This document shows positions 1 to 64,000 of a stretch of 64,000 nucleotides of DNA, in pieces. How positions within the stretch are numbered: the first letter of the stretch is position 1; the number at the start of each line of letters is the position of its first letter. Source of the stretch: Streptomyces sp. LUP30 (GTDB lineage: Bacteria > Actinomycetota > Actinomycetes > Streptomycetales > Streptomycetaceae); the NCBI RefSeq assembly GCF_001746365.1, contig NZ_MJAJ01000003.1, positions 188,251 through 252,250 of the forward strand, in the 5' to 3' direction. The position numbers were made by a program, and so were the translations under genes. Under the pieces are notes generated by a model. The model searched no databases. It saw only the letters and a program-made list of their open reading frames with translations, and had not been told where the DNA came from.

Positions 1-3000
1 CTGGAAGGTGTGGACGGTACCGACCCGGACCCGGTCGTCGTTCCGCCACATCCGGGCCAGTGTCTCCTTCTGCGCCCGGAACGGCGTGACCACTCCCACC
101 GTCGTGTCCGGCGGAAGTCCCGCCAGCAGTCCGTCGACCACGCGCCGGACGGCCTCCGCCTCCGCCGCGTTCCGCCAGGACCTCCCGTCGCCGCCGCGCG
201 CGGACGCCCCGGACGGTACGTCGACCCAACCCAGTACCGGTGCCGGGTCCGCCACTCCGACCGGGTCGTGCGCCGGTACCTGCCGCCGCACGTCGGTCAG
301 CACCCGCAACCGGCCGCCGTAGCAGTGGCCGTTGACGACGTCCGCGATCCGCGGGTGGCAACGGTAGTGCTCGTCGAGGAGCAGCGCGCCGTCGCCGTGC
401 TGTTCGGCCGCGTGGTACGAGGAGTACACGTGGTAGGCGAGGCGCTGGTGCTCCAGTTGCGCGGCGCTCAGTCCGGCCCGCGTCCGTGCCTGCCGCTCCT
501 GCTGCGGTGACACTCCGGGGATGTGCCCGAGCTGCATGGGGTCACCGATGATCAGCGCCCGACGGGCCCGGAACAGCAACGGCAGCACCGAGGGTATGGA
601 GCACTGGCTCGCCTCGTCGATGACCACGAGATCGAACAGCTTGGGGGTGAGTTCCAGCTGCCGCACCGAATGGGTGCTGACGGCCCATCCCTTGATGTGC
701 GTCATCAGGTTCTTCTGGCTTCGCTGGTAGCCGGATCGGCGGCGGAGCGCCTGGAGCCGCTGGTTCATGAGCGCGGTGGCCCGGTCGAGGGTCTCGGCGG
801 ACAGCGCACGGGACAGTTCCGCCGCCAGGCCGGACAACGCCGCCGCCGTTGCCGACCGAGACGCCTTGAGCCCTTCCTCGTCCCAGTCCTCCTGTCTGCG
901 GACGAGCTCGCGCACCTCTCGTTCCATGGTCACGATCCCAGCCAGGGATTCCAACAACTCGGGCGGCACCGGTCGTTCCGTCGCCCACTCCGGCCACGCC
1001 GGTCCGGGCCGCTCTGGCTGCTCCGGCCCGGCCGAGACCAGCGAGGCGAGCGCACGCCCACGCCGCCATGGTCCCAGCTGCCACCAGCCGGCCCCGGCCG
1101 TCTTCCGCGCCCGCTCCGCCCACCGGTCCAGCGCTGCCGGGCCGTCCGCGTCCACCGACCAGACCCCCTCCAGGAGGGACAGGGCCAGCTCCAGCTCGGC
1201 GGCCCGCTCCTCCCGGTCGCGGAGCAGTTCCAGCAGACGTGTCTCCTCACCGACGTGGTGCGCCGCTTCCGCCCGCAGCTGGTCTGCCGTGCTCCGGGTG
1301 TTGCGCAGATCGCCGCCGACGATCGCCGATCCGCGTCGCGGCGCGGTGACCGGTTCGGCGAGCAGCCGTTCCAGTTTGGCCGCCTCCCGCTCCAGCGCCT
1401 CCGCGTTTCCCGTCCGCATCAGCAGACCGGGCGCGATGTCGTCGCAACGCTCGGCCACGACGTTCACGGCCTCGTTGTTGGTGGAGGCGACCAGCACCGA
1501 CTGCCCCGCGGCGACGCAGGTGGTGACGACCGCCGTGACGACCTCGCTCTTGCCCGTGCCGGGCGGCCCCGTCGCCACCGTCAGCGGCTGTGTCATCGCC
1601 GAGGAGATCACCTGTTCCTGGCTCTCGTTGCACGGCCCTGGAGCGACGGGTGCCACCGGGCTCGCCGAGGCTGCCGTCGCGGCCGGCGCCTCTCGGGCCC
1701 CGCCGTCCAGCAGCGCGTCCAGGGCGGTGCCCGTGATCTGGGCGGTCCGCGTGGAGATCTCGAGCAGGTTGTCCACCAGCGCCTGGGTGGCCACGGCCTC
1801 CGCACCGGACGGCACCAGCAGCACGGCTGCGTTGTGCGCGCCGGGCCGCAGTGCCTGCATGACCGTGCGGTCGCTGAGCGCGGACGGGTCCAGCGGTTCG
1901 AGTTCCGGCAGTCCCAGCTCCCCCAGCAACTCCCTTATGGCGCGAAGCATCTGGACGTCGTTGCCCTCCTGCCAGGCCGGCTGCCAGCGGGCGACCAGGT
2001 CGGCGGCGTCGCCCGCGTCCAGGAATTCCGAGACGACCCCGGTGTGCAGGGACGGCACGCCGCTGGGCCGGAGCACGTCCCTGCCGTCCTCGTCCGGCGC
2101 CAGCTCCATCTGCTGGAGGAGCAGCGGCGCCAGCTCGACCGCCGCGCGCCGCCCCCGCCCGCCGTCCCGTGAGGGAAGCGTGATCGCCGGATACCCGTAC
2201 CAGTACTCCTGTCGGGTCCCCGCCTCGGCGCCCGAACCGGTCCGAACGTCCTGAGGCCGGGGCAGTGATCCGGGCGCGACGATGTGCGGTCCGCGGCCCG
2301 ACTGAACGACCTCCTCGCCCTGGGTCAGCAGGAAGTACTTCGTGTTCAGTCCGCCGTCCCGGTCGGGCCGCATCCCGGCCGCCGCCTGCGCGGTGAGGCA
2401 GTCCGCGTAGTACCGCAGCAGCCGCTGAGGGGCGACGCCGTCCCGTTCATCCGCCTCGGCCGCTTCCCGCGCCTTGATCAGCGCGGGGGAGCGCAGGGCG
2501 GCCTCGGTGGCGTCGTGGGGCGGCATGGGAAGCCGCACCGGTCGTGCCACCGACCGGGCGAAGGGCAGGCTCCGGGTGGCCCTGATCGTGGACTTGGTGG
2601 GCCGCTGCTCCTCAGGGACGCCTTCGCGGGCCATCTGGGCGGTCAGGTAGTCGAAGAGGTCGTCCGGGGTGATCCAGCCGCCGTCCTTGATCCGGCCGTT
2701 GCGCAGCCCTTCGACGATCTCCCCGGTGAACCGGGAGGTGCCGAGGTCCGATCCCTGCGGCGCCATCGCGGAGGCCGCCTGGAGGGCATCGGACGCGGTG
2801 ATGAAGTACACGCCGGTCGGCCGCAGCAGGGTGCTCGGCGCGGTCCGGTCCGGTTGTCCCGCCGGACCCTTGGCGGTCCAGCCCTGGACGACGGAGCCGC
2901 TGGAGCAGCAGTCGAGCAGGACCAGTTTGGAGGCGGCCCGGCAGGACTGCAGCATCCGCTCCAGGAACTCCGCCGGCACGGCCGTGCCCGGCAGGTCGGC

Positions 3001-3309
3001 GGGGTCGGTGTCGCGGGTCAGGAAGTACAGCTGGCCGTCCTGCTCGCAATACTCGCCGTGGCCGCTGAAGTAGAGCAGCGCGGTCTCACTGGGCTGCCGG
3101 GCCTCCAGGAACGTCTCGACGGCGTGCAGCATCTCCGCGCGTGTCGGCTCGGCGGCCACCTCGCACGCGTTGTACATGCCGATCTCGGTGTTCTCCAGCA
3201 CCGCCCGCATGTAGTGCAGATCGGCCCGCACGGCGGAGAGGTCCTGGTACACCTCGCTGTCGTACATGGAGACGCCGACGAGTAAGGCATGACGGTCGTT
3301 GTCGGTCAT
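1..3309 (-). CDS. Caspase-like peptidase fused to SF1 (Upf1/Dna2-like) helicase; C-terminus beyond left edge
   Basis: The frame is open from ATG at 3309 to the left edge (1103 codons visible), so the C-terminus is missing. The N-terminal ~250 residues are a C14 caspase/metacaspase fold. It opens with HALLVGVSMY, has catalytic His84 in YFSGHGEY and catalytic Cys135 in LLDCCSSG. A middle part of ~300 residues is unassigned. The C-terminal half is an SF1 helicase with Walker A GPPGTGKS (581-588), motif II DEASQ (898-902), motif III GDPMQLGHI and LDEHYRCHP. Motif V-like VGTVHTFQ lies at the very edge. The start is 6 nt after the upstream small membrane gene, so the two are probably one operon. 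Inferred role: a helicase sensing foreign or damaged nucleic acid that triggers the protease, as in suicide-type conflict systems. Domain calls are firm; the role is not proven. Confidence 0.9.
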   Translation of the reverse strand, partial: MTDNDRHALLVGVSMYDSEVYQDLSAVRADLHYMRAVLENTEIGMYNACEVAAEPTRAEMLHAVETFLEARQPSETALLYFSGHGEYCEQDGQLYFLTRDTDPADLPGTAVPAEFLERMLQSCRAASKLVLLDCCSSGSVVQGWTAKGPAGQPDRTAPSTLLRPTGVYFITASDALQAASAMAPQGSDLGTSRFTGEIVEGLRNGRIKDGGWITPDDLFDYLTAQMAREGVPEEQRPTKSTIRATRSLPFARSVARPVRLPMPPHDATEAALRSPALIKAREAAEADERDGVAPQRLLRYYADCLTAQAAAGMRPDRDGGLNTKYFLLTQGEEVVQSGRGPHIVAPGSLPRPQDVRTGSGAEAGTRQEYWYGYPAITLPSRDGGRGRRAAVELAPLLLQQMELAPDEDGRDVLRPSGVPSLHTGVVSEFLDAGDAADLVARWQPAWQEGNDVQMLRAIRELLGELGLPELEPLDPSALSDRTVMQALRPGAHNAAVLLVPSGAEAVATQALVDNLLEISTRTAQITGTALDALLDGGAREAPAATAASASPVAPVAPGPCNESQEQVISSAMTQPLTVATGPPGTGKSEVVTAVVTTCVAAGQSVLVASTNNEAVNVVAERCDDIAPGLLMRTGNAEALEREAAKLERLLAEPVTAPRRGSAIVGGDLRNTRSTADQLRAEAAHHVGEETRLLELLRDREERAAELELALSLLEGVWSVDADGPAALDRWAERARKTAGAGWWQLGPWRRGRALASLVSAGPEQPERPGPAWPEWATERPVPPELLESLAGIVTMEREVRELVRRQEDWDEEGLKASRSATAAALSGLAAELSRALSAETLDRATALMNQRLQALRRRSGYQRSQKNLMTHIKGWAVSTHSVRQLELTPKLFDLVVIDEASQCSIPSVLPLLFRARRALIIGDPMQLGHIPGVSPQQERQARTRAGLSAAQLEHQRLAYHVYSSYHAAEQHGDGALLLDEHYRCHPRIADVVNGHCYGGRLRVLTDVRRQVPAHDPVGVADPAPVLGWVDVPSGASARGGDGRSWRNAAEAEAVRRVVDGLLAGLPPDTTVGVVTPFRAQKETLARMWRNDDRVRVGTVHTFQ

Positions 3310-3315
3310 CGCCGC

Positions 3316-3696
3316 TCAGCCCGCCGTCGTGCCGTCGCCGCCGTCCGCGAGGAACCGCTCGACCAGCGTGTCGTCCTCGCGAGCCTCCTTGCCGGTGATG
3401 TGCAAGACCGCCCCGTCGGGCCGCTTGACCACAATGGTGCGTTGAGGGATACGCGCAAGCCACACCTGCACCAGCGCGGCGACGAACGAACCGGCGCTCA
3501 GCAGCAGCCCGATGGTCTCGGCGGACGGGCCGCCCTTGTCGCCGGCCCCTGCCAGGCTGCCCGGTTCGGGCAGATCCAGCGTGGCCGCGGAGTCCGCCTC
3601 GGCGAGAGCGGCGAGCAGTTCGCGTGCGTCCTTGCGGGCGCGCAACGGGTCATCGTCGACGACGGAGATCCGGTATCCGCTGTGGTTGTCGGGCAT
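3316..3696 (-). CDS. EACC1-like small membrane-anchored partner of the caspase
   Basis: A 126-residue protein. I chose ATG 3696 because GGGGGAG lies about 9 nt upstream; the frame extends further up but without a better start. It has an N-terminal soluble segment (1-45), a linker, one predicted transmembrane helix (about 61-82) and a short basic beta-rich tail (RTIVVKRPDGAVLHITG). This layout and tail resemble the 'effector-associated constant component 1' (EACC1) family, which co-occurs with caspase and trypsin effectors in actinobacterial conflict operons. Its stop is 6 nt before the caspase-helicase start, so the two are translationally linked. It may tether or hold the effector at the membrane (inference). 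Family assignment is by eye only. Confidence 0.72.
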   Translation of the reverse strand: MPDNHSGYRISVVDDDPLRARKDARELLAALAEADSAATLDLPEPGSLAGAGDKGGPSAETIGLLLSAGSFVAALVQVWLARIPQRTIVVKRPDGAVLHITGKEAREDDTLVERFLADGGDGTTAG

Positions 3697-3841
3697 GGCG
3701 TTCTTGTGCTCCCCCTGGGTCCACCGGCTCCTTGCCGGGCGAACGACACTAGCGTCCGCCACTGACACCGACGGTCCGATGCGCCACGCGGGCCCGGCCG
3801 TTGGCGTGAACACGATTGCCGATGGCCGGGTCTTGTGCGTC

Positions 3842-4018
3842 TCACGCCAGGCGCAGTTCCGCCCGGACCGTCTTGCCCGGCGCGCCGTCGCGAGGCGTGC
3901 CGGCCCAGCGGGTCGCCGGCCCCAAGACGATCAGCAGACCCCGGCCGGACTCCACGTCAGCCGTGTGTGCCACCGCGATGGACCGCGCGGCGCGCACGCT
4001 GGAGGGGACCTCACCCGT
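3842..4018 (-). pseudogene. Deleted remnant of an RsbW-type HATPase_c protein
   Basis: This 58-codon open stretch ends with residues typical of the C-terminus of Streptomyces anti-sigma-type ATP-binding proteins: ESGRGLLIV, then TRWAGTPRDGAPGKTVRAEL. The intact homologue at 57977-58462 has HGRGLLLIRAL and GKAVWFRL in the same order. The preceding residues (VPSSVRAARSIAVAHT) look like the start of such a protein. The N-box/ATP-lid core (about 60 residues) is absent and a stop lies just upstream at 4019-4021. It is best read as an internally deleted, non-functional copy. Confidence 0.5.
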
Positions 4019-4252
4019 TCACCATGGGGTGCTCCACCGCCGTTGGCGGGAGCCGTCAGTGCGAAACAGAGCTCGCACGGCACACCTTTCCGGTCAGTGC
4101 CTTCTGCGGGGCGAAATGTCACTCCGGTGTCGGGTGGGGGTTCTCGGGGTGCCGTGAAGCGGACTGGGCGGGGGCGGTTCGCCGTGCCGCGTCGTTGGTT
4201 AGGGTGGTCGTGGCTCCCGGGTGGGCCGATTCCGATACGTCGGGGGGCGTTG

Positions 4253-5026
4253 GTGGGGACTGGACGACGGCAGACGACGGTCCGTGACGCTGTGCGGGCC
4301 GTTTCGACCGGCCGGTCGGCGTATCCGGCGTCGCCTCCGGCGCTGCGTGGGTCGCTCGGGCCGGTCGCGGGTCTCGCCGCGGTGGTGGTCGCCCTGCTCG
4401 GGGGTCTGTACGCCGGCGGGGGCGGGCCCGGGGGTGTGGACAGGTGGCTCAGCTCGCCCACGGCGGACAGTGTGCGACCGCCGTGGCGGCACCTCGCGCT
4501 GGCCCTGGACTTCCTGGGGGAGCCCCTGGGGTCCGTGCTGCTGGTCGCGGGCGTCGTGGCGGGCTGTCTGCTGCTCAGGCATCCTCGTGCGGCGGTGCTC
4601 GCCGTGACCGGCGCCGGTGCCGGCGTGGGGGTGGCGACGCTGCTCAAGCACCTGGTGGGGCGCACCATCCACGGCGACGGCAACCTGTCCTACCCGAGCG
4701 GTCACACCGCCTTCGCCACCGCGCTCGCCCTCGTGGTGGCGCTGCTGGCGACCGGCCGGCTCGGGCTCGGCAGGACGGCCGGCACGTCACTCGTGCTCGG
4801 CGCGGCGCTGGTCGCCGGCGCCGCCATGGGCTGGGCGGAGGTGGCCCTGGGCGCGCACTACCCGACCGACGCGATCGGCGGCTGGTGCACCGCGCTGGCG
4901 GTGGTGCCGGCGACCGGGTGGCTCGTCGACCGGACCGCTGACCGGACGGCTGAGCGGACCGCCGGCCGGGCGGCTGACCGCCGGAACGGGCGGGCGGCCG
5001 ACGCCGGGCGCCCCGAGGGTCGCTGA
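4253..5026 (+). CDS. PAP2-superfamily membrane phosphatase
   Basis: About 257 residues with several hydrophobic segments. The phosphatidic-acid-phosphatase signature is clear: LLKHLVGRTIHGDG (variant motif 1), PSGHTA at about 148-153 and GAHYPTD with His202/Asp206. Members dephosphorylate lipid phosphates such as undecaprenyl pyrophosphate. That would fit recycling of the lipid carrier used by the adjacent polysaccharide operon, but the gene is on the other strand and the link is inference. The start is uncertain. GTG 4253 follows GGGGGG by about 5 nt; TTG 4250 and GTG 4292 are alternatives. The C-terminal ~40 residues are low-complexity repeats of RTADRTAERTAG type. The frame is open far upstream, but that part overlaps other features and looks non-coding. 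Confidence 0.8.
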   Translation: MGTGRRQTTVRDAVRAVSTGRSAYPASPPALRGSLGPVAGLAAVVVALLGGLYAGGGGPGGVDRWLSSPTADSVRPPWRHLALALDFLGEPLGSVLLVAGVVAGCLLLRHPRAAVLAVTGAGAGVGVATLLKHLVGRTIHGDGNLSYPSGHTAFATALALVVALLATGRLGLGRTAGTSLVLGAALVAGAAMGWAEVALGAHYPTDAIGGWCTALAVVPATGWLVDRTADRTAERTAGRAADRRNGRAADAGRPEGR

Positions 5027-5106
5027 CGCCACGTCGGGCAGGTGGGGCCACCGCACGCACGCGACCCCGCCTCGCACCCTGTCACCTCACCGCACGCCAC
5101 CCCGTT

Positions 5107-6477
5107 TCACACCGAGCGACGGAACACCGGCTTCACCGGGCGGCCGCCCTGCCAGGGGGTGGGGTCGCCACCGTCCAGGGCCTTTCGGTAGACCGCGCAC
5201 GCCTGGGCCACCACGTCGACGGTGTGATCGATGTCGGCGTCGTCGAGGGCGCTGCTCACCACGAACGACGGGGCCAGCACGCCGCCCGCGAGGAGCCGGC
5301 GCAGGAACAGGGTGCGGTACTCCTGCGACGGCCGCAGGTTCTCGTCGAGGGTGGCGAAGACCAGGTTGCTGGCCCGGCCGCGGACGACGATGTGGTCGCC
5401 GACGCCCATGGCGTCCGCGGCGTCGCGGACGCCCGCGGCCAGCCGCTCGCCGAGGGCGTGCAGGCGTGCGGTGACTCCCTCTTCGACGTAGGTGTCGAGC
5501 ACCGCCATCGCGGCCGCCAGGGAGTGCGTCTCCGCGCCGTGCGTGGTGGACAGCAGGAACACCCGCTCGCCGGTGTGGCGCAGCCCGCCCCGCTCCATCA
5601 GCTCGCGGCGCCCGGCCAGTGCGGAGACGGCGAATCCGTTGCCCAGCGCCTTGCCGAACGTGGACAGGTCGGGGACGACGCCGTACAGGCCCTGGGCGCC
5701 CGCCTCGGACCAGCGCAGGCCGGTGATCATCTCGTCGAAGACCAGTACGCAGCCGTGCCGGTCGGCCAGCTCGCGCAGGCCGGCGAGGTAACCCGGCGGT
5801 GGCTCGCTGTGGGTGGCGGGTTCGAGGATCAGGCAGGCGACCTCGTCGTGGTGGCGGGTGAGCAGCTCCTCCGTGGCGGCCAGGTCCCCGTAGGGGAACG
5901 TCACGGTGAGGTCGGTGGTGGCCGCCGGGATGCCGGCGGACATCGGTGTGGTGCCGATGAACCAGTCGTCGGTGGAGAAGAACGGATGGTCGGCGCAGAG
6001 GGCCACCAGCGGGCGCCCGGTGGCGGCGCGGGCGAGGCGCACCGCGGCGGTGGTGGCGTCGGAGCCGTTCTTCGCGAACTTGACCATCTCGGCGGTCGGC
6101 ACCGTGGCCAGGAACCGTTCCGCGGCTTCGACCTCCACGATGGACGGCCGCACGAAGTTGCTGCCGCGGTCGAGTTCCCGTCGTACCGCCTCGGTCACGC
6201 GCGGGTGGGCGTGACCGAGACTGACCGACCGCAGGCCCGAGCCGTACTCGACGTAGCGGTTTCCGTCGACGTCCCACACGTGGGCGCCGCGGCCGTGGCT
6301 GATGACCGGGGCCAGGTTCTCGGGGTACTGGTCGTCGCCCTTGGCGTAGGTGTGCGCACCCCCGGGGATCATGGCGTGCAGCCGCTCGTTCGCCTGCTGG
6401 GACCGGGGCAGGAGGAGTTCTGCGGTGTCTGCGGTGTCTGCGGTGTCTGCGGAGTTCGCGGTGTATGGGGTGTCCAC
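5107..6477 (-). CDS. Class III PLP aminotransferase, glutamate-1-semialdehyde aminotransferase-like
   Basis: 456 residues with the class III fold: AMIPGGAHTYAKGD and HVWDVDGNRYVEYGSG at the N-terminus, VFDEMITGLRW in the cofactor-binding region, and the PLP lysine Lys276 in TFGKALGNGFA. It resembles GSA aminomutase but sits at the distal end of the polysaccharide operon, 15 nt after the RmlC-like gene. It probably aminates a keto sugar or a small substituent rather than making tetrapyrrole (inference). The GTG start has a GAGG element just upstream. The N-terminus contains a small tandem repeat (TADTADTADTA) encoded by a 9-bp DNA repeat at about 6420-6455. Substrate is unknown. Confidence 0.85.
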   Translation of the reverse strand: MDTPYTANSADTADTADTAELLLPRSQQANERLHAMIPGGAHTYAKGDDQYPENLAPVISHGRGAHVWDVDGNRYVEYGSGLRSVSLGHAHPRVTEAVRRELDRGSNFVRPSIVEVEAAERFLATVPTAEMVKFAKNGSDATTAAVRLARAATGRPLVALCADHPFFSTDDWFIGTTPMSAGIPAATTDLTVTFPYGDLAATEELLTRHHDEVACLILEPATHSEPPPGYLAGLRELADRHGCVLVFDEMITGLRWSEAGAQGLYGVVPDLSTFGKALGNGFAVSALAGRRELMERGGLRHTGERVFLLSTTHGAETHSLAAAMAVLDTYVEEGVTARLHALGERLAAGVRDAADAMGVGDHIVVRGRASNLVFATLDENLRPSQEYRTLFLRRLLAGGVLAPSFVVSSALDDADIDHTVDVVAQACAVYRKALDGGDPTPWQGGRPVKPVFRRSV

Positions 6478-6492
6478 ACCGACCTCAACTTT

Positions 6493-7053
6493 CTACTGTT
6501 GCTTCAGGACCTCGGCGAGGCTCGGCGCCTCCCGGTCCCGCTGGGACATCGAGGTGACCGGCAGCGGCCAAGGCACGGCGAGCTCCGGGTCGTCGAAGGC
6601 GATCGTGACGTCCTCGGCCGGGTCGTGCCGGCGGTCGATCCGGTACGAGACGTCGGCGGTGTCGGTCAGCGTCTGGAAGCCGTGGGCGCAGCCCGCCGGG
6701 ATGTACAGGGTCAGCTGCGTCTCGTCGGACAGCTCGAAGGTGGCCAGGTTGCGGTAGGTCGGCGAGTCGGGGCGCAGGTCCACGACGACGTCGAAGATCC
6801 GCCCGTAGGAGCACCGCACCAGCTTGGCCTCGCCGGCACCGGAGCGCAGGTGCAGGCCGCGCAGCACGCCCCCCACCGACCGGGACAGGCTGTCCTGGAC
6901 GAAGGCGTCCGGGTCGAGGCCCACCGAGCGGAACACGTCGGCGTCGAACGTGCGGCAGAAGAAGCCGCGTTCGTCGGCGTACGGCGTCGGCTCGAACAGA
7001 TACGCGCCGGCGATCGCCGGGACCTCGGTCGCTTTCATTCCGGGCGCGTTCAT
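6493..7053 (-). CDS. dTDP-4-dehydrorhamnose 3,5-epimerase-like (RmlC family)
   Basis: 186 residues, the normal length for RmlC. It has the cupin signatures: FEPTPYADERGFF, VLRGLHLR with the conserved His68, FDVVVDLR and LYIPAGCAHGF. The enzyme epimerises C3/C5 of NDP-4-keto-6-deoxy sugars. The ATG at 7053 overlaps the upstream pyruvyltransferase stop (ATGA). No rmlA, rmlB or rmlD is seen in this operon, so it may act on the product of the cytidylyltransferase and NAD-epimerase genes or on a dTDP-sugar made elsewhere. Confidence 0.88.
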   Translation of the reverse strand: MNAPGMKATEVPAIAGAYLFEPTPYADERGFFCRTFDADVFRSVGLDPDAFVQDSLSRSVGGVLRGLHLRSGAGEAKLVRCSYGRIFDVVVDLRPDSPTYRNLATFELSDETQLTLYIPAGCAHGFQTLTDTADVSYRIDRRHDPAEDVTIAFDDPELAVPWPLPVTSMSQRDREAPSLAEVLKQQ

Positions 7054-8294
7054 GAGGTCTCCCGCAGGGCGTGGGCGTGGTCGGTCGTGGGGAACAGGGC
7101 CGCCGTCAGGGCGGAGAACTGGTGCTGCAGGCGCCCGGCGGCGATCAGGTTCCGCTCGGCGAGGGTGCGCCGCACGTCCGCCGAACCCTTCTCCAGCTCG
7201 CGGAACTGCTCCAGGAGGCGGTCCGCGTCGACCTCGCGAGCCGGGTGGCAGAACGCGCCCACCCCCATGTCGGCCATGAGCGCCTCGCTCTTCGCGGCGT
7301 AGCTGACCGCGAGGGTGGGTGTGCCGGCCTTCAGCGCGCAGATCAGGTTGTGGTACCGGGTCGCCACCACGGTGTCGGCAGCAGCCGCCTCCCGCATCAG
7401 GTCGGCCAGCGACGCCGCCTCGGCGTCCGTGACCAGCGGCGAGTCCACCGCGTCGAGGATCGCGGCGACCACCGGCGCATCGCACGCGTCGCCGGTGAGC
7501 AGCCGGACCGGTCTGCCGTCCTCGACCAGCGCGCGGACGAAGCGGATCGTGCCGTCGAGGTAGCGCCGGTGGATCTCCTCGGCCCGGGCGCGGTCGTCGT
7601 CGCCGCCGTGGAAGGCCATGACGCCCACGCAGACCCGGCCCGGCGGGCCCTCGGGCGCGCTCGCCGGCGGCGTCGGCAGGGCGAACGCGAGGTCCGGGTG
7701 GACCTCGTCGTGCGCGGTGTCCACGCCCATCGCCCGCAACGCGTCGCGGGACGGGGCGTCCCGGTACGACCGGTAGGCGGCCAGCCGCGCCGACCAGCGC
7801 ACCAGGGTGCGGGTCGCCCGGTTGCCGATCCCGGCGGCGCCGACGCCGACCAGCGCGACCCTGGCGCCGGACAGCCGGCCGGTCGCGCAGAGCAGGAACA
7901 GCGCGTACGGGAAGCCCCACGGCCGCAGCGGCAGCGTGGCCTCCAGGACGCCCATGCCCGGCACGATCACCACGTCGTGCCGGCGCACCCAGGCGGCGGT
8001 GCGGAAGACGTCGAGCAGTTTGCCCAGGCCCTTGCCCGCGACCGCGCCCGCGCGCGACGCGGTCCGGTACTCCCCGCGGTACCAGTGCAGCCGTGTCGCG
8101 GGGATCCCGTACCGGGCCGAGACGACTTCCGGTCCGCCGCACAGCGCGTCCACGACCGCCTCCGGGTGCTCGGCGCGAAGGTATCCGAGCACGGCCTCCA
8201 GCGACCCGTCGTTGCCGAGGTTGCCGGAGCCGAGCAGGCCGAACACCCCGACGCGCACGGCAGTCGCGTCGGTCGCCCTCGCGGCGGCCGTCAT
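7050..8294 (-). CDS. Polysaccharide pyruvyl transferase family protein
   Basis: 414 residues. The N-terminus has VGVFGLLGSGNLGNDG, the typical opening of the PS_pyruv_trans fold, then DVVIVPGMGVLE. The second half carries VCVGVMAFHGGDDD and DTVVATRYHNLICALKAG, the conserved RYH block near the C-terminus. Family members move a pyruvate ketal from PEP onto a sugar of an exopolysaccharide or wall polymer. Its ATG overlaps the upstream glycosyltransferase stop (ATGA) and its stop overlaps the rmlC-like start. It predicts an acidic, pyruvylated repeat unit (inference). Confidence 0.88.
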   Translation of the reverse strand: MTAAARATDATAVRVGVFGLLGSGNLGNDGSLEAVLGYLRAEHPEAVVDALCGGPEVVSARYGIPATRLHWYRGEYRTASRAGAVAGKGLGKLLDVFRTAAWVRRHDVVIVPGMGVLEATLPLRPWGFPYALFLLCATGRLSGARVALVGVGAAGIGNRATRTLVRWSARLAAYRSYRDAPSRDALRAMGVDTAHDEVHPDLAFALPTPPASAPEGPPGRVCVGVMAFHGGDDDRARAEEIHRRYLDGTIRFVRALVEDGRPVRLLTGDACDAPVVAAILDAVDSPLVTDAEAASLADLMREAAAADTVVATRYHNLICALKAGTPTLAVSYAAKSEALMADMGVGAFCHPAREVDADRLLEQFRELEKGSADVRRTLAERNLIAAGRLQHQFSALTAALFPTTDHAHALRETS

Positions 8295-9238
8295 GCCTGC
8301 CTCCCCTCCCGGCCGGCGACCAGGGCGTCGACGCTGACGTCGAGCCGGGCCGGATCGACCGGGGCGCGGTCCTCGACCCGCTCGCCGGCGCCCGGCCGGG
8401 CGCGGCTGGTCATCCACGCGGCCAGGTGCCGGTAACACGCGCGCCGGTCGGCCGCGGACAACGGCGCCCGCCGGATCGCCGAGGCGAAGCCCCAGACGTA
8501 CTCGGCGAGCAGCCGCGGCGTCGGGTGCAGCCGGCCCGCCCGGCGCGGGTCCAGGTTGACGCACCGCGAGCGCTTGCTCGGGTTCGCCCGCTCGGCGCGG
8601 TTGGGGTGGTCGCGGCGGAAGTACAGCAGCTCCGGCACCTGGTGGAAGGGCCCGTGCAGGGTGATCTCGGCGACGTACGTGCGGTCCGCGTGGTGGTAGC
8701 TGTCCATCGGCTTCACCCGGCGCAGCACGTCGGTCCGCATCACCCCGTAGAAGTCGTCGCCGCCGGGCTCGAACAGCAGACTGCGGAAGCGCTCCGGCGC
8801 GTGCGGCGAGTCGGTGGCGAGGGTGTACTCGTAGGGGACCTTCACCCGGCCGTCGCCGTCGATGACCGCCTGGCCGCTGTGGGCGAGGATCATGTCCGGC
8901 CGCTCGTCCAGCGCCTCGACGCAGCGCCGCAGCAGGTCCCGGCCGTACAGGTCGTCGTGCGAGGCCCACTTGAACAGCTCGCCGCGGGACTCGGCGAGCA
9001 CATGGTTGTGGTTCGGGGTGGCGCCGATGTTCCGGGGCAGCCGCAGGTACCGGATGCGCGAGTCCTTCGCGGCGTACCGGCGGCAGACGTCCTCGGTCCC
9101 GTCGGTCGAGGCGTTGTCGGAGACGATCAGCTCGAAGTCCTCGTAGGTCTGGCCGAGCAGGGCGTCGAGCGACTCGGCCAGGTACTCCTCGCCGTTGTAC
9201 ACGGGCAGGCCGATGCTCAGCCTGGGTCTGTCGGTCAT
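8291..9238 (-). CDS. Family 2 glycosyltransferase
   Basis: 315 residues. The GT-A fold is shown by LSIGLPVYNGEEYL at the start, VSDNASTDGTEDV, and the acidic motif SHDDLYGRD near residue 100. No membrane segment is seen, so it should act at the cytoplasmic face, adding a sugar to the lipid-linked repeat. It is joined by ATGA overlaps to both the flippase gene upstream and the pyruvyltransferase gene downstream. Donor and acceptor cannot be told from sequence. Confidence 0.9.
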   Translation of the reverse strand: MTDRPRLSIGLPVYNGEEYLAESLDALLGQTYEDFELIVSDNASTDGTEDVCRRYAAKDSRIRYLRLPRNIGATPNHNHVLAESRGELFKWASHDDLYGRDLLRRCVEALDERPDMILAHSGQAVIDGDGRVKVPYEYTLATDSPHAPERFRSLLFEPGGDDFYGVMRTDVLRRVKPMDSYHHADRTYVAEITLHGPFHQVPELLYFRRDHPNRAERANPSKRSRCVNLDPRRAGRLHPTPRLLAEYVWGFASAIRRAPLSAADRRACYRHLAAWMTSRARPGAGERVEDRAPVDPARLDVSVDALVAGREGRQA

Positions 9239-10542
9239 GAGGTCCTCACTTCGGGAACGGGTTCGGGGCGCCGCTCGCCCAGGGCGGACCGCAACTGCAG
9301 CCACCACACGGCCGAGCCGCTGACGGTCGCGGCGGCGGCGCCCCAGGCCGAGCCGACCGTGCCGGCCAGGACCGCCCCGCCGAGTCCGCCGCCGACGTAG
9401 CAGACGGAGGCGAACAGCTGGGAGCGCAGGCTGCGCCGGGCCGCGCCGAGCGCGCGCAGCCCGGCCGCCGCGCCGGTGCCGAGGCCCGCGCCCGCCACGC
9501 CGAGGGTGATCGGCACGACGAGCTGCGCGGCGGAGTGCCAGACCGCGCCGAGTGCGAACTCGCCGAACCGGTCCGGCATCAGCAGCAGCGCACCGCCCCA
9601 GCACAGCGCGCCGATGGCCTGACCGCCGCCGAGCAGGAGGCAGAACGTGCCGAGGCGGTGCGGGGCCCGCCGCAGCACCCGTGCCGCCTCCGGGACGGTG
9701 ACCAGGGACAGCCCCATCAGCACGGCGAGAAACGGGCCCATCAGGAGCTCGGCGCCCCGCACGGCGCCCACCGCGCCGACGCCGACGATCGCGCCGAGCC
9801 CGTACGCCCGCAGCTGGCTCGCGCCGCTGAGACTGACGTTCTCGACCAGGTACCGGTAGCCGAGGTCGCGCTGCTCGCGCAGCCAGCCGCGCGCCCCGGC
9901 CGGCCGGGGCCGGATGCCGGACTGCAGGCAGCCGTACGCCGCGGCCACCGCGGCGGACGCGCCCCACGCGAGGACGAAGGCGGCCACGCTGCCCACATGG
10001 GCCGCCACGACCATGGCCGGCACGAGCGCGACGCCCCACACGAGGTCGTTCACGAACGCCTTGCGCCCGGCGCCGGCGGCGAAGAACGAGAACCGCCAGG
10101 CGTCCTGCAGCAGCAGCCCCGGCAGCATGACGCCGAGGCAGGCGAACGCGGGCCCCACCCGGCCGCCGAGAGCGAGACCGACCACGAGACAGGCCGCCCC
10201 GAGGGCGGTGCCGACGCCGAGCGCGGTGCCCGACGACCGGGCCACCGCCCCGCGCCAGGACGCGTCCGACGCGCCGCTGAAGCGCACCACGAGCGGGTCG
10301 GTGGCCAGCCCGCGGGAGACGTTGAGCACCACGCCGTAGGTCACCCAGGCCAGGCTGAACACGCCGAACGCGGTCACCCCCAGCGAGCGGGCCACATAGA
10401 TGCCCACCGCGAAGTTGGAGATGCTGGAGGCCGCCTGGTCGGCCAGTCCCCAGGACAGCCGGCCGAGGAGGGCGCGCCTGGCGGATCCGGCGGGCGGCGC
10501 CGTCGTCCGCGGATCCTCCCCCTCGGTGGTCATCGGCTTCAC
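9235..10542 (-). CDS. Wzx-like polysaccharide flippase (MATE/MVF-like)
   Basis: 435 residues, with about 12 hydrophobic segments spread over nearly the whole length after a ~25-residue polar N-terminus. The first helices (WGLADQAASSISNFAVGIYV, then SLGVTAFGVFSLAW) match the start of oligosaccharide flippases and lipopolysaccharide exporters. It should move the undecaprenyl-linked repeat unit to the outer face. It is coupled by ATGA overlaps on both sides, between the DUF4910-like gene and the family 2 glycosyltransferase, as expected for a Wzx/Wzy-type pathway. Confidence 0.85.
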   Translation of the reverse strand: MKPMTTEGEDPRTTAPPAGSARRALLGRLSWGLADQAASSISNFAVGIYVARSLGVTAFGVFSLAWVTYGVVLNVSRGLATDPLVVRFSGASDASWRGAVARSSGTALGVGTALGAACLVVGLALGGRVGPAFACLGVMLPGLLLQDAWRFSFFAAGAGRKAFVNDLVWGVALVPAMVVAAHVGSVAAFVLAWGASAAVAAAYGCLQSGIRPRPAGARGWLREQRDLGYRYLVENVSLSGASQLRAYGLGAIVGVGAVGAVRGAELLMGPFLAVLMGLSLVTVPEAARVLRRAPHRLGTFCLLLGGGQAIGALCWGGALLLMPDRFGEFALGAVWHSAAQLVVPITLGVAGAGLGTGAAAGLRALGAARRSLRSQLFASVCYVGGGLGGAVLAGTVGSAWGAAAATVSGSAVWWLQLRSALGERRPEPVPEVRTS

Positions 10543-11813
10543 GCCTTGATCAGCTCGGCGTCGTGCAGGGCGTCGGCCGCGGCGGCGACGGCGGCGAACG
10601 GCAGCCCGGCCCGCTCGGCGACGTCCAGCAGGGTGTGCTCGCCGTCGGAGAGGCTCAGCACCCAGAGCATGGCCATCTGGGCCTGTTTCGCGTCGCTGCG
10701 GCCGCCGAGCGAGTCGTACAGCCCGCGCCGGCCCAGCTGCGGTTCGCCGTACGGGCTGAGGTTGACGTACGTCCGGTTGCGGTCGAGGACGGCGAACGCC
10801 TCGCGGCAGACGGCGAGGGTGTCCTCCATCGCCTCGGGTGCGACGAAGTCCAGGTTGTCGGCCGAGGTGTGGTACTCGGGGTACCCCGCGTAGGGGGTCC
10901 GGCTGAGCGAGCCCACGCCGAGATCGAACCCGGGCGAGCAGTACTGCCGCTCGTCATAGCCGTACGGAGTGAACTCGGTGATGCGGTGCGGGCGTTCGGA
11001 GGCTGCCAGCACATGCCGCAGCACCCGGTCGATCTCCGCGTCGCCGCGCCTGCTCCGCTTGTACGTCAGCCGGCCCGGGTCGCCGGCGCAGGCCAGCACG
11101 AGGCCGTGCGCGACCCGTTGCACCCGTTCCGCGTTGCGGGCCAGCCAGGTGATCGCCCCGATGGTGCCGGGCGCGAAGATGAACCGGTAGGTGTAGTACG
11201 GCGTCTCCTCCGCCAGCGCCCGCGCCAGGAACACGGCCACCGCGACGCCGGCCAGGTTGTCGTTGGCCAGCGAAGGGTGGCAGACGTGGCAGGAGACGAT
11301 GACCTCGTCGGCGACCTGCCCGGGGACCACGTGCTCGGCGTAGGTGAGGTGGCCGTCGGCGAGCGTGGAGTCGATGCGCACCTCGTACTCGCCGTCCGGC
11401 ATCGAGTCCAGGGTGTCCTGGGACAGGCAGAACCCCCACTCCGGCCGGTAGTAGCTGGTGCGGTACGGCACCCAGGACGGGTGGTCCGGCAGGGTGTGCA
11501 GATGTGGCCGCAGCTCGGCCAGCGGCATCGTCGCCGACACCGGCACGCTGTAGCCGAGCACATGCAGGCTGGACGCGGCGAAGTCGACGACCCGGCGTCC
11601 GGAGCCGTCGGCGATGTACGCGTCCCGGATGTTCCACTCCTGCGGCACCGTCCAGTCGAGGACCTGCGTCCCGGTCGGCACCTCGTGCACCTGCAGCGGG
11701 ACGTACTCGCCGACGATGTCCAGGGTCGCGCGCACCCCGTCGCCGGTGATGCTCCGGCACAGCGGGTACATCCGCTCCACCAGCGCGTACATCTCCTCGC
11801 CGGGCGTGGTCAC
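10539..11813 (-). CDS. DUF4910/DUF2172 aminopeptidase-like protein of polysaccharide clusters
   Basis: 424 residues; GTG 11813 overlaps the upstream epimerase stop (GTGA). The N-terminus (MYPLCRSITGDGVRATL, WTVPQEWNIRDAYI) is characteristic of this family, which is common in O-antigen and capsule clusters. The M28-like metal block SCHVCHPSLANDNLAG is intact. Further on, most relatives I recall have an acidic residue in PETIG, while this protein reads FAPGTIGAITWL, so one metal or catalytic acid may be missing. The C-terminal ~60 residues look like a small winged-helix-like domain (EHTLLDVAERAGLPF). Function is unproven; removal or remodelling of an amide-linked substituent is one possibility. 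Confidence 0.8.
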   Translation of the reverse strand: MTTPGEEMYALVERMYPLCRSITGDGVRATLDIVGEYVPLQVHEVPTGTQVLDWTVPQEWNIRDAYIADGSGRRVVDFAASSLHVLGYSVPVSATMPLAELRPHLHTLPDHPSWVPYRTSYYRPEWGFCLSQDTLDSMPDGEYEVRIDSTLADGHLTYAEHVVPGQVADEVIVSCHVCHPSLANDNLAGVAVAVFLARALAEETPYYTYRFIFAPGTIGAITWLARNAERVQRVAHGLVLACAGDPGRLTYKRSRRGDAEIDRVLRHVLAASERPHRITEFTPYGYDERQYCSPGFDLGVGSLSRTPYAGYPEYHTSADNLDFVAPEAMEDTLAVCREAFAVLDRNRTYVNLSPYGEPQLGRRGLYDSLGGRSDAKQAQMAMLWVLSLSDGEHTLLDVAERAGLPFAAVAAAADALHDAELIKA

Positions 11814-12835
11814 GGGCGCCACCGCAGGGTGTCGTCGACCGCGCCCGCGTCGGACGCCGCGCGCAGCACGGCCAGCCGGGTGAAGCGCTGCTCGAAGGCC
11901 TCCCGGGTCAGCCCGTGGGTGCGGTAGGCGTCGGCGAGTTCGAGCGCGCCCCGCTTCACCGTCCACTCGCAGTCGAAGCCGGGCACGGCGGCGCGGAACC
12001 GGGAGAAGTCCACCCGGTAGGACCGCGGATCGGCCCCGTTCTCCCCGGTGATCACCACCTTGGAGCCGGGGACCGCCTCGGCGACCTGTCCGGCGATCTC
12101 GGCGACCGTGACGTTGTTGACCTCGCTGCCGATGTTGAACGCCCGGTCGTGCACCGCCTCGTGGGGCGCGACCAGCGCCGCCGCGAAGGCCCGGGCGATG
12201 TCGGCGGCGTGCACCAGGGGGCGCCAGGGCGTGCCGTCGGAGAGCACGAGGACCTCACCGGACAACAGGGCGTGCCCCACCAGGTTGTTCAGCACGATGT
12301 CGGCGCGCAGCCGGGGCGAGTAGCCGAAGGCGGTGGCGTTGCGCATGTACACCGGGCTGAAGTCGCCGTCGGCGAGCGCGTGCAGGTCGTCCTCCACCCG
12401 CACCTTGGACTCCGCGTACGGCGTCACCGGGCGCAGCGGGGCGTCCTCGGCGACGAGTTCGTCGCCGCCGGCGGCGCCGTAGACCGAGCAGGTCGACGCG
12501 TACAGGAAGCGTCGCACTCCGGCGTCACGGGCCAGCCGGGCCAGCCGCACGGACGCGTGGTGGTTGATGTCGTAGGTGAGCTCCGGCGCCAGCGATCCCA
12601 GCGGGTCGTTGGACAGCGCGGCCAGGTGGATCACGGCGTCCACCCCGGCCACCTGTTCGGCCGTGACGTCACGCAGGTCCACCCGGTGGCCCCGCGGGTC
12701 CGCGGGCTTCGGGCCCAGGACGCAGTCGGCGAACAGGCCGGCGTCGAGGCCGACGACCTCGTGGCCCGCGGCCGCGAGCACGGGGGCCATCACGGTGCCC
12801 AGGTATCCCTGGTGTCCCGTCAGCAGTACGCGCAC
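11810..12835 (-). CDS. NAD-dependent epimerase/dehydratase (extended SDR)
   Basis: 341 residues. The Rossmann motif LLTGHQGYLGT is at the N-terminus and the SDR catalytic set is present: STCSVYG and YAESK. The WRPLVHAADIARAF block is typical of NDP-sugar epimerases and dehydratases. GTG start with GGGGG 8-10 nt upstream, 3 nt after the PIG-L-like gene. Together with the cytidylyltransferase, methyltransferase and deacetylase next to it, it probably modifies an NDP-hexose at C4 or C3. The exact reaction cannot be read from sequence. Confidence 0.88.
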   Translation of the reverse strand: MRVLLTGHQGYLGTVMAPVLAAAGHEVVGLDAGLFADCVLGPKPADPRGHRVDLRDVTAEQVAGVDAVIHLAALSNDPLGSLAPELTYDINHHASVRLARLARDAGVRRFLYASTCSVYGAAGGDELVAEDAPLRPVTPYAESKVRVEDDLHALADGDFSPVYMRNATAFGYSPRLRADIVLNNLVGHALLSGEVLVLSDGTPWRPLVHAADIARAFAAALVAPHEAVHDRAFNIGSEVNNVTVAEIAGQVAEAVPGSKVVITGENGADPRSYRVDFSRFRAAVPGFDCEWTVKRGALELADAYRTHGLTREAFEQRFTRLAVLRAASDAGAVDDTLRWRP

Positions 12836-12838
12836 AGT

Positions 12839-13486
12839 TCATTCCCCCAGGTCGAGAGTGAGTTTGGTGACGGCGAACGCCTCGGCGTAGCGCGCGTGGC
12901 ATTCGATTCCGCGGATCCGGGCAAGACCGAGGAACGCCTCCCGGTCGTACCAGGGCCGGTGCCGCTGCGAGGGGTAGTGCTCCTGCAGCAGCCGCACCTT
13001 CCGCTCGGCGACCTCGTCCGACAGCGGCTGGTACGCCGTCGGGCGGCCGAGGTCGCCGTCCCACTTGACGATCTCGTAGCCGAGCACGAGATGGTCGCGG
13101 AACGCGGTGGGTATCAGCTGCGCCAGACCGCGGTGGTCCTGGTGCGCGTCGTCGGTGCGCGGGGCGAGGATCAGGTCCGGCTCGGTCCTGCCGCGCAGCT
13201 CCTCGACCGCGGCCTTGGCCTCGTCCCAGTACACCGGCAGCCGGCCGTCCGGCAGCTTGTGCACGGTCAGCCGCAGGTCGGCCCCCGGGCAGAACGCGGC
13301 GAGCGCGGCCTGCTCCTCCTGCTCGCGCTCGCTGCCGCCGCCGGAGAGCACCAGCGCGTCGACGCGGATGCCCGGCCGGGCCAGGCACAGCGTCAGCAGC
13401 GTGCCGCCGGCGCCGATGGCGATGTCGTCGCAGTGCGCGCCCACCGCGACGATCCGGTCGGGGCGTCCGGCCCCGAGCCGTATCAC
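12839..13486 (-). CDS. PIG-L family deacetylase (LmbE-like)
   Basis: 215 residues. GAHCDDIAIGAGGT near the N-terminus is the Zn-binding HxDD motif of PIG-L/LmbE N-acetyl deacetylases, and TDDAHQDHRGL supplies the second histidine block. GTG 13486 overlaps the upstream nucleotidyltransferase stop (GTGA). In this operon it could deacetylate an N-acetylated NDP-sugar or lipid-linked sugar, leaving a free amine (inference). Related enzymes also act on mycothiol precursors, but the operon context argues against that. Confidence 0.87.
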   Translation of the reverse strand: MIRLGAGRPDRIVAVGAHCDDIAIGAGGTLLTLCLARPGIRVDALVLSGGGSEREQEEQAALAAFCPGADLRLTVHKLPDGRLPVYWDEAKAAVEELRGRTEPDLILAPRTDDAHQDHRGLAQLIPTAFRDHLVLGYEIVKWDGDLGRPTAYQPLSDEVAERKVRLLQEHYPSQRHRPWYDREAFLGLARIRGIECHARYAEAFAVTKLTLDLGE

Positions 13487-14292
13487 GCGGTCCTCGTCGC
13501 GGCGGCCGACGCGGCGCCGTCGCGTTCCCACACGGCCCACGGGCGATCGCCCCGGGCGTAGGCCTCGTCGAGCGCGGCCCGCTCCTTCACGGTGTCGGTC
13601 GGCTTCCAGAAGCCGCGGTGCTGGTGCGCCACCAGCCGCCCCTGCTTGGCCAGTTGGGCGCACCCGTCGGCGACCAGGTCCCCGTTCTCCGGGATGTGGT
13701 CGAAGATCTCCTGGCGGAGCACGAAGTAGCCGCCGTTCTCCCACAGCGGCAGCTGGCTCACCGCGGTGATGCCGCCCACCAGGCCGTCCTCGCCCAACTC
13801 CACGCAGTGGAACGAGGACTGCGGCGGCACCACCATCATCGACGCACCGGCGTCGCGCCGGGCGAACCGGTCGATCATCTCGGGCAGCGGGGCGTCGGTG
13901 AGCACGTCGGCGTAGTTGGCGAGGAACATCTCGTCGCCGTCCAGATGGTGCCGCACCCGGCGCAGCCGCTCCCCGATCGGCGACTCGACGCCGGTCTGCA
14001 CGAACGTGACGGTCCAGTCCGAGATGTCGGTGGACAGCAGCTCGGTCCGCCCGCCGCGCAGCACGAAGTCGTTGGACGTCGTCTCCTCGTAGTTGAGGAA
14101 GAAGTCCTTGATGTGGTGGGCCCCGTACCCGAGGCACAGGATGAACTCCGTGTGCCCGAAGTGCGCGTAGTAGCGCATGACGTGCCAGATCAGCGGCCGG
14201 GGGCCGACCATCGCCATCGGCTTGGGCACGTCGTCGGAGGCTCCGTTGCGCATCCGCATCCCGTATCCGCCGCAGAACAGTACGACCTTCAT
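13483..14292 (-). CDS. Sugar-1-phosphate nucleotidyltransferase, glucose-1-phosphate cytidylyltransferase-like
   Basis: 269 residues. FCGGYGMRMR and DVPKPMAMVG form the nucleotide-binding signature (variant of GGxGTRL...KPM). GYGAHHIKDFFLNYEETTSN and GFWKPTDTVKE are typical of RfbF-type cytidylyltransferases. Coupled by ATGA to the methyltransferase gene upstream and by GTGA to the PIG-L gene downstream. It probably makes the CDP- or other NDP-activated precursor of the branched or deoxy sugar. The nucleotide choice (CTP or dTTP) is not certain from sequence. Confidence 0.85.
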   Translation of the reverse strand: MKVVLFCGGYGMRMRNGASDDVPKPMAMVGPRPLIWHVMRYYAHFGHTEFILCLGYGAHHIKDFFLNYEETTSNDFVLRGGRTELLSTDISDWTVTFVQTGVESPIGERLRRVRHHLDGDEMFLANYADVLTDAPLPEMIDRFARRDAGASMMVVPPQSSFHCVELGEDGLVGGITAVSQLPLWENGGYFVLRQEIFDHIPENGDLVADGCAQLAKQGRLVAHQHRGFWKPTDTVKERAALDEAYARGDRPWAVWERDGAASAAATRTA

Positions 14293-15524
14293 GACGCGAC
14301 CTCGACGATGCTCAGTTCCGGTATGGGAAAGACCAGTCGGCCGCCCCATTCGTGCACGAAGGACAGCTGCTCGACCAGCTCGGCCCGCAGGTTCCACGGG
14401 AGGACGAGGACGTAGTCCGGTTTGTCGGCGGCGATCTGCTCCGGCGGCAGGATCGGGATGCGGGTGCCCGGAGTGAACCTGCCGTGCTTGTAGGGGTTGC
14501 GGTCGACCGTGTACGGGAGCAGGTCGGGCCGGACGCCGCAGTGGTTGAGCAGGGTGTTGCCCTTGCCCGGGGCGCCGTAGCCGACGACCGTCTCACCGCG
14601 CTCGGCCGCCTCGATGAGGAACTTGAGGAGGTCCCGGCGCACCTTGGCCACCCGGGCGGAGAACTCGGTGTACCCCGACAGCTCCTGAAGACCGGCGGCC
14701 TTCTCCCGGTCCAGCACGTCGGTCACCCGCGCGGAGGGCTCGCCCGCCGCCTCGGCCGGCCGGGCCCACAGCCGGATCGAGCCGCCGTGCGTGGGCAGCA
14801 ACTCGACGTCCACCAGCGCGAGTCCGCCGCTCTCCAGCGCCCGGATCGCGGAGGCGACCGTGTAGTACTGGAAGTGCTCGTGGTAGATCGTGTCGTACTG
14901 GTTCTCCTCGATCAGGGTCAGCAGGTGCTGCACCTCGATCGAGACCCAGCCGTCGTCGGCGACCAGGGCGCGCAGCCCCCGGGTGAACCCGACCACGTCG
15001 GGGATGTGCGCGTACACGTTGTTGGCCACGACCAGGTCCGCCGGGCCGTGCTCGGCGCGGACGCCGGCGCCCGTGGCCGGGTCCAGGAACGCCGTGAGCG
15101 TGGGCACGCCCGCGTCCCGCGCCGCGGCGCCGACGTTCACCGAGGGTTCGACGCCGAGGCAGCGGATCCCGCGGTCCCGTACGTGCTTCAGCAGGTAGCC
15201 GTCGTTGCTCGCGACCTCGACCACGAAGGCGTCGGCCCCCAGGCCCAGCCGTCGAACGGAGTCGGCGACGAACGTGCGCGCGTGCTCCACCCAGGAGGTC
15301 GAGTAGGACGAGAAGTACGCGTACTGCGTGAACGTCTCCTCCGGCGTGATCAACGGGGGGATCTGCGCGAGCCAGCACTCGGTGCAGACCCGCAGATGCA
15401 GCGGGTACGCCGGCTCGGGCCGGTCCAGTTGGTCCGCGGCGAGGAAACTCTCGCATGGTGGCGTCGCCCCGAGATCGACGACGCTCGCCATCGCTTCCGA
15501 GCCGCAGAGTCGGCATCGTGTCAT
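14289..15524 (-). CDS. NDP-hexose C-methyltransferase with zinc-binding N-terminus
   Basis: 411 residues. The N-terminal zinc module has Cys4/Cys7 (CRLCGSE) and Cys47/Cys50 (CTECW). The SAM-binding core has VEVASNDGYLLKHV and GVEPSVNVGAAAR. VGYGAPGKGNTLLNHCG marks the C-terminal domain found in TylC3-like sugar C3-methyltransferases and their relatives. YHEHFQYYTVAS is the conserved catalytic block. The ATG overlaps the upstream GT4 stop (ATGA). It predicts a C-methyl-branched sugar in the polymer (inference from family). Confidence 0.9.
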   Translation of the reverse strand: MTRCRLCGSEAMASVVDLGATPPCESFLAADQLDRPEPAYPLHLRVCTECWLAQIPPLITPEETFTQYAYFSSYSTSWVEHARTFVADSVRRLGLGADAFVVEVASNDGYLLKHVRDRGIRCLGVEPSVNVGAAARDAGVPTLTAFLDPATGAGVRAEHGPADLVVANNVYAHIPDVVGFTRGLRALVADDGWVSIEVQHLLTLIEENQYDTIYHEHFQYYTVASAIRALESGGLALVDVELLPTHGGSIRLWARPAEAAGEPSARVTDVLDREKAAGLQELSGYTEFSARVAKVRRDLLKFLIEAAERGETVVGYGAPGKGNTLLNHCGVRPDLLPYTVDRNPYKHGRFTPGTRIPILPPEQIAADKPDYVLVLPWNLRAELVEQLSFVHEWGGRLVFPIPELSIVEVAS

Positions 15525-16762
15525 GTGCTGTCCCCATCCCCCCTGCTCGCACGGGTGTCCCCGCCTCGAGCCGGTGCTGACCGCCCCGCGATCGCGGTGC
15601 GGTACCCCTCCACCAGGCGCTCCAGCCCGACAGCCGGGCTGAAGTCCTGCTCGTATCGGCGCCGGGCCGCCTGTCCCATCTCCCGGTTGCGCGCCGGATC
15701 GGCGGTGATCCGACGCAGGCACGAAGCGAGCGAGGCGGCCTCGCCCGGCCGGTGCAGCAGCCCGGTCACCCCGTCCTCGACGAGTTCGACGAAGGCGCCG
15801 TGAGCGGCGGCCACGGTCGGCACCCCCGCAGCCATCGCCTCCACGACCACCAGGCCGAACGCCTCCAGCCACGTCGAGGGCGCCACCACGGCGACCGACC
15901 GCTCGACGGCCTGCCGGCACTGCGCCGCGTCGTACAGACCGACGTAGCGCACGTCGTCGCGGCCCGCCGCCCAGGCGGTCACCTCCCGCTCCAGCGGCCC
16001 CGTGCCGGCGATCACGAGCGGCACGCCCGGACCGCCCTCGGCGGCGACCTCGTCCCATGCGGCCATGAGCAGCCGTACGCCCTTGGCCTCCGCGAGCCGG
16101 CCCAGATAGAGCAGATGCTCGCCGGCGCCCGCTCGGCAGCCGCCCGGGTCGGGCACGAAGTTGTGCTTCACCGCCAGCCGCTCCGACGGCATGCCGGACC
16201 GCACCAGGACGTCGCGTTGCGCCGCGGAGATGCAGAAGAACCGCTCCACGCCGGACCACCACCGCCGCCGGTTGACCGCCAGGCTGACCGCGAGCGGCAC
16301 CGTCGCCAGCCGGGAGCCGCGGTAGCAGCCGTGCCGCACGGCGGGCAGCGGCGTGGACCCGACGCACTCGGTGCACGGCCGGCCGTCGCGCTGCAGCGTG
16401 CCCGGCGGACAGACCTGGGTGTAGTTGTGCAGCGTGGCGACGGCGGGCACGCCGGCGTCGGCGCACGCGGCCAGCACCGCGGGGGACAGGAGCGGGAAGA
16501 CGTTGTGGACGTGCACCACGTCCGGCCGCTCGGCGCGCAGCCGGGCGGCGAGCTCCGCACGGACCGCCGGGTTCCACGGCACCAGCAGCGGCACCGCGAC
16601 CTTGCCCGGCAGGGACCGGGCGGCGATGTCGTCGCTGCGCCGCTCGAACAGCTCGACCCGGTGGCCGGCCTCGCGCAGCAGCGCCACCTCCTGGTCGACG
16701 ACCTTGTTCTCCCCGCTCGGCTGGGCCGAGGCGTAGCGGTTGTGCACCACGAGGACGTGCAT
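15521..16762 (-). CDS. Family 4 glycosyltransferase
   Basis: 413 residues with a GT-B layout. The N-terminal domain has HNRYASAQPSGENKVV, DVVHVHNVFPLLSP and ATLHNYTQVCPPG. The donor-binding C-terminal domain has LLYLGRLAEAKGVRLL and the EAFGLVVVEAMAAG block. GGAGGTGA lies 7 nt before the ATG, and the upstream polymerase gene ends 2 nt earlier. The cysteine cluster CTECVG in the N-terminal half recurs in this GT4 subgroup. Donor sugar is unknown. Confidence 0.9.
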   Translation of the reverse strand: MHVLVVHNRYASAQPSGENKVVDQEVALLREAGHRVELFERRSDDIAARSLPGKVAVPLLVPWNPAVRAELAARLRAERPDVVHVHNVFPLLSPAVLAACADAGVPAVATLHNYTQVCPPGTLQRDGRPCTECVGSTPLPAVRHGCYRGSRLATVPLAVSLAVNRRRWWSGVERFFCISAAQRDVLVRSGMPSERLAVKHNFVPDPGGCRAGAGEHLLYLGRLAEAKGVRLLMAAWDEVAAEGGPGVPLVIAGTGPLEREVTAWAAGRDDVRYVGLYDAAQCRQAVERSVAVVAPSTWLEAFGLVVVEAMAAGVPTVAAAHGAFVELVEDGVTGLLHRPGEAASLASCLRRITADPARNREMGQAARRRYEQDFSPAVGLERLVEGYRTAIAGRSAPARGGDTRASRGDGDST

Positions 16763-16764
16763 GC

Positions 16765-18012
16765 TCAGTTCACCTCCGATGTACGGGCCCAGCGCGGGGC
16801 GGGTCGTCGACGGATCTCGGGCGTCGACGGGGGAGCGGTCTCGGCGGGCGCCGCCAGCAGCGAGGCGGCCACGGCCAGATGCAGCAGGTACGGCGAGGCG
16901 TCGCCCAGCCCGGCCTCGGTGTACGACGCGATCGCGCAGTAGCTGATCAGGAAGATCGCGCAGGCCCTCGACAGCGACGGCGGCCGCAGCAGTGCGACGC
17001 CGCCCAGCACGATGATGATCGCCGCCACCAGGGCGATGCCGGTCACGCCCTGCTCGTTGTAGACGGCCAGCCAGCTGTTGTCGATCGGCAGCCCGCCGTA
17101 CGACTTGTCGCCCAGACCCGTGCCGAACAGGTGCTGCGAGGTCGTCCGGGGCGCCGCCAGCAGGGCGTTCCAGACCTTGGCCCGGCCGGTGAGGCTGGAG
17201 AAGTTCTCCTGGCTCTGCCCGCGCAGGAACCACGCCTGGAGCGCGGAGCTGAACCCCACGGCGGCGACCGCGGCGCACAGCACCGCCCAGGAGAAGACCC
17301 GGCGGGCGGCTGCGCTCGTCAGGACGAGGGAGGTGATCGCCAGCACCAGCGCGATGATCAGGCCGAGCGTGGCCGTGCGGGTATGGGTCAGCGCGAGCAG
17401 GACGAGGGAGGGCACGATGACCACGGCCGCGCTGGTCCGGTCGGTGCGGCGGCCCAGGAGAAGCAGCACGGTGAGCCCGATGATCACCGCTGCGTACTGG
17501 CCGATCTGTGGCGGGGTGAGCGGCCACAACGCTCCCACCAGCCGCCCGCCGTACAGGTCGGGCAGGGCGGCGCCCGGGGAGACGACCAGACCGGCGGCCA
17601 CCGAGGCGAGCACCGCGAAGTACATCCGGATGTGGTGCCGGACGAACGTCGTGCCGCCGTCCCACCAGCGGCTGAGCAACCACAGCGTGCCGACGAAGAG
17701 AGCCAGCCGGCCGCAGCGGAACAGCGCGCCGAGCCCGGCCCCCTGGTCCACGCTGGAGATCAGGCTCGGCACCAGCAGCAGGGTCAGCAGGAACACGTAG
17801 GCGCTGGCCCGCAGGCGCACCCGGGGGTTGACCAGGAGCGCCAGCGCGAACGCGGCGGCCAGGGAGCCCATGGTGACCATCTGGATGAGCGAGCGGGGCA
17901 GCGGGACGATGGTCACCGCCCCGGCGGAGCCCAGGGTGTTGAGGACGAGCAGCCCCCAGACCGCCCCGACGATCTTCGACGTGTGGTTCGTGCGGGTGTC
18001 CGCGGACCTCAT
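16765..18012 (-). CDS. O-antigen ligase/polymerase-like membrane protein (Wzy-like)
   Basis: About 415 residues (ATG 18012, GGTGG 5 nt upstream; GTG 18021 is an alternative). There are about 10-11 hydrophobic segments. A large loop before the last helices contains LTGRAKVWNALL, then HLFGTGLG and DNSWLAVYNEQGVTG, the pattern of the Wzy_C/O-antigen ligase family. It should polymerise flipped repeat units outside the membrane. It overlaps or abuts the beta-helix gene by a few bases and is followed 2 nt later by the GT4 gene. Confidence 0.82.
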   Translation of the reverse strand: MRSADTRTNHTSKIVGAVWGLLVLNTLGSAGAVTIVPLPRSLIQMVTMGSLAAAFALALLVNPRVRLRASAYVFLLTLLLVPSLISSVDQGAGLGALFRCGRLALFVGTLWLLSRWWDGGTTFVRHHIRMYFAVLASVAAGLVVSPGAALPDLYGGRLVGALWPLTPPQIGQYAAVIIGLTVLLLLGRRTDRTSAAVVIVPSLVLLALTHTRTATLGLIIALVLAITSLVLTSAAARRVFSWAVLCAAVAAVGFSSALQAWFLRGQSQENFSSLTGRAKVWNALLAAPRTTSQHLFGTGLGDKSYGGLPIDNSWLAVYNEQGVTGIALVAAIIIVLGGVALLRPPSLSRACAIFLISYCAIASYTEAGLGDASPYLLHLAVAASLLAAPAETAPPSTPEIRRRPAPRWARTSEVN

Positions 18013-18013
18013 C

Positions 18014-19552
18014 TCAACCACCGTCCCCGGGACGCAGGGTGCTGCCCGCGTCCTGCCGGTACGGCGAGCCCCGCCACTTCTCGAAGCCGAGGGTCCGGCT
18101 CGCGTCGTGGACGACGAAGGTCCACGGTCCGACGTAGACGTTGTCGTGCCAGCGGTTGTGCTGCCGGCCGGTGATCGCCTCGGCCACCCGCTCGCCCTGA
18201 TAGGGCGACCAGTCCGGATAGGTGCCGTAGTTGGACAGCACCGCCATCCGGTCGCACATCACCGTGCAGCGCATGACGGACTTGTCCAGCACGAAGCGGT
18301 TGTCGTGGACGTCCACCCGCTGGGTCTTCCACCGGCAGTCGGAGTACAGCGGTGCTCCGGCGATCGCGGGCTGCACGCAGCGGCCGGTGTTCTTCACCAG
18401 CAACGTGCACTCACCGGAGGAGGTGTTGGCAGGGCTGTTGCAGAACCGGTCGGCGTTCTCCCACAGGGTGATCCCGGACCAGTTGTCCTCCAGCACGTTC
18501 CGGTAGACGTCGATCTTGTCCGTGCGGGCCCGGATCCGCGGTTCGCCGCCCGACTCGGAGAGGTAGACGGTCGCGAGCGGGAAGGTGTCGCCCGCGGCTG
18601 CGGAGGCGCGGCCCTCGACCCAGTTGTTGCGCCGGATCGTGTTGTCGCGGACGACCGCGTTGTAGCTGATCTCGTAGATCAGCGCCGCGCCGTCGTTGTC
18701 CTCGATCAGGTTGCCCTCGATGAGGAAGTCGTTGTTGTTGGTGTCCGCCCACAGCCCGGTTCCCCGGTTGTCGTGCACCCAGTTGCCGCGTACGTCCGCG
18801 CCGTCGACGGCCCAGAACTTGACGCCCCCGCTGCAGCCGCAGTCCGGCCGAAGGCGCTCCCAGTCGTCCGTGTTGTTGCCCGCGATCTCGTTGCCCTCGA
18901 CGACCAGGTCGTTCACGCCGCCGTCCTTGTACGCGTTCATTCCGTACTGGCCGTTGTCGCGCAGGCAGCTGGCGCGGACCTGCTGGCGGGAGCCGGCCAT
19001 CAGCCCGGCGCCGGAGTTGTCCCGGATCGTCGTGTGCTCGATCACCCATCCGTCGGCCGAGTCGTGGTTGACGACGCCCTCGTCGCGGGGCGCGACGAAC
19101 CTCTGCACGGTCAGGTAGCGGATGGCGACGTCGCTCGCGGCGCCGCCGAACGCGTAGTGGTTGCTCCTGCGGCCGTCGAGCACCGCGCCCGGCGCGCCGA
19201 CGTAGACGTCGCCCTCCTTGGGGATCACCTGGTCGTAGCGGTCCGACATGAGGGTGTGCGTGCCCGGCCGCAGCCAGAAGGTGGTGTGCGCGGGGCTGCT
19301 CTCGGTCTTCGCGGCCAGGTCGCCGGGCACCGCGGGGTCGACCGTCACCGCGCCCGGCGGCGCCTTCGCCGGTCCGGCGGCGGGCTTGGCGCACACGCGG
19401 GCCAGGGGCTTCGAGGGCGCGGCGGACGTGGAGGGCGCCGCGGTCGGTCTCGGCGTCGCGTCCGTCGTGCCGCCGTCACAACCGGTCGTCGCCGCCAACG
19501 CCAGCGCCAGTGCTGCCGCCGGCAGCGCCCGGTGCCGCCACTTGATCCCCAC
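18014..19552 (-). CDS. Secreted lipoprotein with right-handed parallel beta-helix
   Basis: 512 residues. A signal peptide of about 24 residues ends in a lipobox (AATTGC, Cys25), followed by a Thr/Pro/Ser-rich linker. From about residue 80 on it shows short Asn/Asp-rich coils (VIEHTTIRDNSGAGLMAGS, LVVEGNEIAGNN, FLIEGNLIEDNDGAALIY) typical of right-handed beta-helix proteins such as polysaccharide lyases and epimerases. Anchored outside the membrane, it could bind, trim or modify the polymer. GTG start with a G-rich Shine-Dalgarno; 16 nt after the heparinase-like gene. Catalytic residues cannot be assigned. Confidence 0.83.
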   Translation of the reverse strand: MGIKWRHRALPAAALALALAATTGCDGGTTDATPRPTAAPSTSAAPSKPLARVCAKPAAGPAKAPPGAVTVDPAVPGDLAAKTESSPAHTTFWLRPGTHTLMSDRYDQVIPKEGDVYVGAPGAVLDGRRSNHYAFGGAASDVAIRYLTVQRFVAPRDEGVVNHDSADGWVIEHTTIRDNSGAGLMAGSRQQVRASCLRDNGQYGMNAYKDGGVNDLVVEGNEIAGNNTDDWERLRPDCGCSGGVKFWAVDGADVRGNWVHDNRGTGLWADTNNNDFLIEGNLIEDNDGAALIYEISYNAVVRDNTIRRNNWVEGRASAAAGDTFPLATVYLSESGGEPRIRARTDKIDVYRNVLEDNWSGITLWENADRFCNSPANTSSGECTLLVKNTGRCVQPAIAGAPLYSDCRWKTQRVDVHDNRFVLDKSVMRCTVMCDRMAVLSNYGTYPDWSPYQGERVAEAITGRQHNRWHDNVYVGPWTFVVHDASRTLGFEKWRGSPYRQDAGSTLRPGDGG

Positions 19553-19568
19553 GCGCCCTCCCCCCTCC

Positions 19569-21548
19569 CTAACCCTGGAACCTGAGCACGGTGGTGAAGC
19601 CCTCCGTGCCGTCGGTGAAGCCGGCGCCGACCAGCGTGGTGGCGGGTTCTCTGCGCCCGAATCCGGCGGAGTACCAGCCCAGCGGCGGTGCGCTCGCCCC
19701 GCGATGCGCCGTCCAGGACAGCTGCCCGGGCAGGTCGAGCTCCGCGGAGCGGTCCTCGCCGTCCCGCGTCCAGGTGAGCACCGCCCGGTTCCCCGTCAGC
19801 TCGGCGGTGACCGCCGGGCCGAGGTGGAACGCCAGGCGCACGGCCCGGCGCGGGCCGCCGTGCACCTCGTCGACCACCGTCAGCTCCCGGCTCGCGGACG
19901 CCAGCTCGACCCGGCGCCGGTGCACCGAGGGCCGGTAGCCGTCGTGCTCGGCGGCCCAGCGGACCGTCCCCCCGCCGGAGGCGCCGGACGTGTCCGCGAC
20001 CAGGACCCGGCTGCGGGCCTGCCGCGTCCACAGGAACGGGCCGCCGGAGGCGGACTGGTCGGCGCCGTCCAGCTCCAGGGTGTTGTGGCCGAGCGTCGAG
20101 CGGAAGTAGCGCCGCCACTCGGGCTGGCCGTGGTAGCAGAACGTCCCCGGGTCGGCGAGCACGTCGACCCCGTCGTGCCGGACCTCCACGGACAGCGCGT
20201 CCGCGTGGGCGTGCGCGGCGATCGACAGGAACCCGTGCGGACCGCCGTCGCAGCGGCACCAGATCCCGCCCGGTCCGCGCAGGACGGTCATGCCGGCGTC
20301 GGCGAAGTGCGCCGGGCGGCTCGCCGGGCGGGACACCGCCGACGCGGCCGCGCCCTTGGCGTACGGCCGGACGAGCGCGGCCAGCAGCGGGGTGCGCACA
20401 TCGGCGCCGGTCACCGCAGGCCACCAGTCGAGCCGGCTGAACACGGCGTCCCCGGTGGCCAGCAGCGAGGCCCAGCGGTCGGTGTCCGGACCGTCCACGA
20501 CCAGGCCGTGCCCGTCGTCCGCGTCCCCCTGACGCGGCGGCCGCAGCCGGTCGTCCACGACGGCCGCGAGCGCGTCGGTCATCCGCAGCAGCACCAGCCG
20601 CACCGACGCGGGCACCGCGACGCCCGCGGCATCGGCCTCGGCCACCGCGGCCAGGCCGAGCTCCAGGACCAGCCCGTGGTACTCGGTGGCCAGCTCGCGG
20701 TTGAGGCCGGAGCCGAAGGTGTTGGCGCGCAGCTGCCGTTCCAGCGACCGCAGCGCGTCGGCCCGCCAGCGCGGCGAGGACGGGAACCAGCCGAACGCGC
20801 AGGCCGCGGCGAACTGCCCGGCGGCCTCGGCGACGACGTGGTTGTTCGCCGACGACCCCCGGCTGGGGAAAGCGGCCAGCCAGCGCTGGTGGTGCCAGAT
20901 CTGTTCCAGCGCCGCCGGGTTGTCCTCGAACAGGGCGGCCGCGCCCGGCCAGCCGTCGAGCAGCCGGCGGATCCACACCCAGGACAGCAGCCGGATCCCC
21001 AGCTCGATGCCGCTGGTCCAGTGCACCCCGCGCAGCGGCGTGTTGGCCGCCCACCACGACCGCAGGTGCGCGGCCACCCGCTCCGCGTACCGCTCGTCCC
21101 CGGTGACCGCGTAGGCGGCGGCGAGGACGGTGAGGTACTGGTGCCGCGACGGCTCCCAGATCTGCTTGATGTCGCCGACCGCTTCCTCGTCGCGGTACGG
21201 CACGTCGAAGGCGTAACCCCACGGGGCACGGCGCCCGGTCTTCGGGTCGTGGCACCAGTCCGGGTCGGCCATGTCGTCGCGCGCCACACCGAAGAACACG
21301 GCGTGCCCGGACATCAGCCGGTCCGCCTCGCCGACGAGGCGTTTCACGGCGTCCGGCTCCACCGCGGCGACCGTGCCCGCGGGCAGCACCGCGGTGAACC
21401 GGACGCCGCTCACGCGCGGCGCGTCCGGCGGCGCGGACCGCCACCGCCGCCTGCGCAGCGTGTCGCCCGCCCGGCCGCCGACCTCCCGCGGCCCCATCCG
21501 GGACAGCCGCCGCAGGTACCAGCCCGGGCTCCCCGAGCTCACCGTCAT
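19569..21548 (-). CDS. Heparinase II/III family protein (polysaccharide lyase-like)
   Basis: 659 residues. The alpha/alpha-toroid half has DIKQIWEPSRHQYL, TSGIELGIRLLSWVW, SSANNHVVAEAAGQ and LNRELATEYHGLVLELG. The C-terminal beta-sandwich has SIAAHAHADALSVEV, LADPGTFCYHG and LGHNTLELDG. This matches the heparinase II/III-like family found in EPS operons. No signal peptide is evident, although many relatives are exported. It overlaps the upstream dehydrogenase fusion (ATGA). It may cleave uronate-containing chains; the UDP-sugar dehydrogenase in the same operon fits a uronic acid in the polymer (inference). Confidence 0.86.
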   Translation of the reverse strand: MTVSSGSPGWYLRRLSRMGPREVGGRAGDTLRRRRWRSAPPDAPRVSGVRFTAVLPAGTVAAVEPDAVKRLVGEADRLMSGHAVFFGVARDDMADPDWCHDPKTGRRAPWGYAFDVPYRDEEAVGDIKQIWEPSRHQYLTVLAAAYAVTGDERYAERVAAHLRSWWAANTPLRGVHWTSGIELGIRLLSWVWIRRLLDGWPGAAALFEDNPAALEQIWHHQRWLAAFPSRGSSANNHVVAEAAGQFAAACAFGWFPSSPRWRADALRSLERQLRANTFGSGLNRELATEYHGLVLELGLAAVAEADAAGVAVPASVRLVLLRMTDALAAVVDDRLRPPRQGDADDGHGLVVDGPDTDRWASLLATGDAVFSRLDWWPAVTGADVRTPLLAALVRPYAKGAAASAVSRPASRPAHFADAGMTVLRGPGGIWCRCDGGPHGFLSIAAHAHADALSVEVRHDGVDVLADPGTFCYHGQPEWRRYFRSTLGHNTLELDGADQSASGGPFLWTRQARSRVLVADTSGASGGGTVRWAAEHDGYRPSVHRRRVELASASRELTVVDEVHGGPRRAVRLAFHLGPAVTAELTGNRAVLTWTRDGEDRSAELDLPGQLSWTAHRGASAPPLGWYSAGFGRREPATTLVGAGFTDGTEGFTTVLRFQG

Positions 21549-23740
21549 CGCGACCGCGCCAGCGTCACGGGCGCGCCGCCGGCCAGCGCCGTCTGCACGG
21601 CGAGGGTGGCCGCCGTGGTGGCGACCAGCGACTCCAGCGGCACCGGCATCGGGCCGCCGGTCCGCACCGCCCGCACGAACGCGGCCAGTTCGGCGGACTG
21701 GCCCTTGTCCCGTGCCTTGGGCAGTCGCGAACTGACCCACCGCTTACGGCTGTGGACCGACGCGCGGACGAAGTCGTCGAGCCGCAGCACCTTGCCGTCC
21801 GCGACGAGGTCCAGCGTCTCCTTGGGGAACCCGGACGCACCGGTGGTGACATAGCTGATCGTGGCCGTCGACCCGTCCGGGTAACCCAGCACGACCTGCA
21901 CGTCCTCGTTGCCGGGCGTGGCGACCGCGTACACCGAGACCGGATCGGCGCCGAGGAGCCAGCTCGCCGTGTCGACGAAGTGGCCGCCCTCGCCCGCGAA
22001 CCGCGAGCCCTCGGTGCCCTGCCGCAGGTACCAGCTGCCGTGGTCGAGGCGGCCGGCGTTGACGAGGTAGCGCAGGCTCGCCGGGCCGGTCCGGACGCCG
22101 AACTGCTTCTTGGCCTCCTGCAGCAGCGGCGCGAACCGCCGGTTGAAGCCCACCTGGAGCCGGTCGTTGCCGGACTCCTCCACCGCAGCGAGGACGTCTG
22201 CCAGCTCGTCCTGGTCGAGCGCCAGCGGCTTCTCCACGAACACCGTCTTGCCGGCCAGCAGCGCCTTGCGGGTCAGTTCGGCGTGCGAGCTGTGCCGGGT
22301 CACGACGAACACCGCGTCGACCGACTCGTCGCCGAGCACGGCGTCGAGATCGGTGGTCGCCCGGGCGAAACCGAACTTGCGCTGCGCGTTGGCCGCGGAC
22401 AGCGCCGTCGTGGTGACGACCGTCGACAGCTCGACGCCCTCGCGCTGCGAAAGGTGCGGCAGCAGCATCGACGTCGCATAGTTGCCCGCGCCGACGAACG
22501 CGAGACGCACCGGCGACTTGACGGCCCGGGCCGGGGCGGGCGCCGCGCCGCCGGAGCGCCGGACCGCGGGCACGGTCACCGCCGCCGGGGCCTCCGTCCC
22601 GGGTGCCGCCTCCGGCTGCCCGGGGTACCCGAACAGCACGGCCACGGCCTTGAGTTCGCCGTCCTTCAGCCGCCGGTACGTCTCGACGGCGTCGTCGAAG
22701 TCGGCCACATGGGAGATGAGGGGCTCCACGTCGACGCGGCCGCGGGCGGCCAGGTCGAGGAAGCACGCCAGGTTGCGGCGCTCCGTCCAGCGCACGTAGC
22801 CGATCGGGTAGTCCCGCCCCTCCAGCTCGTACGACGGGTCGTAGCGCCCGGGGCCGTAGCTGCGGGAGAACCGTACGTCGAGCTCCTTCTCGTAGTACGC
22901 GTTCCACGGCAGGTCCAGCCGGCACTTGCCGATGTCCACGACCCGGCCGCGGTCCCGGCTCAGCCGGGCCGCCAGCTCGACGGGCTGGTTGCTGCCGCCG
23001 CCGGCCGCCAGGTACACCTGGTCCACGCCGTGCCCGCCGGTGAGTTCGGCGACGGCGCCCTCCACGGCCGCCGAACCGGGATCGCCGCAGGCCGCCGCGC
23101 CCAGCCGCTCGGCCAGCTCACAGCGCGTCGGGTCGGGGTCGGCCCCCACGACCAGGACCCCGGAGGCCGCCAGCAGCTGCACCACCAGCTGCCCGATCAG
23201 CCCGAGGCCGACGACCAGCGCCACCTCGCCGAGCCGCGACTCGCCCTGGCGGACGCCCTGCAGCGCGATCGACCCGACGGTGCCGAAGGCCGCGTGCCGG
23301 GGCGCGAGGCCGTCCGGCACCGGGGCGTAGAGGTTCTTCGGCACCCAGTTCAGCTCGGCGTGCAGCGCGTGCTCGTTACCGGCGCAGGCCACCAGGTCGC
23401 CGGCCTTCACGTCGTCGATGCCGGCGCCGACCTGCTCGACCACCCCGCACAGCGAGTAGCCCAGCGGCGTGTAGGAGTCCAGCTTGCCCATCACCTTGCG
23501 GTAGGTGGCGGGCACTCCGTTGGCGGCGACGCTCTGCACGACCTTGGCCACCTGGTCCGGCCGGGAGCGGGCCTTGCCCACCATCGACATGCCCGCCTCG
23601 GAGACCTTCATCAGCTCGGTGCCGGTCGAGATCAGCGAGTAGGCGCTCCGGACCAGCACACCCCCCGGCTTGCACCCCGGCGCCGGCACGTCGAGCAGGG
23701 CCAGCTCGCCGCTCTTGTAGTTCTGCACAACCTGTTTCAC
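21545..23740 (-). CDS. Fused zinc-type alcohol dehydrogenase/Gfo-Idh-MocA oxidoreductase
   Basis: 731 residues in two parts. Residues ~1-370 form a medium-chain dehydrogenase with LISTGTELMKVS, PLGYSLCGVVEQVG and the Rossmann motif VVGLGLIGQL. After a Pro/Ala linker, residues ~400-731 form a Gfo/Idh/MocA oxidoreductase with FVGAGNYATSML, the EKPLALDQDE block and FAGEGGHFVDTASWLLG. This fusion recurs in EPS and O-antigen clusters, usually next to a heparinase-like gene as here. GTG start with AAGAGGA upstream; 25 nt after asnB. It probably oxidises or isomerises an NDP-sugar. Confidence 0.9.
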   Translation of the reverse strand: MKQVVQNYKSGELALLDVPAPGCKPGGVLVRSAYSLISTGTELMKVSEAGMSMVGKARSRPDQVAKVVQSVAANGVPATYRKVMGKLDSYTPLGYSLCGVVEQVGAGIDDVKAGDLVACAGNEHALHAELNWVPKNLYAPVPDGLAPRHAAFGTVGSIALQGVRQGESRLGEVALVVGLGLIGQLVVQLLAASGVLVVGADPDPTRCELAERLGAAACGDPGSAAVEGAVAELTGGHGVDQVYLAAGGGSNQPVELAARLSRDRGRVVDIGKCRLDLPWNAYYEKELDVRFSRSYGPGRYDPSYELEGRDYPIGYVRWTERRNLACFLDLAARGRVDVEPLISHVADFDDAVETYRRLKDGELKAVAVLFGYPGQPEAAPGTEAPAAVTVPAVRRSGGAAPAPARAVKSPVRLAFVGAGNYATSMLLPHLSQREGVELSTVVTTTALSAANAQRKFGFARATTDLDAVLGDESVDAVFVVTRHSSHAELTRKALLAGKTVFVEKPLALDQDELADVLAAVEESGNDRLQVGFNRRFAPLLQEAKKQFGVRTGPASLRYLVNAGRLDHGSWYLRQGTEGSRFAGEGGHFVDTASWLLGADPVSVYAVATPGNEDVQVVLGYPDGSTATISYVTTGASGFPKETLDLVADGKVLRLDDFVRASVHSRKRWVSSRLPKARDKGQSAELAAFVRAVRTGGPMPVPLESLVATTAATLAVQTALAGGAPVTLARSR

Positions 23741-23765
23741 CCGAAGTCCTCTTGTCTCTACGCCG

Positions 23766-25691
23766 TCAGGGTGCGGTCCGGCCCGACCCGGAGGTCGCGC
23801 CGCGATACCAGTACTCGAGGGTCAGCACATGCCACAGATGCTTGGAGTGGTCCCGGTGTCCGGCGGCGTCCTCGGCGACGAGCCGTTGCAGCGCCTCGCG
23901 GCGCAGGAACCCGGAACGGACGAGCACGCCGTCGTTGACGACCTCGCGCACCAGCGGCGCCAGATCGCGGCTCATCCAGGCCCGCAGCGGGGCGCTGAAC
24001 AGGCCCTTGGGCCGGTACACGATCTCCCGGGGCAGGATCGAGCAGGCCGCCTCCTTCAGGACGGCCTTGCCCTGCCGTCCGACGATCTTGCGGTCGCCGG
24101 GCACGGCGAACGCGGCCTTCACCACGTCGACGTCCACGTACGGCACCCGCACCTCCGTCGACGCGGCCATGCTCGACCGGTCGGTGTAGGCGAGGTTCAG
24201 GCCCGGCAGGAACATCCGGGAGTCGCCCAGGCACATGCGGTTCACGAAGTCGTCGAGGTCGTTGTCCTGGTAGACGTCCGCGTGCTCGGTGAGCACGTCG
24301 TCGACCGTCCCGGCCAGGTCCGGATCGATCAGGGCCAGCAACTCGTCCTGGTCGTACATGGTGTAGCTGCGCCGGAACGCGGTCTCCTCCGGCAGATCGG
24401 CGAAGGACAGGAACCGCTTCGCGAAGCGCACCGACCGGTACCCCCGGCGGGCCGAGGCGACCGGCAGCCGGTCCACGGCCGCGGACAGGCCGCGCCGCAG
24501 CGGCCGCGGGACGCGCTGGTAGCGCACGGCGAGCAGGTTGGCCAGGTGCTTGCGGTACCCGGCGAACAGCTCGTCGGCGCCCATGCCCGAGAGCATCACC
24601 TTCACCCCGGCCTCCCGGGCGGCCGAGCAGATCAGGAACGTGTTGATCGCGGCGGGGTCGCCGATCGGCTCGTCCAGGTGATACGTCATCCGCGGCAGCA
24701 GGTCGAGCACGTCCGGGGCGATCTCGATCTCGTGCAGGTCGACGCCGAACCGCTCGGCCACCTGCCGGGCGTAGCGCAGGTCGTCCGGCATCGCCTCGAA
24801 CCGGGCGTCCTCGGCGCGGAACCCGATCGTGTAGGCGGAGATCCCGGGCCGGTCGCGCGCCGCCAGCGCGGTCAGGTAGCTGGAGTCGAGACCGCCGGAC
24901 AGGAAGGTCGCCACGGGCACGTCGGAGAGCAGATGACGCCGGGTCGACTCCTCGACGACGGCCGCGATGTCCGGCCGTTCCCCGCTGCGGGCGCGCTCCG
25001 CGCCCTCGGCGGCGACGTCCCGCAGGTTCCAGAACCGGCCGCGCTCCACCCGGCCGTCGGGCCGGCACCGCAGCCAGGTCCCCGGCGGCAGCTTCTCCGC
25101 CTCGCGGAACGCGCACCGCGAGTCCGGCACCCAGTAGTAGAGCAGGGACGCCACCAGCGCCGCGTGGTCCACCTCCAGCGATCCGCCGGTCACGGCGGCC
25201 AGCGCCTTCAGCTCGGAGGCGAACACCAGCCCCTCGCCTCGGCGGAGCAGGAACAGCGGCTTGATGCCGAGCTGGTCTCGGGCGAGCACCAGGTCCCCGG
25301 TGCGCTCGTCGAAGATCCCGAACGCGAACATGCCGCGCAGCCGGGGGAGACAGTCGGTGCCCCAGCGCCGCCAGGCCTCCAGCAGCACCTCGGTGTCGGA
25401 GGTGCCGCGGAAGCGCACCCCGGCGGCCGCCAGTTCGGCACGCAGCTCGGGCGCGTTGTACAGCTCGCCGTTGTAGGTCAGGACGAGGCCGTCCGAGACC
25501 ATCGGCTGGGCGCCCGTCTCGGACAGGTCGACGATGGCCAGCCTGCGGTGCCCGAGCTGCACCTCGCCGTTGCCGAGGGCGTGGCCGTAGCGGCCCGCCC
25601 CGTCCGGACCGCGGTGGGCGAGGGTCTCGGTGAGCCGGTCGGTCACGGCCTTCCCGTCCGGCCACCGGTATGTGCCTGCGATGCCACACAT
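23766..25691 (-). CDS. asnB: Glutamine-dependent asparagine synthase-like amidotransferase
   Basis: 641 residues. Cys2 (MCGIAGTY) is the N-terminal nucleophile of the class II glutaminase domain, followed by HRGPDGAG, YNGELYN and TSDTEVLLEA. The synthase half carries the PPi loop SGGLDSS and the MLSGMGADELFAGYRKH block. In polysaccharide operons such enzymes often amidate a uronic acid rather than making asparagine. That would fit the UDP-sugar dehydrogenase and heparinase-like genes here (inference). It starts 3 nt after the second Wzz-like gene. Confidence 0.92.
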   Translation of the reverse strand: MCGIAGTYRWPDGKAVTDRLTETLAHRGPDGAGRYGHALGNGEVQLGHRRLAIVDLSETGAQPMVSDGLVLTYNGELYNAPELRAELAAAGVRFRGTSDTEVLLEAWRRWGTDCLPRLRGMFAFGIFDERTGDLVLARDQLGIKPLFLLRRGEGLVFASELKALAAVTGGSLEVDHAALVASLLYYWVPDSRCAFREAEKLPPGTWLRCRPDGRVERGRFWNLRDVAAEGAERARSGERPDIAAVVEESTRRHLLSDVPVATFLSGGLDSSYLTALAARDRPGISAYTIGFRAEDARFEAMPDDLRYARQVAERFGVDLHEIEIAPDVLDLLPRMTYHLDEPIGDPAAINTFLICSAAREAGVKVMLSGMGADELFAGYRKHLANLLAVRYQRVPRPLRRGLSAAVDRLPVASARRGYRSVRFAKRFLSFADLPEETAFRRSYTMYDQDELLALIDPDLAGTVDDVLTEHADVYQDNDLDDFVNRMCLGDSRMFLPGLNLAYTDRSSMAASTEVRVPYVDVDVVKAAFAVPGDRKIVGRQGKAVLKEAACSILPREIVYRPKGLFSAPLRAWMSRDLAPLVREVVNDGVLVRSGFLRREALQRLVAEDAAGHRDHSKHLWHVLTLEYWYRGATSGSGRTAP

Positions 25692-25694
25692 GTG

Positions 25695-27248
25695 CTACCG
25701 CGCCTCCTGGTCGCTGTCCGGGACCCGGGCCGCCCACATGGGCGGCCGCTCCGTCCCCCGCCGTCCTTCCCCCACTGCCTGAACGGCGTGCGAGGTACCC
25801 CCGCCCTTCTGCCGGGCCGGCCGCTCGCCGTGGCCGCGCAGCGCGGTGTGCAGCCCGTTCCACAGCGTGCCGTCGGTCCGGTCCCGCGGGTCGGGGTCGA
25901 TCAGCACCACGCCGACCACCGCGATGCGCTGGTCCGCGAGCTGCCGTGCCACGGTGTGCAGCCATGCGGCGCTGCCGTGCCCGGCGCGCACGACGAGCAC
26001 CGTCCGCGTGCCGAGATACCGCAGGTCGGTCCACGCCGCGCCGGGCGCGACCGAGCCGACGCCGAGCCGGCGCTCACCGGGCGGCAGGGCCGCGGCCCGC
26101 TCGCCGGTGACCACGGCCGGCCCCCCCGGCTCGGGGACGCGGCCGGAGAGCTGCCGGCCGGGCAGACCGTCGACGACGGCGACCGGCCCGTCGTGGGCCA
26201 GCGCCCCGGCGAGGTCCATGGCGATCACGCTCGTGTTGCGCGCGCAGCCCAGTTCCAGCAGCGACACGGGTTCCGAGGAGCCGCGCACGACACGGGCCAG
26301 GGACGTGGTGAGCCGTTCGCGTGCCGCCCGGCCACGGCGTCGCTGCCAGCGCCCGCCCGGCCGGTGGGGAAGCTCGGCGATGACCGAGGCGCCGAGATTC
26401 GCGGCGATCTCCCGGCGCAGCACCGGACGGTCCGCCACCACCGCGCCGACCGCGGCCACCGCGAGCCCGAGGAAGAGCCCCAGGAAGAGCCCGATCGCCG
26501 CGTCGGTCGCCACGGCCTTGGGCAGGGAACTGCGCACCGCGTACGGGGCGTCCACGATCTGCGTGCCGGCGACGAGCCGTGGGGTGCCGATGCTCGCCTC
26601 CGCGGCGCGCTGGCTGAAGTCGGTGATCTGCGACGTGAGTTCGGCCCGGCGGGCGTACAGGGACTCCAGGTCCGCCGACGACTCCGGCCCGCTCGCCCCG
26701 GCCCCCTCCCCGATCGCCTTGTTGACCTGGGCCAGTTGCGCCTTCAGCTGGTCACGCTGGTCGAGCAGGGCCTTGGACTCGGCCTTCGAGGCCGCCTGAA
26801 TCCGCTTCACGTGGTCGGCGACGAAGGCGTCGGCCAACGCCCTGGCACGGGTCACCGCTTCCGCGTCGCTGTCGCCGGTCACGGTGATCTGCAGCACGTT
26901 GTTGGTCAGACCACTGCCGCTGTAGTGCTGCATGAAGTCCTCGGCGTTCTCCCGGGACCCGAGGGACTTCAAGGCGTTCTCGGCGATCCGTGTGGTCTGC
27001 AGCAGCGCGACGTCGGTGCGGATCAGCGTGCCGGGGTCGTTCGGCTGGTCCTCCTCGTGCGCGACGAGGATCTTGGTCACCGCGGTCGGCGGCTGCGGCA
27101 GCAGGAACGCCACCGCCGCGCCGACGAGCAACCCCAGCAGCGCAAGGGACGACCAGAGGCGGCGCCGTCTGCGCACCGCCGCCACCAGGGCCTGGAGATC
27201 CAGCAGCGGAGCGGCGGCCGATGGCTCCGCGGGCGTACTCGTCGTCAC
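25695..27248 (-). CDS. Wzz-like chain-length regulator with degenerate tyrosine-kinase domain
   Basis: 517 residues. Transmembrane segments lie at about 32-52 and again near 235-260, enclosing a coiled extracytoplasmic region (KAESKALLDQRDQLKAQL). The cytoplasmic C-terminal part follows the BY-kinase order but lacks a P-loop: the usual GxxxGKS position reads LGCARNTSVIAMDLAGAL, and the Walker A'-like strand reads VAVVDGLPG. No Tyr-rich tail is visible. It is therefore probably a copolymerase without kinase activity. GTG 27248 overlaps the upstream paralogue stop (GTGA). Confidence 0.82.
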   Translation of the reverse strand: MTTSTPAEPSAAAPLLDLQALVAAVRRRRRLWSSLALLGLLVGAAVAFLLPQPPTAVTKILVAHEEDQPNDPGTLIRTDVALLQTTRIAENALKSLGSRENAEDFMQHYSGSGLTNNVLQITVTGDSDAEAVTRARALADAFVADHVKRIQAASKAESKALLDQRDQLKAQLAQVNKAIGEGAGASGPESSADLESLYARRAELTSQITDFSQRAAEASIGTPRLVAGTQIVDAPYAVRSSLPKAVATDAAIGLFLGLFLGLAVAAVGAVVADRPVLRREIAANLGASVIAELPHRPGGRWQRRRGRAARERLTTSLARVVRGSSEPVSLLELGCARNTSVIAMDLAGALAHDGPVAVVDGLPGRQLSGRVPEPGGPAVVTGERAAALPPGERRLGVGSVAPGAAWTDLRYLGTRTVLVVRAGHGSAAWLHTVARQLADQRIAVVGVVLIDPDPRDRTDGTLWNGLHTALRGHGERPARQKGGGTSHAVQAVGEGRRGTERPPMWAARVPDSDQEAR

Positions 27249-28621
27249 CCTGTGACCCCCGTCACGTCGTCCCGTTCGCCGTCGAAGCCCACGAGCGCCG
27301 ACACGGCGGCACGCGGCGGGTGGTCGGCCGACCGCGTCGCACGGACCGGACCGGCGAGGACGACGCCGACGACCCCGTGCTTGGCGTCCGCACACGCCTC
27401 GGCGATGCCCGCGAGCTCCGCCGCGGTCCAGACGCCGGCGCTGACCACGACCAGCGCGCCGGACTCGTGGTCGCGGTCCGGCACCATCGGCCGGGACACC
27501 GGCACCGCGACCGCTCGCAGCGCCGGATCGCTCCCGGCCTCGACCACGAGGTGCCCGGCGGCCCGGCGGGCGATCTCGTCCCCCTCGGGGAAGACGACCA
27601 GCAGCCGCTGCGGGGCCGGCAGCCGGTCCCGCAGCCGTGAGCACACCCGCCGGTAACGGATCCGCCTGCTGGCCTCGTCGCCGGACGACTGCGGGGCCGG
27701 GAGGTCCCACCGGACGTCGACACCCAGCAGCCGGCGGACCCAAGCCCTCGGGCCGTGGCCTTCCGGCCGGTGCGTGGGCCGCCGAACGGGCACGTCGACG
27801 GTCCCCAGCAAGGCCGAGCCCAGAGCCGCGGTGATCTCGGACTCGCCGCGCAGCCGTCGGCTCATCCGCGCGGCGGTGAGATGGCCGATGACCGCCGACA
27901 GGAAGAACAGCAGCGCTCCGCCGGCGATGAGCTGCGTCCTCGTCGGCGGCGCCTCACCGGTCGGCCGGGCCGCCGACCCCATGACGACCATGTTCTTCGC
28001 CTCGTCGTCCGCCGGATCGGCCTGCTTGATGGTGCTGATGGCCTCCCGCAGCGCGGTGCGCAGCTTCTCCAGCTCGGTGCGGGTCTGCACGCTCTCGACG
28101 GTGTTTCCCGGGTCGGTCGCGTCGGACAGCTTGCTGATGCGGCGGCTGGTGTCCTCCACCGACTGCTGCAGCGCGGCGAGCTCCTGCGCCGCCGCCGGGT
28201 CGGCGCTCTCGCTCGCGATCCGCGTGGCGTAGGACACGAAGTCCTTGGCCACCTGATCGGAGAGCCGCTGCGCGCGCTCCGGCGTCTCGGCCGTGCCGGA
28301 GATCTTGATGATGTTCCCGTCGGTGGCCTTGGCGCTGACGTGATCCCGCAGGTCGCTGCCGCTCACCCCGGGCCAGCCGAGCGTGGCGGCCGCGCGGTCG
28401 ACCACCACCGAACTGGTCGCCACCTCCGTCTGGGTCAGCAGCTCACGCTCCTCCCACGTCCCCGGCAGCAGCACCGATGCCGAGGTCGTGTAGCGCGGCG
28501 GGAACAGCGCGGAAGCGCCGTACCCGACGAGCGCGCCCACCAGGGCGTACAGGGCGAGCACCCGCCAACGCCGACGGATGATCCGCCCGATGGTGACCAG
28601 GCGTATCGTGTCATCGCTCAA
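27245..28621 (-). CDS. Wzz-like chain-length regulator, first copy
   Basis: 458 residues starting at TTG 28621, with GGGGAAGG about 6-8 nt upstream; it overlaps the GT4 stop by 11 nt. The N-terminus (GRIIRRRWRVLALYALVGAL) is a Wzz transmembrane segment followed by FPPRYTTSASVLLP. A coiled periplasmic-type region and a second transmembrane segment (about 235-255) follow. The cytoplasmic part (RLLVVFPEGDEIARRAAGHL) again lacks a Walker A motif. It likely acts with the next gene to set polymer length and drive export. Confidence 0.82.
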   Translation of the reverse strand: MSDDTIRLVTIGRIIRRRWRVLALYALVGALVGYGASALFPPRYTTSASVLLPGTWEERELLTQTEVATSSVVVDRAAATLGWPGVSGSDLRDHVSAKATDGNIIKISGTAETPERAQRLSDQVAKDFVSYATRIASESADPAAAQELAALQQSVEDTSRRISKLSDATDPGNTVESVQTRTELEKLRTALREAISTIKQADPADDEAKNMVVMGSAARPTGEAPPTRTQLIAGGALLFFLSAVIGHLTAARMSRRLRGESEITAALGSALLGTVDVPVRRPTHRPEGHGPRAWVRRLLGVDVRWDLPAPQSSGDEASRRIRYRRVCSRLRDRLPAPQRLLVVFPEGDEIARRAAGHLVVEAGSDPALRAVAVPVSRPMVPDRDHESGALVVVSAGVWTAAELAGIAEACADAKHGVVGVVLAGPVRATRSADHPPRAAVSALVGFDGERDDVTGVTG

Positions 28622-29891
28622 TGGTGCGGCCTTCCCCTGCCCGGTCCGGGTCGCGCGCGGTCACCGGGGACCGGTCACGGCCGGCAGCGGCGTACGCGGC
28701 CAGCAGCGATCGCTGGGAGTTCCGCCAGGAGAGCGGCCCGCTGATCCGCTCCTGTCCGATCTTGCCCATCCGGGCCCGCTCCTCCGGATCGTCCAGCAGC
28801 TCCGCCACGAGCCCGGCGAACGCGGCCTCGTCGTTGGCGGGCGCGTAGACGGCGGCGTCACCCGCGGAGACGCGCGCCTCCCGGAGGTCGAACGAGACGA
28901 TCGGCCGTCCCATCACCATGTACTCCAGGACCTTGTTCATGGTCGACACGTCGTTGAGCGGGTTGTGCGGGTCGGGGGAGAGGCACACGTCCGCGGTGGA
29001 CAGGTAGCGCACCAGGTCGGCGTCCGGTATGCGTCCGGTGAACTCCACCTGCTCCGTGAGCCCGAGCCGCCGCGACAGCTCCACCATCGCGTCGAAGGTG
29101 TCGCCGCCTCCGACGAACACCGCGTGCCAGTCGGTCCGCCCCACCTCGTCGCGCAGCTTCGCCAGGGCCCGCAAGGCGTAGTCGACCCCGTCCTGCGGAC
29201 CCATGACGCCGAGATAGCACAGCAGATGAGGCTTGCCGCGCTTCAACTCCGGCTCGGGCGGCACGGGGTGGAACCGGTCGACGTCGGGCGCGCTGCGCAC
29301 CACGAAGACGTCCTGCGGCCGACGCCCGCCGCGGCGCACCGCGACGTCCCGGTAGCTCTCGTTGGTGGCGAGCACGACGTCCGCGGCCCGGTAGGTCCGC
29401 CGCTCCAGCGCGCACACCGCGCGGTAGAGCAGGTCCTCACCGCGGCCGAACCGGGACAGGTACAGCTCGGGCACCAGGTCGTGCTGGTCGAAGACGAACC
29501 GCGCTCCGCGCCGCTTCAGCCACAGTGCCGGCAGGAACAGCAGGTCGGGCGGGTTGCAGGCGTGGACCACGTCGACCGGGCCGACCTTGCGGGCCAGTCG
29601 GAGCGTGTGCCACAACGCCGTTCCGTACTCCCGCAGATAGCCGGCCGGCCCTCCGGTGGCCGCGCGCAACGGGTAGCGGTGGATCCGCACCCCGTCGATC
29701 TCCGCCTCCGCCTCCGTGTCCCGCTTGCTGCCCTGCGGACAGATGACGTGCACCGTCCAGCCCGCGTCGCGCAGCGTCGTGCACTCCTGCCACACCCGCC
29801 GGTCGAACGGCACCGACAGGTTCTCCACCAGGATCAGCGCGCGCCGCTCCGGCCGGTCGCCGCTTCCCGTTTCACCAGGCAAGGCCCACAT
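28611..29891 (-). CDS. Family 4 glycosyltransferase
   Basis: About 426 residues. The N-terminal domain has LILVENLSVPFDRRVWQE and VDVVHACNPPDLLFLPA. The C-terminal donor domain has HLLCYLGVMGPQDGVDYAL and a DPHNPLNDVSTMNKVLEYM block in place of the usual EGFG motif. ATG 29891 overlaps the dehydrogenase stop by 20 nt; ATG 29915 is an alternative. It is the first glycosyltransferase after the priming enzyme in the operon, so it may add the second sugar (inference). Confidence 0.88.
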   Translation of the reverse strand: MWALPGETGSGDRPERRALILVENLSVPFDRRVWQECTTLRDAGWTVHVICPQGSKRDTEAEAEIDGVRIHRYPLRAATGGPAGYLREYGTALWHTLRLARKVGPVDVVHACNPPDLLFLPALWLKRRGARFVFDQHDLVPELYLSRFGRGEDLLYRAVCALERRTYRAADVVLATNESYRDVAVRRGGRRPQDVFVVRSAPDVDRFHPVPPEPELKRGKPHLLCYLGVMGPQDGVDYALRALAKLRDEVGRTDWHAVFVGGGDTFDAMVELSRRLGLTEQVEFTGRIPDADLVRYLSTADVCLSPDPHNPLNDVSTMNKVLEYMVMGRPIVSFDLREARVSAGDAAVYAPANDEAAFAGLVAELLDDPEERARMGKIGQERISGPLSWRNSQRSLLAAYAAAGRDRSPVTARDPDRAGEGRTIER

Positions 29892-31197
29892 ACCCCTGTT
29901 CGGCCCGGCGCGCATCGGCGTCGGGAAGATGGACGAGGTCGATGATCACCGGGGCGTCGCCGTGCGGCAGAGCCGCCAGCACGGCCGGATCCTTCGTCCC
30001 GACCAGGCACACCTCGGCGTGGTCGAGCACCTCCTCGACGGAGTCCGCGAGCAGTTGCGCGAGGTGCGGCAGACGGGTCTCGATGTACTCGCGGTTCGCC
30101 CCGAGCAGCCGGGACAGGCTCACGTTGGCGTCGTAGATCTTCAGGTCGTACCCCTTGCCGAAGAGCCGCTCCGCCAGCTCGACGAGCGGGCTCTCGCGCA
30201 GGTCGTCGGTGCCGGGCTTGAAGGACAGCCCGAACAGGCCCGCCCGGCGCTTCCCGGTGCGCTCGACCAGCTCCACCGCGCGCTGCAGGTGGTCGGAGTT
30301 GGAGGGCAGCACATGGGACAGGATCGGCACCGAGACATCGGCCCGCTGCGCCGCGTGGACCAGACTGCGCAGGTCCTTGGGCAGGCAGGAGCCGCCGAAG
30401 GCGAAGCCGGGCCGCAGATAGGCGGGGCTGATGTTCAGCTTGCGGTCGGCCAGGAACACGTCCATCACCTGGTGCGAGTCCACCCCGAGCGCCTGGCACA
30501 CCGCGCCCAGCTCGTTCGCGAAGCCGATCTTGAGGCCGTGGAACGCGTTGTCCGCGTACTTGATCGCCTCGGCCGTCGGGACCGGCACCCGGAACACCTC
30601 GCCGGGCAGGCCGCCGTACAGGGCCGCCACCGCGTCGCCGCTTGCCGGGTCGAGTTCGCCGATGACCGTCTTGGGCGGGTCGAAGAAGTCCCGCACGCTC
30701 GTGCCCTCGCGCAGGAACTCCGGGTTGACCGCGACCCCGACGTCCACCCCGGCCATGCCGCCGACGTACTTCTCCAGGATCGGCACCAGCAGGTTCAGAC
30801 AGGTGCCCGGGAGCATGGTGCTGCGGAACACCACCGTGTGCCGGCTCCCCTCTTCGGCCCCGTCGGCCAGCGCGGCACCGATCTGCTCGGTGACCCGCTC
30901 CAGGTACGTGGTGCACAGGCTGCCGTTGGGCTCCGACGGTGTGCCCACGCACACCAGCGACACGTCACTGCCCAGGACCGCCTCGCGTACGTCGCCGGTG
31001 GCGCGCAGCGCCCCGGTCCGTACGACCTCGGCGATGAGCTCGCCGATCCGCTCCTCGACCACCGGGGCCTTGCCGTCGTTGACCAGGTCGACCTTCACCT
31101 GGTTCACGTCCACCCCGATGACCTCGTGCCCCATGCTGGCCAGGCACGCGGCCGACACGCAGCCCACGTAGCCGAGCCCGAAAACGCTGACTCTCAT
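29872..31197 (-). CDS. UDP-glucose/GDP-mannose 6-dehydrogenase family protein
   Basis: 441 residues. The NAD motif VFGLGYVGCVSAACLASMG opens the protein. PTAEAIKYADNAFHGLKI carries the conserved Lys/Asn, and the catalytic nucleophile is Cys271 in FGGSCLPKDL. GLSFKPGTDDLRESP marks the C-terminal UDP-binding domain. GGAGGAA lies about 6 nt before ATG 31197. The enzyme oxidises an NDP-hexose twice to the uronic acid, so the polymer should be acidic. FAFGGSCLPKDL and the spacing lean towards GDP-mannose type, but the substrate is not certain. Confidence 0.9.
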   Translation of the reverse strand: MRVSVFGLGYVGCVSAACLASMGHEVIGVDVNQVKVDLVNDGKAPVVEERIGELIAEVVRTGALRATGDVREAVLGSDVSLVCVGTPSEPNGSLCTTYLERVTEQIGAALADGAEEGSRHTVVFRSTMLPGTCLNLLVPILEKYVGGMAGVDVGVAVNPEFLREGTSVRDFFDPPKTVIGELDPASGDAVAALYGGLPGEVFRVPVPTAEAIKYADNAFHGLKIGFANELGAVCQALGVDSHQVMDVFLADRKLNISPAYLRPGFAFGGSCLPKDLRSLVHAAQRADVSVPILSHVLPSNSDHLQRAVELVERTGKRRAGLFGLSFKPGTDDLRESPLVELAERLFGKGYDLKIYDANVSLSRLLGANREYIETRLPHLAQLLADSVEEVLDHAEVCLVGTKDPAVLAALPHGDAPVIIDLVHLPDADARRAEQGYVGLAW

Positions 31198-31279
31198 GAC
31201 GCGTTCCTCCCCCAGGCAGACCCGCTCGGGCCTGCGGTCCCCGCACCGGCGACACCGTTGAGTTGCAGCCCCCCGCACA

Positions 31280-32758
31280 TCAGTAGGCCCCCTGCCCGTA
31301 GAGCACCGCACGCAGCGTCTTCCACAAGATCACCGTGTCCAGGGCGAGCGACCAGTCCTCCACGTACCGCAGGTCCAGCCGGACCGCCTCCTCCCACGAC
31401 AGGTCGCTGCGTCCGCTGATCTGCCACAGACCGGTGAGCCCGGGCTTGACCAGCAACCGCCGCCGGATGTCCGGGCCGTACGCGGCGGACTCCTCCGGCA
31501 ACGGGGGCCGCGGGCCGACGAGCGACATCGATCCGGTGAGCACGTTGAACAGCTGCGGAAGTTCGTCGATCGAATACCGGCGCAGCACCGATCCCACCCG
31601 GGTCACCCGCGGATCCCGGCGGAGCTTGAACAACGGGCCGGCGCCCTCGTTGAGATCGGCCAGCCCGTCACGCGCCCGGTCGGCCCCGGCGACCATGGTG
31701 CGGAACTTGAGAATGGTGAACTCGCCGCCGTCCTTGCCGACTCTGCGCTGGCGGTAGAACACCCCGCCACGACTGTCCGTCAGCACGAGCAGCCCGACGA
31801 GCACCATCAGCGGCGCGAACAGGACCAGCAGGATCGCCGCGCCCATCCGGTCGACCACCCCTTTGACCGCCCGACGGCCCCCGGTGAAGGCTGGCATGCT
31901 GACCCGCAGCATCGGGATCCCCAGCACCGCGTCGATGTGCAGCCGCGGACCGGCGACCTCCATCAGCACGGGAGCCACGACCATCTCGGCGTCACTGCCC
32001 TCGAGGTTCCAGGCCAGCCGCTGCAGCCGGTCCGGCGACCAGTGCGGGTCCGGTGTGACGGCGACGACCCGGTAGCCGTCGGCGTGGACGTGCTTGGCGA
32101 CGTCGGTCAGTCGGCCGACGACCGGTACTCCGTCCAGCAGGTCACCGTCGAGCACGGTGCCGTCCGTCGTGCACACCGCGTCCACCCGCCAGCCGAGATG
32201 CGGGAACTTGCGGGTCCGGCTGATCAGATCGCGGACGGTGGCCGGACTCCCGGCGGCGAGCACCGGCCGCAGACACTGGCCTTCCTTGCGCTGCTTGTGC
32301 AGCCCGAGCCGCAGCAGATACCGCGCGGTCATGGTGACGAGCGCGATCGCCGGGATCGCCACGAAGATCCAGAGCTTGATGTTGCGCGAGGTGAGGGCGA
32401 TCCCGCCCAGGGCCAGGACCACGGTCGCCGCGAAGAGCGAGCGCCCGAGCCGGCGGAACTCCTCGGCGCCCTGGCCGAGCACGGCCGGGACCCACGCCCG
32501 GCTGACCGCGAGCGCCCCCAGCACCAGCAGCTCGGTGCCGAACGCGAGAATTCCCCACTTCTCATGCCAGTTGGCCGCGTCCCGGGCCCCGAAGAAGTTG
32601 CCGATCCCCGCCACCACGAAGGCGGTGGCGACGGTGTCGCTGGTGATCACGGTACGGCGGTACCGCTGCTCCCAGTCGCTCGCGGGCCGGCCGACTGCTT
32701 CGTTCGCCAGACGCCCCCGCGCCGACGGAAACGGGCTGACCAATTCCCCTTGCCGCAC
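31280..32758 (-). CDS. Polyprenyl glycosylphosphotransferase, priming enzyme of the EPS pathway
   Basis: 492 residues from GTG 32758, chosen because GGGGGG lies 5 nt upstream; the open frame continues upstream only through the repetitive leader. Four hydrophobic helices and a CoA-binding-like domain (RPVLAAGSPATVRDLI) precede a fifth helix. The bacterial sugar transferase domain follows: FYRQRRVGKDGGEFTILKF, SIDELPQLFNVLTGSMSL and VGPRPPLP, ending LRAVLYGQGAY. It transfers a sugar-1-phosphate to undecaprenyl phosphate to start the repeat unit. It is the first gene of the 21-gene operon, so the promoter should lie in the 1.2-kb region upstream. Confidence 0.92.
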   Translation of the reverse strand: MRQGELVSPFPSARGRLANEAVGRPASDWEQRYRRTVITSDTVATAFVVAGIGNFFGARDAANWHEKWGILAFGTELLVLGALAVSRAWVPAVLGQGAEEFRRLGRSLFAATVVLALGGIALTSRNIKLWIFVAIPAIALVTMTARYLLRLGLHKQRKEGQCLRPVLAAGSPATVRDLISRTRKFPHLGWRVDAVCTTDGTVLDGDLLDGVPVVGRLTDVAKHVHADGYRVVAVTPDPHWSPDRLQRLAWNLEGSDAEMVVAPVLMEVAGPRLHIDAVLGIPMLRVSMPAFTGGRRAVKGVVDRMGAAILLVLFAPLMVLVGLLVLTDSRGGVFYRQRRVGKDGGEFTILKFRTMVAGADRARDGLADLNEGAGPLFKLRRDPRVTRVGSVLRRYSIDELPQLFNVLTGSMSLVGPRPPLPEESAAYGPDIRRRLLVKPGLTGLWQISGRSDLSWEEAVRLDLRYVEDWSLALDTVILWKTLRAVLYGQGAY

Positions 32759-32802
32759 AGAAACCCCCCAGGTTCCCAGTGATGTCGACGTGCTCGCCGT
32801 CC

Positions 32803-32930
32803 GGGAGGCCCCCGCCTCCCGCACCGTGCCTCCCCTCGGGAGGCCCCCGCCTCCCGCACTGTCGCTCTCCTCGGAAGGCCCCCGCCTCCCGCACCGTGCT
32901 GCTCCTCCTCCCGGGAGGCCCCCGCCTCCC
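32803..32930. repeat. Four palindromic copies of an 18-bp element in the EPS operon leader
   Basis: GGGAGGCCCCCGCCTCCC occurs at 32803-32820, 32838-32855 and 32913-32930, with a one-mismatch copy at 32873-32890. The first three have a strict 35-bp period. Each copy can fold into a 7-bp hairpin with a CCCC loop, and flanking bases (GCACCGTG) are partly shared. They lie 45-172 bp upstream of the priming enzyme start. They could be a transcriptional attenuator, a protein-binding array or a mobile small palindrome. Confidence 0.8.
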
Positions 32931-33743
32931 GCGCACGGCAAAACCGGATACCGGCTATCGCAGAGCCCCTCGGGCAATTGGCTCCGACGACAGCGCACAT
33001 GCCTGTTGCGCCGGAGTGTCGAGGTGCGCGGAAACCCTTCGGAACCTTGGGTGCTCCCCGCACTCAAGGCCCTCTCGGGTTCCGTGAATTGATCCCCCCT
33101 GCGTCTGGCACCGGGAACCCGACTACAGGCTTTCTCCGGTGCCGGACCTATTGATCATTACGGATTGCCTCATGTCCGAACGGCTGAAGCAAGGTCAATC
33201 TAGACCATCGAGGCCAGTATGAAGAGAGGATGTGTGTAATTTGTGCTTAAGCTTTGATTCTTGATCAATCGGCCGCTGACCACCCACAAGCGCCCCGTCG
33301 GCACCACCCGCTCCAGGGGCCCGCCCGGCCCCCTCGCGCGGCTCCGGCGCGACATCGATCGCCGCCCTGTACCGGTCGGCTCAAGTCGCCTGCTGTGGGG
33401 CGCAGTTCGACGACGACACCCCGTCCTGCGCACGTCGGGACATGGGCTGCGGGTACCGGACGGGTCGGCCGACCGGCCTGCACGGCGAGCGGCGCGACCC
33501 GACCTGATCGAGCCGTAGGGCCTGCCTGAAAGTCCGGAAAACGCGGTCCACTACAGGGCCTTACCCCGTGGGATGAGCTGCGATTTTCCTGTCCGGATGC
33601 CAATCGGATATGTATACGTCATATTCCATGACCGTGCGGCCGCCGCCGCGGAGAGCCCGAAGTCACGAGCGTCAGAAACGGGTTCGCGCACCTGTGAGTT
33701 CCCCGAGGAGCCGGCGTCCGGGAAGTGGCGTGGGACTCTCGCC

Positions 33744-33799
33744 GGGGCGCGGGGCGCGGGGCGCGGGGCGCGGGGCGCGGGGCACGGGGCACGGGGCAT
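33744..33799 (+). repeat. Eight-unit G4 microsatellite (7-bp unit GGGGCGC)
   Basis: Five perfect GGGGCGC units are followed by two GGGGCAC units and one GGGGCAT, without interruption. The eight runs of four G separated by 3 nt form a canonical intramolecular G-quadruplex pattern on the plus strand. It lies between the EPS promoter region and the GvpU-like gene, in non-coding DNA. Confidence 0.9.
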
Positions 33800-33990
33800 G
33801 GAGGCGTTCGGGTGTCCGTGAAGCGGGGGAGGGGTCGAGAGCGGCGCACCCCGTTCTGGTGTACGCCGCCCCGGCCCTCGACCTCGTCGACTTCACCGGT
33901 GCGGGCCCGGCCTGCGCACCCGTCGGACCCCCGCCGCGCCGAACCGCCCTCCCGCCGCGGTCGGCGTCGGCTCGGCGGTCGGCGTCGAGC

Positions 33991-34365
33991 TCAGCGGTCG
34001 GAGTAGCTGAAGTCGCCGACGGTCCAGGCGCTGACGTCCTCGATCGCGACTCGGTACATGCCGCCCGTCTCCGGGATCCCCACCGTGCCCTGGAGGATCC
34101 GGGCCACGTGGAAGTGCAGATGCGTGGGCGACCCCTCCGGCCCGGGTGGGGCGAAGACGGCGGAGAACTCGCCCAAGCGGTCCGAATCCGTCAGTACCTC
34201 CGACACCCGCTTTCTCCACACCGCCTCGGGGGCCAAGCGACCGGTGATGACAGCGCCACCGGTGACCACGGTCAGGGACATCTGGTTGCTCTGCTCGGAC
34301 TCCACCAGGGCGGCGACGGCGACCAGCAGTTCGTCAGGCTTCGACACGAGACAGATTGTATTCAC
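33991..34365 (-). CDS. GvpU-like small protein
   Basis: 124 residues from GTG 34365 (a weak GGAC upstream; the start is not certain). The pattern MSLTVVTGGAVITGRLAP, a helical stretch, then THLHFHVARILQGT and YRVAIEDVSAWTVGDFSYS resembles the gas-vesicle accessory protein GvpU (ISLNVNGAVISG... and a later beta pair). No other gas-vesicle gene is nearby, so it is an orphan. Codon use is normal for the region. The family call is by pattern memory and needs a profile search; otherwise treat as a conserved hypothetical protein. Confidence 0.6.
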   Translation of the reverse strand: MNTICLVSKPDELLVAVAALVESEQSNQMSLTVVTGGAVITGRLAPEAVWRKRVSEVLTDSDRLGEFSAVFAPPGPEGSPTHLHFHVARILQGTVGIPETGGMYRVAIEDVSAWTVGDFSYSDR

Positions 34366-34549
34366 CGGTCGTCCGGCTGGTTGGGCGGTAGGCGCTACCG
34401 GGCCGGGCGGGCCTTCGCGGTCCCGCCGCCGGCGGGACGGGTGCGACGCGCGGGTGGATCACCAGTGGACTGATCGCAGAGGGTTACCTCATCCTCCGGC
34501 GCGCAGAAATCTGCACCCGTCGCAGTAGACATTGTGCAGGGGAGTGGTT

Positions 34550-34717
34550 ATGGTTTCACTCGTAGCCGAGATCGAGCAGGGCCCGGCAGACACGAACTGC
34601 CGGGGAGCAGTACATGTAGTCGGTAGTTCGCAGGACGGTGCGGTGGTGGAGTCTCGAAGCCAGGGTTCTCGCAGGACGGCGACGGGACTGACCACCGCAC
34701 TGGGTGGCCCGCAGTGA
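34550..34717 (+). CDS. Possible 55-residue protein of unknown function
   Basis: ATG 34550 follows GGGGAG at about 5 nt spacing, a good Streptomyces ribosome site, and encodes 55 residues beginning MVSLVAEIEQGPADTN and ending TTALGGPQ. Only about 60% of third codon positions are G or C, well below the neighbours, so it is either imported, rapidly evolving, or not translated. No family is recognised. It lies inside the lower-GC stretch that ends in a strong hairpin. Confidence 0.3.
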   Translation: MVSLVAEIEQGPADTNCRGAVHVVGSSQDGAVVESRSQGSRRTATGLTTALGGPQ

Positions 34718-35068
34718 TCAGGGGCCGCCGAGAGCAGTACCGCAAGGGCAGTACCCAGCAGCAACGCAAGTGAGCAGCACCTCGGTGAAGGCGCCGGCTG
34801 CGGGCGCGCGCACCGGGAGGTTCGGCAGGACGCAGCAGTGCGCACTGCCGTTCGGCAAGTGATCGACAGAGGGAAGAGCGGAGGACGTCAGCGCCATCAG
34901 GATCGCCCGGGCGGAAGCCTGAACCCGGGTACCGCAGGACATCGACAGTGAGGTGGTCTCCGGTCAAGCAATCGCGATCCCCGCGCCCCCGACAGCGTCT
35001 CGGTCGGGTCGGCGGACTCAGAAGGCCGGCGCAGCAGTAGAGCCGGCAGATGGTGTAGCAGCTCCTTC

Positions 35069-35101
35069 GGGGCCCCGGTGTCAGCACGACACCGGGGCCC
35101 C
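35069..35101. terminator. Perfect 14-bp hairpin, probable terminator
   Basis: GGGGCCCCGGTGTC (35069-35082), loop AGCAC, and GACACCGGGGCCCC (35088-35101) pair perfectly. There is no T-run, which is common in Streptomyces terminators. It lies about 155 bp beyond the stop of the minus-strand helicase gene and at the end of the plus-strand lower-GC region, so it could serve either direction. Confidence 0.7.
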
Positions 35102-35256
35102 TCGACCGTGTGGGGCGCCTGACGGGTTACGGCAACCTCATCGACGACGACCACGCGACGAGGCTCGAGCACCGGTCGCCGTTCTTCACGAGGGGCACGG
35201 TGTCCCGCCAGCAGGGCGACGGCGGTCTACAGGCACGGTCCGCCGCGTGGGCGGCG

Positions 35257-38200
35257 TCACCAGTTCGTGCCGATCGATGACACCCGGATCCGCAGGAGCT
35301 CCTCGACCACGTGGTCCGCTGAGAAGGCGTGTTGCAGGTCCTGGACCAGGTGGACCAGCGTCTGGAGCATGTAGTCCATGGTGATGAACCGGGCCTGCGT
35401 GCCCTGTTCCTCAAGGACGGTGCGCGCGCCGGTGTCCACACCTCGAACGATGACGCGAGCGGGTCTGCCCGCCACGGCCTTGGCGCCCTCGGCGGTGAGC
35501 GAGAACTGCTTGGGCACCAGGACGTCGACGGTGGCCCGGCTGACCGGAGCGGTCCATACCGTCACGGCGAACGACCCCTCGACCACCGTGTCCGAGACCT
35601 CGACCCCCATGTCGCGCACGGTTTCGCACAGGCGGTCCAGATAGTCCTTCGCCGTCTCCGTGTTGTCCAGGTCGTGCGAGAGTTCCGCGAACGTCTCGCC
35701 CTCGGTCCCCGGAATGGTCTCGCCGGCCATCTCGACGCCCACCCGCTCGAGCTGTCTGCGTTCGTCCTCCATCCTGCTCTCGATGGTGTGCCGGACGATC
35801 TCGCGCTCGTTCTCGTCGAGCACCTTGTGCAACGCTTCGGCGTCCACCAACGCCGACAGCGGCTCCAGTTCCTCTCCGTCGGCGAGCTTGGCCAGGCGCT
35901 CACGATGGAGCGAAGGGATCCGCATCCGCGACACCCGCGCGAGCCACGTCGGCAGCCCGGACTCCACGCGCTGTGCCAACGCTTGGACGCGGAAGGAGTG
36001 GTCGACGCCGTCCTCGCCCACGCAGAGCTCGGCGGCGGCCCGCAGATATCCCGCGACCTGTTCGCAGAGCTGCTCGACGTCCGCGTAGTACAGCTTCACC
36101 GACGGAGCCCTGTTCTTGCCACGGTCCGGCTGCTCCGCCGATTGGACGACGCCCCCGATCCGCTTGGCCATCTCCTCGTAGGGGACGCCGTTCAGCCATT
36201 CCCACGCGACGACCGCGCGGAGCAACGCGTTGGCGTCCTCGGTCGCCAGCGCGTCCTCGTCGACTCCGAGGAGCTGACGCAGCTCCTCGGAGACGACCTG
36301 GTTGCCCTCGCTGAGCAGCCGTTCGGGTATGGCCGGCCCTTTGGCCGCGATGTACCGCAGGCAGAAGTGGCGCTTGGTCGGCATCTCCGGCGAGTCCTTC
36401 GGCAGGCAGTGCGCCAGCAGAAGGGTGAGCACACTGCCTTTGAGGGAAGGCATGTGATTGCTCGTGGGCTGTCCCGGCAGCGCCACCCAGGCGGTCACCC
36501 GCTGCACGGAACGCGCCTTGAACGCATGCCACAGCAGGTCGAGGTGGCCCTTGTTCTCGATGGCGAGATGCGCCAGATGCTGCAGTTCCGCCGCGTCGTC
36601 GAGTTCCAGGCCCGACTGCCCGAGGGCCTGCCCCAGCGGAGACAAGGACACCACCTCCTCGCCGCCCCGATACCCCTCGCCCTCACTGAAGACCAGAAGA
36701 TTCCGGCTCTCCAGTTCGCGCAGGACGTCCTCGGCGACGGGGATGTCGGGAGAGTCGGGCTCGTAGGAGATGAGCAGCCCGGAAAGGATCTCCGAGACGC
36801 GGTCGAGCCACTGGCGTCGGGTGAGCCCACTGCGTCCCTGGCACAGGACCTGGAGGACGAGACCGCTGATCTGCAGCGTGTCGCGGAACTGGGAGCGCAC
36901 TTTGAGCGAGCGGTCGTCACTGGCGACGAAGTGTTGGTAGATGCCCTCCTCCGTGGCGAGGGCCTTGACGCTCTCCGGGCTCAGGCCCTCGATCTCCTGG
37001 AGATCCCGGTCGGACGGCACGAGGATGTAGAACTTCCCACGCTGAGATTCGACCGTTCGGTCGAGCCGCCGACCCGCCCGGCCGCCCTTGTTGTCCAGGT
37101 CGGCTGCCCGCAGGAGGCGCCGCATGCGACTGGACCCCTCGCCCGACCAGCCGGACACGCTCGTCGCGATGACGATGTCGGCGGGCAGGTTGAGTCCCAC
37201 CGCCAGGGTGTCCGTGGCCACGATCACCCGCAGCAGTCCGTCGGGCTCCCGGAACTCGTCCTCCACCTGGCGTCGGAGCGGCGGTGCCAGCGCCGCGGTG
37301 TGAAAGGCGACGCCGTGGCGCAGGCCGCGCATCACCAGGTCCTGCAGTGGCAGGTCCGAGTTCTTCAGTTTCTCGTACAGGTGGCCCTCTGTGTCCCTCT
37401 TCTGCGACTCGGGCCCGTGGTACCGGCCCCCTCGCCAGGGCGATCCGCGCCGGCCGACCGTCCGCTGACCGCTCGTGCCCTGCAGCAGGTCCTGAATGGC
37501 GAGGGCCAGGCTCTGCGCGATGGTCCGGCCGGGAACGAAGACGATGATCCGTTTGTCGGGATCCTCGGACAGGGAGCGGACGACCAGGGCGGCCGCGAGC
37601 GGTGCCGTGGACAGCCTCGTTCCGGGGAGCCCTTCGAAGCGCAAGGACAGCGTCTCGGCGTGCTTGGCGCGTATGTCGCCGAGTTCGTGCTCCTCCTCGT
37701 ACGGAGCCGCCGGCGGCCGCGTCTCGCCCGGCATGCTCAGCAGATGTGCCTCCTTCTGCACCAGCCACTTTCTGGGGCCGACCACGTAGGTGTCGAGCGG
37801 CACCGGCCGTACGTTGGTGAAGTGCCTCCGCAGCAGGCGGCCGTGCCCGAGCCAGTGCTCCAACGTCTCCCCGGCTTCCGGGGACAGAGCGGCGGACAGG
37901 CCCAGGAGGGCAGGCTGGTCTTCGCGGGGCAGCATCTTCACCAACGTGAGCAGGGCCTCCAGCTTGGCGGCCCGCTCGCTTCGCTCCACCAGCATCTGCA
38001 GCTCGTCCACCACCAGCAGGGCGCTGCGACGCAGTGGCATGAGCCGGTGCACGAGATACACGCCGAGCTTCTCGTAGATGGCCAGCGCGACGTCGTAGGA
38101 GCCCGAGCCGACCGGCCGGTCGTTCTCCGGATAGTCCCGCGACGCCGGATAGACACGCAGCCTCTTCATGTCCGGGTTCCCACGCTGCAATCCCTGCCAC

Positions 38201-38934
38201 TCGGTGTGTTCCTGGGTCACGAGGGCTTTGATGGGCAGCAACATCATCGAGGCCTTGCCCGAATTCACGGCCATGGTCATGCCGAAGCGGGCCAGCGTGG
38301 TCTTGCCGCTGTTGGTGACGGCGTAGATGAGGCCGACCCCTCGCTGGTCGACGATCTCCCGGCACAGAATGAGGAGCTGCTGCTGGAAAACGGACAGTCC
38401 GGCCCAGGGGCCCAGCCGCTCCTCCCAGCCCTCCAGCAGGGCGTTCCTGAGGTCCGGTCGGTCACCGGCAGGGAGCAGCTCTCCGTATCCGCGGATGGTG
38501 GGCCCCGAACGGCCGATCTCGGACTCGGGCTGCCCCGGCTGGATCACCGCGCCTCCGAGGCTCTCCAGGACGATGGGGGCGGGAGCCGGACGGCCCAGCC
38601 TCGCGAAGATCGGCTGTTGGCCCGCGGTCTGGTCCTCGTAGGCCCGTTGGGCGAGATCCCGCCAGCCCAGTGACACCGCTCCCGATTCGGCGCGCTCGCG
38701 GACGTGTTCCCAGAAGACGGCGTTGCTTGCCGCGGCGGGCGGCTGCTCCTGGGGCGGAAAGCCCAGGTCCCGCAGGAACCTGTTCCTCTCGCCGGAATCC
38801 AGGTATGCCGAACTCAGTCCGGAGCGCAGTTCGTCCCAGTCCTCCCGTGTGATGTCCCAGCCGCCCGGAGTCGGCGGCGCCTGCTCGGGCACTGCGTCGG
38901 CCGACGGCGGCTCGGACACGTCGTTGAACGGCAT
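35257..38934 (-). CDS. EAD-domain Ski2-like SF2 helicase
   Basis: 1225 residues; AAAGGAG lies 5 nt before ATG 38934. Residues about 26-113 are a helical effector-associated (death-like) domain: LRSGLSSAYL, FLRDLGFPP, FWEHVRERAESGAVSLGW, then PIFARL. The helicase core has motif I AVTNSGKTT with Lys211, motif II VVDELQ (310-313, a DExH variant), motif III LGLSAAL, motif V ATDTLAVGLNLPADI and motif VI KGGRAGRR (about 616-623). This is closest to Ski2/Mtr4/Brr2-type helicases. The C-terminal ~550 residues are unassigned. It starts 76 nt after the EAD-CHAT peptidase, whose EAD has the same spacing, so the two probably assemble through these domains. Likely nucleic-acid sensor or remodeller of a conflict system (inference). 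Confidence 0.9.
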   Translation of the reverse strand: MPFNDVSEPPSADAVPEQAPPTPGGWDITREDWDELRSGLSSAYLDSGERNRFLRDLGFPPQEQPPAAASNAVFWEHVRERAESGAVSLGWRDLAQRAYEDQTAGQQPIFARLGRPAPAPIVLESLGGAVIQPGQPESEIGRSGPTIRGYGELLPAGDRPDLRNALLEGWEERLGPWAGLSVFQQQLLILCREIVDQRGVGLIYAVTNSGKTTLARFGMTMAVNSGKASMMLLPIKALVTQEHTEWQGLQRGNPDMKRLRVYPASRDYPENDRPVGSGSYDVALAIYEKLGVYLVHRLMPLRRSALLVVDELQMLVERSERAAKLEALLTLVKMLPREDQPALLGLSAALSPEAGETLEHWLGHGRLLRRHFTNVRPVPLDTYVVGPRKWLVQKEAHLLSMPGETRPPAAPYEEEHELGDIRAKHAETLSLRFEGLPGTRLSTAPLAAALVVRSLSEDPDKRIIVFVPGRTIAQSLALAIQDLLQGTSGQRTVGRRGSPWRGGRYHGPESQKRDTEGHLYEKLKNSDLPLQDLVMRGLRHGVAFHTAALAPPLRRQVEDEFREPDGLLRVIVATDTLAVGLNLPADIVIATSVSGWSGEGSSRMRRLLRAADLDNKGGRAGRRLDRTVESQRGKFYILVPSDRDLQEIEGLSPESVKALATEEGIYQHFVASDDRSLKVRSQFRDTLQISGLVLQVLCQGRSGLTRRQWLDRVSEILSGLLISYEPDSPDIPVAEDVLRELESRNLLVFSEGEGYRGGEEVVSLSPLGQALGQSGLELDDAAELQHLAHLAIENKGHLDLLWHAFKARSVQRVTAWVALPGQPTSNHMPSLKGSVLTLLLAHCLPKDSPEMPTKRHFCLRYIAAKGPAIPERLLSEGNQVVSEELRQLLGVDEDALATEDANALLRAVVAWEWLNGVPYEEMAKRIGGVVQSAEQPDRGKNRAPSVKLYYADVEQLCEQVAGYLRAAAELCVGEDGVDHSFRVQALAQRVESGLPTWLARVSRMRIPSLHRERLAKLADGEELEPLSALVDAEALHKVLDENEREIVRHTIESRMEDERRQLERVGVEMAGETIPGTEGETFAELSHDLDNTETAKDYLDRLCETVRDMGVEVSDTVVEGSFAVTVWTAPVSRATVDVLVPKQFSLTAEGAKAVAGRPARVIVRGVDTGARTVLEEQGTQARFITMDYMLQTLVHLVQDLQHAFSADHVVEELLRIRVSSIGTNW

Positions 38935-39010
38935 GGCGACTCCTTTGCGGGAGGCGGAGGGAGATGCGGTCGGTCGGATGCTGCGGCAAGCGTCTACGGG
39001 AGGGGGCCGC

Positions 39011-39985
39011 TCAGGCGGTCTCGGGCAGGACGATCAGACCCGTCCGGAGGCTTCGGCACATGGCTGCCTGGTTGACGGTGTCCTGCGCCGCGAAGTGCGC
39101 GGCGGCGGCTATCTCCCTCGCGGCGGCCGAGGAGGACAGCGCTGCGAGTTCGCGATAGAAGCCGGTGGCGAAGAGCACGGCGCACTCGGCGTCCAACGCG
39201 CCGCGGTGCGCGATGACGATGTCCGCGTACGGCGTGAAACGCTCGGCCGTGTGCTCGCTGTCGCAGGACCGCAGGAGCAGTGCCCGGAGTCGGTGACCGC
39301 GGTGCTCGGCCACCAGCTTCAACGTGTCCGCGAGATCGTCCGCGGCCAGGTGGTGTGCCTCGCCGTGCGCGTCCTCCAGAACGAGCGTGTCCTGCGTACC
39401 GTGGCAGGCCAGGTGCAGCACGTGCGGCAGAACGGAGCGGATCTCGGCGAGGTCGGCGCCACCGGCGGCCGGGAAGAGCCGTACGTCCAGGCGACCGCGG
39501 GCTTCCCTGACGACCTCCCGCAGCTCGGCGGCCGCCCGGTTGACGCCGTACCGAGCAGGCTCCGCGCCCAGCACCATCACGCGCAACCGGTCGTCCGCCC
39601 CTTTCGGCGGATCACCGGCCTCGGCCGAGGCGGAGGCGTCCCCCGGCCGCCGTGTCGCCGCTGAGGCGAACAGGGAGTGGAAGGGATGCTCGGCATGAGC
39701 CTTGGCCAGGATGCGGTCCCGGCCCGCCGCCATGGCCCCGTTCTCCAGCTCCGCCGAGACCTGACTCCAGAAGTTGCCCATGGTGATCGCTCCGGCGGGC
39801 ACCGCGGAGGCGGGATATCCGGCGGAGCGCAGCATCAGTTGAGCCTGCTGTGCCGAACGGTAGACCTCGGCCAGCGCCTGGACCTCTTCCCGGAGCAGGG
39901 GGGCGCGGTCCGTGCTCCCACCGGCACGGGGGACGCCGGGCGGGTGGTCTCCGGCGGCCGTGGCATCGGTGCCCGTGTGCGTCAC
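39011..39985 (-). CDS. EAD-CHAT caspase-like peptidase
   Basis: 324 residues from GTG 39985, which overlaps the upstream gene stop (GTGA). Residues about 28-107 are an effector-associated helical domain: LMLRSAGYPASAVP, NFWSQVSAELENGAMAAG, then FHSLFASA. It aligns with the helicase N-terminus in FW, GA..G and P-F spacing. A Pro/Ala linker follows. Residues about 135-324 form a CHAT domain: RVMVLGAEP, catalytic His195 in LHLACHGTQD, and catalytic Cys241 in LLLRSCDSEHT, with IVIAHRGALDAEC after it. CHAT peptidases act as regulated proteases, many in suicide-type immunity. Targets are unknown. Domain calls are strong by motif; the alignment should be tested with a profile. Confidence 0.9.
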   Translation of the reverse strand: MTHTGTDATAAGDHPPGVPRAGGSTDRAPLLREEVQALAEVYRSAQQAQLMLRSAGYPASAVPAGAITMGNFWSQVSAELENGAMAAGRDRILAKAHAEHPFHSLFASAATRRPGDASASAEAGDPPKGADDRLRVMVLGAEPARYGVNRAAAELREVVREARGRLDVRLFPAAGGADLAEIRSVLPHVLHLACHGTQDTLVLEDAHGEAHHLAADDLADTLKLVAEHRGHRLRALLLRSCDSEHTAERFTPYADIVIAHRGALDAECAVLFATGFYRELAALSSSAAAREIAAAAHFAAQDTVNQAAMCRSLRTGLIVLPETA

Positions 39986-40686
39986 AGGAATGCCTTCAAG
40001 TGCAGCGGGTCGGGCAGTTCCCGGCTGAAACGGCGCAGCAGCGGCGCCTCGACCCCGGCGGTCACCGTACATCTCAGCTCCGCCTCGGAGCCGGCTCCGG
40101 ACCGTACGACGAGGCTGAGCGGGTAGGTGCCGGTCAGCTCGGTCGCCGTGGTCGGCCTGAAGTCCCAGGACGGTGACGAGCCGCCGAGGTCGAGTGCCTG
40201 GACGAGAGGCTGGTTGGCGATGTAGCCGACCGACCGGCTCATCTCGCCCAGAGCGGCGTCCGCGCCGAGCAGAGAGAGTTGCGGACCGAGCCGCCGAACG
40301 CGCTCCACCTGGACGGGGTCGGTCAGCCGGATCGGGTCCATCGAATGGGCGACGGGGTTCGGGCCCCACCCGGACACGAGTTGGACCGAGACGTTCGCGA
40401 ACTTCAGCCGCGGGCCACGGAGTTGAGGGACAAAGGTGACGGATAACCGGACCAGGTAGTGGTCATAGAGCGTGGCCTGCTCCTCCGCGTACCGGGCGAG
40501 GTCCGGATCCGCCGAGAGCTCCTTCGGAGTCAGGCGTACGGCATGAGGCCCGCCGAGCCGAATGCGGCCGGCCAGGGACTTCGGCTCACCTGCCGTCCCG
40601 GGGGGCGACTCCCCGCCGCGGGCCGGGTCGTCAGCCGTGAGGACGATGTCCTGAGCAGTCAACTGAGGATCAGCCAGCTCGATCAT
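39982..40686 (-). CDS. Unknown beta-rich protein coupled to the EAD-CHAT peptidase
   Basis: 234 residues; GAAAGGGTGG precedes ATG 40686 by about 5 nt. No family is recognised. The sequence looks mostly beta-stranded (YDHYLVRLSVTFVPQLRG, KFANVSVQLVSGW, TGTYPLSLVVRSG, AELRCTVTAGVEAPL). It has no signal peptide or membrane helix. Its stop overlaps the CHAT gene start (GTGA), so the two proteins are made together, and it is the first gene of the three-gene unit. It may be the sensor, inhibitor or substrate of the protease (inference). It has no EAD of its own. Confidence 0.8.
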   Translation of the reverse strand: MIELADPQLTAQDIVLTADDPARGGESPPGTAGEPKSLAGRIRLGGPHAVRLTPKELSADPDLARYAEEQATLYDHYLVRLSVTFVPQLRGPRLKFANVSVQLVSGWGPNPVAHSMDPIRLTDPVQVERVRRLGPQLSLLGADAALGEMSRSVGYIANQPLVQALDLGGSSPSWDFRPTTATELTGTYPLSLVVRSGAGSEAELRCTVTAGVEAPLLRRFSRELPDPLHLKAFL

Positions 40687-40903
40687 CAGCCACCCTTTCG
40701 AGAGCGGAGCAGGGCCGCGGCGGACCGCAGAGCCTGGCTCCGACCGGTATGGCGACGCTGACGAACTTCCCGAGTTGCCCCGCGTGTCCCCCTGATAGGC
40801 AAAGGGTACCCACGGCGGCTTATATAGGGGCTTGTTTGGATGAGAGAAAATCGGATGGGAGGAGGAAAGGGGACGGAGTCGCCCGGCCGGCGTCACGGGT
40901 GTC

Positions 40904-41300
40904 GTGCCGGTCCACGTCGCCGATCGACAGGGGTCAGGGCGGAATCCGGACGTCACGCTGAGGAGATCGCCCGGGCCTCCGGTGCCGCACGGCGCACGCT
41001 CTTCGGCCATTTCCCGGGCCGGGCATCGCTGTTGGAGGCGCTCGCCGAAGAAGCCTCCGAGGCGCTGCGGGGTGTGCTGGAGGCCGCGGTACGGCCCGGC
41101 GAGCGGGCCGGGCGGGCGCCGGCGCACTTCGTGTACTCGATCCGGCCGGTGGGCGACCGCTACCGGCTGCTCCTCCCGCCGGCCCAGCGGGACCTGGGCA
41201 TCGAGCAGGGGCGAGGATCCTCGCCCGGACCCGCGACGAGGTGGCCGACCGAAGGACGCTCGACGAGGTGGCCGACCGAAGGACGCTCGAGCCTCGCCGG
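40904..41300 (+). pseudogene. Frameshifted TetR-family regulator remnant
   Basis: Pieces of a TetR DNA-binding domain are split between frames. One frame reads GSGRNPDVTL. After a lost base near 40970 the next frame reads EEIARASGAARRTLFGHF and PGRASLLEALAEEASEALR, the classic TetR helix-turn-helix. A second shift near 41210 moves the tail (ARILARTRDEVADRRTL) to the third frame. That tail includes a 27-bp duplication. No intact ligand domain follows. It is not functional as read. Confidence 0.65.
41244..41297 (+). repeat. Perfect 27-bp tandem duplication
   Basis: The unit 41244-41270 (CGACGAGGTG...GGACGCT) is repeated exactly at 41271-41297. It lies in the tail of the TetR remnant and would duplicate nine residues (DEVADRRTL). 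Perfect identity suggests a recent slippage or an unselected sequence. Confidence 0.9.
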
Positions 41301-41301
41301 T

Positions 41302-41838
41302 CTACGCGACGACGGAGGGTTCCGCCCCCGGTTCCGCTCCCGGCTTCGCGGCCGCTTCCGGCAGCAGTCCGATCAGAGCGGCGCACTGCTCGGGTCCCAT
41401 GACGTGGGCCAGCGCCTCCGTGACCGTCTCGGAGAGTGCCGCGGAGGCCTCCCGCAGCAGCCGGCGCGCTGTGTCGGTGAGGGCGATCTCGACGCCGCGC
41501 TTGTCGCCGCACACCGTCTTACGGGTGACGAGCCCGGCGTGCTGGAGGCAGGCGACCTGATAGGTCAGACGGGTCTTGGGACGGCCCAGGAGCTCCGCGA
41601 CCTGTGTCATGCGCAGCCCTTCGCGGGGCAGTTCGGCCAGGAGGCACAGCACCAGGAACTCGTCGTGCGAGACGTCCAGTCGCTCCTTGACCACGGAGCG
41701 CAGCCGCTGTTCCACCGCCCCTGTCGCGGCCAGCAGCAGCATCCAGCCGCGCAGCTCGGGGGGCAGCAGGCCGGTGCCGCCGCCCTGTGCGGACGGACAG
41801 GGCGGCAGGTCGGCGGGGGTGTCAGCGGGGTCTGCCAT
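41302..41838 (-). CDS. MarR-family transcriptional regulator
   Basis: 178 residues from ATG 41838 (ATG 41871 is possible but lies within the operator). The winged-helix core is clear: LLLAATGAVEQRLRSVV, HDEFLVLCLLAELPREGL, RMTQVAELLGRPKTRLTYQV, then GDKRGVEIALTDTARRLL as the wing. Divergent from the YceI-family gene, with two near-identical palindromes between the start codons, so it probably represses both genes. The effector ligand is unknown. Confidence 0.9.
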   Translation of the reverse strand: MADPADTPADLPPCPSAQGGGTGLLPPELRGWMLLLAATGAVEQRLRSVVKERLDVSHDEFLVLCLLAELPREGLRMTQVAELLGRPKTRLTYQVACLQHAGLVTRKTVCGDKRGVEIALTDTARRLLREASAALSETVTEALAHVMGPEQCAALIGLLPEAAAKPGAEPGAEPSVVA

Positions 41839-41858
41839 GGCTTCGATTGTATCCGTAG

Positions 41859-41870
41859 TCCAAATTTGCA
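41859..41870. promoter_or_regulatory. Operator-like palindrome next to marR start
   Basis: TCCAAATTTGCA, a one-mismatch version of the perfect palindrome TCCAAATTTGGA found 65 bp away. It lies about 20 bp upstream of the MarR gene start, where bound protein would block transcription of that gene. A MarR dimer is the likely ligand. Confidence 0.6.
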
Positions 41871-41923
41871 TGACCTGGTTGTTCAGAATTGGATAACCCG
41901 ATAGCGTGGCCACGACATCATCA

Positions 41924-41935
41924 TCCAAATTTGGA
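41924..41935. promoter_or_regulatory. Perfect 12-bp palindromic operator before yceI
   Basis: TCCAAATTTGGA is a perfect palindrome ending 18 bp before the YceI gene start and 6 bp before its Shine-Dalgarno AAGGAGG (41941-41947). Together with the copy at 41859-41870 it brackets the divergent promoter region, the expected pattern for repression by the adjacent MarR protein. Confidence 0.65.
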
Positions 41936-41953
41936 CCACCAAGGAGGACGGTC

Positions 41954-42469
41954 ATGACCGTCGCCGTGCAGACCGGACTGTGGACACTGGACGCGGGTGC
42001 GTCCACCGTCGCCCTGAAGCAGAAGACGATGTGGAACCTCGTCACGGTCAAGGGCGCCTTCACCGCCGTCTCCGGCGGCGGCGAGGTCGGGCCCGACGGA
42101 TCCGCCACCGGCTCCCTGACCATCGACGCGGCCTCCCTCGACACCAAGAACGCCAAGCGTGACGAGCACCTGCGCGGCCCCGATTTCTTCGATGTCGCCA
42201 ACCATCCCGAGATCACCTTCGTGGTGCGCGCCGCCGAGCTCGGCGCCGACGCGACGGTGCAGGTCTCCGGTCAGCTGACCGTGCACGGCATCAGCCGGCC
42301 CACGTCATTCACCGCGCGGCTGACCCGGGCGGACGCCGACGCGGTCACTCTGGACGCCGAATTCACCGTGGACCGTGCCGAGTTCGGCATCGGCTGGAAC
42401 CAGCTGGGCATGATGCGCGGCCTGACCGCCGTCAGCGCCACGCTCCGCTTCACGCGCACAGGCGCCTGA
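41954..42469 (+). CDS. YceI-family lipid/isoprenoid-binding protein
   Basis: 171 residues; AAGGAGG is 6 nt before ATG 41954. YceI hallmarks are present: WTLDAGASTVALKQK, LTIDAASLDTKNAKRDEHL, FFDVANHPEITFVV, VSGQLTVHGISRP and DRAEFGIGWN. Members form a lipocalin-like barrel that binds polyprenyl or quinone-like molecules. There is no signal peptide, as is usual for the actinobacterial cytoplasmic form. Likely controlled by the divergent MarR regulator through TCCAAATTTGGA operators. Confidence 0.93.
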   Translation: MTVAVQTGLWTLDAGASTVALKQKTMWNLVTVKGAFTAVSGGGEVGPDGSATGSLTIDAASLDTKNAKRDEHLRGPDFFDVANHPEITFVVRAAELGADATVQVSGQLTVHGISRPTSFTARLTRADADAVTLDAEFTVDRAEFGIGWNQLGMMRGLTAVSATLRFTRTGA

Positions 42470-42849
42470 CGCGCCGTCGTCAACGCAAAACCGTCGCGCA
42501 GGGCTGTTCCCACATCCGTGCTCGACAGTGTCGGGGGCGTCGCGGTGAAGGCTCGCAGCGACGCGGTGCCACGGTTCGGGCAGCCCTTGACCGTCGACGG
42601 TCGTCGACGGGGCGGGTTCCCGGTCCGTCGTCATCAGCGGTGTCTCTGCCGCATACGCGGTTCCGCACCGTGATCAGGGCTGGTGAACGCCGTGCGCTCG
42701 GAGGGGGAAGTTCCCGTGTGCCGGGGTGGGCGGCCTTCGTCCTGCGTCCAGGCAGGTGGCCGACCGTGTCGCTGTTGGGCCGAACGGGTGACTTGGCGTA
42801 AGAATTGACTGGTGCATGCATTGAAGGCGAGTCAGTTCGGGGGGTGCCG
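42470..42849. other. Intergenic region, no gene recognised
   Basis: About 380 bp between the YceI and SepF-like genes. Open frames on the minus strand lack a ribosome site and a recognisable family. A lower-GC patch near 42780-42830 (GACTTGGCGTAAGAATTGAC) is a plausible promoter for the SepF-like gene. Confidence 0.5.
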
Positions 42850-43239
42850 GTGAACCGTTACGACGTCACCGATGAACAGTGGGAAGGGCTCGCTCAAGTC
42901 GTTCCGTTGCGCGGCCGGGACGCATGGCCGTCGGCGGTGGACCACCGCTCGCTGCCGGACGCCGAGACGGAGACCAGACGCCGCTTCGTCGTGTTGCGGG
43001 TCAACGTCTTCGCGGACGCCCGCGAGGTCGCCGAGACGCTGATGGCGGGCATTCCGGTGCTGCTCGACCTGACGGGAGCGGAGACCGACACCGCCAAGCG
43101 CGTCCTGGACTTCTCCACCGGGGTCGTCTTCGGGCTGGCCAGCGGTATGCACCGGGTCGACCGCAACGTCTTCCTCCTCACCCCGCCGGGCACCGAGGTG
43201 AGCGGACTCATGGAAGGGGCGGGGGCGCCCGGCGTCTGA
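42850..43239 (+). CDS. SepF-family cell-division protein paralogue
   Basis: 129 residues from GTG 42850, with GGGGGG about 5 nt upstream. The SepF core is present: FVVLRVNVFADAREVAETL, IPVLLDLTGAE, AKRVLDFSTGVVFGLASG and RVDRNVFLLTPP. SepF proteins link FtsZ to the membrane; this copy lacks an obvious N-terminal amphipathic anchor. Streptomyces carry several SepF-like proteins and this monocistronic one is not in the dcw cluster, so it is likely an accessory paralogue. Confidence 0.88.
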   Translation: MNRYDVTDEQWEGLAQVVPLRGRDAWPSAVDHRSLPDAETETRRRFVVLRVNVFADAREVAETLMAGIPVLLDLTGAETDTAKRVLDFSTGVVFGLASGMHRVDRNVFLLTPPGTEVSGLMEGAGAPGV

Positions 43240-43278
43240 GACAGGACGGGGGCGGGCGACCGCGTCGAACGGCCGTCC

Positions 43279-43304
43279 GCCGGTGCGCGGTGCTCCGCAC
43301 CGGC
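43279..43304. terminator. Hairpin after the SepF-like gene
   Basis: GCCGGTGCG (43279-43287) pairs perfectly with CGCACCGGC (43296-43304) around an 8-nt loop, 40 bp after the stop. No T-run follows. Confidence 0.6.
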
Positions 43305-43435
43305 AGGCGGCTCCGTGGCCGCGCGAAGAAGGGGAAGAGGGCCTGAAGGGCCGCGCACCCCTCACGGTCGCCCGATCGTAGGAAGCTTTCCCGGGCGGAA
43401 CGGTTCGCCCGCCGGCGGAGTCCTACCGTCCGCAT

Positions 43436-45085
43436 ATGCCCTCCCCGCAGTCCGCTTCCGCGCCCTCCCCGCAGTCCGCTTCCGCGCCCGCCCCGCCGAC
43501 CCCTTCCGCGCCCCCGCCGCGGTCCTCCTCGACACCCGCCCCACGCTCGTCCTCCGCGCCCTCCCCCCAGCCCGCGTCCGACGGTCCGCCGTCCGGGCCG
43601 GCCTCTCCCACGGTGCCGACGCAGGCGCCGCACGCCGAGGTCCGGCGGCTCCCGCCCGGCGGCGCCCTCGCCACGACCACGTCCGGTCGCACCCCGTCCA
43701 CGCAGGTGGGCTGCGCCTCCCGCGGAGCCGACCCGCGGGCGACGGCCGGCTCCGAACCGCCCCCGGAGACGGCCCCCGCCGCGCCGACGGGCTCGTCTGA
43801 CTCGACGACCGCACCAGCGCCGCCACCCGGCGCCCTCCCGCCGGCAGACCCGCCGGTCCACCCCGTCCCGCCGGTCCACCCCGTCCCGCCGGTCCACTCC
43901 CTCCCGGGGGTCCACTCCGTCCCGTCGGTCGACTCGGCGTCCGGGGGAGCTCCGCCCACCGCCCCTGCCCGGTATGTGCGGCCGTGCGTCACGGAGTTGC
44001 GGCTGTCGGCGTTCGCGGGACACCGCCGGGCCCGCTTCCCGCTGGGCGCCGTCACGTTGTTCGCCGGGGCCAGCGGCAGCGGCAAGAGCAGTGCGCTGCG
44101 TGCCTACGAGGCGCTGGCGCGGCTGGGCGGCGGGGCCTTGCTGGGCGAGGTCTTCCCCGATCCGGTCGCGTGCGTGCCGCAGGGTGCGCGGCCCGACGCC
44201 CAGCGCCGCCGGGGATTCCGCATCGGGTGCACGGCCGACGGACCCGGCGGCCCGGTCCGGCTGGACGTCGCCGTGCAGGCCGAACCCGAACTGCGCATCG
44301 TGGGGGAGCGGCTGAGCGCGGGAGGCGTCGTCCTGCTGGAGACGGCCCTGCGCGACCCCGGGCGCCGCACGGTGCAGGCCGCCTGGCACACCGGCGGCCC
44401 CGCACCGGTGACCCGCGCCCCGCTGCCCGACGACCGGCTCGGCACCGCGCTGCTGCCGCTGCGCGTGGCCGGCAAGACCGACGGGCAGCGGCAGGTTCTG
44501 GCGGCAGCCGAGCAGATGGTGGTCGCACTGCGGTCGGTGTTCGCCTGCGACCCCCAGCCCGACTGGATGGGCGCACCCGTGCCCATCGGCACCGGTCGGC
44601 TGCTCACCGGGTGCGACAACCTCGCCGACGTCCTCTGGCGCACCCGGGAGGAGTGCGGCCGACGGCATGCGCAACTCGTCGCGGCCCTGTCCGCCGGGTC
44701 CACCGCACCGGTCGTGGACCTGCGCGCCGAGCCGCTCGACGACGGCACGGTCCGGGCGGTGCTCGACCGCGCCGACGGCGCCCGGACGGAACTCGCCCGG
44801 CTGGGATACGGCGAACTGCGCTACGTCGCCCTCGCGCTGGTGCTGCTCACCGGGCCGGGCGTCCTCGACGTGGACCCGGCCGGCGAGGTGCCGGCCGCGA
44901 TGCAGACCCTCACCCTGCTCGCCGACGGCCTCGACCGCGGCCTCGACGCACGCCAGGGCGGGGAACTGCTGCGGCTGGCCGTGCGGATGGCCGAGCGCGG
45001 ACACATCCGCTGCGTCGGCGCGGTCAGCGACGGAGCCCGGGCCGCCCGGACGCACGGGGTGACGGTGGTACACCTGGGGCCGTGA
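43436..45085 (+). CDS. AAA ATPase with long proline-rich N-terminal extension
   Basis: 549 residues if ATG 43436 is used. Residues 1-180 are Pro/Ser/Ala-rich low complexity with repeats. The ATPase begins at VTELRLSAF, with Walker A GASGSGKSS (Lys217) and a C-terminal LARLGYGELRYVALALVLL, then GVLDVDPAGEV as the signature/Walker B-like part of SMC/RecF-type AAA proteins. A GTG near 43977 would give the ATPase alone, so the N-terminus is uncertain. High third-position GC in the extension favours translation. It overlaps the MazG gene (GTGA). A role in DNA or NTP surveillance is possible but unproven. Confidence 0.78.
   Translation: MPSPQSASAPSPQSASAPAPPTPSAPPPRSSSTPAPRSSSAPSPQPASDGPPSGPASPTVPTQAPHAEVRRLPPGGALATTTSGRTPSTQVGCASRGADPRATAGSEPPPETAPAAPTGSSDSTTAPAPPPGALPPADPPVHPVPPVHPVPPVHSLPGVHSVPSVDSASGGAPPTAPARYVRPCVTELRLSAFAGHRRARFPLGAVTLFAGASGSGKSSALRAYEALARLGGGALLGEVFPDPVACVPQGARPDAQRRRGFRIGCTADGPGGPVRLDVAVQAEPELRIVGERLSAGGVVLLETALRDPGRRTVQAAWHTGGPAPVTRAPLPDDRLGTALLPLRVAGKTDGQRQVLAAAEQMVVALRSVFACDPQPDWMGAPVPIGTGRLLTGCDNLADVLWRTREECGRRHAQLVAALSAGSTAPVVDLRAEPLDDGTVRAVLDRADGARTELARLGYGELRYVALALVLLTGPGVLDVDPAGEVPAAMQTLTLLADGLDRGLDARQGGELLRLAVRMAERGHIRCVGAVSDGARAARTHGVTVVHLGP
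43853..43924 (+). repeat. Four 18-bp tandem repeats encoding HPVPPV-type hexapeptides
   Basis: CCGGTCCACCCCGTCCCG is repeated at 43853, 43871, 43889 (diverged) and 43907 (more diverged), all in frame in the proline-rich extension of the AAA protein. An unrelated 24-bp duplication lies at the very start of the same gene. Confidence 0.8.
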
Positions 45086-45411
45086 CAGAACAACACCTCG
45101 ATGTGGCGAAGCTGCAGCGCAGACTGGCCGAGTTCGCGGCGGCGCGGAACTGGCAGCCCTTCCACACCCCCAAGAACCTCGTCGCGGCGCTCAGCGTCGA
45201 GGCGTCCGAACTGGTCGAGATCTTCCAGTGGTTGACGCCGGAGGAGTCCACGCGCGTGATGGACGACCCGGACACCGCGCACCGGGTGACGGACGAGGTC
45301 GCCGACGTCCTCGCCTACCTGCTGCAACTGTGCGAGGTGCTCGGCGTCGATCCGCTGACGGCGCTGGCCGCGAAGATCGACCGCAACGAACTCAGATTCC
45401 CGGCGCCCTAG
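45082..45411 (+). CDS. MazG-like nucleotide pyrophosphohydrolase
   Basis: 109 residues from GTG 45082 overlapping the AAA gene stop (GTGA). The all-alpha NTP-PPase motif is intact: EASELVEIFQW (ExxE) and DEVADVLAYLLQLCE (DxxD). NWQPFHTPKNLVAALS and DRNELRFP match the RS21-C6/dCTPase-like group. It should hydrolyse non-canonical or excess dNTPs. Co-translation with the AAA ATPase hints at a joint function. Confidence 0.9.
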   Translation: MTEQHLDVAKLQRRLAEFAAARNWQPFHTPKNLVAALSVEASELVEIFQWLTPEESTRVMDDPDTAHRVTDEVADVLAYLLQLCEVLGVDPLTALAAKIDRNELRFPAP

Positions 45412-45478
45412 CTCCCCGGCCGGAAGGGCCGAGAAGGGAGCCACTCGATCCGTTTTCACTCTCCGCAGTCGAAGAGCG

Positions 45479-45513
45479 GACCGAAATCGATTTGTTGTCC
45501 ACAGATTTCGGTC
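45479..45513. promoter_or_regulatory. Perfect 10-bp inverted repeat with AT-rich spacer
   Basis: GACCGAAATC (45479-45488) and GATTTCGGTC (45504-45513) are exact inverted repeats separated by 15 nt (GATTTGTTGTCCACA). It lies in an AT-richer gap between the MazG-like and DUF6099-like genes. It could be a terminator or an operator for the downstream gene. Confidence 0.6.
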
Positions 45514-45612
45514 TACCTCTGGCTTTTCGCCCCGCACACCCTCACTCTGGGTAGTGAACAGTCATGTTCGGGCGGCGTGCCGGCAGCACGCCGGGGCAGA
45601 CGGGGGCGGCGC

Positions 45613-46092
45613 ATGGACGCGGTGCGGCTCATCCTGACGAGCAGGCGCGCGCTCGCCGGCAGCGGCGGGCGCGCGGGGATTCTCACGGAGGTCTGGCAGG
45701 CGCAGGCCCTGGCACAGGCGATCGGCAGCCGCCTGGCCGTCTCGGGCCCGCCCGAACTGCGGGGCGAGGCGCTGGGACTGACGGAACTGGCGGGCAGAGG
45801 ATGCGGCGTCCTGGGCCCGCCGGACCTCGACCCGGGGGACCTGCTGGCCGCCCGGCTCACCGAACTGGACGACGCCCGCCGAGCCTTGCTCGACCTGAGC
45901 GGCCTGCTCGGCGAGGTGGGCATCGCCCTGGTCGCGCTGGCGAGTTCGGTGGACGACCAGGGCACGTACTGGCAGTGCATGGAGGCCATCGACGCGGCGG
46001 ACGAGTCCAGGGACCGGGTCCTGGAGATGCTGCGCAAGCTGGCGGCGAGAGAGGAACGGGAGGAGAGGGAGGGCGCGCTGCCGGAGAGATGA
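45613..46092 (+). CDS. DUF6099-like conserved actinobacterial protein
   Basis: 159 residues from ATG 45613. The sequence MDAVRLILTSRRALAGS, EVWQAQALAQAIGSRLAVS and LSGLLGEVGIALVALAS, then YWQCMEAIDAADESRDRV, matches a Streptomyces-conserved family I recall as DUF6099. It is helical with a Glu/Arg-rich tail. No enzymatic motif or membrane segment is visible. An upstream alternative start (45577) adds only a basic tract. Confidence 0.8.
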   Translation: MDAVRLILTSRRALAGSGGRAGILTEVWQAQALAQAIGSRLAVSGPPELRGEALGLTELAGRGCGVLGPPDLDPGDLLAARLTELDDARRALLDLSGLLGEVGIALVALASSVDDQGTYWQCMEAIDAADESRDRVLEMLRKLAAREEREEREGALPER

Positions 46093-46101
46093 GCGGGCCG
46101 C

Positions 46102-46281
46102 TCAGCCCGCCGCGCCCTCTTCGCCCGCCGTCCGCTGCGACATTCCGGTCGACTGCAGATCGGCGTCCAGCGCCGAGAGGTCCGCGTTCAGGTCAGCCAT
46201 CAACTCCTCCATCTGCTGCGGCAATCCTTTCGGCGGGGCGGCGGCGGTCCCGCCCTGCCGTGGGAAGGTCTCTTCGGACAT
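46102..46281 (-). CDS. 59-residue acidic small protein
   Basis: GAGGAGG lies 6 nt before ATG 46281, a strong ribosome site, so this is probably translated. The protein is acidic and helical in the middle (QQMEELMADLNADLSALDA), with a Gly/Ala-rich tail. There is no signal peptide, Cys or Ser/Thr-Cys core that would mark a lanthipeptide precursor. No modification gene is adjacent. It is convergent with the DUF6099-like gene. Function unknown. Confidence 0.6.
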   Translation of the reverse strand: MSEETFPRQGGTAAAPPKGLPQQMEELMADLNADLSALDADLQSTGMSQRTAGEEGAAG

Positions 46282-46525
46282 GACGGCCTCCTCGGCCCCG
46301 GCCCCGTGAGCCGACACGGTGACGTCCCGGCGTCGGCCTGCCGGGAACGGACGCCGGGCTGTCCGGCTCCGCCCCGGCCAACGATCATCGCGGGGGCGGG
46401 TCACCGGCCAGGGCAGCCCCCCACGCGGGGCACGGACGTTTTCCACCCGCCCGGGGACGCACTGGGCGCGCGGGGCGCGGGGGACCGGTGGGATCGACGG
46501 ACGGGCCGGCGTGCAGGATGGAGGC

Positions 46526-47449
46526 ATGGACCTTCGTATCTTCACCGAGCCCCAGCAGGGGGCGACCTACGACACCCTCCTCACCGTGGCGAAGGCCACC
46601 GAGGACCTCGGTTTCGACGCCTTCTTCCGGTCCGACCACTATCTGAAGATGGGGGACGTGAGCGGCCTGCCGGGCCCCACGGACGCCTGGATCACGCTCG
46701 CCGGCCTCGCCCGCGAGACCAAGCGCATCCGCCTCGGCACGCTCATGACCGCCGGTACCTTCCGGCTCCCCGGCGTCCTCGCCATCCAGGTCGCGCAGGT
46801 GGACCAGATGTCCGGCGGGCGCGTCGAACTGGGTCTGGGCGCGGGCTGGTACGAGGAGGAGCACAAGGCGTACGGCATCCCCTTCCCGAAGGAGAAGATC
46901 GGCCGCCTGGAGGAGCAGCTGGAGATCGTCACCGGTCTGTGGGCCACCGGGCCCGGCAAGACCTTCGACTTCCGCGGGTCGTACTACGAGCTGGCCGACT
47001 CGCCCGCGCTGCCCAAGCCCGTACAGGCGAAGATCCCGGTGCTGATCGGCGGCACGGGCGCGACCCGCACGCCGCGACTGGCCGCCCGGTTCGCCGACGA
47101 GTTCAACATGCCGTTCGGCTCGGTCGAGGACAGCGGACGCCAGTTCGCCCGGGTGCGGGACGCGGCGGCGGAGATCGGCCGCGCGGCCGACGAGATCACC
47201 TTCTCCACCGCACTCGTCGTCTGCGTCGGCAAGGACGACCAGGAGCTGGCCCGGCGTGCCGCCGCGATCGGCCGCGAGGTCGACGAGCTGAGGACCAACG
47301 GGCTGGCGGGGTCCCCGGCCGAGGTCGTCGACAAGATCGGCCGCTACGCCGAGGCCGGCGCCGAACGGCTCTACCTCCAGGTTCTCGACCTGCACGACCT
47401 GGACCACCTGGAGCTCGTCTCCGGCCAGGTGCAGGCACAGCTGTCGTAG
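46526..47449 (+). CDS. LLM-class F420-dependent oxidoreductase
   Basis: 307 residues; GGATGGAGG is just before ATG 46526. The luciferase-like TIM-barrel pattern is present: LGFDAFFRSDHYLKMGD, RIRLGTLMTAGTFRLP, MSGGRVELGLGAGWYEEEH, then VLIGGTGATRTPRLAARFADEFN. This fits the actinobacterial F420-dependent LLM family. Substrate is not predictable. Confidence 0.92.
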   Translation: MDLRIFTEPQQGATYDTLLTVAKATEDLGFDAFFRSDHYLKMGDVSGLPGPTDAWITLAGLARETKRIRLGTLMTAGTFRLPGVLAIQVAQVDQMSGGRVELGLGAGWYEEEHKAYGIPFPKEKIGRLEEQLEIVTGLWATGPGKTFDFRGSYYELADSPALPKPVQAKIPVLIGGTGATRTPRLAARFADEFNMPFGSVEDSGRQFARVRDAAAEIGRAADEITFSTALVVCVGKDDQELARRAAAIGREVDELRTNGLAGSPAEVVDKIGRYAEAGAERLYLQVLDLHDLDHLELVSGQVQAQLS

Positions 47450-47572
47450 GACGGCGGACGCGGGCGCAACCTCCGGCAGAGTGCCCGCGTGACGGCCGTC
47501 TGTGACACGGCTGTGACCGGAAGTATGGCTTCCGCCACAGTCGGATGAGCGGGGTCCTGATGAGGTGGCCGG

Positions 47573-48547
47573 ATGCGCAGAACCACCCCGCTCATTTCGG
47601 TCATCGCCGCCGCACTGCTGCTCACGGCGTGCGGATCGGAACGCGCCGGCACCCACGACGGTCGTGTCGGCGCAAGCGGTTCGGCGCCGGGGACCGCGCT
47701 CTCCGGGCCCGCGGTGGACGGGGTGCGGATCACCTCGGTGACCATCCCGACCGCCTCCCCCTCCGCGAGCCCCGGCGCCGCGGACGGCGTCGTCGGGGCC
47801 GAGTCCCTCACAGTCGGAGGTGCGGCGGGCTCAGGGGTCTCGGCGGATTACGAGGTCACCAACTCCGGTGCAGAGGAGCTGACTTACACCGTCCTCTTCG
47901 ACTTCACGACGAACGGGGGCGGGGCCGTGACCAACCAGAAGGTCACCGTGGGCCCGGTCGGGCCGGGCCGGACGACGGGCGGGACCGTACGGATGGCGGC
48001 GCTTCCGCCGGGAGCGCCGTCGGTGACGGGGGTGAAGGTCGCCCAGGTGACCAAGGTCCCGGCGGCCGAGGCGCCGGCCGCGTCCGGCGTCTGCCCGCCC
48101 TCCGGGATCCGTGTCACGGCCGACGACGGCGACGCCGCGATGGGACTGCGCGTGGTGGGGCTGGTCCTGGAGAACTGCGGCGAACGGGACTACACCGTCA
48201 CGGGCTACCCGCAGGTCACCCTGCTGGACGAGGACCGGCAGCCGGTCGACGGCGTCAGGGTCCTTCGCGGCAGCGGGGGCATCGCCACCGTCACCGGGTT
48301 CGACGACCCGCCCCGGACCGTGACCCTCGAACCCGGCGAGCGCGCGAGCGCCGGCCTGATGTGGCGCAACACCACCGGCTTCGGCACGGCCGTCGACGTC
48401 CCGTACGTCAGGGTGCGGGCCACGCCGCGCGCCGCCCCCGTGACGATCACCCCGCACCTCGATCTCGGGACCACCGGACGACTCGGGGTCAGCGCCTGGC
48501 ACAGACCGGCGCAGCAGCAGGGTGCGCCCGGCGCAGTTTCCCCCTGA
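47573..48547 (+). CDS. Secreted lipoprotein with DUF4232 domain
   Basis: 324 residues. Basic N-terminus, hydrophobic core and lipobox LLTAC (Cys20), then a Gly/Ser/Thr linker. The C-terminal half reads GLRVVGLVLENCGERDYTV, GYPQVTLLDEDRQPVDG and ASAGLMWRNTT, the DUF4232 beta-sandwich common in Streptomyces lipoproteins. GAGGTGG precedes the ATG. Surface-exposed and probably a binding protein; ligand unknown. Confidence 0.85.
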   Translation: MRRTTPLISVIAAALLLTACGSERAGTHDGRVGASGSAPGTALSGPAVDGVRITSVTIPTASPSASPGAADGVVGAESLTVGGAAGSGVSADYEVTNSGAEELTYTVLFDFTTNGGGAVTNQKVTVGPVGPGRTTGGTVRMAALPPGAPSVTGVKVAQVTKVPAAEAPAASGVCPPSGIRVTADDGDAAMGLRVVGLVLENCGERDYTVTGYPQVTLLDEDRQPVDGVRVLRGSGGIATVTGFDDPPRTVTLEPGERASAGLMWRNTTGFGTAVDVPYVRVRATPRAAPVTITPHLDLGTTGRLGVSAWHRPAQQQGAPGAVSP

Positions 48548-48631
48548 CGGGACAGGCCCGCCCGCCCGCCCGCCCGGCCGTCCGGCCCGTAGGGGGTTCG
48601 TCCGCCCCGCCCCACCCGACGTCCCGCGGAC

Positions 48632-48659
48632 CCCGTGTCCCGTGTCCCGTGTCCCGTGT
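48632..48659 (+). repeat. CCCGTGT heptamer tandem repeat (four units)
   Basis: Four perfect CCCGTGT units in the gap between the lipoprotein gene and hen1. Non-coding and most simply a microsatellite. Confidence 0.75.
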
Positions 48660-48799
48660 CCTGCACCTGACCAGCCCGGACGGGTGTCCCCGGCATCGAA
48701 ATTCCCGGGTGCCGCCGACCTGTTCTCGGTACGTTGTGCAGGCGTGCGGGCGCACTGTCGGCGCTCCCGTTCCCATCCCACCTCTCCAAGGCACTCATC

Positions 48800-50365
48800 G
48801 TGTTCCTGACCATCAGCACCACCGGCGCTCCCGAACGCCCCGCGACCGACCTCGGCTTCCTGCTGCACAAGCATCCCGAAAAATCGCAGGCGTTCTCCAC
48901 CTCCTACGGCACGGCCCACGTCCTCTATCCCGAGGCCGACGCCGAGCGCTGCACGGCGGCGCTGCTGCTGGAGGTGGACGCCGTGGCGCTGGTCCGGCGC
49001 GGCAAGGGCAAGGGCCGCGGCGGCGCTCCCGACGCGGCCCTCGCCCAGTACGTCAACGACCGCCCCTACGCGGCCTCCTCGCTGCTGGCGGTCGCGTTGA
49101 GCGGGGTGTTCTCCAGCGCGATGCGCGGCGTGTGCGCCGCGAGGCCCGAACTCCCCGCGCAGACAAGGCCGTTGCGCGTCGAGATACCCGCACTGCCTGC
49201 CCGTGGCGGCCCCGGTCTGGTCCATGCCCTCTTCGAACCGCTCGGCTGGCGGGTGAGCGCCGAACCGGTGGCCCTCGACCCCCGGTTCCCGCAGTGGGGC
49301 GACTCGAGGTACGTGAGCCTGACCCTGGAATCGGAGACGCTCACCGTCGCCGAGACCCTGCGCCACCTGTACGTCCTGCTGCCGGTCCTCGACGACGCCA
49401 AGCACTACTGGGTGTCGCCCGACGAGGTCGACAAGCTGCTGCGCGCCGGTGCGGGCTGGCTGCCCGACCACCCCGAGCAGAAGCTGATCACCAGCCGTTT
49501 CCTGTCCCGCCGCTGGTCGCTGACTCGGCAGGCGATGGAGCGGCTGGAATTGGTCCGTCTCGCCGAGTCCGACGACAGCGACGTCGAGGACATCGACAAC
49601 GCGGTCGAGGCGGAGGCCGAGACACAGGAGAAGCCGACGCCGCTGGCCGATCAGCGCCGCGAGGCCGTCGTCACCGCGCTGACCCGCGCCGGGGCCGCCC
49701 GGGTCCTCGACCTCGGCTGCGGCCAGGGCCAGTTGGTGCAGACACTGCTGCAGAACCCGCGGTTCACCGAGATCGTCGGTGTCGACGTGTCGATGCGCGC
49801 CCTCGCCATCGCCTCGCGCCGGCTGAAGCTGGACCGCATGGGGGAGCGGCAGGCCTCCCGTGTCCAGCTCCTGCAGGGCTCGCTGGCGTACACCGACACC
49901 CGTCTCAAGGGTTACGACGCGGCCGTGCTCAGCGAGGTGATCGAGCACCTCGACCTGCCCCGGCTGCCCGCGCTGGAGTACGCGGTGTTCGGCTCGGCCC
50001 GTCCGCGCACGGTCCTGGTGACCACCCCGAACGTGGAGTACAACGTCCGCTGGGAGAGCCTCCCGGCCGGCCACCGCCGGCACGGCGACCACCGTTTCGA
50101 GTGGACCCGGCAGGAGTTCCGCGCCTGGGCCGCCGCGGTCGCCCGACGGCACGGTTACGACGTCCGGTTCGTGCCCGTCGGCCCGGACGACCCCGAGGTC
50201 GGCCCGCCCACCCAGATGGCCGTGTTCGAGATGAACGCGCCCGGCGCGAAGAACAGGACCACCCGACGCGAGAACGCCGGGAACGAAGGCGCCGACGAGG
50301 CCGCCGGGAACGAGGGCGCCGGGAACGGCTCCGAGAAGAGCGCGAAGGAGGCGAAGGCGGCATGA
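48800..50365 (+). CDS. hen1: Bacterial Hen1, 3'-terminal RNA ribose 2'-O-methyltransferase
   Basis: 521 residues from GTG 48800, chosen because bacterial Hen1 proteins begin FLTISTTGAPERPATDLGF, as here. The N-terminal half is the Hen1_L domain (LLHKHPEKSQAFST). The C-terminal half is a SAM methyltransferase (VLDLGCGQGQLVQTLL, EIVGVDVSMRAL) with the metal-binding EVIEHLD and the later HRRHGDHRFEW. It 2'-O-methylates the repaired RNA 3' end so that it resists re-cleavage. It overlaps pnkp (ATGA). The C-terminal ~40 residues are Glu/Ala/Asn-rich low complexity. Confidence 0.93.
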   Translation: MFLTISTTGAPERPATDLGFLLHKHPEKSQAFSTSYGTAHVLYPEADAERCTAALLLEVDAVALVRRGKGKGRGGAPDAALAQYVNDRPYAASSLLAVALSGVFSSAMRGVCAARPELPAQTRPLRVEIPALPARGGPGLVHALFEPLGWRVSAEPVALDPRFPQWGDSRYVSLTLESETLTVAETLRHLYVLLPVLDDAKHYWVSPDEVDKLLRAGAGWLPDHPEQKLITSRFLSRRWSLTRQAMERLELVRLAESDDSDVEDIDNAVEAEAETQEKPTPLADQRREAVVTALTRAGAARVLDLGCGQGQLVQTLLQNPRFTEIVGVDVSMRALAIASRRLKLDRMGERQASRVQLLQGSLAYTDTRLKGYDAAVLSEVIEHLDLPRLPALEYAVFGSARPRTVLVTTPNVEYNVRWESLPAGHRRHGDHRFEWTRQEFRAWAAAVARRHGYDVRFVPVGPDDPEVGPPTQMAVFEMNAPGAKNRTTRRENAGNEGADEAAGNEGAGNGSEKSAKEAKAA

Positions 50366-52956
50366 GCGACACCCAGGCTTCCGCCACGCCGGGCCGTGTC
50401 CTGCCCGTCACCGACCTGTCCCTCGTCGTGCTCGTCGGCGCGTCCGGCTCCGGCAAGTCCACGTTCGCACGTCGCCACTTCAAGCCCACCGAGGTCATCT
50501 CCTCCGACTTCTGCCGAGGCCTCGTCTCCGACGACGAGAACGACCAGAGCGCCACCCGGGACGCCTTCGACGTCCTGCACTACATCGCCGGCAAGCGGCT
50601 CGCGGCCGGCCGCCGCACGGTGGTCGACGCCACCAGCGTGCAGCCGGACGCCCGCCGCCGGCTGATCGACCTCGCCAAGCAGCACGACGTGCTGCCCATC
50701 GCCATCGTCCTGGACGTCCCGGAAGAGGTGTGCGCCGCACGCAACGCGTCGCGCACCGACCGCGCCGACATGCCCCGCCGGGTCATCCAGCGCCACATCC
50801 GCGAACTGCGGCGCTCGCTGCGGCACCTGGAACGCGAGGGCTTCCGCAAGGTGCACGTCCTGCGCGGCGCCGAGGCCGTCGAGAACGCCTCCGTCGTCAC
50901 CGAGAAGCGCTACAACGACCTGACCCACCTCACCGGGCCCTTCGACGTCATCGGCGACATCCACGGCTGCTCCTCCGAACTGGAGTCGCTGCTGGCCAAG
51001 TTGGGCTACACGGACGGCGTGCACCCCGAAGGCCGCCAGGCCGTCTTCGTCGGCGACCTGGTGGACCGGGGCCCGGACAGCCCCGGGGTGCTGCGCCGCG
51101 TGATGTCGATGGTCGCGTCCGGAGACGCACTGTGCGTGCCCGGCAACCACGAGAACAAGTACGGCCGGTATCTCAAGGGCCGCAACGTCCAGCACACGCA
51201 CGGGCTCGCCGAGACCATCGAGCAGATGGACGGGGAGAGCGACGAGTTCCGCGCCGAGGTGCGCACGTTCATCGACGGGCTGGTCAGTCACTACGTCCTC
51301 GACGGCGGCAGGCTCGTCGTCTGCCACGCCGGCCTGCCGGAGAAGTACCACGGCCGCACCTCCGGCCGGGTCCGCTCGCACGCGCTCTACGGCGAAACCA
51401 CCGGCGAGACCGACGAGTTCGGCCTGCCCGTGCGCTACCCGTGGGCGGAGGACTACCGGGGGCGCGCGGCGGTCGTCTACGGCCACACGCCCGTTCCGGA
51501 GGCGACCTGGCTGAACAACACGATCTGCCTGGACACCGGCGCCGTCTTCGGCGGCAAGCTCACCGCGCTGCGCTGGCCGGAACGCGAGCTGGTCGACGTA
51601 CCGGCGGAGCAGGTCTGGTACGAGCCGGCGAGACCGCTGCGCTCGGAGGCGCCCGGCGGACACGACGGCCGTCCGCTGGACCTGGCGGACGTCCATGGCC
51701 GACGCATCGTAGAAACCCGTTACGAAGGCCACAACCGTGTCTCCATCCGTGAGGAGAACGCGGCGGCGGCCCTGGAGGTGATGAGCCGCTTCGCGGTCGA
51801 CCCGCGCCTGCTGCCGTATCTCCCGCCGACGATGGCCCCCACGGCCACCAGCCATGTGGACGGCTACCTGGAGCACCCGGCGGAGGCGTTCGCGCAGTAC
51901 GCCCGCGACGGCGTCGCACGGGTCGTGTGCGAGGAGAAGCACATGGGATCCCGGGCGGTGGTCCTGGTCTGCCGCGACGCGGAGACAGCACGTAAGCGTT
52001 TCGGCGCCGGGGGCGCCTCCCGCCCGGGCGCGACCGGGAGCGGGGGAGGCCCCACCGGCTCCCTGTACACCCGTACCGGTCGCCCGTTCTTCGACGACGA
52101 GACGGTGACGGAGGAGATCCTCGGGCGGGTGCGCACGGCGGTGGAGGAGGCCGGCCTGTGGTCGGAACTGGACACCGACTGGCTGCTGCTGGACGCGGAG
52201 CTGATGCCGTGGTCGCTGAAGGCGTCGGGCCTGCTGCGCTCCCAGTACGCGGCCGTGGGGGCCGCGTCCGGCGCCGTCCTCCCGAGCGCGGTGGCCGCCC
52301 TGGAGTCCGCCGCGGCCAGAGGTGTGGACGTCGCCGGCCTGCTCGCACGCCAGCGTGAACGCGCCTCGGACGCGGCCGCGTTCACCGAGGCGTACCGCCG
52401 CTACTGCTGGACGACCGACGGCCTGGACGGCGTACGGCTGGCCCCGTTCCAGATCCTCGCCGTCCAGGGCCGCAGCCTCGCGGCGCTGCCGCACGACGAG
52501 CAGCTGGCGCTCCTCGACCGGTTGGTGGAACACGACAACACGGGCCTGCTCCAGACCACCCGGCGGCTGTATGTCGACACGGGCGACGCCGAGTCGGTGC
52601 GATCCGGTGTCGACTGGTGGCTGGAGATGACCGGCCGGGGCGGCGAGGGCATGGTCGTCAAGCCGCTGGGCGCCCTGGTCCGCGGCGAGGGCGGACGCCT
52701 GGTCCAGCCCGGCGTCAAGTGCCGGGGTCGCGAGTACCTGCGGATCATCTACGGCCCCGAGTACACCCGCCCTGACAACCTGGCCCGGCTGCGTGGCCGT
52801 TTCCTGAACCACAAGCGGTCGCTGGCGATCCGCGAGTACGCCCTCGGCCTGGAGGCCCTGGCCCGTCTGGCGGAGGGCGAGCCACTGTGGCGCGTCCACG
52901 AGGCGGTGTTCGGCGTGCTGGCTCTGGAGTCGGAGCCGGTGGACCCGCGGCTGTGA
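50362..52956 (+). CDS. pnkp: Polynucleotide kinase-phosphatase-ligase of the Pnkp/Hen1 RNA repair system
   Basis: 864 residues in three modules. The kinase (1-180) has the P-loop GASGSGKST with Lys32. The phosphatase (about 190-440) has GDIHGC (Asp199, His201), GDLVDRG (Asp232) and GNHEN. The ligase/adenylyltransferase (about 470-864) has the nucleotidyl lysine Lys526 in EEKHMGSRAVVL and GMVVKPLG. It heals and seals tRNA cut by ribotoxins. The ATG overlaps the hen1 stop (ATGA), as in the known Pnkp-Hen1 operons. Followed by a strong hairpin. Confidence 0.95.
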   Translation: MSDTQASATPGRVLPVTDLSLVVLVGASGSGKSTFARRHFKPTEVISSDFCRGLVSDDENDQSATRDAFDVLHYIAGKRLAAGRRTVVDATSVQPDARRRLIDLAKQHDVLPIAIVLDVPEEVCAARNASRTDRADMPRRVIQRHIRELRRSLRHLEREGFRKVHVLRGAEAVENASVVTEKRYNDLTHLTGPFDVIGDIHGCSSELESLLAKLGYTDGVHPEGRQAVFVGDLVDRGPDSPGVLRRVMSMVASGDALCVPGNHENKYGRYLKGRNVQHTHGLAETIEQMDGESDEFRAEVRTFIDGLVSHYVLDGGRLVVCHAGLPEKYHGRTSGRVRSHALYGETTGETDEFGLPVRYPWAEDYRGRAAVVYGHTPVPEATWLNNTICLDTGAVFGGKLTALRWPERELVDVPAEQVWYEPARPLRSEAPGGHDGRPLDLADVHGRRIVETRYEGHNRVSIREENAAAALEVMSRFAVDPRLLPYLPPTMAPTATSHVDGYLEHPAEAFAQYARDGVARVVCEEKHMGSRAVVLVCRDAETARKRFGAGGASRPGATGSGGGPTGSLYTRTGRPFFDDETVTEEILGRVRTAVEEAGLWSELDTDWLLLDAELMPWSLKASGLLRSQYAAVGAASGAVLPSAVAALESAAARGVDVAGLLARQRERASDAAAFTEAYRRYCWTTDGLDGVRLAPFQILAVQGRSLAALPHDEQLALLDRLVEHDNTGLLQTTRRLYVDTGDAESVRSGVDWWLEMTGRGGEGMVVKPLGALVRGEGGRLVQPGVKCRGREYLRIIYGPEYTRPDNLARLRGRFLNHKRSLAIREYALGLEALARLAEGEPLWRVHEAVFGVLALESEPVDPRL

Positions 52957-52961
52957 GCCCC

Positions 52962-52994
52962 GGCCCGGTCCGTGCCGTCGGCGCGGACCGGGCC
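52962..52994. terminator. Bidirectional hairpin between pnkp and the NAD kinase-like gene
   Basis: GGCCCGGTCCG (52962-52972) pairs perfectly with CGGACCGGGCC (52984-52994) around an 11-nt loop. It lies 6 bp after the pnkp stop and 10 bp after the convergent gene's stop, so it can end both transcripts. Confidence 0.8.
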
Positions 52995-53004
52995 TCGCGT
53001 GTCC

Positions 53005-53919
53005 TCACCCCACCAGCCGCAACCGCTCCTCGCACACCCCGACACGGACCCGCTGACCCCACGTCAGCTCCACCGCGTCGGTCTCGATGCCGTCGCCGAA
53101 GGCGATGAGCCGCTCCGACTCGACGGTGAGGGTCAGCCGGTGGCCGGCCGCCAGTTCGCCCGCCACCAGCGAGGTGCCGGTGGCCGGGGACGGCCACGCC
53201 TCCCGCACGAACCACACCAGCCGCTGCTCCGTCGGGGCCGGCAGGCGCAGGTCGCCGTCCGTCCGGCCGCCGCCCCGCTCCTGCCACACCGACCGGATCC
53301 AGCCGGTCGCCCCCGTGCCCGTGCCCACCAGCACCCCGGAGGAGGCCTGGGCCTCGACGGCACCCCCGTCGTCGTCGAGGCCCAGGCGGTAGCGGGCGGT
53401 CTGGTGGCCGGCGGCGCCGAGATAGATCTCGTTGAGGGCCAGCAGCCGCTGGGTGTCGTCGGCCACGGCCTCCACCATGGTCAGCTCGGTCGTTCCGGTG
53501 CCGGCCGCGAGCGCGCCGGGCAGAAGCGTCGGCGCGTCCGCCGGGCGATGGCGGACCAGGACGCCCGCATTGCGGCCCGGGTCCGCGTCGATGCCCACCA
53601 CGGGCTGCCCGGACAGGTACTTGGCGACGTTCGCCACCAACCCGTCCTGGCCGACGACCACCACCACGTCCTCCGGCGCGAACAGAAAACGGTCCAGATC
53701 GGCGCGCTCCACCCGGCTCTGACGCCAGGTCAGCGGTATCGCCGCCGTCACCTCCGCCAGCGCGCGCCGCATGCGGCGGTGGCGCTCGGCGACCTCCTCG
53801 ATGTCCCGGCCCCGCGAGGAGAGGAAGAAGGCGGCCTGGCCGTGCGTGCCGTGCCGGGCCACCAACTCCTCGTACTCCGTGGTGCGGTGGACCAGCACGG
53901 CCCGCGGGGCGAGACTCAT
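53005..53919 (-). CDS. Degenerate NAD kinase-fold protein paired with SPFH
   Basis: 304 residues. The fold is recognisable: VVVVVGQDGLVANVAKYL (88-102), VVGIDADPGRNAGVL, NEIYLG with Asn163-Glu164, and GVLVGTGTGATGW (195-207). The NAD-kinase signature GGDGT is altered to GQDGL (90-94), so catalysis may be lost or changed. It overlaps the SPFH gene (ATGA), an arrangement that implies a membrane-associated complex. It may bind a nucleotide as a sensor (inference). Ends in a hairpin shared with pnkp. Confidence 0.82.
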   Translation of the reverse strand: MSLAPRAVLVHRTTEYEELVARHGTHGQAAFFLSSRGRDIEEVAERHRRMRRALAEVTAAIPLTWRQSRVERADLDRFLFAPEDVVVVVGQDGLVANVAKYLSGQPVVGIDADPGRNAGVLVRHRPADAPTLLPGALAAGTGTTELTMVEAVADDTQRLLALNEIYLGAAGHQTARYRLGLDDDGGAVEAQASSGVLVGTGTGATGWIRSVWQERGGGRTDGDLRLPAPTEQRLVWFVREAWPSPATGTSLVAGELAAGHRLTLTVESERLIAFGDGIETDAVELTWGQRVRVGVCEERLRLVG

Positions 53920-55052
53920 TCCCGTTCTCCGGCCCCGAGCCTCGACAGCAGGCCGGTCAGGACGTCCGGCGAGATCGTCACGCTGTCGATGTGCGGCAGG
54001 TTCTCCGCGAGCCGTGTCCCGGTGAGCGCGTGCAGGGTCGCCACGTCGACGTCCCCGTGCACCCGCAGCCAGGCCGCCTGTGCCTCGGCCCGCGCCTCGC
54101 CGACCTCGCGCGCCGCCTCCGCCTCGGCCCGGGCGAGCCGGACCGTGCGCGTCGCCTCCGCCTGGCTCAGCCGCTCGGTGCGCTGGGCCTCGGCGTCCGC
54201 CAGGCGCACCTGCCTGTCGGCCTCCGCCTCGGCGAGCTTCACCGACCGCGCGGCCTCCGCCTCCGCCAGCCGCACGGACCGCGTCGCCTCCGCCTCCGCC
54301 CGCACCTTGTCCGCGGCCGCGTTCTCCTCCGCCTCGCGGCGGGTGTTCGTACCCCGCTGCTCGACCAACTGCTCCTCACGGCGGGCCAGTTCGATCTGGC
54401 TGGCGAGTTCGTTCTCGGCGATCGTCCGCTCCCGCTCGACGGCCACCGCCCGCCGCTCGTAGGTGGCCCGGTCGGCCTCCTGCTGGATCTGCTCGCGCGC
54501 CGGGGTCCGCAGCGCCCGCTCCACCTCGGGTTCCGGACGCAGCGCGACGACCCGGACGGCGACGATCTCGATGCCGGTGGCCGGCAGACGCGGTTCCGCC
54601 GCCAGCCCCGCCGCCACCCGCTCCCGCACCGCCGTCACGCCGTCCACCAGCGCCGACGACAGCGGGGTGCGCGCGAGGACGTCCAGCGCGTGCTGCTGAG
54701 CCGTCTCCGTGAGCAGGGTGCCGAGCTGCTCCAGGGGCGCGCCGCGCCAGATCCCGGTGTCCGGGTCGATGGAGAAGTCGAGGCGGGCCGCGGCGACGGC
54801 CGGGTCGCTGACCCGGTAGGTCACCGTCGCCTGCACCGTCACATCCTGGAAGTCGACCGTGCGGGCGTGGAAGGTCATCGCCAACTCCCGGTCGTCAACC
54901 GGCACTTCGGAGAGGGCGGCGCTCAGTGAGCGGAACCAGAAGCTGAGCCCCGGACCGTCGTGCGCCAGCTTGCCGGAGCGGTGGTGGCGCACATGGGCCG
55001 TCGGAGCACCGCGCAGATGGCGCCAGCCCAGGCGCCGGGTGATGTCGGCCAT
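53916..55052 (-). CDS. SPFH/band 7 (stomatin-like) protein
   Basis: 378 residues. The SPFH core is LAMTFHARTVDFQDVTVQATVTYRV and PATGIEIVAVRVVAL. From about residue 200 a long charged coiled coil runs to about 330 (EEQLVEQRGTNTRREAEEN; repeated AEAEATRSVRLAEAEAARS units). There is no clear N-terminal transmembrane helix, so it may sit on the membrane through another segment or partner. First gene of a two-gene operon; two inverted repeats lie directly upstream of its start. Confidence 0.88.
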   Translation of the reverse strand: MADITRRLGWRHLRGAPTAHVRHHRSGKLAHDGPGLSFWFRSLSAALSEVPVDDRELAMTFHARTVDFQDVTVQATVTYRVSDPAVAAARLDFSIDPDTGIWRGAPLEQLGTLLTETAQQHALDVLARTPLSSALVDGVTAVRERVAAGLAAEPRLPATGIEIVAVRVVALRPEPEVERALRTPAREQIQQEADRATYERRAVAVERERTIAENELASQIELARREEQLVEQRGTNTRREAEENAAADKVRAEAEATRSVRLAEAEAARSVKLAEAEADRQVRLADAEAQRTERLSQAEATRTVRLARAEAEAAREVGEARAEAQAAWLRVHGDVDVATLHALTGTRLAENLPHIDSVTISPDVLTGLLSRLGAGERE

Positions 55053-55071
55053 GAAAGGCCCCCCTCGTTCC

Positions 55072-55099
55072 TTTTCTCGTCACTGCGACGATAAGAAAA
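55072..55099. promoter_or_regulatory. Operator-like inverted repeat 1 upstream of the SPFH gene
   Basis: TTTTCTCGTC, 5-nt spacer, GACGATAAGAAAA: the right arm carries a 3-nt insertion relative to the left. It lies 20 bp upstream of the SPFH start and shares arms with the perfect repeat at 55118-55138. Confidence 0.6.
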
Positions 55100-55117
55100 C
55101 GATATCCGCGCCTCCTC

Positions 55118-55138
55118 TTCTCGTCAAGGGGACGAGAA
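55118..55138. promoter_or_regulatory. Operator-like inverted repeat 2 upstream of the SPFH gene
   Basis: TTCTCGTC (55118-55125), 5-nt spacer, GACGAGAA (55131-55138): perfect 8-bp arms. Its centre is about 44 bp from that of repeat 1, close to four helical turns. This fits two dimers of one regulator binding the same DNA face in the SPFH/arcA divergent region. Confidence 0.65.
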
Positions 55139-55244
55139 CGGGTGACAGATTCAGGGCGGGACGAGGTGGGACAAGCTCGTGCGGAAACGGTCCAAGAAGG
55201 CCGAGTGGGGGGTGAAGACGGTCCACTGTGGTCAGGATGGAGGC

Positions 55245-56468
55245 ATGGGATTCCACGTCGACTCCGAGGCCGGGCGGCTGCGCCGCGTCATCCTGCACCG
55301 GCCTGATCTCGAGCTCAAAAGGCTCACCCCCAGCAACAAGGACGCCCTCCTCTTCGACGACGTGCTCTGGGTGCGCCGGGCGCGCGCCGAGCACGACGGG
55401 TTCGCCGACGTGCTGCGCGACCGCGGTGTCGCCGTCCATCTCTTCGGTGACCTGCTCACCGAGGCCCTGGAGATCCCGCAGGCCCGAGCGCTCGTCCTGG
55501 ACCGCGTCTTCGACGAGAAGGAGTACGGGGTGCTCGCCACCGACCACCTCCGCTCCGCCTTCGAGACCCTCCCCGCCCCGGAACTGGCCGAGGCCCTGGT
55601 CGGCGGCATGACCAAGCGGGAGTTTCTGCAAGCGCATCCCGAACCCACCTCCGTGCGCTTCCACGTCATGGAACTCGACGACTTCCTCCTCGACCCGCTC
55701 CCCAACCACCTCTTCACCCGGGACACCTCCGCCTGGATCTATGACGGCGTCGCCATCAACGCCATGCGCTGGCCGGCCAGGCAGCGCGAGACGGTCCACT
55801 TCGAGGCGATCTACCGGCACCATCCGCTCTTCCGCGCCGAGACGTTCCGCGTCTGGTCCGAGGGGCAGGCCGACTATCCGTCCACCATCGAGGGCGGCGA
55901 CGTCCTCGTCATCGGCAACGGCGCCGTGCTGATCGGCATGAGCGAGCGCACCACCCCGCAGGCCGTCGAGATGCTCGCCCACAAGCTGTTCGCCGCGGGC
56001 TCGGCCCAGACCATCGTGGCGCTCGACATGCCCAAGCGGCGGGCGTTCATGCACCTCGACACCGTGATGACGATGGTCGACGCCGACGTCTTCACCCAGT
56101 ACGCCGGGCTCGGCATGCTCCGGTCGTACACCATCGAGCCCGGCGCCGGCGAGAAGGAGCTGAAGGTCACCGACCATCCGCCGGAGCACATGCACCGCGC
56201 GATCGCCGCGGCCCTCGGGCTCAGTGAGATCCGCGTGCTCACCGCAACCCAGGACGTCCACGCGGCCGAGCGTGAGCAGTGGGACGACGGCTGCAACGTC
56301 CTCGCCGTCGAACCGGGTGTCGTCGTCGCCTATGAACGCAACGTCACCACCAACACGCATCTGCGCAAGCAGGGCGTCGAAGTGATCGAGATCCCGGGCA
56401 GCGAGCTGGGCCGGGGCAGGGGCGGTCCGCGCTGCATGAGCTGCCCGGTCGAACGGAGCGCCGTATAG
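55245..56468 (+). CDS. arcA: Arginine deiminase
   Basis: 407 residues; GGATGGAGG is just before ATG 55245. Conserved blocks are present: [64 protein letters not shown] with the catalytic His/Asp, and the C-terminal [13 protein letters not shown] with the catalytic Cys. It converts arginine to citrulline and ammonia. The ornithine carbamoyltransferase gene follows 106 bp later, completing the first two steps of the ADI pathway. No carbamate kinase gene is in the window. Confidence 0.95.
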
Positions 56469-56574
56469 GCGCACATGTGGCTGTATAAAAATGCTGAGCT
56501 TCGTATAGACTTCCGAGGTCTGTCATTGCAGCAACCGTTCACGGCAGTTTTCACCGCATCTCTGGAGCGACCCC
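56469..56574 (+). promoter_or_regulatory. AT-rich promoter region between arcA and the carbamoyltransferase gene
   Basis: The 106-bp gap contains CTGTATAAAAATGCTGAG followed by CTTCGTATAGACTTC, unusually AT-rich here. Two partly similar half-sites (GTATAAAAA and GTATAGACT) could be an ArgR-type box or a promoter, so the second gene may have its own control. No clear -35/-10 pair can be assigned. Confidence 0.4.
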
Positions 56575-57582
56575 ATGGCGACAGTCCCGACCGCCCTCGC
56601 CGGCCGCCACTTTGTCAAGGAGCTGGACTTCACCGGGGAGGAGTTCCGCGGTCTGATCGCCCTGGCCGCCGAACTGAAGGCCGACAAGAAGGCCGGGACC
56701 GAGAACCGGCGCCTGCAGGGCAGGAACATCGCGCTGATCTTCGAGAAGACCTCGACGCGCACCCGCTGCGCGTTCGAGGTCGCCGCCGCCGACCAGGGCG
56801 CGTCGACCACCTACCTCGACCCCTCCGGCTCGCAGATCGGCCACAAGGAGTCGGTGAAGGACACCGCGCGGGTGCTGGGCCGGATGTACGACGCCATCGA
56901 GTACCGCGGCGACAGCCAGGACAAGGTCGAGGAGTTCGCCGCCCACGCGGGCGTCCCCGTCTACAACGGTCTCACCGACGACTGGCACCCCACCCAGATG
57001 CTCGCCGACGTGCTCACGATGACCGAGCACAGCGCCAAGCCCCTGACCGAGATCGCCTTCGCCTACCTCGGCGACGCCCGCTTCAACATGGGCAACTCCT
57101 ACCTGGTCACCGGCGCCCTCCTCGGCATGGACGTGCGGATCGTCGCCCCGAAGAGCTACTGGCCCGCCCAGGAGATCGTCGACCGAGCCCGCGAGCTCGC
57201 CGAGGCGAGCGGCGCCCGCGTCACCCTCACCGAGGAACTCGCCGAGGGCGTCCTCGGCGCCGACTTCGTCGCCACCGACGTGTGGGTGTCCATGGGGGAG
57301 CCCAAGGACGTCTGGGACGAGCGGATCGCGGCCCTCGGCCCGTACGCGGTGACCATGGACGTCCTGCGCGCCACGGGCAACCCCGACGTCAAGTTCCTGC
57401 ACTGCCTTCCGGCCTTCCACGACCTCGGCACCGAAGTCGGCCGCGAGATCCACGAGAGCCACGGCCTGGACTGCCTGGAGGTGACGGACGAGGTGTTCGA
57501 GTCGGCCCACTCCGTCGTCTTCGACGAGGCGGAGAACCGGCTGCACACGATCAAGGCCGTCCTGGTCGCCACCCTCGCCTGA
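56575..57582 (+). CDS. argF: Ornithine carbamoyltransferase
   Basis: 335 residues. The carbamoyl-phosphate loop is [44 protein letters not shown] and the ornithine-binding HCLPAFHD with Cys are intact. It makes citrulline from ornithine, or runs in reverse in the ADI pathway. The catabolic-type N-terminus ([16 protein letters not shown]) and the arcA neighbour suggest the ADI role, in which case arcB would be the better name. A 9-bp hairpin follows the stop. Confidence 0.94.
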
Positions 57583-57597
57583 CGCTCCCCGGCAGCA

Positions 57598-57624
57598 CCT
57601 CGGCCGCGACTCGGCCGGCCGAGG
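57598..57624. terminator. Hairpin after the carbamoyltransferase gene
   Basis: CCTCGGCCG (57598-57606) pairs with CGGCCGAGG (57616-57624) around a 9-nt loop, 16 bp after the stop. Perfect stem, no T-run. Confidence 0.65.
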
Positions 57625-57712
57625 TCGCACCGGACGGCAGCGCCCCTGCCCGCGGCGAGCCGGTGGAGAACGCGCCTGCCTGCGAGACGGTCGGCAGGAC
57701 GCCCGCGCGCGC

Positions 57713-57836
57713 CCGGTCGGCCGCGATCACGCCCGCCCGCGGCGGGCCGGTCGGGATCACACCCGCGTGTGCGAGGCCGGTCGGGATCACACCCGCGTGT
57801 GCGATGCCGGTCGGGAGAGCGCCTGTGTGAACCGGG
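57713..57836 (+). repeat. 30-bp minisatellite between argF and the RsbW-like gene
   Basis: Two nearly identical 30-bp units (57747-57776 and 57777-57806, starting CCGGTCGGGATCACACCC) are flanked by diverged copies (about 57713-57746 and 57807-57836). In one plus-strand frame they would encode repeated VGITPACARP-like decapeptides, but no start or ribosome site supports translation. The rest of the 57583-57976 gap shows no gene. Confidence 0.75.
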
Positions 57837-57976
57837 CCGGCCGGACCGCGACCGCCGACGGGACGGCTGCGGGGGCCCGCCTGCCGGGAGAACGCCTGCG
57901 GACCGCACGCCTGCCGGCGACCCGCCACGCCGCCCGCGGGGCAGGAGCGTGCCGGGCAGGAACACGCCGCACCGGA

Positions 57977-58462
57977 TCACGCCGGGCCGGGGCCGCGCTG
58001 CGGCGGGACCGCGGCCAGCCTGAACCACACCGCCTTGCCCTGCTCGGTGGGCCGGTGTCCGCAGGACGAGCTGAGGGCGCGGATCAGCAGCAGTCCACGC
58101 CCGTGCTCCTGCCAGGGGTCGGGCTCCTCGCCGGACGGACGGGTGAGGTCGCCGGGCGCCCCCGGGTCCGGGTCGTGCACCTCGATCTGGCAGCCGGTCG
58201 GCCGCAGCTCCACCACCAGCTCTATCGGCGCGTCCCCCGAGGTGTGCTCCACGGCGTTGGCCACCAGCTCGGCGGTGAGCAGCTCCGCGGTGTCGCTGTA
58301 CGCGACGTGCTTCAGCTCGGCCAACGCCGTACGGACCAGGGCACGGGCCACCGGCACGGCCGCGGCGGAGTGCGGCAGCGCGATCCGCCAGGAGGCGGCT
58401 GCGTCGGAGGGGCGTTCGTGCAAGGCGAGTCCGTTCATGGCGCAGGTTCCCGTGATCGACAT
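57977..58462 (-). CDS. RsbW-type anti-sigma/ATP-binding protein (HATPase_c)
   Basis: 161 residues. The Bergerat fold is seen in LTAELVANAVEHTSG (N-box, with catalytic-type Glu and Asn), IEVHDPDPGAP (G1) and EHGRGLLLIRALSSSCG (G2), ending GKAVWFRLA. Single-domain Streptomyces members act as anti-sigma factors or serine kinases in signalling switches. AGGA lies about 10 nt before ATG 58462. No sigma or anti-anti-sigma gene is adjacent. It is the intact counterpart of the remnant at 3842-4018. Confidence 0.88.
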   Translation of the reverse strand: MSITGTCAMNGLALHERPSDAAASWRIALPHSAAAVPVARALVRTALAELKHVAYSDTAELLTAELVANAVEHTSGDAPIELVVELRPTGCQIEVHDPDPGAPGDLTRPSGEEPDPWQEHGRGLLLIRALSSSCGHRPTEQGKAVWFRLAAVPPQRGPGPA

Positions 58463-58750
58463 CAGACGGTCCTGCCTTCGACTTCAGGAATGGTACGGCG
58501 GCCTCCGGCAGAAACGCTCGGCGGCGTCGTACGGGACCTCCGGCCCCGTTGCCGGTCGGCTTACCCGGGACAACGCCCGCCCTCGCGCACCTGATCCCGT
58601 TGTTACCGCCTTATCGACGACCGGTGACGTGTGTGACGGGGGCATGGCGTGCGGTGACACGGCGATTCTTCCCGTCCGCCCTATCGCGTACTCATGACGG
58701 CAGTCACAAGGGAGTGATAACTTCGAGGGACCGTCGAGGAGGCCGCCCTC
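58463..58750. promoter_or_regulatory. Divergent promoter region of the RsbW-like and aromatic-catabolism genes
   Basis: About 290 bp separate the two divergent starts. AT-richer DNA near 58690-58730 (CTCATGACGGCAGTCACAAG) precedes GGAGG and the enoyl-CoA hydratase ATG. The PaaX-type regulator of the same cluster would be expected to act here, but no clear palindrome was found. Confidence 0.4.
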
Positions 58751-59578
58751 ATGAGTCCCTTCACCGGCTCCGCCGCCCGCACCTCCGACTGGCGCCATCT
58801 GCACGTCGAGCTCGCCGACGGCATCGCCGCCGTCACCCTGGCCCGCCCCGAGAAACTCAACGCCCTCACCTTCGGCGCCTACGCCGACCTGCGCGACCTG
58901 CTCGCCGAACTGTCCCGGGAACGCTCCGTGCGCGCCCTGGTGCTGGCCGGCGAGGGCCGCGGCTTCTGCTCCGGAGGAGACGTCGACGAGATCATCGGCG
59001 CCACCCTCGGCATGGACACCGCCCGGCTCCTCGACTTCAACCGGATGACCGGCCAGGTCGTGCGCGCCGTGCGCGAAGCCCCCTTTCCGGTGATCGCGGC
59101 CGTGCACGGCGTGGCCGCCGGCGCCGGCGCCGTCCTCGCCCTGGCCGCCGACTTCCGGGTCGCCGACCCCGGCGCCAGCTTCGCCTTCCTCTTCACCCGC
59201 GTCGGGCTCTCCGGCGGCGACATGGGCGCCGCCTACCTCCTGCCCCGCGTCGTCGGCCTCGGCCACGCCACCCGGCTGCTCATGCTCGGCGAACCGGTCC
59301 GCGCCCCCGAGGCCGAACGGATCGGCCTGATCAGCCGGCTGACGGAGGAGGGGCGGGCCGACGAGGCCGCACGGGCACTGGCCCGCCGCCTGGCCGACGG
59401 GCCCGCACTCGCCTACGCGCAGACGAAGGCCCTCCTCACGGCGGAACTGGACATGCCGCTGGCGGCCGCGGTGGAACTGGACGCCGCCACCCAGGCCCTG
59501 CTGATGAACGGCGAGGACTACGCGGAGTTCCACGAGGCGTTCACGCAGAAGCGCCCGCCCGAATGGAGGGGACGGTGA
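58751..59578 (+). CDS. Enoyl-CoA hydratase/isomerase family protein
   Basis: 275 residues; GGAGG is 10 nt before the ATG. The crotonase pattern is present: VTLARPEKLNALTFGAYADL, GRGFCSGGDVDEI as the oxyanion-hole block, AAVHGVAAGAGAVLALAAD and GLSGGDMGAAYLLPR. It overlaps the salicylyl-CoA hydroxylase gene by GTGA, and so probably works in the same aromatic-CoA pathway. Its exact substrate is unknown. Confidence 0.92.
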   Translation: MSPFTGSAARTSDWRHLHVELADGIAAVTLARPEKLNALTFGAYADLRDLLAELSRERSVRALVLAGEGRGFCSGGDVDEIIGATLGMDTARLLDFNRMTGQVVRAVREAPFPVIAAVHGVAAGAGAVLALAADFRVADPGASFAFLFTRVGLSGGDMGAAYLLPRVVGLGHATRLLMLGEPVRAPEAERIGLISRLTEEGRADEAARALARRLADGPALAYAQTKALLTAELDMPLAAAVELDAATQALLMNGEDYAEFHEAFTQKRPPEWRGR

Positions 59579-61866
59579 CGAGGACGACCGACGTGCCCCT
59601 GCGCGTCGCGATCGTCGGCGGCGGCCCCGGCGGACTGTACGCGGCGGCGTTGCTGAAACGCCTCGACCCGGCCCGCGAGGTGACCCTGTGGGAACGCAAC
59701 GCCCCCGACGACACCTTCGGCTTCGGAGTGGTCCTCTCCGACGAGACCCTGGGCGGCATCGAGCACGCGGACCCGCAGGTCTACACCGCCCTCCGACAGC
59801 ACTTCGTCCGCTGGGACGACATCGACATCGTGCACCGGGGCGCCCGCCACACCTCCACCGGGCACGGCTTCGCCGCCCTCGGCAGAAAGCGTCTTCTGCA
59901 GATACTGCACGAACGGTGCCGCTCCCTCGGCGTCGACCTGCGCTTTCGCACGAAGGCCCCGGACACCGCGTCGCTGTCCGCACGGTACGACCTCGTCATC
60001 GCCGCGGACGGCGTGCACAGCACCACCCGTGCGGCGTACGCGCACGTCTTCCGGCCCCGGCTGACCGGCCACCGCTGCCGCTACATCTGGCTCGCCGCCG
60101 ACTTCGCCCTCGACGCCTTCCGCTTCGAGATCGCCGAGACCGAGCACGGCGTCGTGCAACTGCACGCCTACCCCTACGCGCCCGACGCCTCCACCGTGAT
60201 CGTGGAGATGCGCGAGGAGGTATGGCGGGCAACCGGTTTCGACGAACTCGACGAGCGGGAATCGGTGGAACGCTGCGCCAAGATCTTCACGGACGCCCTC
60301 GGCGGACGCCCCCTCAGATCCAACGACTCCACCTGGACCACGTTCCGCACGGTGGTCAACGAGCGCTGGTCGCACGGCAACATCGTCCTGCTGGGCGACG
60401 CCGCCCACACCGCCCACTTCTCCATCGGCTCCGGCACCAAGCTCGCCGTCGAGGACGCGCTGGCGCTGGCGGCCTGTCTGGACGAACACCCCGACCCGAG
60501 CACCGCGACGACCGCCTACGAGACGGAACGCAGGCCCGTCGTCGCCTCCACCCAGCGCGCCGCCAGGGCCAGCCTGGAATGGTTCGAGAACGTCGGCCTC
60601 CACCTCGACCAGCCGCCCCGCGGATTCGCCTTCGACCTCCTCACCCGCAGCCGCCGGGTCACCCACGACAACCTGCGCCTGCGCGACTCCCGCTTCACCG
60701 ACGCCGTGGAACGGGAGTTCGGCTGTCCACCGGGCACCCCGCCCATGTTCACCCCGTTCCGGCTGCGCGGCCTCACCCTGCGCAACCGGGTCGTCGTCTC
60801 GCCCATGGACATGTACTCGGCGGTGGACGGCGTCCCCGGCGACTTCCACCTCGTCCACCTCGGCGCCCGCGCCCTCGGCGGGGCGGGACTGGTGATGACC
60901 GAGATGGTGTGCGTCTCCCCGCAGGGACGCATCACGCCCGGCTGCACCGGCCTCTACACCGCCCGACAGGCCGACGCCTGGCGACGGATCACCGACTTCG
61001 TCCACGAACGGGCGCCGGGGACGGCCGTCGGCGTCCAGCTCGGCCACTCCGGCCGCAAGGGTTCGACGAAGCTGATGTGGCAGGGCATGGACGAGCCGCT
61101 GCCCGACGGCGGCTGGCCGCTCGTCGCCGCCTCCCCCCTGCCGTACACACCGCACAGCCAGACGCCCCGAGAACTCACCCGAGCCCAACTCACCGACCTG
61201 CGTGAGCAGTTCGCGTCCGCCACCCGGCGGGCCGCACGCTCCGGCTTCGACCTGCTCGAACTGCACTGCGCACACGGGTACTTGCTGTCCGGCTTCCTCT
61301 CCCCGCTCACCAACCGCCGCACCGACGCCTACGGCGGCTCGCTCGCCGCACGGCTGCGCTTCCCGCTGGAGGTCTTCGACGCGGTCCGCGAGGCATGGCC
61401 GGCGGAACGGCCGATGACCGTCCGTGTCTCCGCCACCGACTGGGCGCCGGGCGGGACGTCGGCCGACGACGCCGTCGAGATCGCCCGGGCCTTCGCCGCC
61501 CACGGCGTCGACGCCGTCGACGTGTCCACCGGGCAGGTGGTGTCCGACGAGCGCGTCGAGTACGGACGCTCCTACCAGACGCCGTTCGCCGACCGTATCC
61601 GGCACGAGGTGGGCGTCCCGGTGATCGCGGTCGGCGCGATCTCCTCCTGGGACGACGTCAACTCCCTCGTCCTCGCCCGCCGTACGGACCTCTGCGCCCT
61701 CGGCCGCCCCCATCTGTACGACCCCAACTGGACCCTGCACGCGGCCGCCGAACAGGGCTACACCGGACCGGGCGCTCCCTGGCCGGCCCCGTACCGGGCG
61801 GGCAGCCGTCCCCCGCGGACCGGACGCACGGATGTACCCAAACCCCGTCTGCGACCCAAGAACTGA
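59575..61866 (+). CDS. sdgC: Bifunctional salicylyl-CoA 5-hydroxylase/OYE-type oxidoreductase
   Basis: 763 residues from GTG 59575 (GGAGGGG just upstream, GTGA overlap with the hydratase gene). Residues 1-370 form an FAD monooxygenase with GGGPGG (15-20), VIAADGVHSTTR and LLGDAAHTAHFSIGSG. Residues about 385-740 form an old yellow enzyme-type barrel: LRNRVVVSPMDMYSA, GVQLGHSGRKGSTK, ELHCAHGYLLSGFLSP, then FADRIRHEVGVPVIAVG. This matches SdgC of the Streptomyces salicylate-to-gentisyl-CoA route. The gene symbol is by family resemblance. Confidence 0.88.
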   Translation: MTRTTDVPLRVAIVGGGPGGLYAAALLKRLDPAREVTLWERNAPDDTFGFGVVLSDETLGGIEHADPQVYTALRQHFVRWDDIDIVHRGARHTSTGHGFAALGRKRLLQILHERCRSLGVDLRFRTKAPDTASLSARYDLVIAADGVHSTTRAAYAHVFRPRLTGHRCRYIWLAADFALDAFRFEIAETEHGVVQLHAYPYAPDASTVIVEMREEVWRATGFDELDERESVERCAKIFTDALGGRPLRSNDSTWTTFRTVVNERWSHGNIVLLGDAAHTAHFSIGSGTKLAVEDALALAACLDEHPDPSTATTAYETERRPVVASTQRAARASLEWFENVGLHLDQPPRGFAFDLLTRSRRVTHDNLRLRDSRFTDAVEREFGCPPGTPPMFTPFRLRGLTLRNRVVVSPMDMYSAVDGVPGDFHLVHLGARALGGAGLVMTEMVCVSPQGRITPGCTGLYTARQADAWRRITDFVHERAPGTAVGVQLGHSGRKGSTKLMWQGMDEPLPDGGWPLVAASPLPYTPHSQTPRELTRAQLTDLREQFASATRRAARSGFDLLELHCAHGYLLSGFLSPLTNRRTDAYGGSLAARLRFPLEVFDAVREAWPAERPMTVRVSATDWAPGGTSADDAVEIARAFAAHGVDAVDVSTGQVVSDERVEYGRSYQTPFADRIRHEVGVPVIAVGAISSWDDVNSLVLARRTDLCALGRPHLYDPNWTLHAAAEQGYTGPGAPWPAPYRAGSRPPRTGRTDVPKPRLRPKN

Positions 61867-61924
61867 CGATCACTCGGAACCGGCACGACACTCGGAACCG
61901 GCAGGAGCGGACGCCGGGGTGGGT

Positions 61925-62737
61925 TCACACTCCGGCGAACTCTGCTCCCGCGTCCCGCAGCCGTTCGTGCAGCCCCTGGAAGACGGCCGCCGAACGGGTC
62001 CCGGGCCAGTCGTGCGGCAGCAGCCGTGCAGGCAGGCCCGGGTCCACGTACGGCAGGTGGCGCCACGCGTCCAGGGCGAGAAGATAGTCGCGGTAGGCCT
62101 CCTCCGGCGGGGTGTCCGACCGTGTCCGCCAGGCATCCAGCACCCGCGCATGCCGGCCGAGGAAGGCCTCGTGCTCCTTGGCGATCGCCGCCAGGTCCCA
62201 CCAGCGGCCGACCGCCTCCAGGGTCGGCGCGAAACCGAGATGCTCGCCCCGGAAGAGGTCGACGTACGCGTCCAGACGCAGCCGCTGGAGCGTGTGCCGC
62301 GTCTCCTCGTGCAGCCGCGCCGGGGCGATCCACACCCCGGGGGCGGCCGTGCCGAAGCCCAGTCCCGCCAACCGCGACCGCAGCACGTGCCGCTTCTGCC
62401 GCTCCGACTCCGGCACGGAGAACACCGCCAGCACCCAGCCCTCGTCGGCGGGAGGCGCGGTGGCGTAGATGCGCCGGTCGCCGTCGTCGAGCAGCTGCCG
62501 CGCCTCGTCCGAGAGCTCGTAGCCGGCCGCGCCCTGCGCCGTACGGGCCGGCAGCAGCAGACCGCGCCGTTTCAGCCTGGACACCGAAGAGCGCACGGAG
62601 GGCGCGTCGACGCCGACCGCGGCGAGCAGCCGGATCAGCTCGGCGACGGGCACCGGACCCGAGGCGAAGCGTCCGTACGCGCCGTAGAGCGTGACGATGA
62701 GAGACCGAGGTGCGGGCTGGTCGGACACGTTGATCAT
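61925..62737 (-). CDS. PaaX-family transcriptional regulator
   Basis: 270 residues from ATG 62737 (ATG 62770 is possible and would overlap the ligase by 17 nt). PRSLIVTLYGAYGRF and SVRSSVSRLKRRGLLLPAR form the PaaX winged helix. A central domain and a C-terminal domain (WRTRSDTPPEEAYRDYLLAL, LPYVDPGLPARLLP) follow the family. PaaX proteins respond to aryl-CoA thioesters. It follows the CoA ligase gene on the minus strand and probably controls this cluster. Confidence 0.9.
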   Translation of the reverse strand: MINVSDQPAPRSLIVTLYGAYGRFASGPVPVAELIRLLAAVGVDAPSVRSSVSRLKRRGLLLPARTAQGAAGYELSDEARQLLDDGDRRIYATAPPADEGWVLAVFSVPESERQKRHVLRSRLAGLGFGTAAPGVWIAPARLHEETRHTLQRLRLDAYVDLFRGEHLGFAPTLEAVGRWWDLAAIAKEHEAFLGRHARVLDAWRTRSDTPPEEAYRDYLLALDAWRHLPYVDPGLPARLLPHDWPGTRSAAVFQGLHERLRDAGAEFAGV

Positions 62738-62753
62738 CTTAAGGTCTTCGGCA

Positions 62754-64000
62754 TCACTGCTGGTCACCATTGGTGCAACCGCTTGCGCGCAATCGGAATC
62801 TCTGCAGTTTTCCGGTGGCGGTGCGCGGCAGCGCGTCCAGCAGGACGATCTCGCGCGGACACTTGTACGGTGCCAGCTCCTCCTTCAGGAACGCGCGCAG
62901 CGCCTCCGTGTCGCGCCGGGCGCCCTCGCGGAGCACGGCGAACGCGACGACCACCTGGCCGCGCCGTTCGTCGGGCCGCCCCACCACCGCCGTCTCGACC
63001 ACGTCGGGGTGACGCAGCAGCGCCTCCTCCACCTCGGGCCCCGCGATGTTGTACCCGGCCGAGATGATCATGTCGTCGGCACGGGCGACGTACCGGAAAT
63101 AGCCGTCGGCCTCGCGCACGTAGGTGTCTCCCGTGACGTTCCAGCCGTCGCGCACGTACTGCTGCTGCCGCGGGTCGGCGAGATAGCGGCAGCCGACCGG
63201 GCCGCGCACGGCGAGCAGTCCGGGCTCGCCGTCGGGCACGGGCGCGCCGTCGGCGTCCTGCACACGGGCCCGCCACCCCGGCACCGGGACGCCGGTCCTG
63301 CCGGGCCGGACGTCGTCGTCGGCGGCGGAGACGAAGATGTGCAGCAACTCGGTGGCGCCGATGCCGTTGATCAGCCGCAGCCCGGTCCGCTCGTGCCAGG
63401 CCCGCCAGGTCGCGGCGGGCAGGTTCTCGCCCGCCGAGACACAGCGCCTCAGCGACGACAGGTCGTGCCCGTCGAGCTCCTCGAGCATCGCGCGGTAGGC
63501 GGTGGGGGCGGTGAACAGCACGCTCACCCCGTGTTCCGCGATCGCCGGCAACAGTTGCCGGGGCCCGGCCTGTTCGAGCAGCAGCGCGCTCGCGCCGGCC
63601 CGCATCGGAAAGACGACGAGCCCGCCCAGACCGAAGGTGAAGCCGAGCGGCGGGCTGCCGGCGAAGACATCGTCGGGAAGCGGTTTCAGCACATGTTGCG
63701 AGAAGGTGTCCGCGATCGCCAGCACATCCCGGTGGAAGTGCAGACAGCCCTTCGGGCGACCCGTGGTGCCGGAGGTGAACGCGATCAGCGCAACGTCGTC
63801 GCAAGCGGTTTCGACGGCTCGGTACGGCTCGACCGACGCAGGCCGGTTCAGCAGATCCCCGGCGGAGTCCCCGCCGTACGCCGTGATCCGCAGTCCGGGT
63901 ATCTCCGCCTTGACGAGATCGTCCATGGCCCTGACATCGCAGAGCGCGTGCTCCACCCGCGCGATCTCGCACAGGGTGCGCAGCTCGTGCGGCCGTTGCT
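62754..64000 (-). CDS. Benzoate-CoA-ligase-like ANL enzyme; N-terminus beyond right edge
   Basis: 415 residues are visible; the frame is open to the right edge, and relatives are about 530 residues, so the N-terminal ~110 are missing. The AMP-binding loop is IAFTSGTTGRPKGCLHFH. INGIGATELLHIF, VTGDTYVREADGYF and ADDMIISAGYNIAGPEVEE are the A5-A8 motifs, and PRTATGKLQR holds the catalytic lysine. It activates an aromatic acid to its CoA thioester, here probably salicylate or a related benzoate for the hydroxylase next door. Substrate is inferred from context. Confidence 0.92.
   Translation of the reverse strand, partial: QRPHELRTLCEIARVEHALCDVRAMDDLVKAEIPGLRITAYGGDSAGDLLNRPASVEPYRAVETACDDVALIAFTSGTTGRPKGCLHFHRDVLAIADTFSQHVLKPLPDDVFAGSPPLGFTFGLGGLVVFPMRAGASALLLEQAGPRQLLPAIAEHGVSVLFTAPTAYRAMLEELDGHDLSSLRRCVSAGENLPAATWRAWHERTGLRLINGIGATELLHIFVSAADDDVRPGRTGVPVPGWRARVQDADGAPVPDGEPGLLAVRGPVGCRYLADPRQQQYVRDGWNVTGDTYVREADGYFRYVARADDMIISAGYNIAGPEVEEALLRHPDVVETAVVGRPDERRGQVVVAFAVLREGARRDTEALRAFLKEELAPYKCPREIVLLDALPRTATGKLQRFRLRASGCTNGDQQ

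What the first reader, a model, noticed from the sequence alone, without database searches (positions are those of the whole stretch)
35257..40686. Three-gene EAD-CHAT protease / EAD-Ski2 helicase / beta-protein island
Seen: a beta-rich protein of unknown family overlaps (GTGA) a CHAT peptidase with intact His195/Cys241, followed 76 nt later by a 1225-residue SF2 helicase. Both peptidase and helicase begin with an ~85-residue helical domain whose landmarks align (LR.LGFP/LRSAGYP, FW, ESGA/ENGA, then P-F). Known: effector-associated domains bring conflict-system parts together by homotypic contacts, and CHAT proteases are death effectors. Inference: the helicase detects foreign nucleic acid or stalled RNA, recruits the protease through EAD-EAD contact, and the beta protein is sensor, inhibitor or substrate. 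I know of no described system with this exact trio.
Basis: partly seen in the sequence, partly recalled or inferred. Interest (0 to 1): 0.92.

Follow-up and report, generated by a model that had tools for sequence, protein, structure and literature searches.

The report
Helicase and caspase-like protease island
A Streptomyces gene trio pairs a DNA-repair-type helicase with a caspase-like protease through matching adaptor domains, next to a new partner protein of that protease, and it looks like an alarm-and-execution circuit resembling animal antiviral sensing, although nothing about its action has been tested.

Summary
Three co-directional genes encode a 234-aa beta-rich protein, an EAD1-CHAT peptidase and an EAD1-Ski2/Hel308-like helicase. 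Pfam finds EAD1 in both enzymes above its cut-off, and a search of the whole 9.18 Mb genome finds only these two EAD1 copies. The trio recurs intact in 5 of 5 complete helicase loci found; the 4-nt beta-CHAT overlap is kept in 6 of 6. (1) The beta protein accompanies CHAT peptidases, not the helicase: 25 of 30 examined family members have CHAT within 2 kb, including large CHAT proteins without EAD1. (2) Beta plus EAD1-CHAT also sits in a locus resembling the published EAD1/ubiquitin-like-conjugation systems. CHAT catalytic residues are kept in six surveyed genomes with another EAD1 protein and lost in six of one clade without any. Best reading: the helicase senses abnormal DNA, recruits and activates the protease through EAD1 contacts, and the protease acts on the beta protein. 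The wiring is well supported by genomics; ligand, substrate and defence role are inference. It is a new variant of EAD-coupled conflict systems.

The parts
39982..40686 (-). beta-rich 234-aa protein, first gene of the operon; undescribed family that accompanies CHAT peptidases
   Evidence: no Pfam/NCBIfam/PADLOC match for it and none convincing for 20 family members
40255..40296 (-). beta residues 131-144, the only invariant run of 6 or more residues in six trio-type beta proteins; candidate protease recognition or cleavage segment (inference)
   Evidence: 3 of 20000 permutations reach a run of 14; lies in the worst-modelled stretch
39011..39985 (-). EAD1-CHAT peptidase, 324 aa, GTG start overlapping the beta stop by 4 nt
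39650..39889 (-). EAD1 domain of the CHAT protein (residues 33-112)
   Evidence: PF19955, 8.2e-9
39119..39544 (-). CHAT domain match (residues 148-289), holding His195 and Cys241
35257..38934 (-). EAD1-Ski2/Hel308-like SF2 helicase, 1225 aa
38629..38856 (-). EAD1 domain of the helicase (residues 27-102)
   Evidence: PF19955, 7.3e-6
37876..38331 (-). DEAD domain, RecA1 (residues 202-353), with Lys211 and motif II Asp310-Glu311
   Evidence: motif names recalled
37072..37317 (-). Helicase_C, RecA2 (residues 540-621)
35278..35685 (-). C-terminal alpha/beta domain (about residues 1084-1219), faster-evolving than the core, not covered by the structural matches listed

Best explanation
The trio is a protease-based conflict (probably anti-phage) module. 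The Hel308-like helicase is the sensor and engages abnormal or replication-derived DNA. Its N-terminal EAD1 contacts the EAD1 of the CHAT peptidase and recruits or clusters it when the helicase is engaged. The activated CHAT peptidase then acts on the beta protein, its dedicated partner, most likely by cleaving it to release or unlock an executor. Shown here: domain content, EAD1 homology, only two EAD1 copies found in the genome, conserved operon, constant beta-CHAT pairing, intact catalytic motifs. Inferred: DNA as the ligand, direction of signalling, EAD1-EAD1 contact, cleavage of beta, and the biological outcome. My own split (judgement): EAD1 coupling of helicase and protease about 0.75; helicase upstream about 0.65; beta as substrate or executor about 0.45.
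For: EAD1 in both proteins, homologous by profile comparison with shuffled controls, and the only two EAD1 matches in the genome (22 candidates, all scored). A profile of the helicase EAD1s scores the trio CHAT EAD1s (26-33 bits, 6 of 6) above the four outside EAD1s tried (14-21 bits). Trio in the same order in window, L067, L068, L075, L076; L112 cut by a contig end. Beta-CHAT overlap of 4 nt in 6 of 6 loci. Two helicase relatives without a detected EAD1 (L079, L080) show no beta or CHAT in their fetched surroundings with the trio's own profiles. CHAT dyad kept in trio loci 6 of 6 plus L113 and L115; lost in 6 of 6 EAD1-CHAT genes of a clade whose genomes show no second EAD1. Beta-CHAT adjacency 25 of 30. 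Purifying selection on all three genes (omega 0.17, 0.35 and 0.19, window vs L075). Other proteases are fused to helicases: caspase-Ski2 proteins L073 and L074, caspase-SF1 helicase at window 1-3309. Published precedents, passages read: Hachiman's sensor helicase (PMC12278908), its protease/pro-nuclease variant (PMC12799240), CHAT protease Csx29 cleaving Csx30 of its own locus (PMC10028731).
Against: No experiment. In the other direction of the EAD1 comparison, a profile of the CHAT EAD1s scores the four outside EAD1s (48-75 bits; three of them from other beta-linked CHAT genes, one from an EAD1-NB-ARC gene) above the helicase EAD1s (18-41 bits), so the two neighbours are not mutual best relatives. 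EAD1-CHAT plus beta exists without a second EAD1 match in six genomes of one clade. The beta gene persists where CHAT is dead (omega 0.11-0.48) or missing (pairs with those: 0.39-0.74), so it may have a role of its own. The helicase's nucleic acid is not settled by fold. The beta model is poor (pLDDT 49.9). The trio is rare (3 of 295 genus genomes).
Confidence: 0.5

Rival explanations
1. The beta protein is not a substrate but a regulatory subunit, chaperone or inhibitor that keeps CHAT inactive; the substrate lies elsewhere.
For: It pairs with CHAT whatever the architecture, including large CHAT proteins without EAD1, and overlaps CHAT as the upstream gene in trio loci. In the Canu system CanB forms a complex with the caspase CanA (PMC12799240, passage read).
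Against: The beta gene is retained, open and under some constraint, where CHAT is dead or missing, which a pure inhibitor would not explain; the invariant 14-residue segment in a predicted loop also fits a recognition or cleavage site, though it would fit an inhibitory contact as well.
Confidence: 0.3
2. The helicase is an RNA (Ski2/Mtr4-like) sensor and the trigger is foreign or stalled RNA.
For: Brr2, Ski2 and Mtr4 chains also match: profile E from 3e-32 (Brr2) to 4e-16 (Mtr4); Mtr4 Z 23.8 and Brr2 Z 23.7.
Against: Best Foldseek rows are Hel308/Hjm and then Pol-theta DNA helicases; the best NCBIfam models are ATP-dependent DNA helicases including Hel308, all far below their cut-offs. The Z differences are within 1, so this is a lean, not a proof.
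Confidence: 0.25
3. Reverse direction: the helicase is an effector recruited through EAD1, and CHAT with beta are the sensing or regulatory part.
For: SF2 helicases occur as effector-side parts in MoxR-vWA systems (PMC7159879, passage read). The beta-CHAT pair is the portable, constant part.
Against: Hachiman puts the helicase in the sensing role (PMC12278908), and proteases fused to helicases fit that order; in the one other beta-CHAT locus where a second EAD1 gene was read (L113) it is an EAD1 protein with a weak E2-like match, not an executioner.
Confidence: 0.12
4. It is a developmental or stress cell-death switch of Streptomyces rather than an immune system.
For: Such systems are reported mainly in multicellular prokaryotes (PMC7159879); a beta-EAD1-CHAT locus sits in one conserved chromosomal place in several species.
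Against: The helicase trio is rare and patchy (3 of 295 genus genomes with a near full-length helicase), is found in different surroundings, and one copy is a deletion remnant; this pattern fits accessory defence genes better.
Confidence: 0.15

Closest known systems
EAD1-coupled conflict systems (Kaur et al. 2020, 2021; PMC7159879, PMC8195603; passages read)
   Same: Same adaptor domain (EAD1) on two proteins encoded side by side, one of them a caspase-like effector; bacteria with a multicellular habit.
   Different: No MoxR-vWA, VMAP, GAP1, ubiquitin-like or STAND match among the three genes; the EAD1 carrier is a Ski2/Hel308-like helicase; an undescribed beta protein is part of the module. 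The helicase passages of the 2020 paper name SWI2/SNF2, type-I-restriction-like and SF1 helicases as effector-side parts; its figures and supplementary tables were not seen.
Hachiman (HamAB) and its protease/pro-nuclease variant (PMC12278908, PMC12799240; passages read)
   Same: Ski2-like helicase as probable sensor controlling a separate effector; in the variant a protease and a proteolytically activated partner.
   Different: No HamA match in the trio; CHAT instead of a trypsin-like protease; EAD1 coupling instead of a fusion to HamA.
Type III-E CRISPR Craspase (Csx29 TPR-CHAT with Csx30; PMC10028731, passages read)
   Same: A CHAT peptidase with a dedicated partner encoded in the same locus.
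   Different: No Cas7-11 match in the trio; a helicase rather than guide RNA as the likely sensor; beta has no profile match to any PDB chain at E up to 1.
RIG-I-like receptors with CARDs and animal caspases (recalled knowledge)
   Same: SF2 helicase with an N-terminal helical adaptor, and a caspase-like protease with the same adaptor.
   Different: EAD1 is not shown to be a CARD; the helicase branch differs; the parallel is analogy only.

Membership tests
EAD-coupled conflict systems | the same EAD on two proteins encoded by adjacent genes, one an effector or enzyme | tested here: met
   PF19955 above the cut-off in both; only two matches in the genome
EAD-coupled conflict systems | neighbouring EADs more alike to each other than to other EADs | tested here: inconclusive
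   both directions: helicase-EAD profile scores trio CHAT EADs 26-33 bits and four outside EADs 14-21 (met); CHAT-EAD profile scores the same four outside EADs 48-75 bits and helicase EADs 18-41 (not met). In the paper it is a tendency, not a requirement
EAD-coupled conflict systems | a published core (MoxR-vWA, GAP1-GTPase, NucA-trypsin or EACC1-caspase) in the locus | tested here: inconclusive
   Pfam on the three proteins and the two nearest called genes shows none; other genes of the surroundings were not scanned. An EACC1-caspase pair lies 31.6 kb away in the window
CHAT peptidase (PF12770) | CHAT fold with catalytic His and Cys | tested here: met
   25.8 bits with its neighbours, cut-off 24; 22.9 bits on the protein alone, below it; profile matches CHAT structure 8tl0 at 1.4e-8; dyad present
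Hachiman | HamA (DUF1837) encoded with HamB | tested here: not met
   PADLOC finds no HamA in the trio; the two nearest called genes have no such Pfam match
Hachiman | full-length HamB-type helicase | tested here: inconclusive
   best-scoring HamB model, best stretch covers 80 of 1163 positions; HamB 8vxa Z 21.8, rmsd 4.4, 618 residues, against Hjm 24.3, rmsd 4.3, 643 residues
Craspase / type III-E | Cas7-11 effector and guide RNA | tested here: inconclusive
   no such PADLOC match in the trio; neighbours not scanned for it and no CRISPR array search was run
Leukocidin/haemolysin-type beta pore-formers (beta protein) | sequence family membership | tested here: not met
   no such Pfam family among the matches of 20 members at E up to 1; no PDB profile match at E up to 1
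Leukocidin/haemolysin-type beta pore-formers (beta protein) | fold | tested here: inconclusive
   many such chains at Z about 9-10.5 (best 10.5, rmsd 3.7, 148 residues) but unrelated beta-sandwiches at 9.2-9.4; model pLDDT 49.9; Foldseek TM-scores to these toxins at most 0.26 in the rows shown

The most novel reading that the evidence does not exclude
A bacterial counterpart of the helicase-CARD-caspase logic: a Hel308-type helicase senses foreign or damaged DNA, assembles EAD1 filaments with a CHAT protease, and the protease unlocks a new class of beta-rich executor (possibly membrane-acting) that accompanies many CHAT proteases in Streptomyces and is shared as a cassette between unrelated sensors.
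Probability: 0.15. Interest if true: 0.9.

Novelty: new variant of a known kind. Interest (0 to 1): 0.7.

Why it matters
If true, it adds a nucleic-acid helicase to the sensors that drive bacterial caspase-like proteases through death-domain-like adaptors, close to the logic of RIG-I-like receptors. It gives a minimal two-EAD genome in which the homotypic-contact idea can be tested cleanly, because the two EAD1 domains are the only ones found in that genome. It also defines a new protein family that marks CHAT proteases and may be their substrate, which would give a handle on the largely unknown targets of bacterial CHAT proteins.

Tried and rejected
Foldseek's 50 rows reach a query TM-score of 0.33 and a target TM-score of 0.51 at most, and VIA-align gave tied beta-sandwich and pore-former rows, so no fold is claimed. 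A profile of 20 beta members found no PDB sequence at E up to 1.

Beta outside Streptomyces: 1 of 396 genomes of the phylum draw (236 genera) matched, the window's own; only 7 candidates per genome are scored, so distant members may be missed there and. The helicase searches scored 2 candidates per genome and their match lists are cut.

A Hachiman label was considered and dropped (no HamA). Descent of the trio helicase from the caspase-helicase fusions was tested by a tree: the fusions group with a Zixibacteriota helicase (89/85) and not inside the clade of the trio helicases with L079 and L080 (100/100); the tool warns that these joins are of long branches, so only separate arrangements are claimed.

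The name TPR-CHAT for the large CHAT proteins is recalled; Pfam found CHAT and nothing else in the three scanned (L114, L125, L128), so the report calls them large CHAT proteins.

Viral-contig, metagenome, plasmid, phage and E. coli collections were not searched. No complex model could be made with the tools.

Rows repeated or left out: L077 is the same contig as L067, L080 the same as L070, L041 the same protein as L073; each is counted once (L041 and L073 both stand in the tree). One of the 31 beta places (G150) was not in the HMM count; its locus L095 reads beta followed by an EAD1-CHAT-like gene (by eye), which would make 26 of 31. L129 was misaligned in the dyad check and is not counted there.
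Full report
WHAT IS THERE. Three genes lie on the minus strand in the order beta (39982-40686), CHAT (39011-39985), helicase (35257-38934); beta and CHAT overlap by 4 nt and a 76-nt gap precedes the helicase. The window is contig C56:188251-252250 of a 9.18 Mb genome. I take it for a Streptomyces because genomes of the same genus include G099 and G223, whose contigs equal named S. cahuitamycinicus and S. griseoaurantiacus contigs in length; this is inference.

DOMAINS. Pfam puts EAD1 in CHAT residues 33-112 (8.2e-9) and helicase residues 27-102 (7.3e-6), both over the curated cut-off; the helicase also has DEAD and Helicase_C. CHAT is below the cut-off on the protein alone (22.9 of 24 bits), above it with its neighbours in the genome search (25.8 bits), and its profile matches a solved CHAT protein (8tl0, 1.4e-8). 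His195 and Cys241 are present in 6 of 6 trio loci. Aligned as profiles of six sequences each, the two N-terminal regions give 97.5% probability and P 6.7e-12 over 77 columns; 50 column-shuffled controls reach at most 1.7%. Kinship of the two is not symmetrical: a helicase-EAD profile ranks the trio CHAT EADs (26-33 bits) over four outside EAD1s (14-21 bits), but a CHAT-EAD profile ranks the same outside EAD1s (48-75 bits) over the helicase EADs (18-41 bits). Three of the four outside ones are EADs of other beta-linked CHAT genes.

EXCLUSIVITY OF THE TWO EAD1 DOMAINS. A search of the whole own genome with EAD1 scored 22 candidates and found exactly two matches, these two genes. In G610, another trio genome, there are again exactly two; G099 has four (the trio pair plus an adjacent pair elsewhere, one of them an EAD1-trypsin gene); G136 has one by Pfam, its helicase copy being seen with the window helicase as query (41% over residues 17-98).

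CO-OCCURRENCE. Near full-length helicases of this type occur in 3 of 295 genus genomes (G000, G099, G136), with a C-terminal fragment in G195 and a 34% relative in G223. A class-wide draw of 296 genomes, 28 of them of the same genus with the own included, added none beyond G000 and G223 in its cut match list. A scan of the collection of 84,980 species genomes with two peptide patterns gave 7 loci, two of them already seen. Every complete EAD1-helicase locus found has the whole trio in the same order: window, L067, L068, L075 (S. althioticus) and L076 (S. griseomycini), 5 of 5. L112 has beta, CHAT and the EAD1 start of the helicase at a contig end; L078 is a helicase at a contig edge. G195 (L069) carries an internal deletion remnant with the first 61 residues of beta running into helicase residues from about 920. 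With gene starts as called by my script, the 4-nt beta-CHAT overlap is kept in 6 of 6 loci and the CHAT-helicase gap varies from 14 to 76 nt. The distant helicases L079 (Lentzea) and L080 show no EAD1, beta or CHAT in their fetched surroundings with the trio's own profiles. dN/dS between window and L075 is 0.17 (beta), 0.35 (CHAT) and 0.19 (helicase), while the linkers after both EAD1 domains evolve fast.

THE BETA PROTEIN BELONGS TO CHAT. A beta profile found 31 places in 29 of 392 Streptomyces genomes (7 candidates scored per genome). Of 30 places examined with CHAT profiles, 25 have a CHAT match within 2 kb; one of these, L140, is a short match 1.15 kb away. The five without are three members of one conserved chromosomal locus whose siblings keep EAD1-CHAT (L118, L123, L124), the G195 deletion remnant, and one contig end (L136). 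The place not examined so, G150, reads as beta then EAD1-CHAT. The own genome has ten CHAT matches, so chance adjacency would be of the order of half a percent (my arithmetic, no control run). Partners fall into: EAD1-CHAT with helicase; EAD1-CHAT alone; EAD1-CHAT in the L113 locus with a WD40 protein, a radical SAM protein, an E1-like ThiF (1.8e-44) and an EAD1 protein with an E2-like match (UQ_con 1.7e-4, below its cut-off); and CHAT proteins without EAD1, mostly large ones (1073-1392 aa in seven read), including the second copy in the own genome (L131). In three loci (L129, L137, L139) beta and CHAT converge, so adjacency survives inversion. The L113 arrangement resembles the published EAD1 plus ubiquitin-like-conjugation system with an EAD1-caspase effector (PMC7159879, PMC8195603; passages read). 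The beta-EAD1-CHAT pair therefore looks like a portable module served by different sensors. No member of 20 matches a known family convincingly (best Pfam E 0.015).

CATALYSIS FOLLOWS EAD1 PARTNERSHIP. In genomes surveyed for EAD1, EAD1-CHAT genes keep His and Cys in six genomes with another EAD1 protein (G000, G099, G136, G610, G236, G058) and have lost them in 6 of 6 genomes with no other match (L116, L117, L119, L120, L121, L122). The six losses share one locus and clade and count as one event. For G136 the second EAD1 is the helicase's, under the threshold. In that clade the beta gene stays open, with omega 0.11-0.48 among the six with a dead CHAT (15 pairs) and 0.39-0.74 in the 21 pairs that involve the three loci without CHAT; the dead CHAT genes themselves stay open at 0.33-0.80. 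So constraint is weaker than in the trio but not gone, which is against beta being useful only with an active protease.

HELICASE. Sequence profiles match Hel308/Hjm, Brr2, Ski2, Mtr4 and HamB (HamB 3.7e-16); NCBIfam's best are ATP-dependent DNA helicases including Hel308, far under their cut-offs. A model of residues 145-1225 (pLDDT 69) is closest to Hjm/Hel308 (Foldseek E 6.7e-24, target TM 0.76; VIA Z 24.3, rmsd 4.3, 643 residues), with Pol-theta 23.9, Mtr4 23.8, Brr2 23.7 and HamB 21.8. DNA is favoured, not proven. The last 140 residues or so form an alpha/beta domain in the model that the listed matches do not cover and that evolves faster than the core.

OTHER PROTEASE-HELICASE COUPLINGS. 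Two actinobacterial proteins fuse a caspase domain to a Ski2-like helicase (L073, L074), and window 1-3309 is a caspase-SF1 helicase preceded by EACC1. A tree does not place the Ski2 fusions inside the trio clade, so coupling in cis and in trans look like separate arrangements.

MECHANISM. I propose helicase sensing, EAD1-EAD1 recruitment and clustering of CHAT, and CHAT action on beta. Precedents in passages read: HamB senses DNA and controls the effector HamA (PMC12278908); in a Hachiman variant DNA sensing and oligomerisation activate a protease that unlocks a pro-nuclease (PMC12799240); the CHAT protease Csx29 cleaves Csx30 of its own locus (PMC10028731). In trio-type beta proteins residues 131-144 are the only invariant run of six or more (14 residues; 3 of 20000 permutations) and lie in the worst-modelled region, so they are my candidate for the recognition or cleavage site.

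CONTEXT. Four of 21 genomes in a relatives search, besides the own (G001, G007, G009, G011), share about 1.1 kb right of the island from window 41.36 kb, a MarR-like gene (under its Pfam cut-off) and a gene I recall as yceI-like, but nothing of the island, which fits an accessory insertion; the left boundary was not mapped. The G195 remnant lies near a DrmD/DpdE-like helicase, and the Lentzea helicase near an integrase and a methyltransferase.

LITERATURE. Eight full-text searches showed no paper on an EAD1-helicase or on this beta family among the rows listed; long hit lists were cut at 15 or 20 rows. CHAT domain with Streptomyces and helicase gave 0 papers. Only the held open-access library was searched, and figures and supplements of the two EAD papers were not seen. 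Of the papers cited I saw passages only.

Noticed in passing
window 1-3696 (minus strand): An EACC1 gene (3316-3696) followed by a caspase-SF1 helicase fusion running off the window's left edge: a published EACC1-caspase pair with a helicase C-terminus, with similarity to Mokosh MkoA in PADLOC.
   Followed up: partly
L073:1190-4207 and L074:8543-11632: Single proteins with an N-terminal caspase domain and a Ski2-like helicase (Peptidase_C14 4e-12 and 2e-13); L074 also has an EAD1-NB-ARC gene about 2 kb away.
   Followed up: partly
L113:30-9477: Beta plus EAD1-CHAT in one locus with WD40, radical SAM, ThiF E1 and EAD1-E2-like genes; the same genome has an EAD1-WD40 protein elsewhere (L151).
   Followed up: partly
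L116, L117, L119-L122: A clade of EAD1-CHAT genes that have lost the catalytic His and displaced the Cys but stay open, beside an intact beta gene, in genomes with no other EAD1 match.
   Followed up: partly
L069:9350-10417 and 13182-15362: Deletion remnant of the trio, with a DrmD/DpdE-like helicase gene (2.7e-161) about 3 kb away.
   Followed up: no
L131:5293-9980 (own genome, contig C100): Second beta copy of the window's genome, overlapping a 1311-aa CHAT protein.
   Followed up: partly
L079:2540-14815: Lentzea relative of the helicase without a detected EAD1, near a phage integrase and followed by an S1-domain protein with a weak TIR-effector match.
   Followed up: no
window 35278-35685: C-terminal alpha/beta domain of the helicase, with a strand-helix order that might be restriction-endonuclease-like but no catalytic residues that I could see; not tested alone.
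   Followed up: no
L158:649-2779 (G099): Adjacent EAD1-trypsin gene and EAD1 gene without another Pfam match in a trio genome; their EAD1s could in principle mix with the trio's.
   Followed up: no

What the first reader, a model, noticed from the sequence alone, without database searches (positions are those of the whole stretch)
53005..55138. SPFH + degenerate NAD kinase operon under a twin operator
The kinase motif GGDGT is GQDGL while the rest of the fold persists, and the gene is fused by overlap to a coiled-coil SPFH protein. Two TTCTCGTC-N5-GACGAGAA-type repeats about four turns apart precede the operon, and no regulator is adjacent. This looks like a nucleotide-sensing membrane complex with its own regulon.
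Basis: partly seen in the sequence, partly recalled or inferred. Interest (0 to 1): 0.6.

Follow-up and report, generated by a model that had tools for sequence, protein, structure and literature searches.

The report
NAD-regulated scaffold and kinase-like gene pair
A soil bacterium carries a conserved pair of genes, a ring-forming scaffold protein and an unusual NAD-kinase-like protein, that appears to be switched on by the cell's NAD-shortage regulator (NrtR) together with the NAD-making genes, pointing to an uncharacterised part of how these bacteria manage NAD.

Summary
In detail: SPFH gene (53916-55052, -) overlapping a NAD-kinase-like gene (53005-53919, -) by 4 nt, under two TTnTCGTC-N5-GACGAnAA palindromes 44 bp apart, far above chance. 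The operators do not mark a private regulon: they match sites of NrtR, the Nudix-family repressor of NAD metabolism. The same palindrome lies 31 bp before an nrtR gene 144 kb away on the same contig, before nadA and before pncB, each conserved in 29-30 of 30 Streptomyces checked; in distant Actinomycetota nrtR itself adjoins the SPFH-kinase pair with the palindrome between them. The promoter appears built into the operators, so NrtR should repress. The kinase is not decaying: GQDGL is invariant in 53 of 53 relatives, the catalytic Asp, the NE motif and the NADK2-type loop are kept, and its predicted fold best matches human mitochondrial NADK2. The SPFH protein has no transmembrane segment but a predicted HflK/C-flotillin-vault fold. 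Best reading: an NrtR-repressed scaffold plus NADK2-like protein acting on NAD-type nucleotides, induced when NAD is consumed. Regulation is well supported computationally; enzyme activity, complex formation and membrane location are untested.

The parts
53005..53919 (-). NADK2-like protein, 304 aa, GQDGL signature (residues 90-94), NE at 163-164, SSGVLVGTGTGATGW at 193-207
53916..55052 (-). SPFH/Band_7 protein, 378 aa, no transmembrane segment, long helix 175-331; stop overlaps the kinase start (ATGA)
55074..55094 (.). proximal operator (op2), NrtR-type palindrome TTCTCGTCACTGCGACGATAA
55118..55138 (.). distal operator (op1), NrtR-type palindrome TTCTCGTCAAGGGGACGAGAA
55122..55127 (-). inferred -35 element TTGACG, inside op1
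   Evidence: inference from conservation and spacing
55099..55104 (-). inferred -10 element TATCGT, 17 bp from the -35, just upstream of op2 (in most relatives it lies inside op2)
   Evidence: inference
55245..56468 (+). divergent arginine deiminase gene (neighbour, not counted as part of the unit; followed by ornithine carbamoyltransferase 56575-57582)

Best explanation
The two genes form an NrtR-controlled operon of NAD homeostasis. NrtR (a Nudix domain plus a winged helix, encoded 144 kb away) binds both palindromes; the distal one covers the -35 and the proximal one covers or abuts the -10, so it represses. When NAD+ is broken down and ADP-ribose rises (or NAD+ falls), NrtR lets go and the operon is made together with nadA (de novo synthesis) and pncB (salvage). 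The SPFH protein oligomerises into a ring or cage of the HflK/C-flotillin-vault type that holds the NADK2-like protein, which binds, and most probably phosphorylates, an NAD-type nucleotide (NAD+ itself or a close relative). Shown by computation: operon structure, operator conservation, shared operator with nrtR, nadA and pncB, nrtR adjacency in distant lineages, predicted folds. Inferred: NrtR binding, ADP-ribose as inducer, catalysis, the complex.
For: Operators conserved with near-fixed spacing (33/34 bp or 44/45 bp) upstream of SPFH in nearly all of 78 Streptomyces loci; of 12 loci where no arginine deiminase was found, 8 keep both operators, 3 keep the distal one with a drifted proximal one, and 1 (L066) has neither at 3 or fewer mismatches. 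In the 61-genome panel every genome with the kinase-like gene whose upstream DNA was read carries sites with at most 2 mismatches there (L226's contig ends first), and the 20 Streptomyces genomes without the gene carry no exact site. The regulator gene (NUDIX + NrtR_WHD; NCBIfam best hit 'ADPR responsive transcriptional repressor', below its cut-off) has the same palindrome at -31 in 29 of 30 loci, abutting a TATGAT box, and present in L170 too. The palindrome lies upstream of nadA in 29/30 (2 or fewer mismatches) and of pncB in 30/30 (3 or fewer), with 0/30 for the reversed control in each; pncB and nadE also have perfect sites in genomes of a related family. NrtR genes lie beside the SPFH-kinase pair in L270, L272, L273 and L274, with a palindrome in between in the first three; in L272 two sites 34 bp apart. 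Kinase model: best PDB match human mitochondrial NADK2, Z 18.4 over 263 residues; profile search E 1.2e-13. SPFH model: HflK/C, stomatin, flotillin, vault. Residues shown vital in M. tuberculosis PpnK (Asp of GGDG, Asn and Glu of NE) are kept (PMC8553519). NrtR in Mycobacterium represses nadABC and is released by ADP-ribose (PMC6800001).
Against: No binding, expression or enzyme data. The actinobacterial NrtR relative NdnR binds better with NAD+ (PMC6800001), so the effector could be NAD+ and not ADP-ribose. The second Gly of the GGDG motif, described as conserved in all NAD kinases in PMC8553519, is Gln here, and Pfam's NAD_kinase model scores only 15.4 bits (cut-off 25.5), so catalysis may be lost. 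The genome has a canonical NAD kinase (C91:9608). The pncB and nadA sites in this genome carry 2 mismatches.
Confidence: 0.6

Rival explanations
1. The kinase-like protein is a catalytically dead NAD-type nucleotide sensor that signals through the SPFH scaffold.
For: Gly to Gln in the phosphate-binding loop is invariant in 53/53 relatives; a canonical NAD kinase exists elsewhere; always encoded with an SPFH partner where the contig reaches.
Against: The proton-abstracting Asp, the NE pair, the conserved region II and F.DG are all invariant too, more than a pure binder would need; Leu after GGDG occurs in alpha-proteobacterial NAD kinases (PMC8553519).
Confidence: 0.3
2. It is an active kinase with a changed acceptor or donor, for example phosphorylating ADP-ribose or nicotinic acid adenine dinucleotide, or using polyphosphate, to remove or mark NAD breakdown products.
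For: Altered but invariant loop with the remaining catalytic residues kept; control by a regulator family that responds to ADP-ribose (PMC6800001).
Against: No direct evidence of the acceptor; the conserved region II looks like that of NADK2, a true NAD kinase.
Confidence: 0.25
3. The operators serve the divergent arginine deiminase operon, and the SPFH pair is a bystander.
For: The intergenic region is shared, and the distal operator lies about 106 bp before the deiminase start.
Against: Operators stay close to SPFH in loci where no arginine deiminase was found, and in other genera with quite different neighbours; the promoter built from the operators points to SPFH.
Confidence: 0.03
4. A different regulator binds the palindromes and the link with nrtR, nadA and pncB is coincidental, or the second NrtR paralogue is the main regulator.
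For: No binding data; in four species the proximal operator drifts toward TTA[AG]AGTC, like the left half of the second paralogue's operator.
Against: The second paralogue has its own different palindrome TTATAGTC-N5-GACTATTA; it was not found in genomes G464 and G465, whose operons keep the first type; the adjacent NrtR proteins of L270 and L272 are closer to the first paralogue (66 and 68% identity).
Confidence: 0.07
5. The pair is an anti-phage defence system using NAD.
For: Nucleotide theme; in genomes of a related family the same palindrome precedes SIR2 proteins, one of them matching a defence candidate.
Against: No PADLOC hit for either protein; conserved chromosomal context, slow evolution with changes concentrated at third codon positions.
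Confidence: 0.06

Closest known systems
NrtR (Nudix-related transcriptional regulator) regulon, e.g. M. smegmatis MsNrtR-nadABC (PMC6800001)
   Same: Nudix + winged-helix regulator; palindromic operators before its own gene and NAD genes (nadA, pncB)
   Different: Operator sequence differs (mycobacterial GTTTTCGA-N7-TCGAAAAC); an added SPFH-kinase target; twin operators; the Nudix box of this NrtR reads as intact (GFVRADEDLTQAAARELAEETGL), whereas MsNrtR's is altered
Human mitochondrial NAD kinase NADK2 (7r4l and relatives)
   Same: Predicted fold, Asp of GxDG, NE motif, SSG...TGTG..(A/G)W loop
   Different: GGDGT is GQDGL; about 21% identity; bacterial operon partner
SPFH proteins HflK/C, stomatin, flotillin, QmcA, major vault protein
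   Same: SPFH domain followed by a long helix; predicted fold matches all of them
   Different: No transmembrane segment; the gene partner is a NADK-like protein rather than NfeD or FtsH
ADP-ribosylglycohydrolase systems with Nudix regulators (PMC9503650, section 3.8)
   Same: A Nudix repressor presumed to sense ADP-ribose controls NAD-linked genes; the second NrtR paralogue here sits beside such a gene
   Different: The SPFH-kinase operon has no glycohydrolase, phosphatase or chaperone genes

Membership tests
NrtR regulon | A NUDIX + NrtR winged-helix regulator in the genome | tested here: met
   PF00293 75.6 bits, PF21906 53.5 bits; found in 36 of 37 Streptomyces panel genomes
NrtR regulon | Same palindrome before the regulator's own gene | tested here: met
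   30 of 30 loci
NrtR regulon | Same palindrome before NAD synthesis or salvage genes | tested here: met
   nadA 29/30, pncB 30/30, reversed control 0/30 each
NrtR regulon | Regulator binds the operator and responds to ADP-ribose | not testable with these tools
   needs gel shift
NAD kinase family | NAD kinase fold | tested here: met
   NADK2 Z 18.4, bacterial NADKs about Z 16
NAD kinase family | Three conserved motifs: GGDG, NE/D, conserved region II (PMC8553519) | tested here: inconclusive
   NE met; region II present in NADK2-like form; GGDG is GQDG, so strictly not met, but Asp and both flanking Gly kept
NAD kinase family | Passes the Pfam NAD_kinase cut-off | tested here: not met
   15.4 bits against 25.5
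NAD kinase family | Phosphorylates NAD+ | not testable with these tools
   needs assay
SPFH/Band 7 | SPFH domain over the Pfam cut-off | tested here: met
   59.9 bits against 23.6; fold
SPFH/Band 7 | Predicted transmembrane segment (most subfamilies, not all; PMC2636767) | tested here: not met
   highest 19-residue hydropathy 0.97 in the window, up to 1.45 in Streptomyces orthologues; model starts with strands
Known anti-phage defence system | Match to a defence protein model | tested here: not met
   no PADLOC hit for either protein

The most novel reading that the evidence does not exclude
A cage-forming SPFH scaffold that houses a NADK2-like enzyme with a new reaction (for example 2'-phosphorylation of ADP-ribose or another NAD breakdown product), produced only when NAD is being consumed: a NAD-salvage or NAD-damage compartment under NrtR.
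Probability: 0.15. Interest if true: 0.85.

Novelty: new variant of a known kind. Interest (0 to 1): 0.5.

Why it matters
It assigns a regulator and a pathway (NAD homeostasis) to a gene pair that is widespread in Streptomyces and found in distant Actinomycetota, predicts an NrtR operator sequence for these bacteria, and makes two questions directly testable: whether a NADK2-type protein works with a Gln in its catalytic loop, and whether SPFH scaffolds organise NAD metabolism. No paper in the searched open-licence library mentions NrtR and SPFH together, but the key NrtR regulon paper (Rodionov 2008) was not held, so a prior prediction cannot be excluded.

Tried and rejected
Private regulon: rejected, the palindrome is shared with nrtR, nadA and pncB. 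Operators for the arginine deiminase operon: rejected (kept without it). Decaying kinase gene: rejected (invariant motif; codon positions 1 and 2 conserved against 3). Defence system: no PADLOC hit. The second NrtR paralogue as main regulator: disfavoured, it has its own operator. Weak one- and two-mismatch palindromes elsewhere in the genome (for example before leuS, L120) were looked at and taken as chance, apart from pncB and nadA. Link with the Pnkp/Hen1 RNA repair genes: conserved synteny in many Streptomyces only, absent from the other genera examined, so not taken as functional. The Rodionov 2008 NrtR paper could not be read. The SPFH protein has no solved-structure sequence match beyond the coiled-coil part of QmcA.

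Full report
Observation. The kinase-like ORF (53005-53919, -) starts inside the stop of the SPFH ORF (53916-55052, -), an ATGA overlap kept in 72 of 77 relatives. The palindromes at 55074-55094 and 55118-55138 are the only matches to TTnTCGTC-N5-GACGAnAA in the window (2 found, 0.09 expected with 2 mismatches allowed) and the only exact matches in the 9.18-Mb genome.

Conservation. A genome scan with the kinase-like protein returned 80 Streptomyces loci. SPFH lies upstream wherever the contig reaches; arginine deiminase and ornithine carbamoyltransferase are divergent in most, and the RNA repair genes Pnkp and Hen1 are convergent in many. Upstream of SPFH, both operators recur with a spacing of 34 bp (58 loci) or 33 bp (10); the window's clade has 44 or 45 bp, i.e. 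one helical turn more, and two loci have 36 or 37. Of 12 loci where no arginine deiminase was found, 8 keep both operators and 3 keep the distal one with a drifted proximal one; L066 is the exception. So the operators belong to the SPFH operon. The distal operator carries TTGACG, and TATCGT (TAAAGT, TAGAGT, TATGGT or TATCTT in a few) follows at 17 or 18 bp, inside the proximal operator in the 34-bp type and just before it in the window's type. Because these boxes overlap the operator arms the count is not independent evidence, but the -10 box persists where the proximal operator has drifted (L056, L066, L076, L095) or moved (the 44/45-bp clade). NrtR bound there should block RNA polymerase; this is inference.

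Regulator. Searching the motif in 61 related genomes showed it before pncB-pncA, nadE, SIR2-type genes and SPFH-kinase operons in another family of the order. In the window's own genome a one-mismatch site sits 31 bp before a gene for a NUDIX + NrtR_WHD protein on the same contig (C56:99069). The same palindrome is at -31 of that gene in 29 of 30 Streptomyces and present in the thirtieth. Two further weak sites in this genome lie before nadA and pncB; checked in 30 Streptomyces each, nadA has the site in 29 with at most 2 mismatches and pncB in 30 with at most 3, while the reversed motif gives none. A second NrtR paralogue, next to an ADP-ribosylglycohydrolase gene, has a different palindrome, TTATAGTC-N5-GACTATTA. 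In four distant Actinomycetota the NrtR gene is next to the SPFH-kinase pair; three of them have a palindrome in between, and in L272 two sites sit 34 bp apart as in Streptomyces. L271, another distant genome, has the pair without a recognised site in the fetched stretch. I therefore take NrtR as the regulator with high confidence (about 0.9).

Kinase-like protein. It is a coherent family, not a wreck: GQDGL is invariant in 53 aligned members (GPDGL in L272, outside that alignment), and so are N163-E164, SSG at 193-195, the GTGTGATGW loop apart from two Thr/Ser positions, and F.DG at 274-277. Codon positions 1 and 2 are conserved against position 3. The AlphaFold2 model (pLDDT 84, pTM 0.80) matches human mitochondrial NADK2 best and bacterial NAD kinases next; the sequence profile agrees. 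In M. tuberculosis PpnK the Asp of GGDG and the Asn-Glu pair are vital, and in Listeria NADK1 the Asp takes the proton from the 2'-hydroxyl (PMC8553519); all are kept. What is changed is the second Gly (to Gln) and the following Thr (to Leu; Leu is seen in alpha-proteobacterial NAD kinases, same source). The genome also has a canonical NAD kinase, so this is an additional protein. Sequence cannot decide whether it is active.

SPFH protein. It has no transmembrane segment, a variable-length helical region (333-414 aa in total), and its model matches HflK/C, stomatin, flotillin, erlin and the major vault protein. Flotillins lack classical transmembrane helices too (own knowledge), so membrane contact is open.

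Mechanism. Best reading: NrtR represses the operon; NAD breakdown (ADP-ribose, as for MsNrtR, PMC6800001) or low NAD (compare NdnR, same source) relieves repression along with nadA and pncB; the scaffold gathers the NADK2-like protein, which handles an NAD-type nucleotide. Regulation about 0.9; a role on NAD-type nucleotides about 0.7; active kinase about 0.55 in total, divided between NAD+ and another acceptor; scaffold complex about 0.6.

Novelty. NrtR regulons, NADK2-type kinases and SPFH scaffolds are known kinds; their combination appears unreported in the library searched, but the key regulon paper was not available. I rate it a new variant of a known kind, interest 0.5.

Noticed in passing
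G000:C91:30594-31356 (L207:3594-5400): Second NrtR paralogue followed by an ADP-ribosylglycohydrolase gene, with its own palindrome TTATAGTC-N5-GACTATTA just upstream; resembles the glycohydrolase-centred systems proposed in PMC9503650.
   Followed up: partly
L056, L066, L076, L095 upstream of SPFH: The proximal operator reads TTA[AG]AGTC-N5-GAC..., similar in its left half to the second NrtR paralogue's operator, hinting at dual control by both paralogues in these species.
   Followed up: partly
L136:4537-6454 and L145:4265-6148: A perfect NrtR-type palindrome precedes SIR2-like proteins (L136 matches a PADLOC defence candidate, PDC-S65), suggesting NAD-linked control of candidate NAD-consuming defence genes.
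   Followed up: no
L131, L133, L135, L137, L139, L144: The palindrome precedes a conserved pair: an unnamed protein (MGSGRWDYNAYEAAEAYR..., no Pfam or NCBIfam hit in L131) and an adenylosuccinate-synthetase-like protein.
   Followed up: no
window 48800-52956 (+): Bacterial Hen1 and Pnkp RNA repair genes convergent with the operon; the neighbourhood is conserved in many Streptomyces but not in the other genera examined.
   Followed up: partly
window 53916-55052, helical region: Repeat-like AEAxRxVRL stretch in the SPFH helix; total length varies from 333 to 414 aa among close relatives.
   Followed up: no
L141:4570-4590 and 11009-11029 (genome G013): Two perfect TTATCGTC-N5-GACGATAA palindromes 6.4 kb apart in a region without recognised NAD genes.
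   Followed up: no
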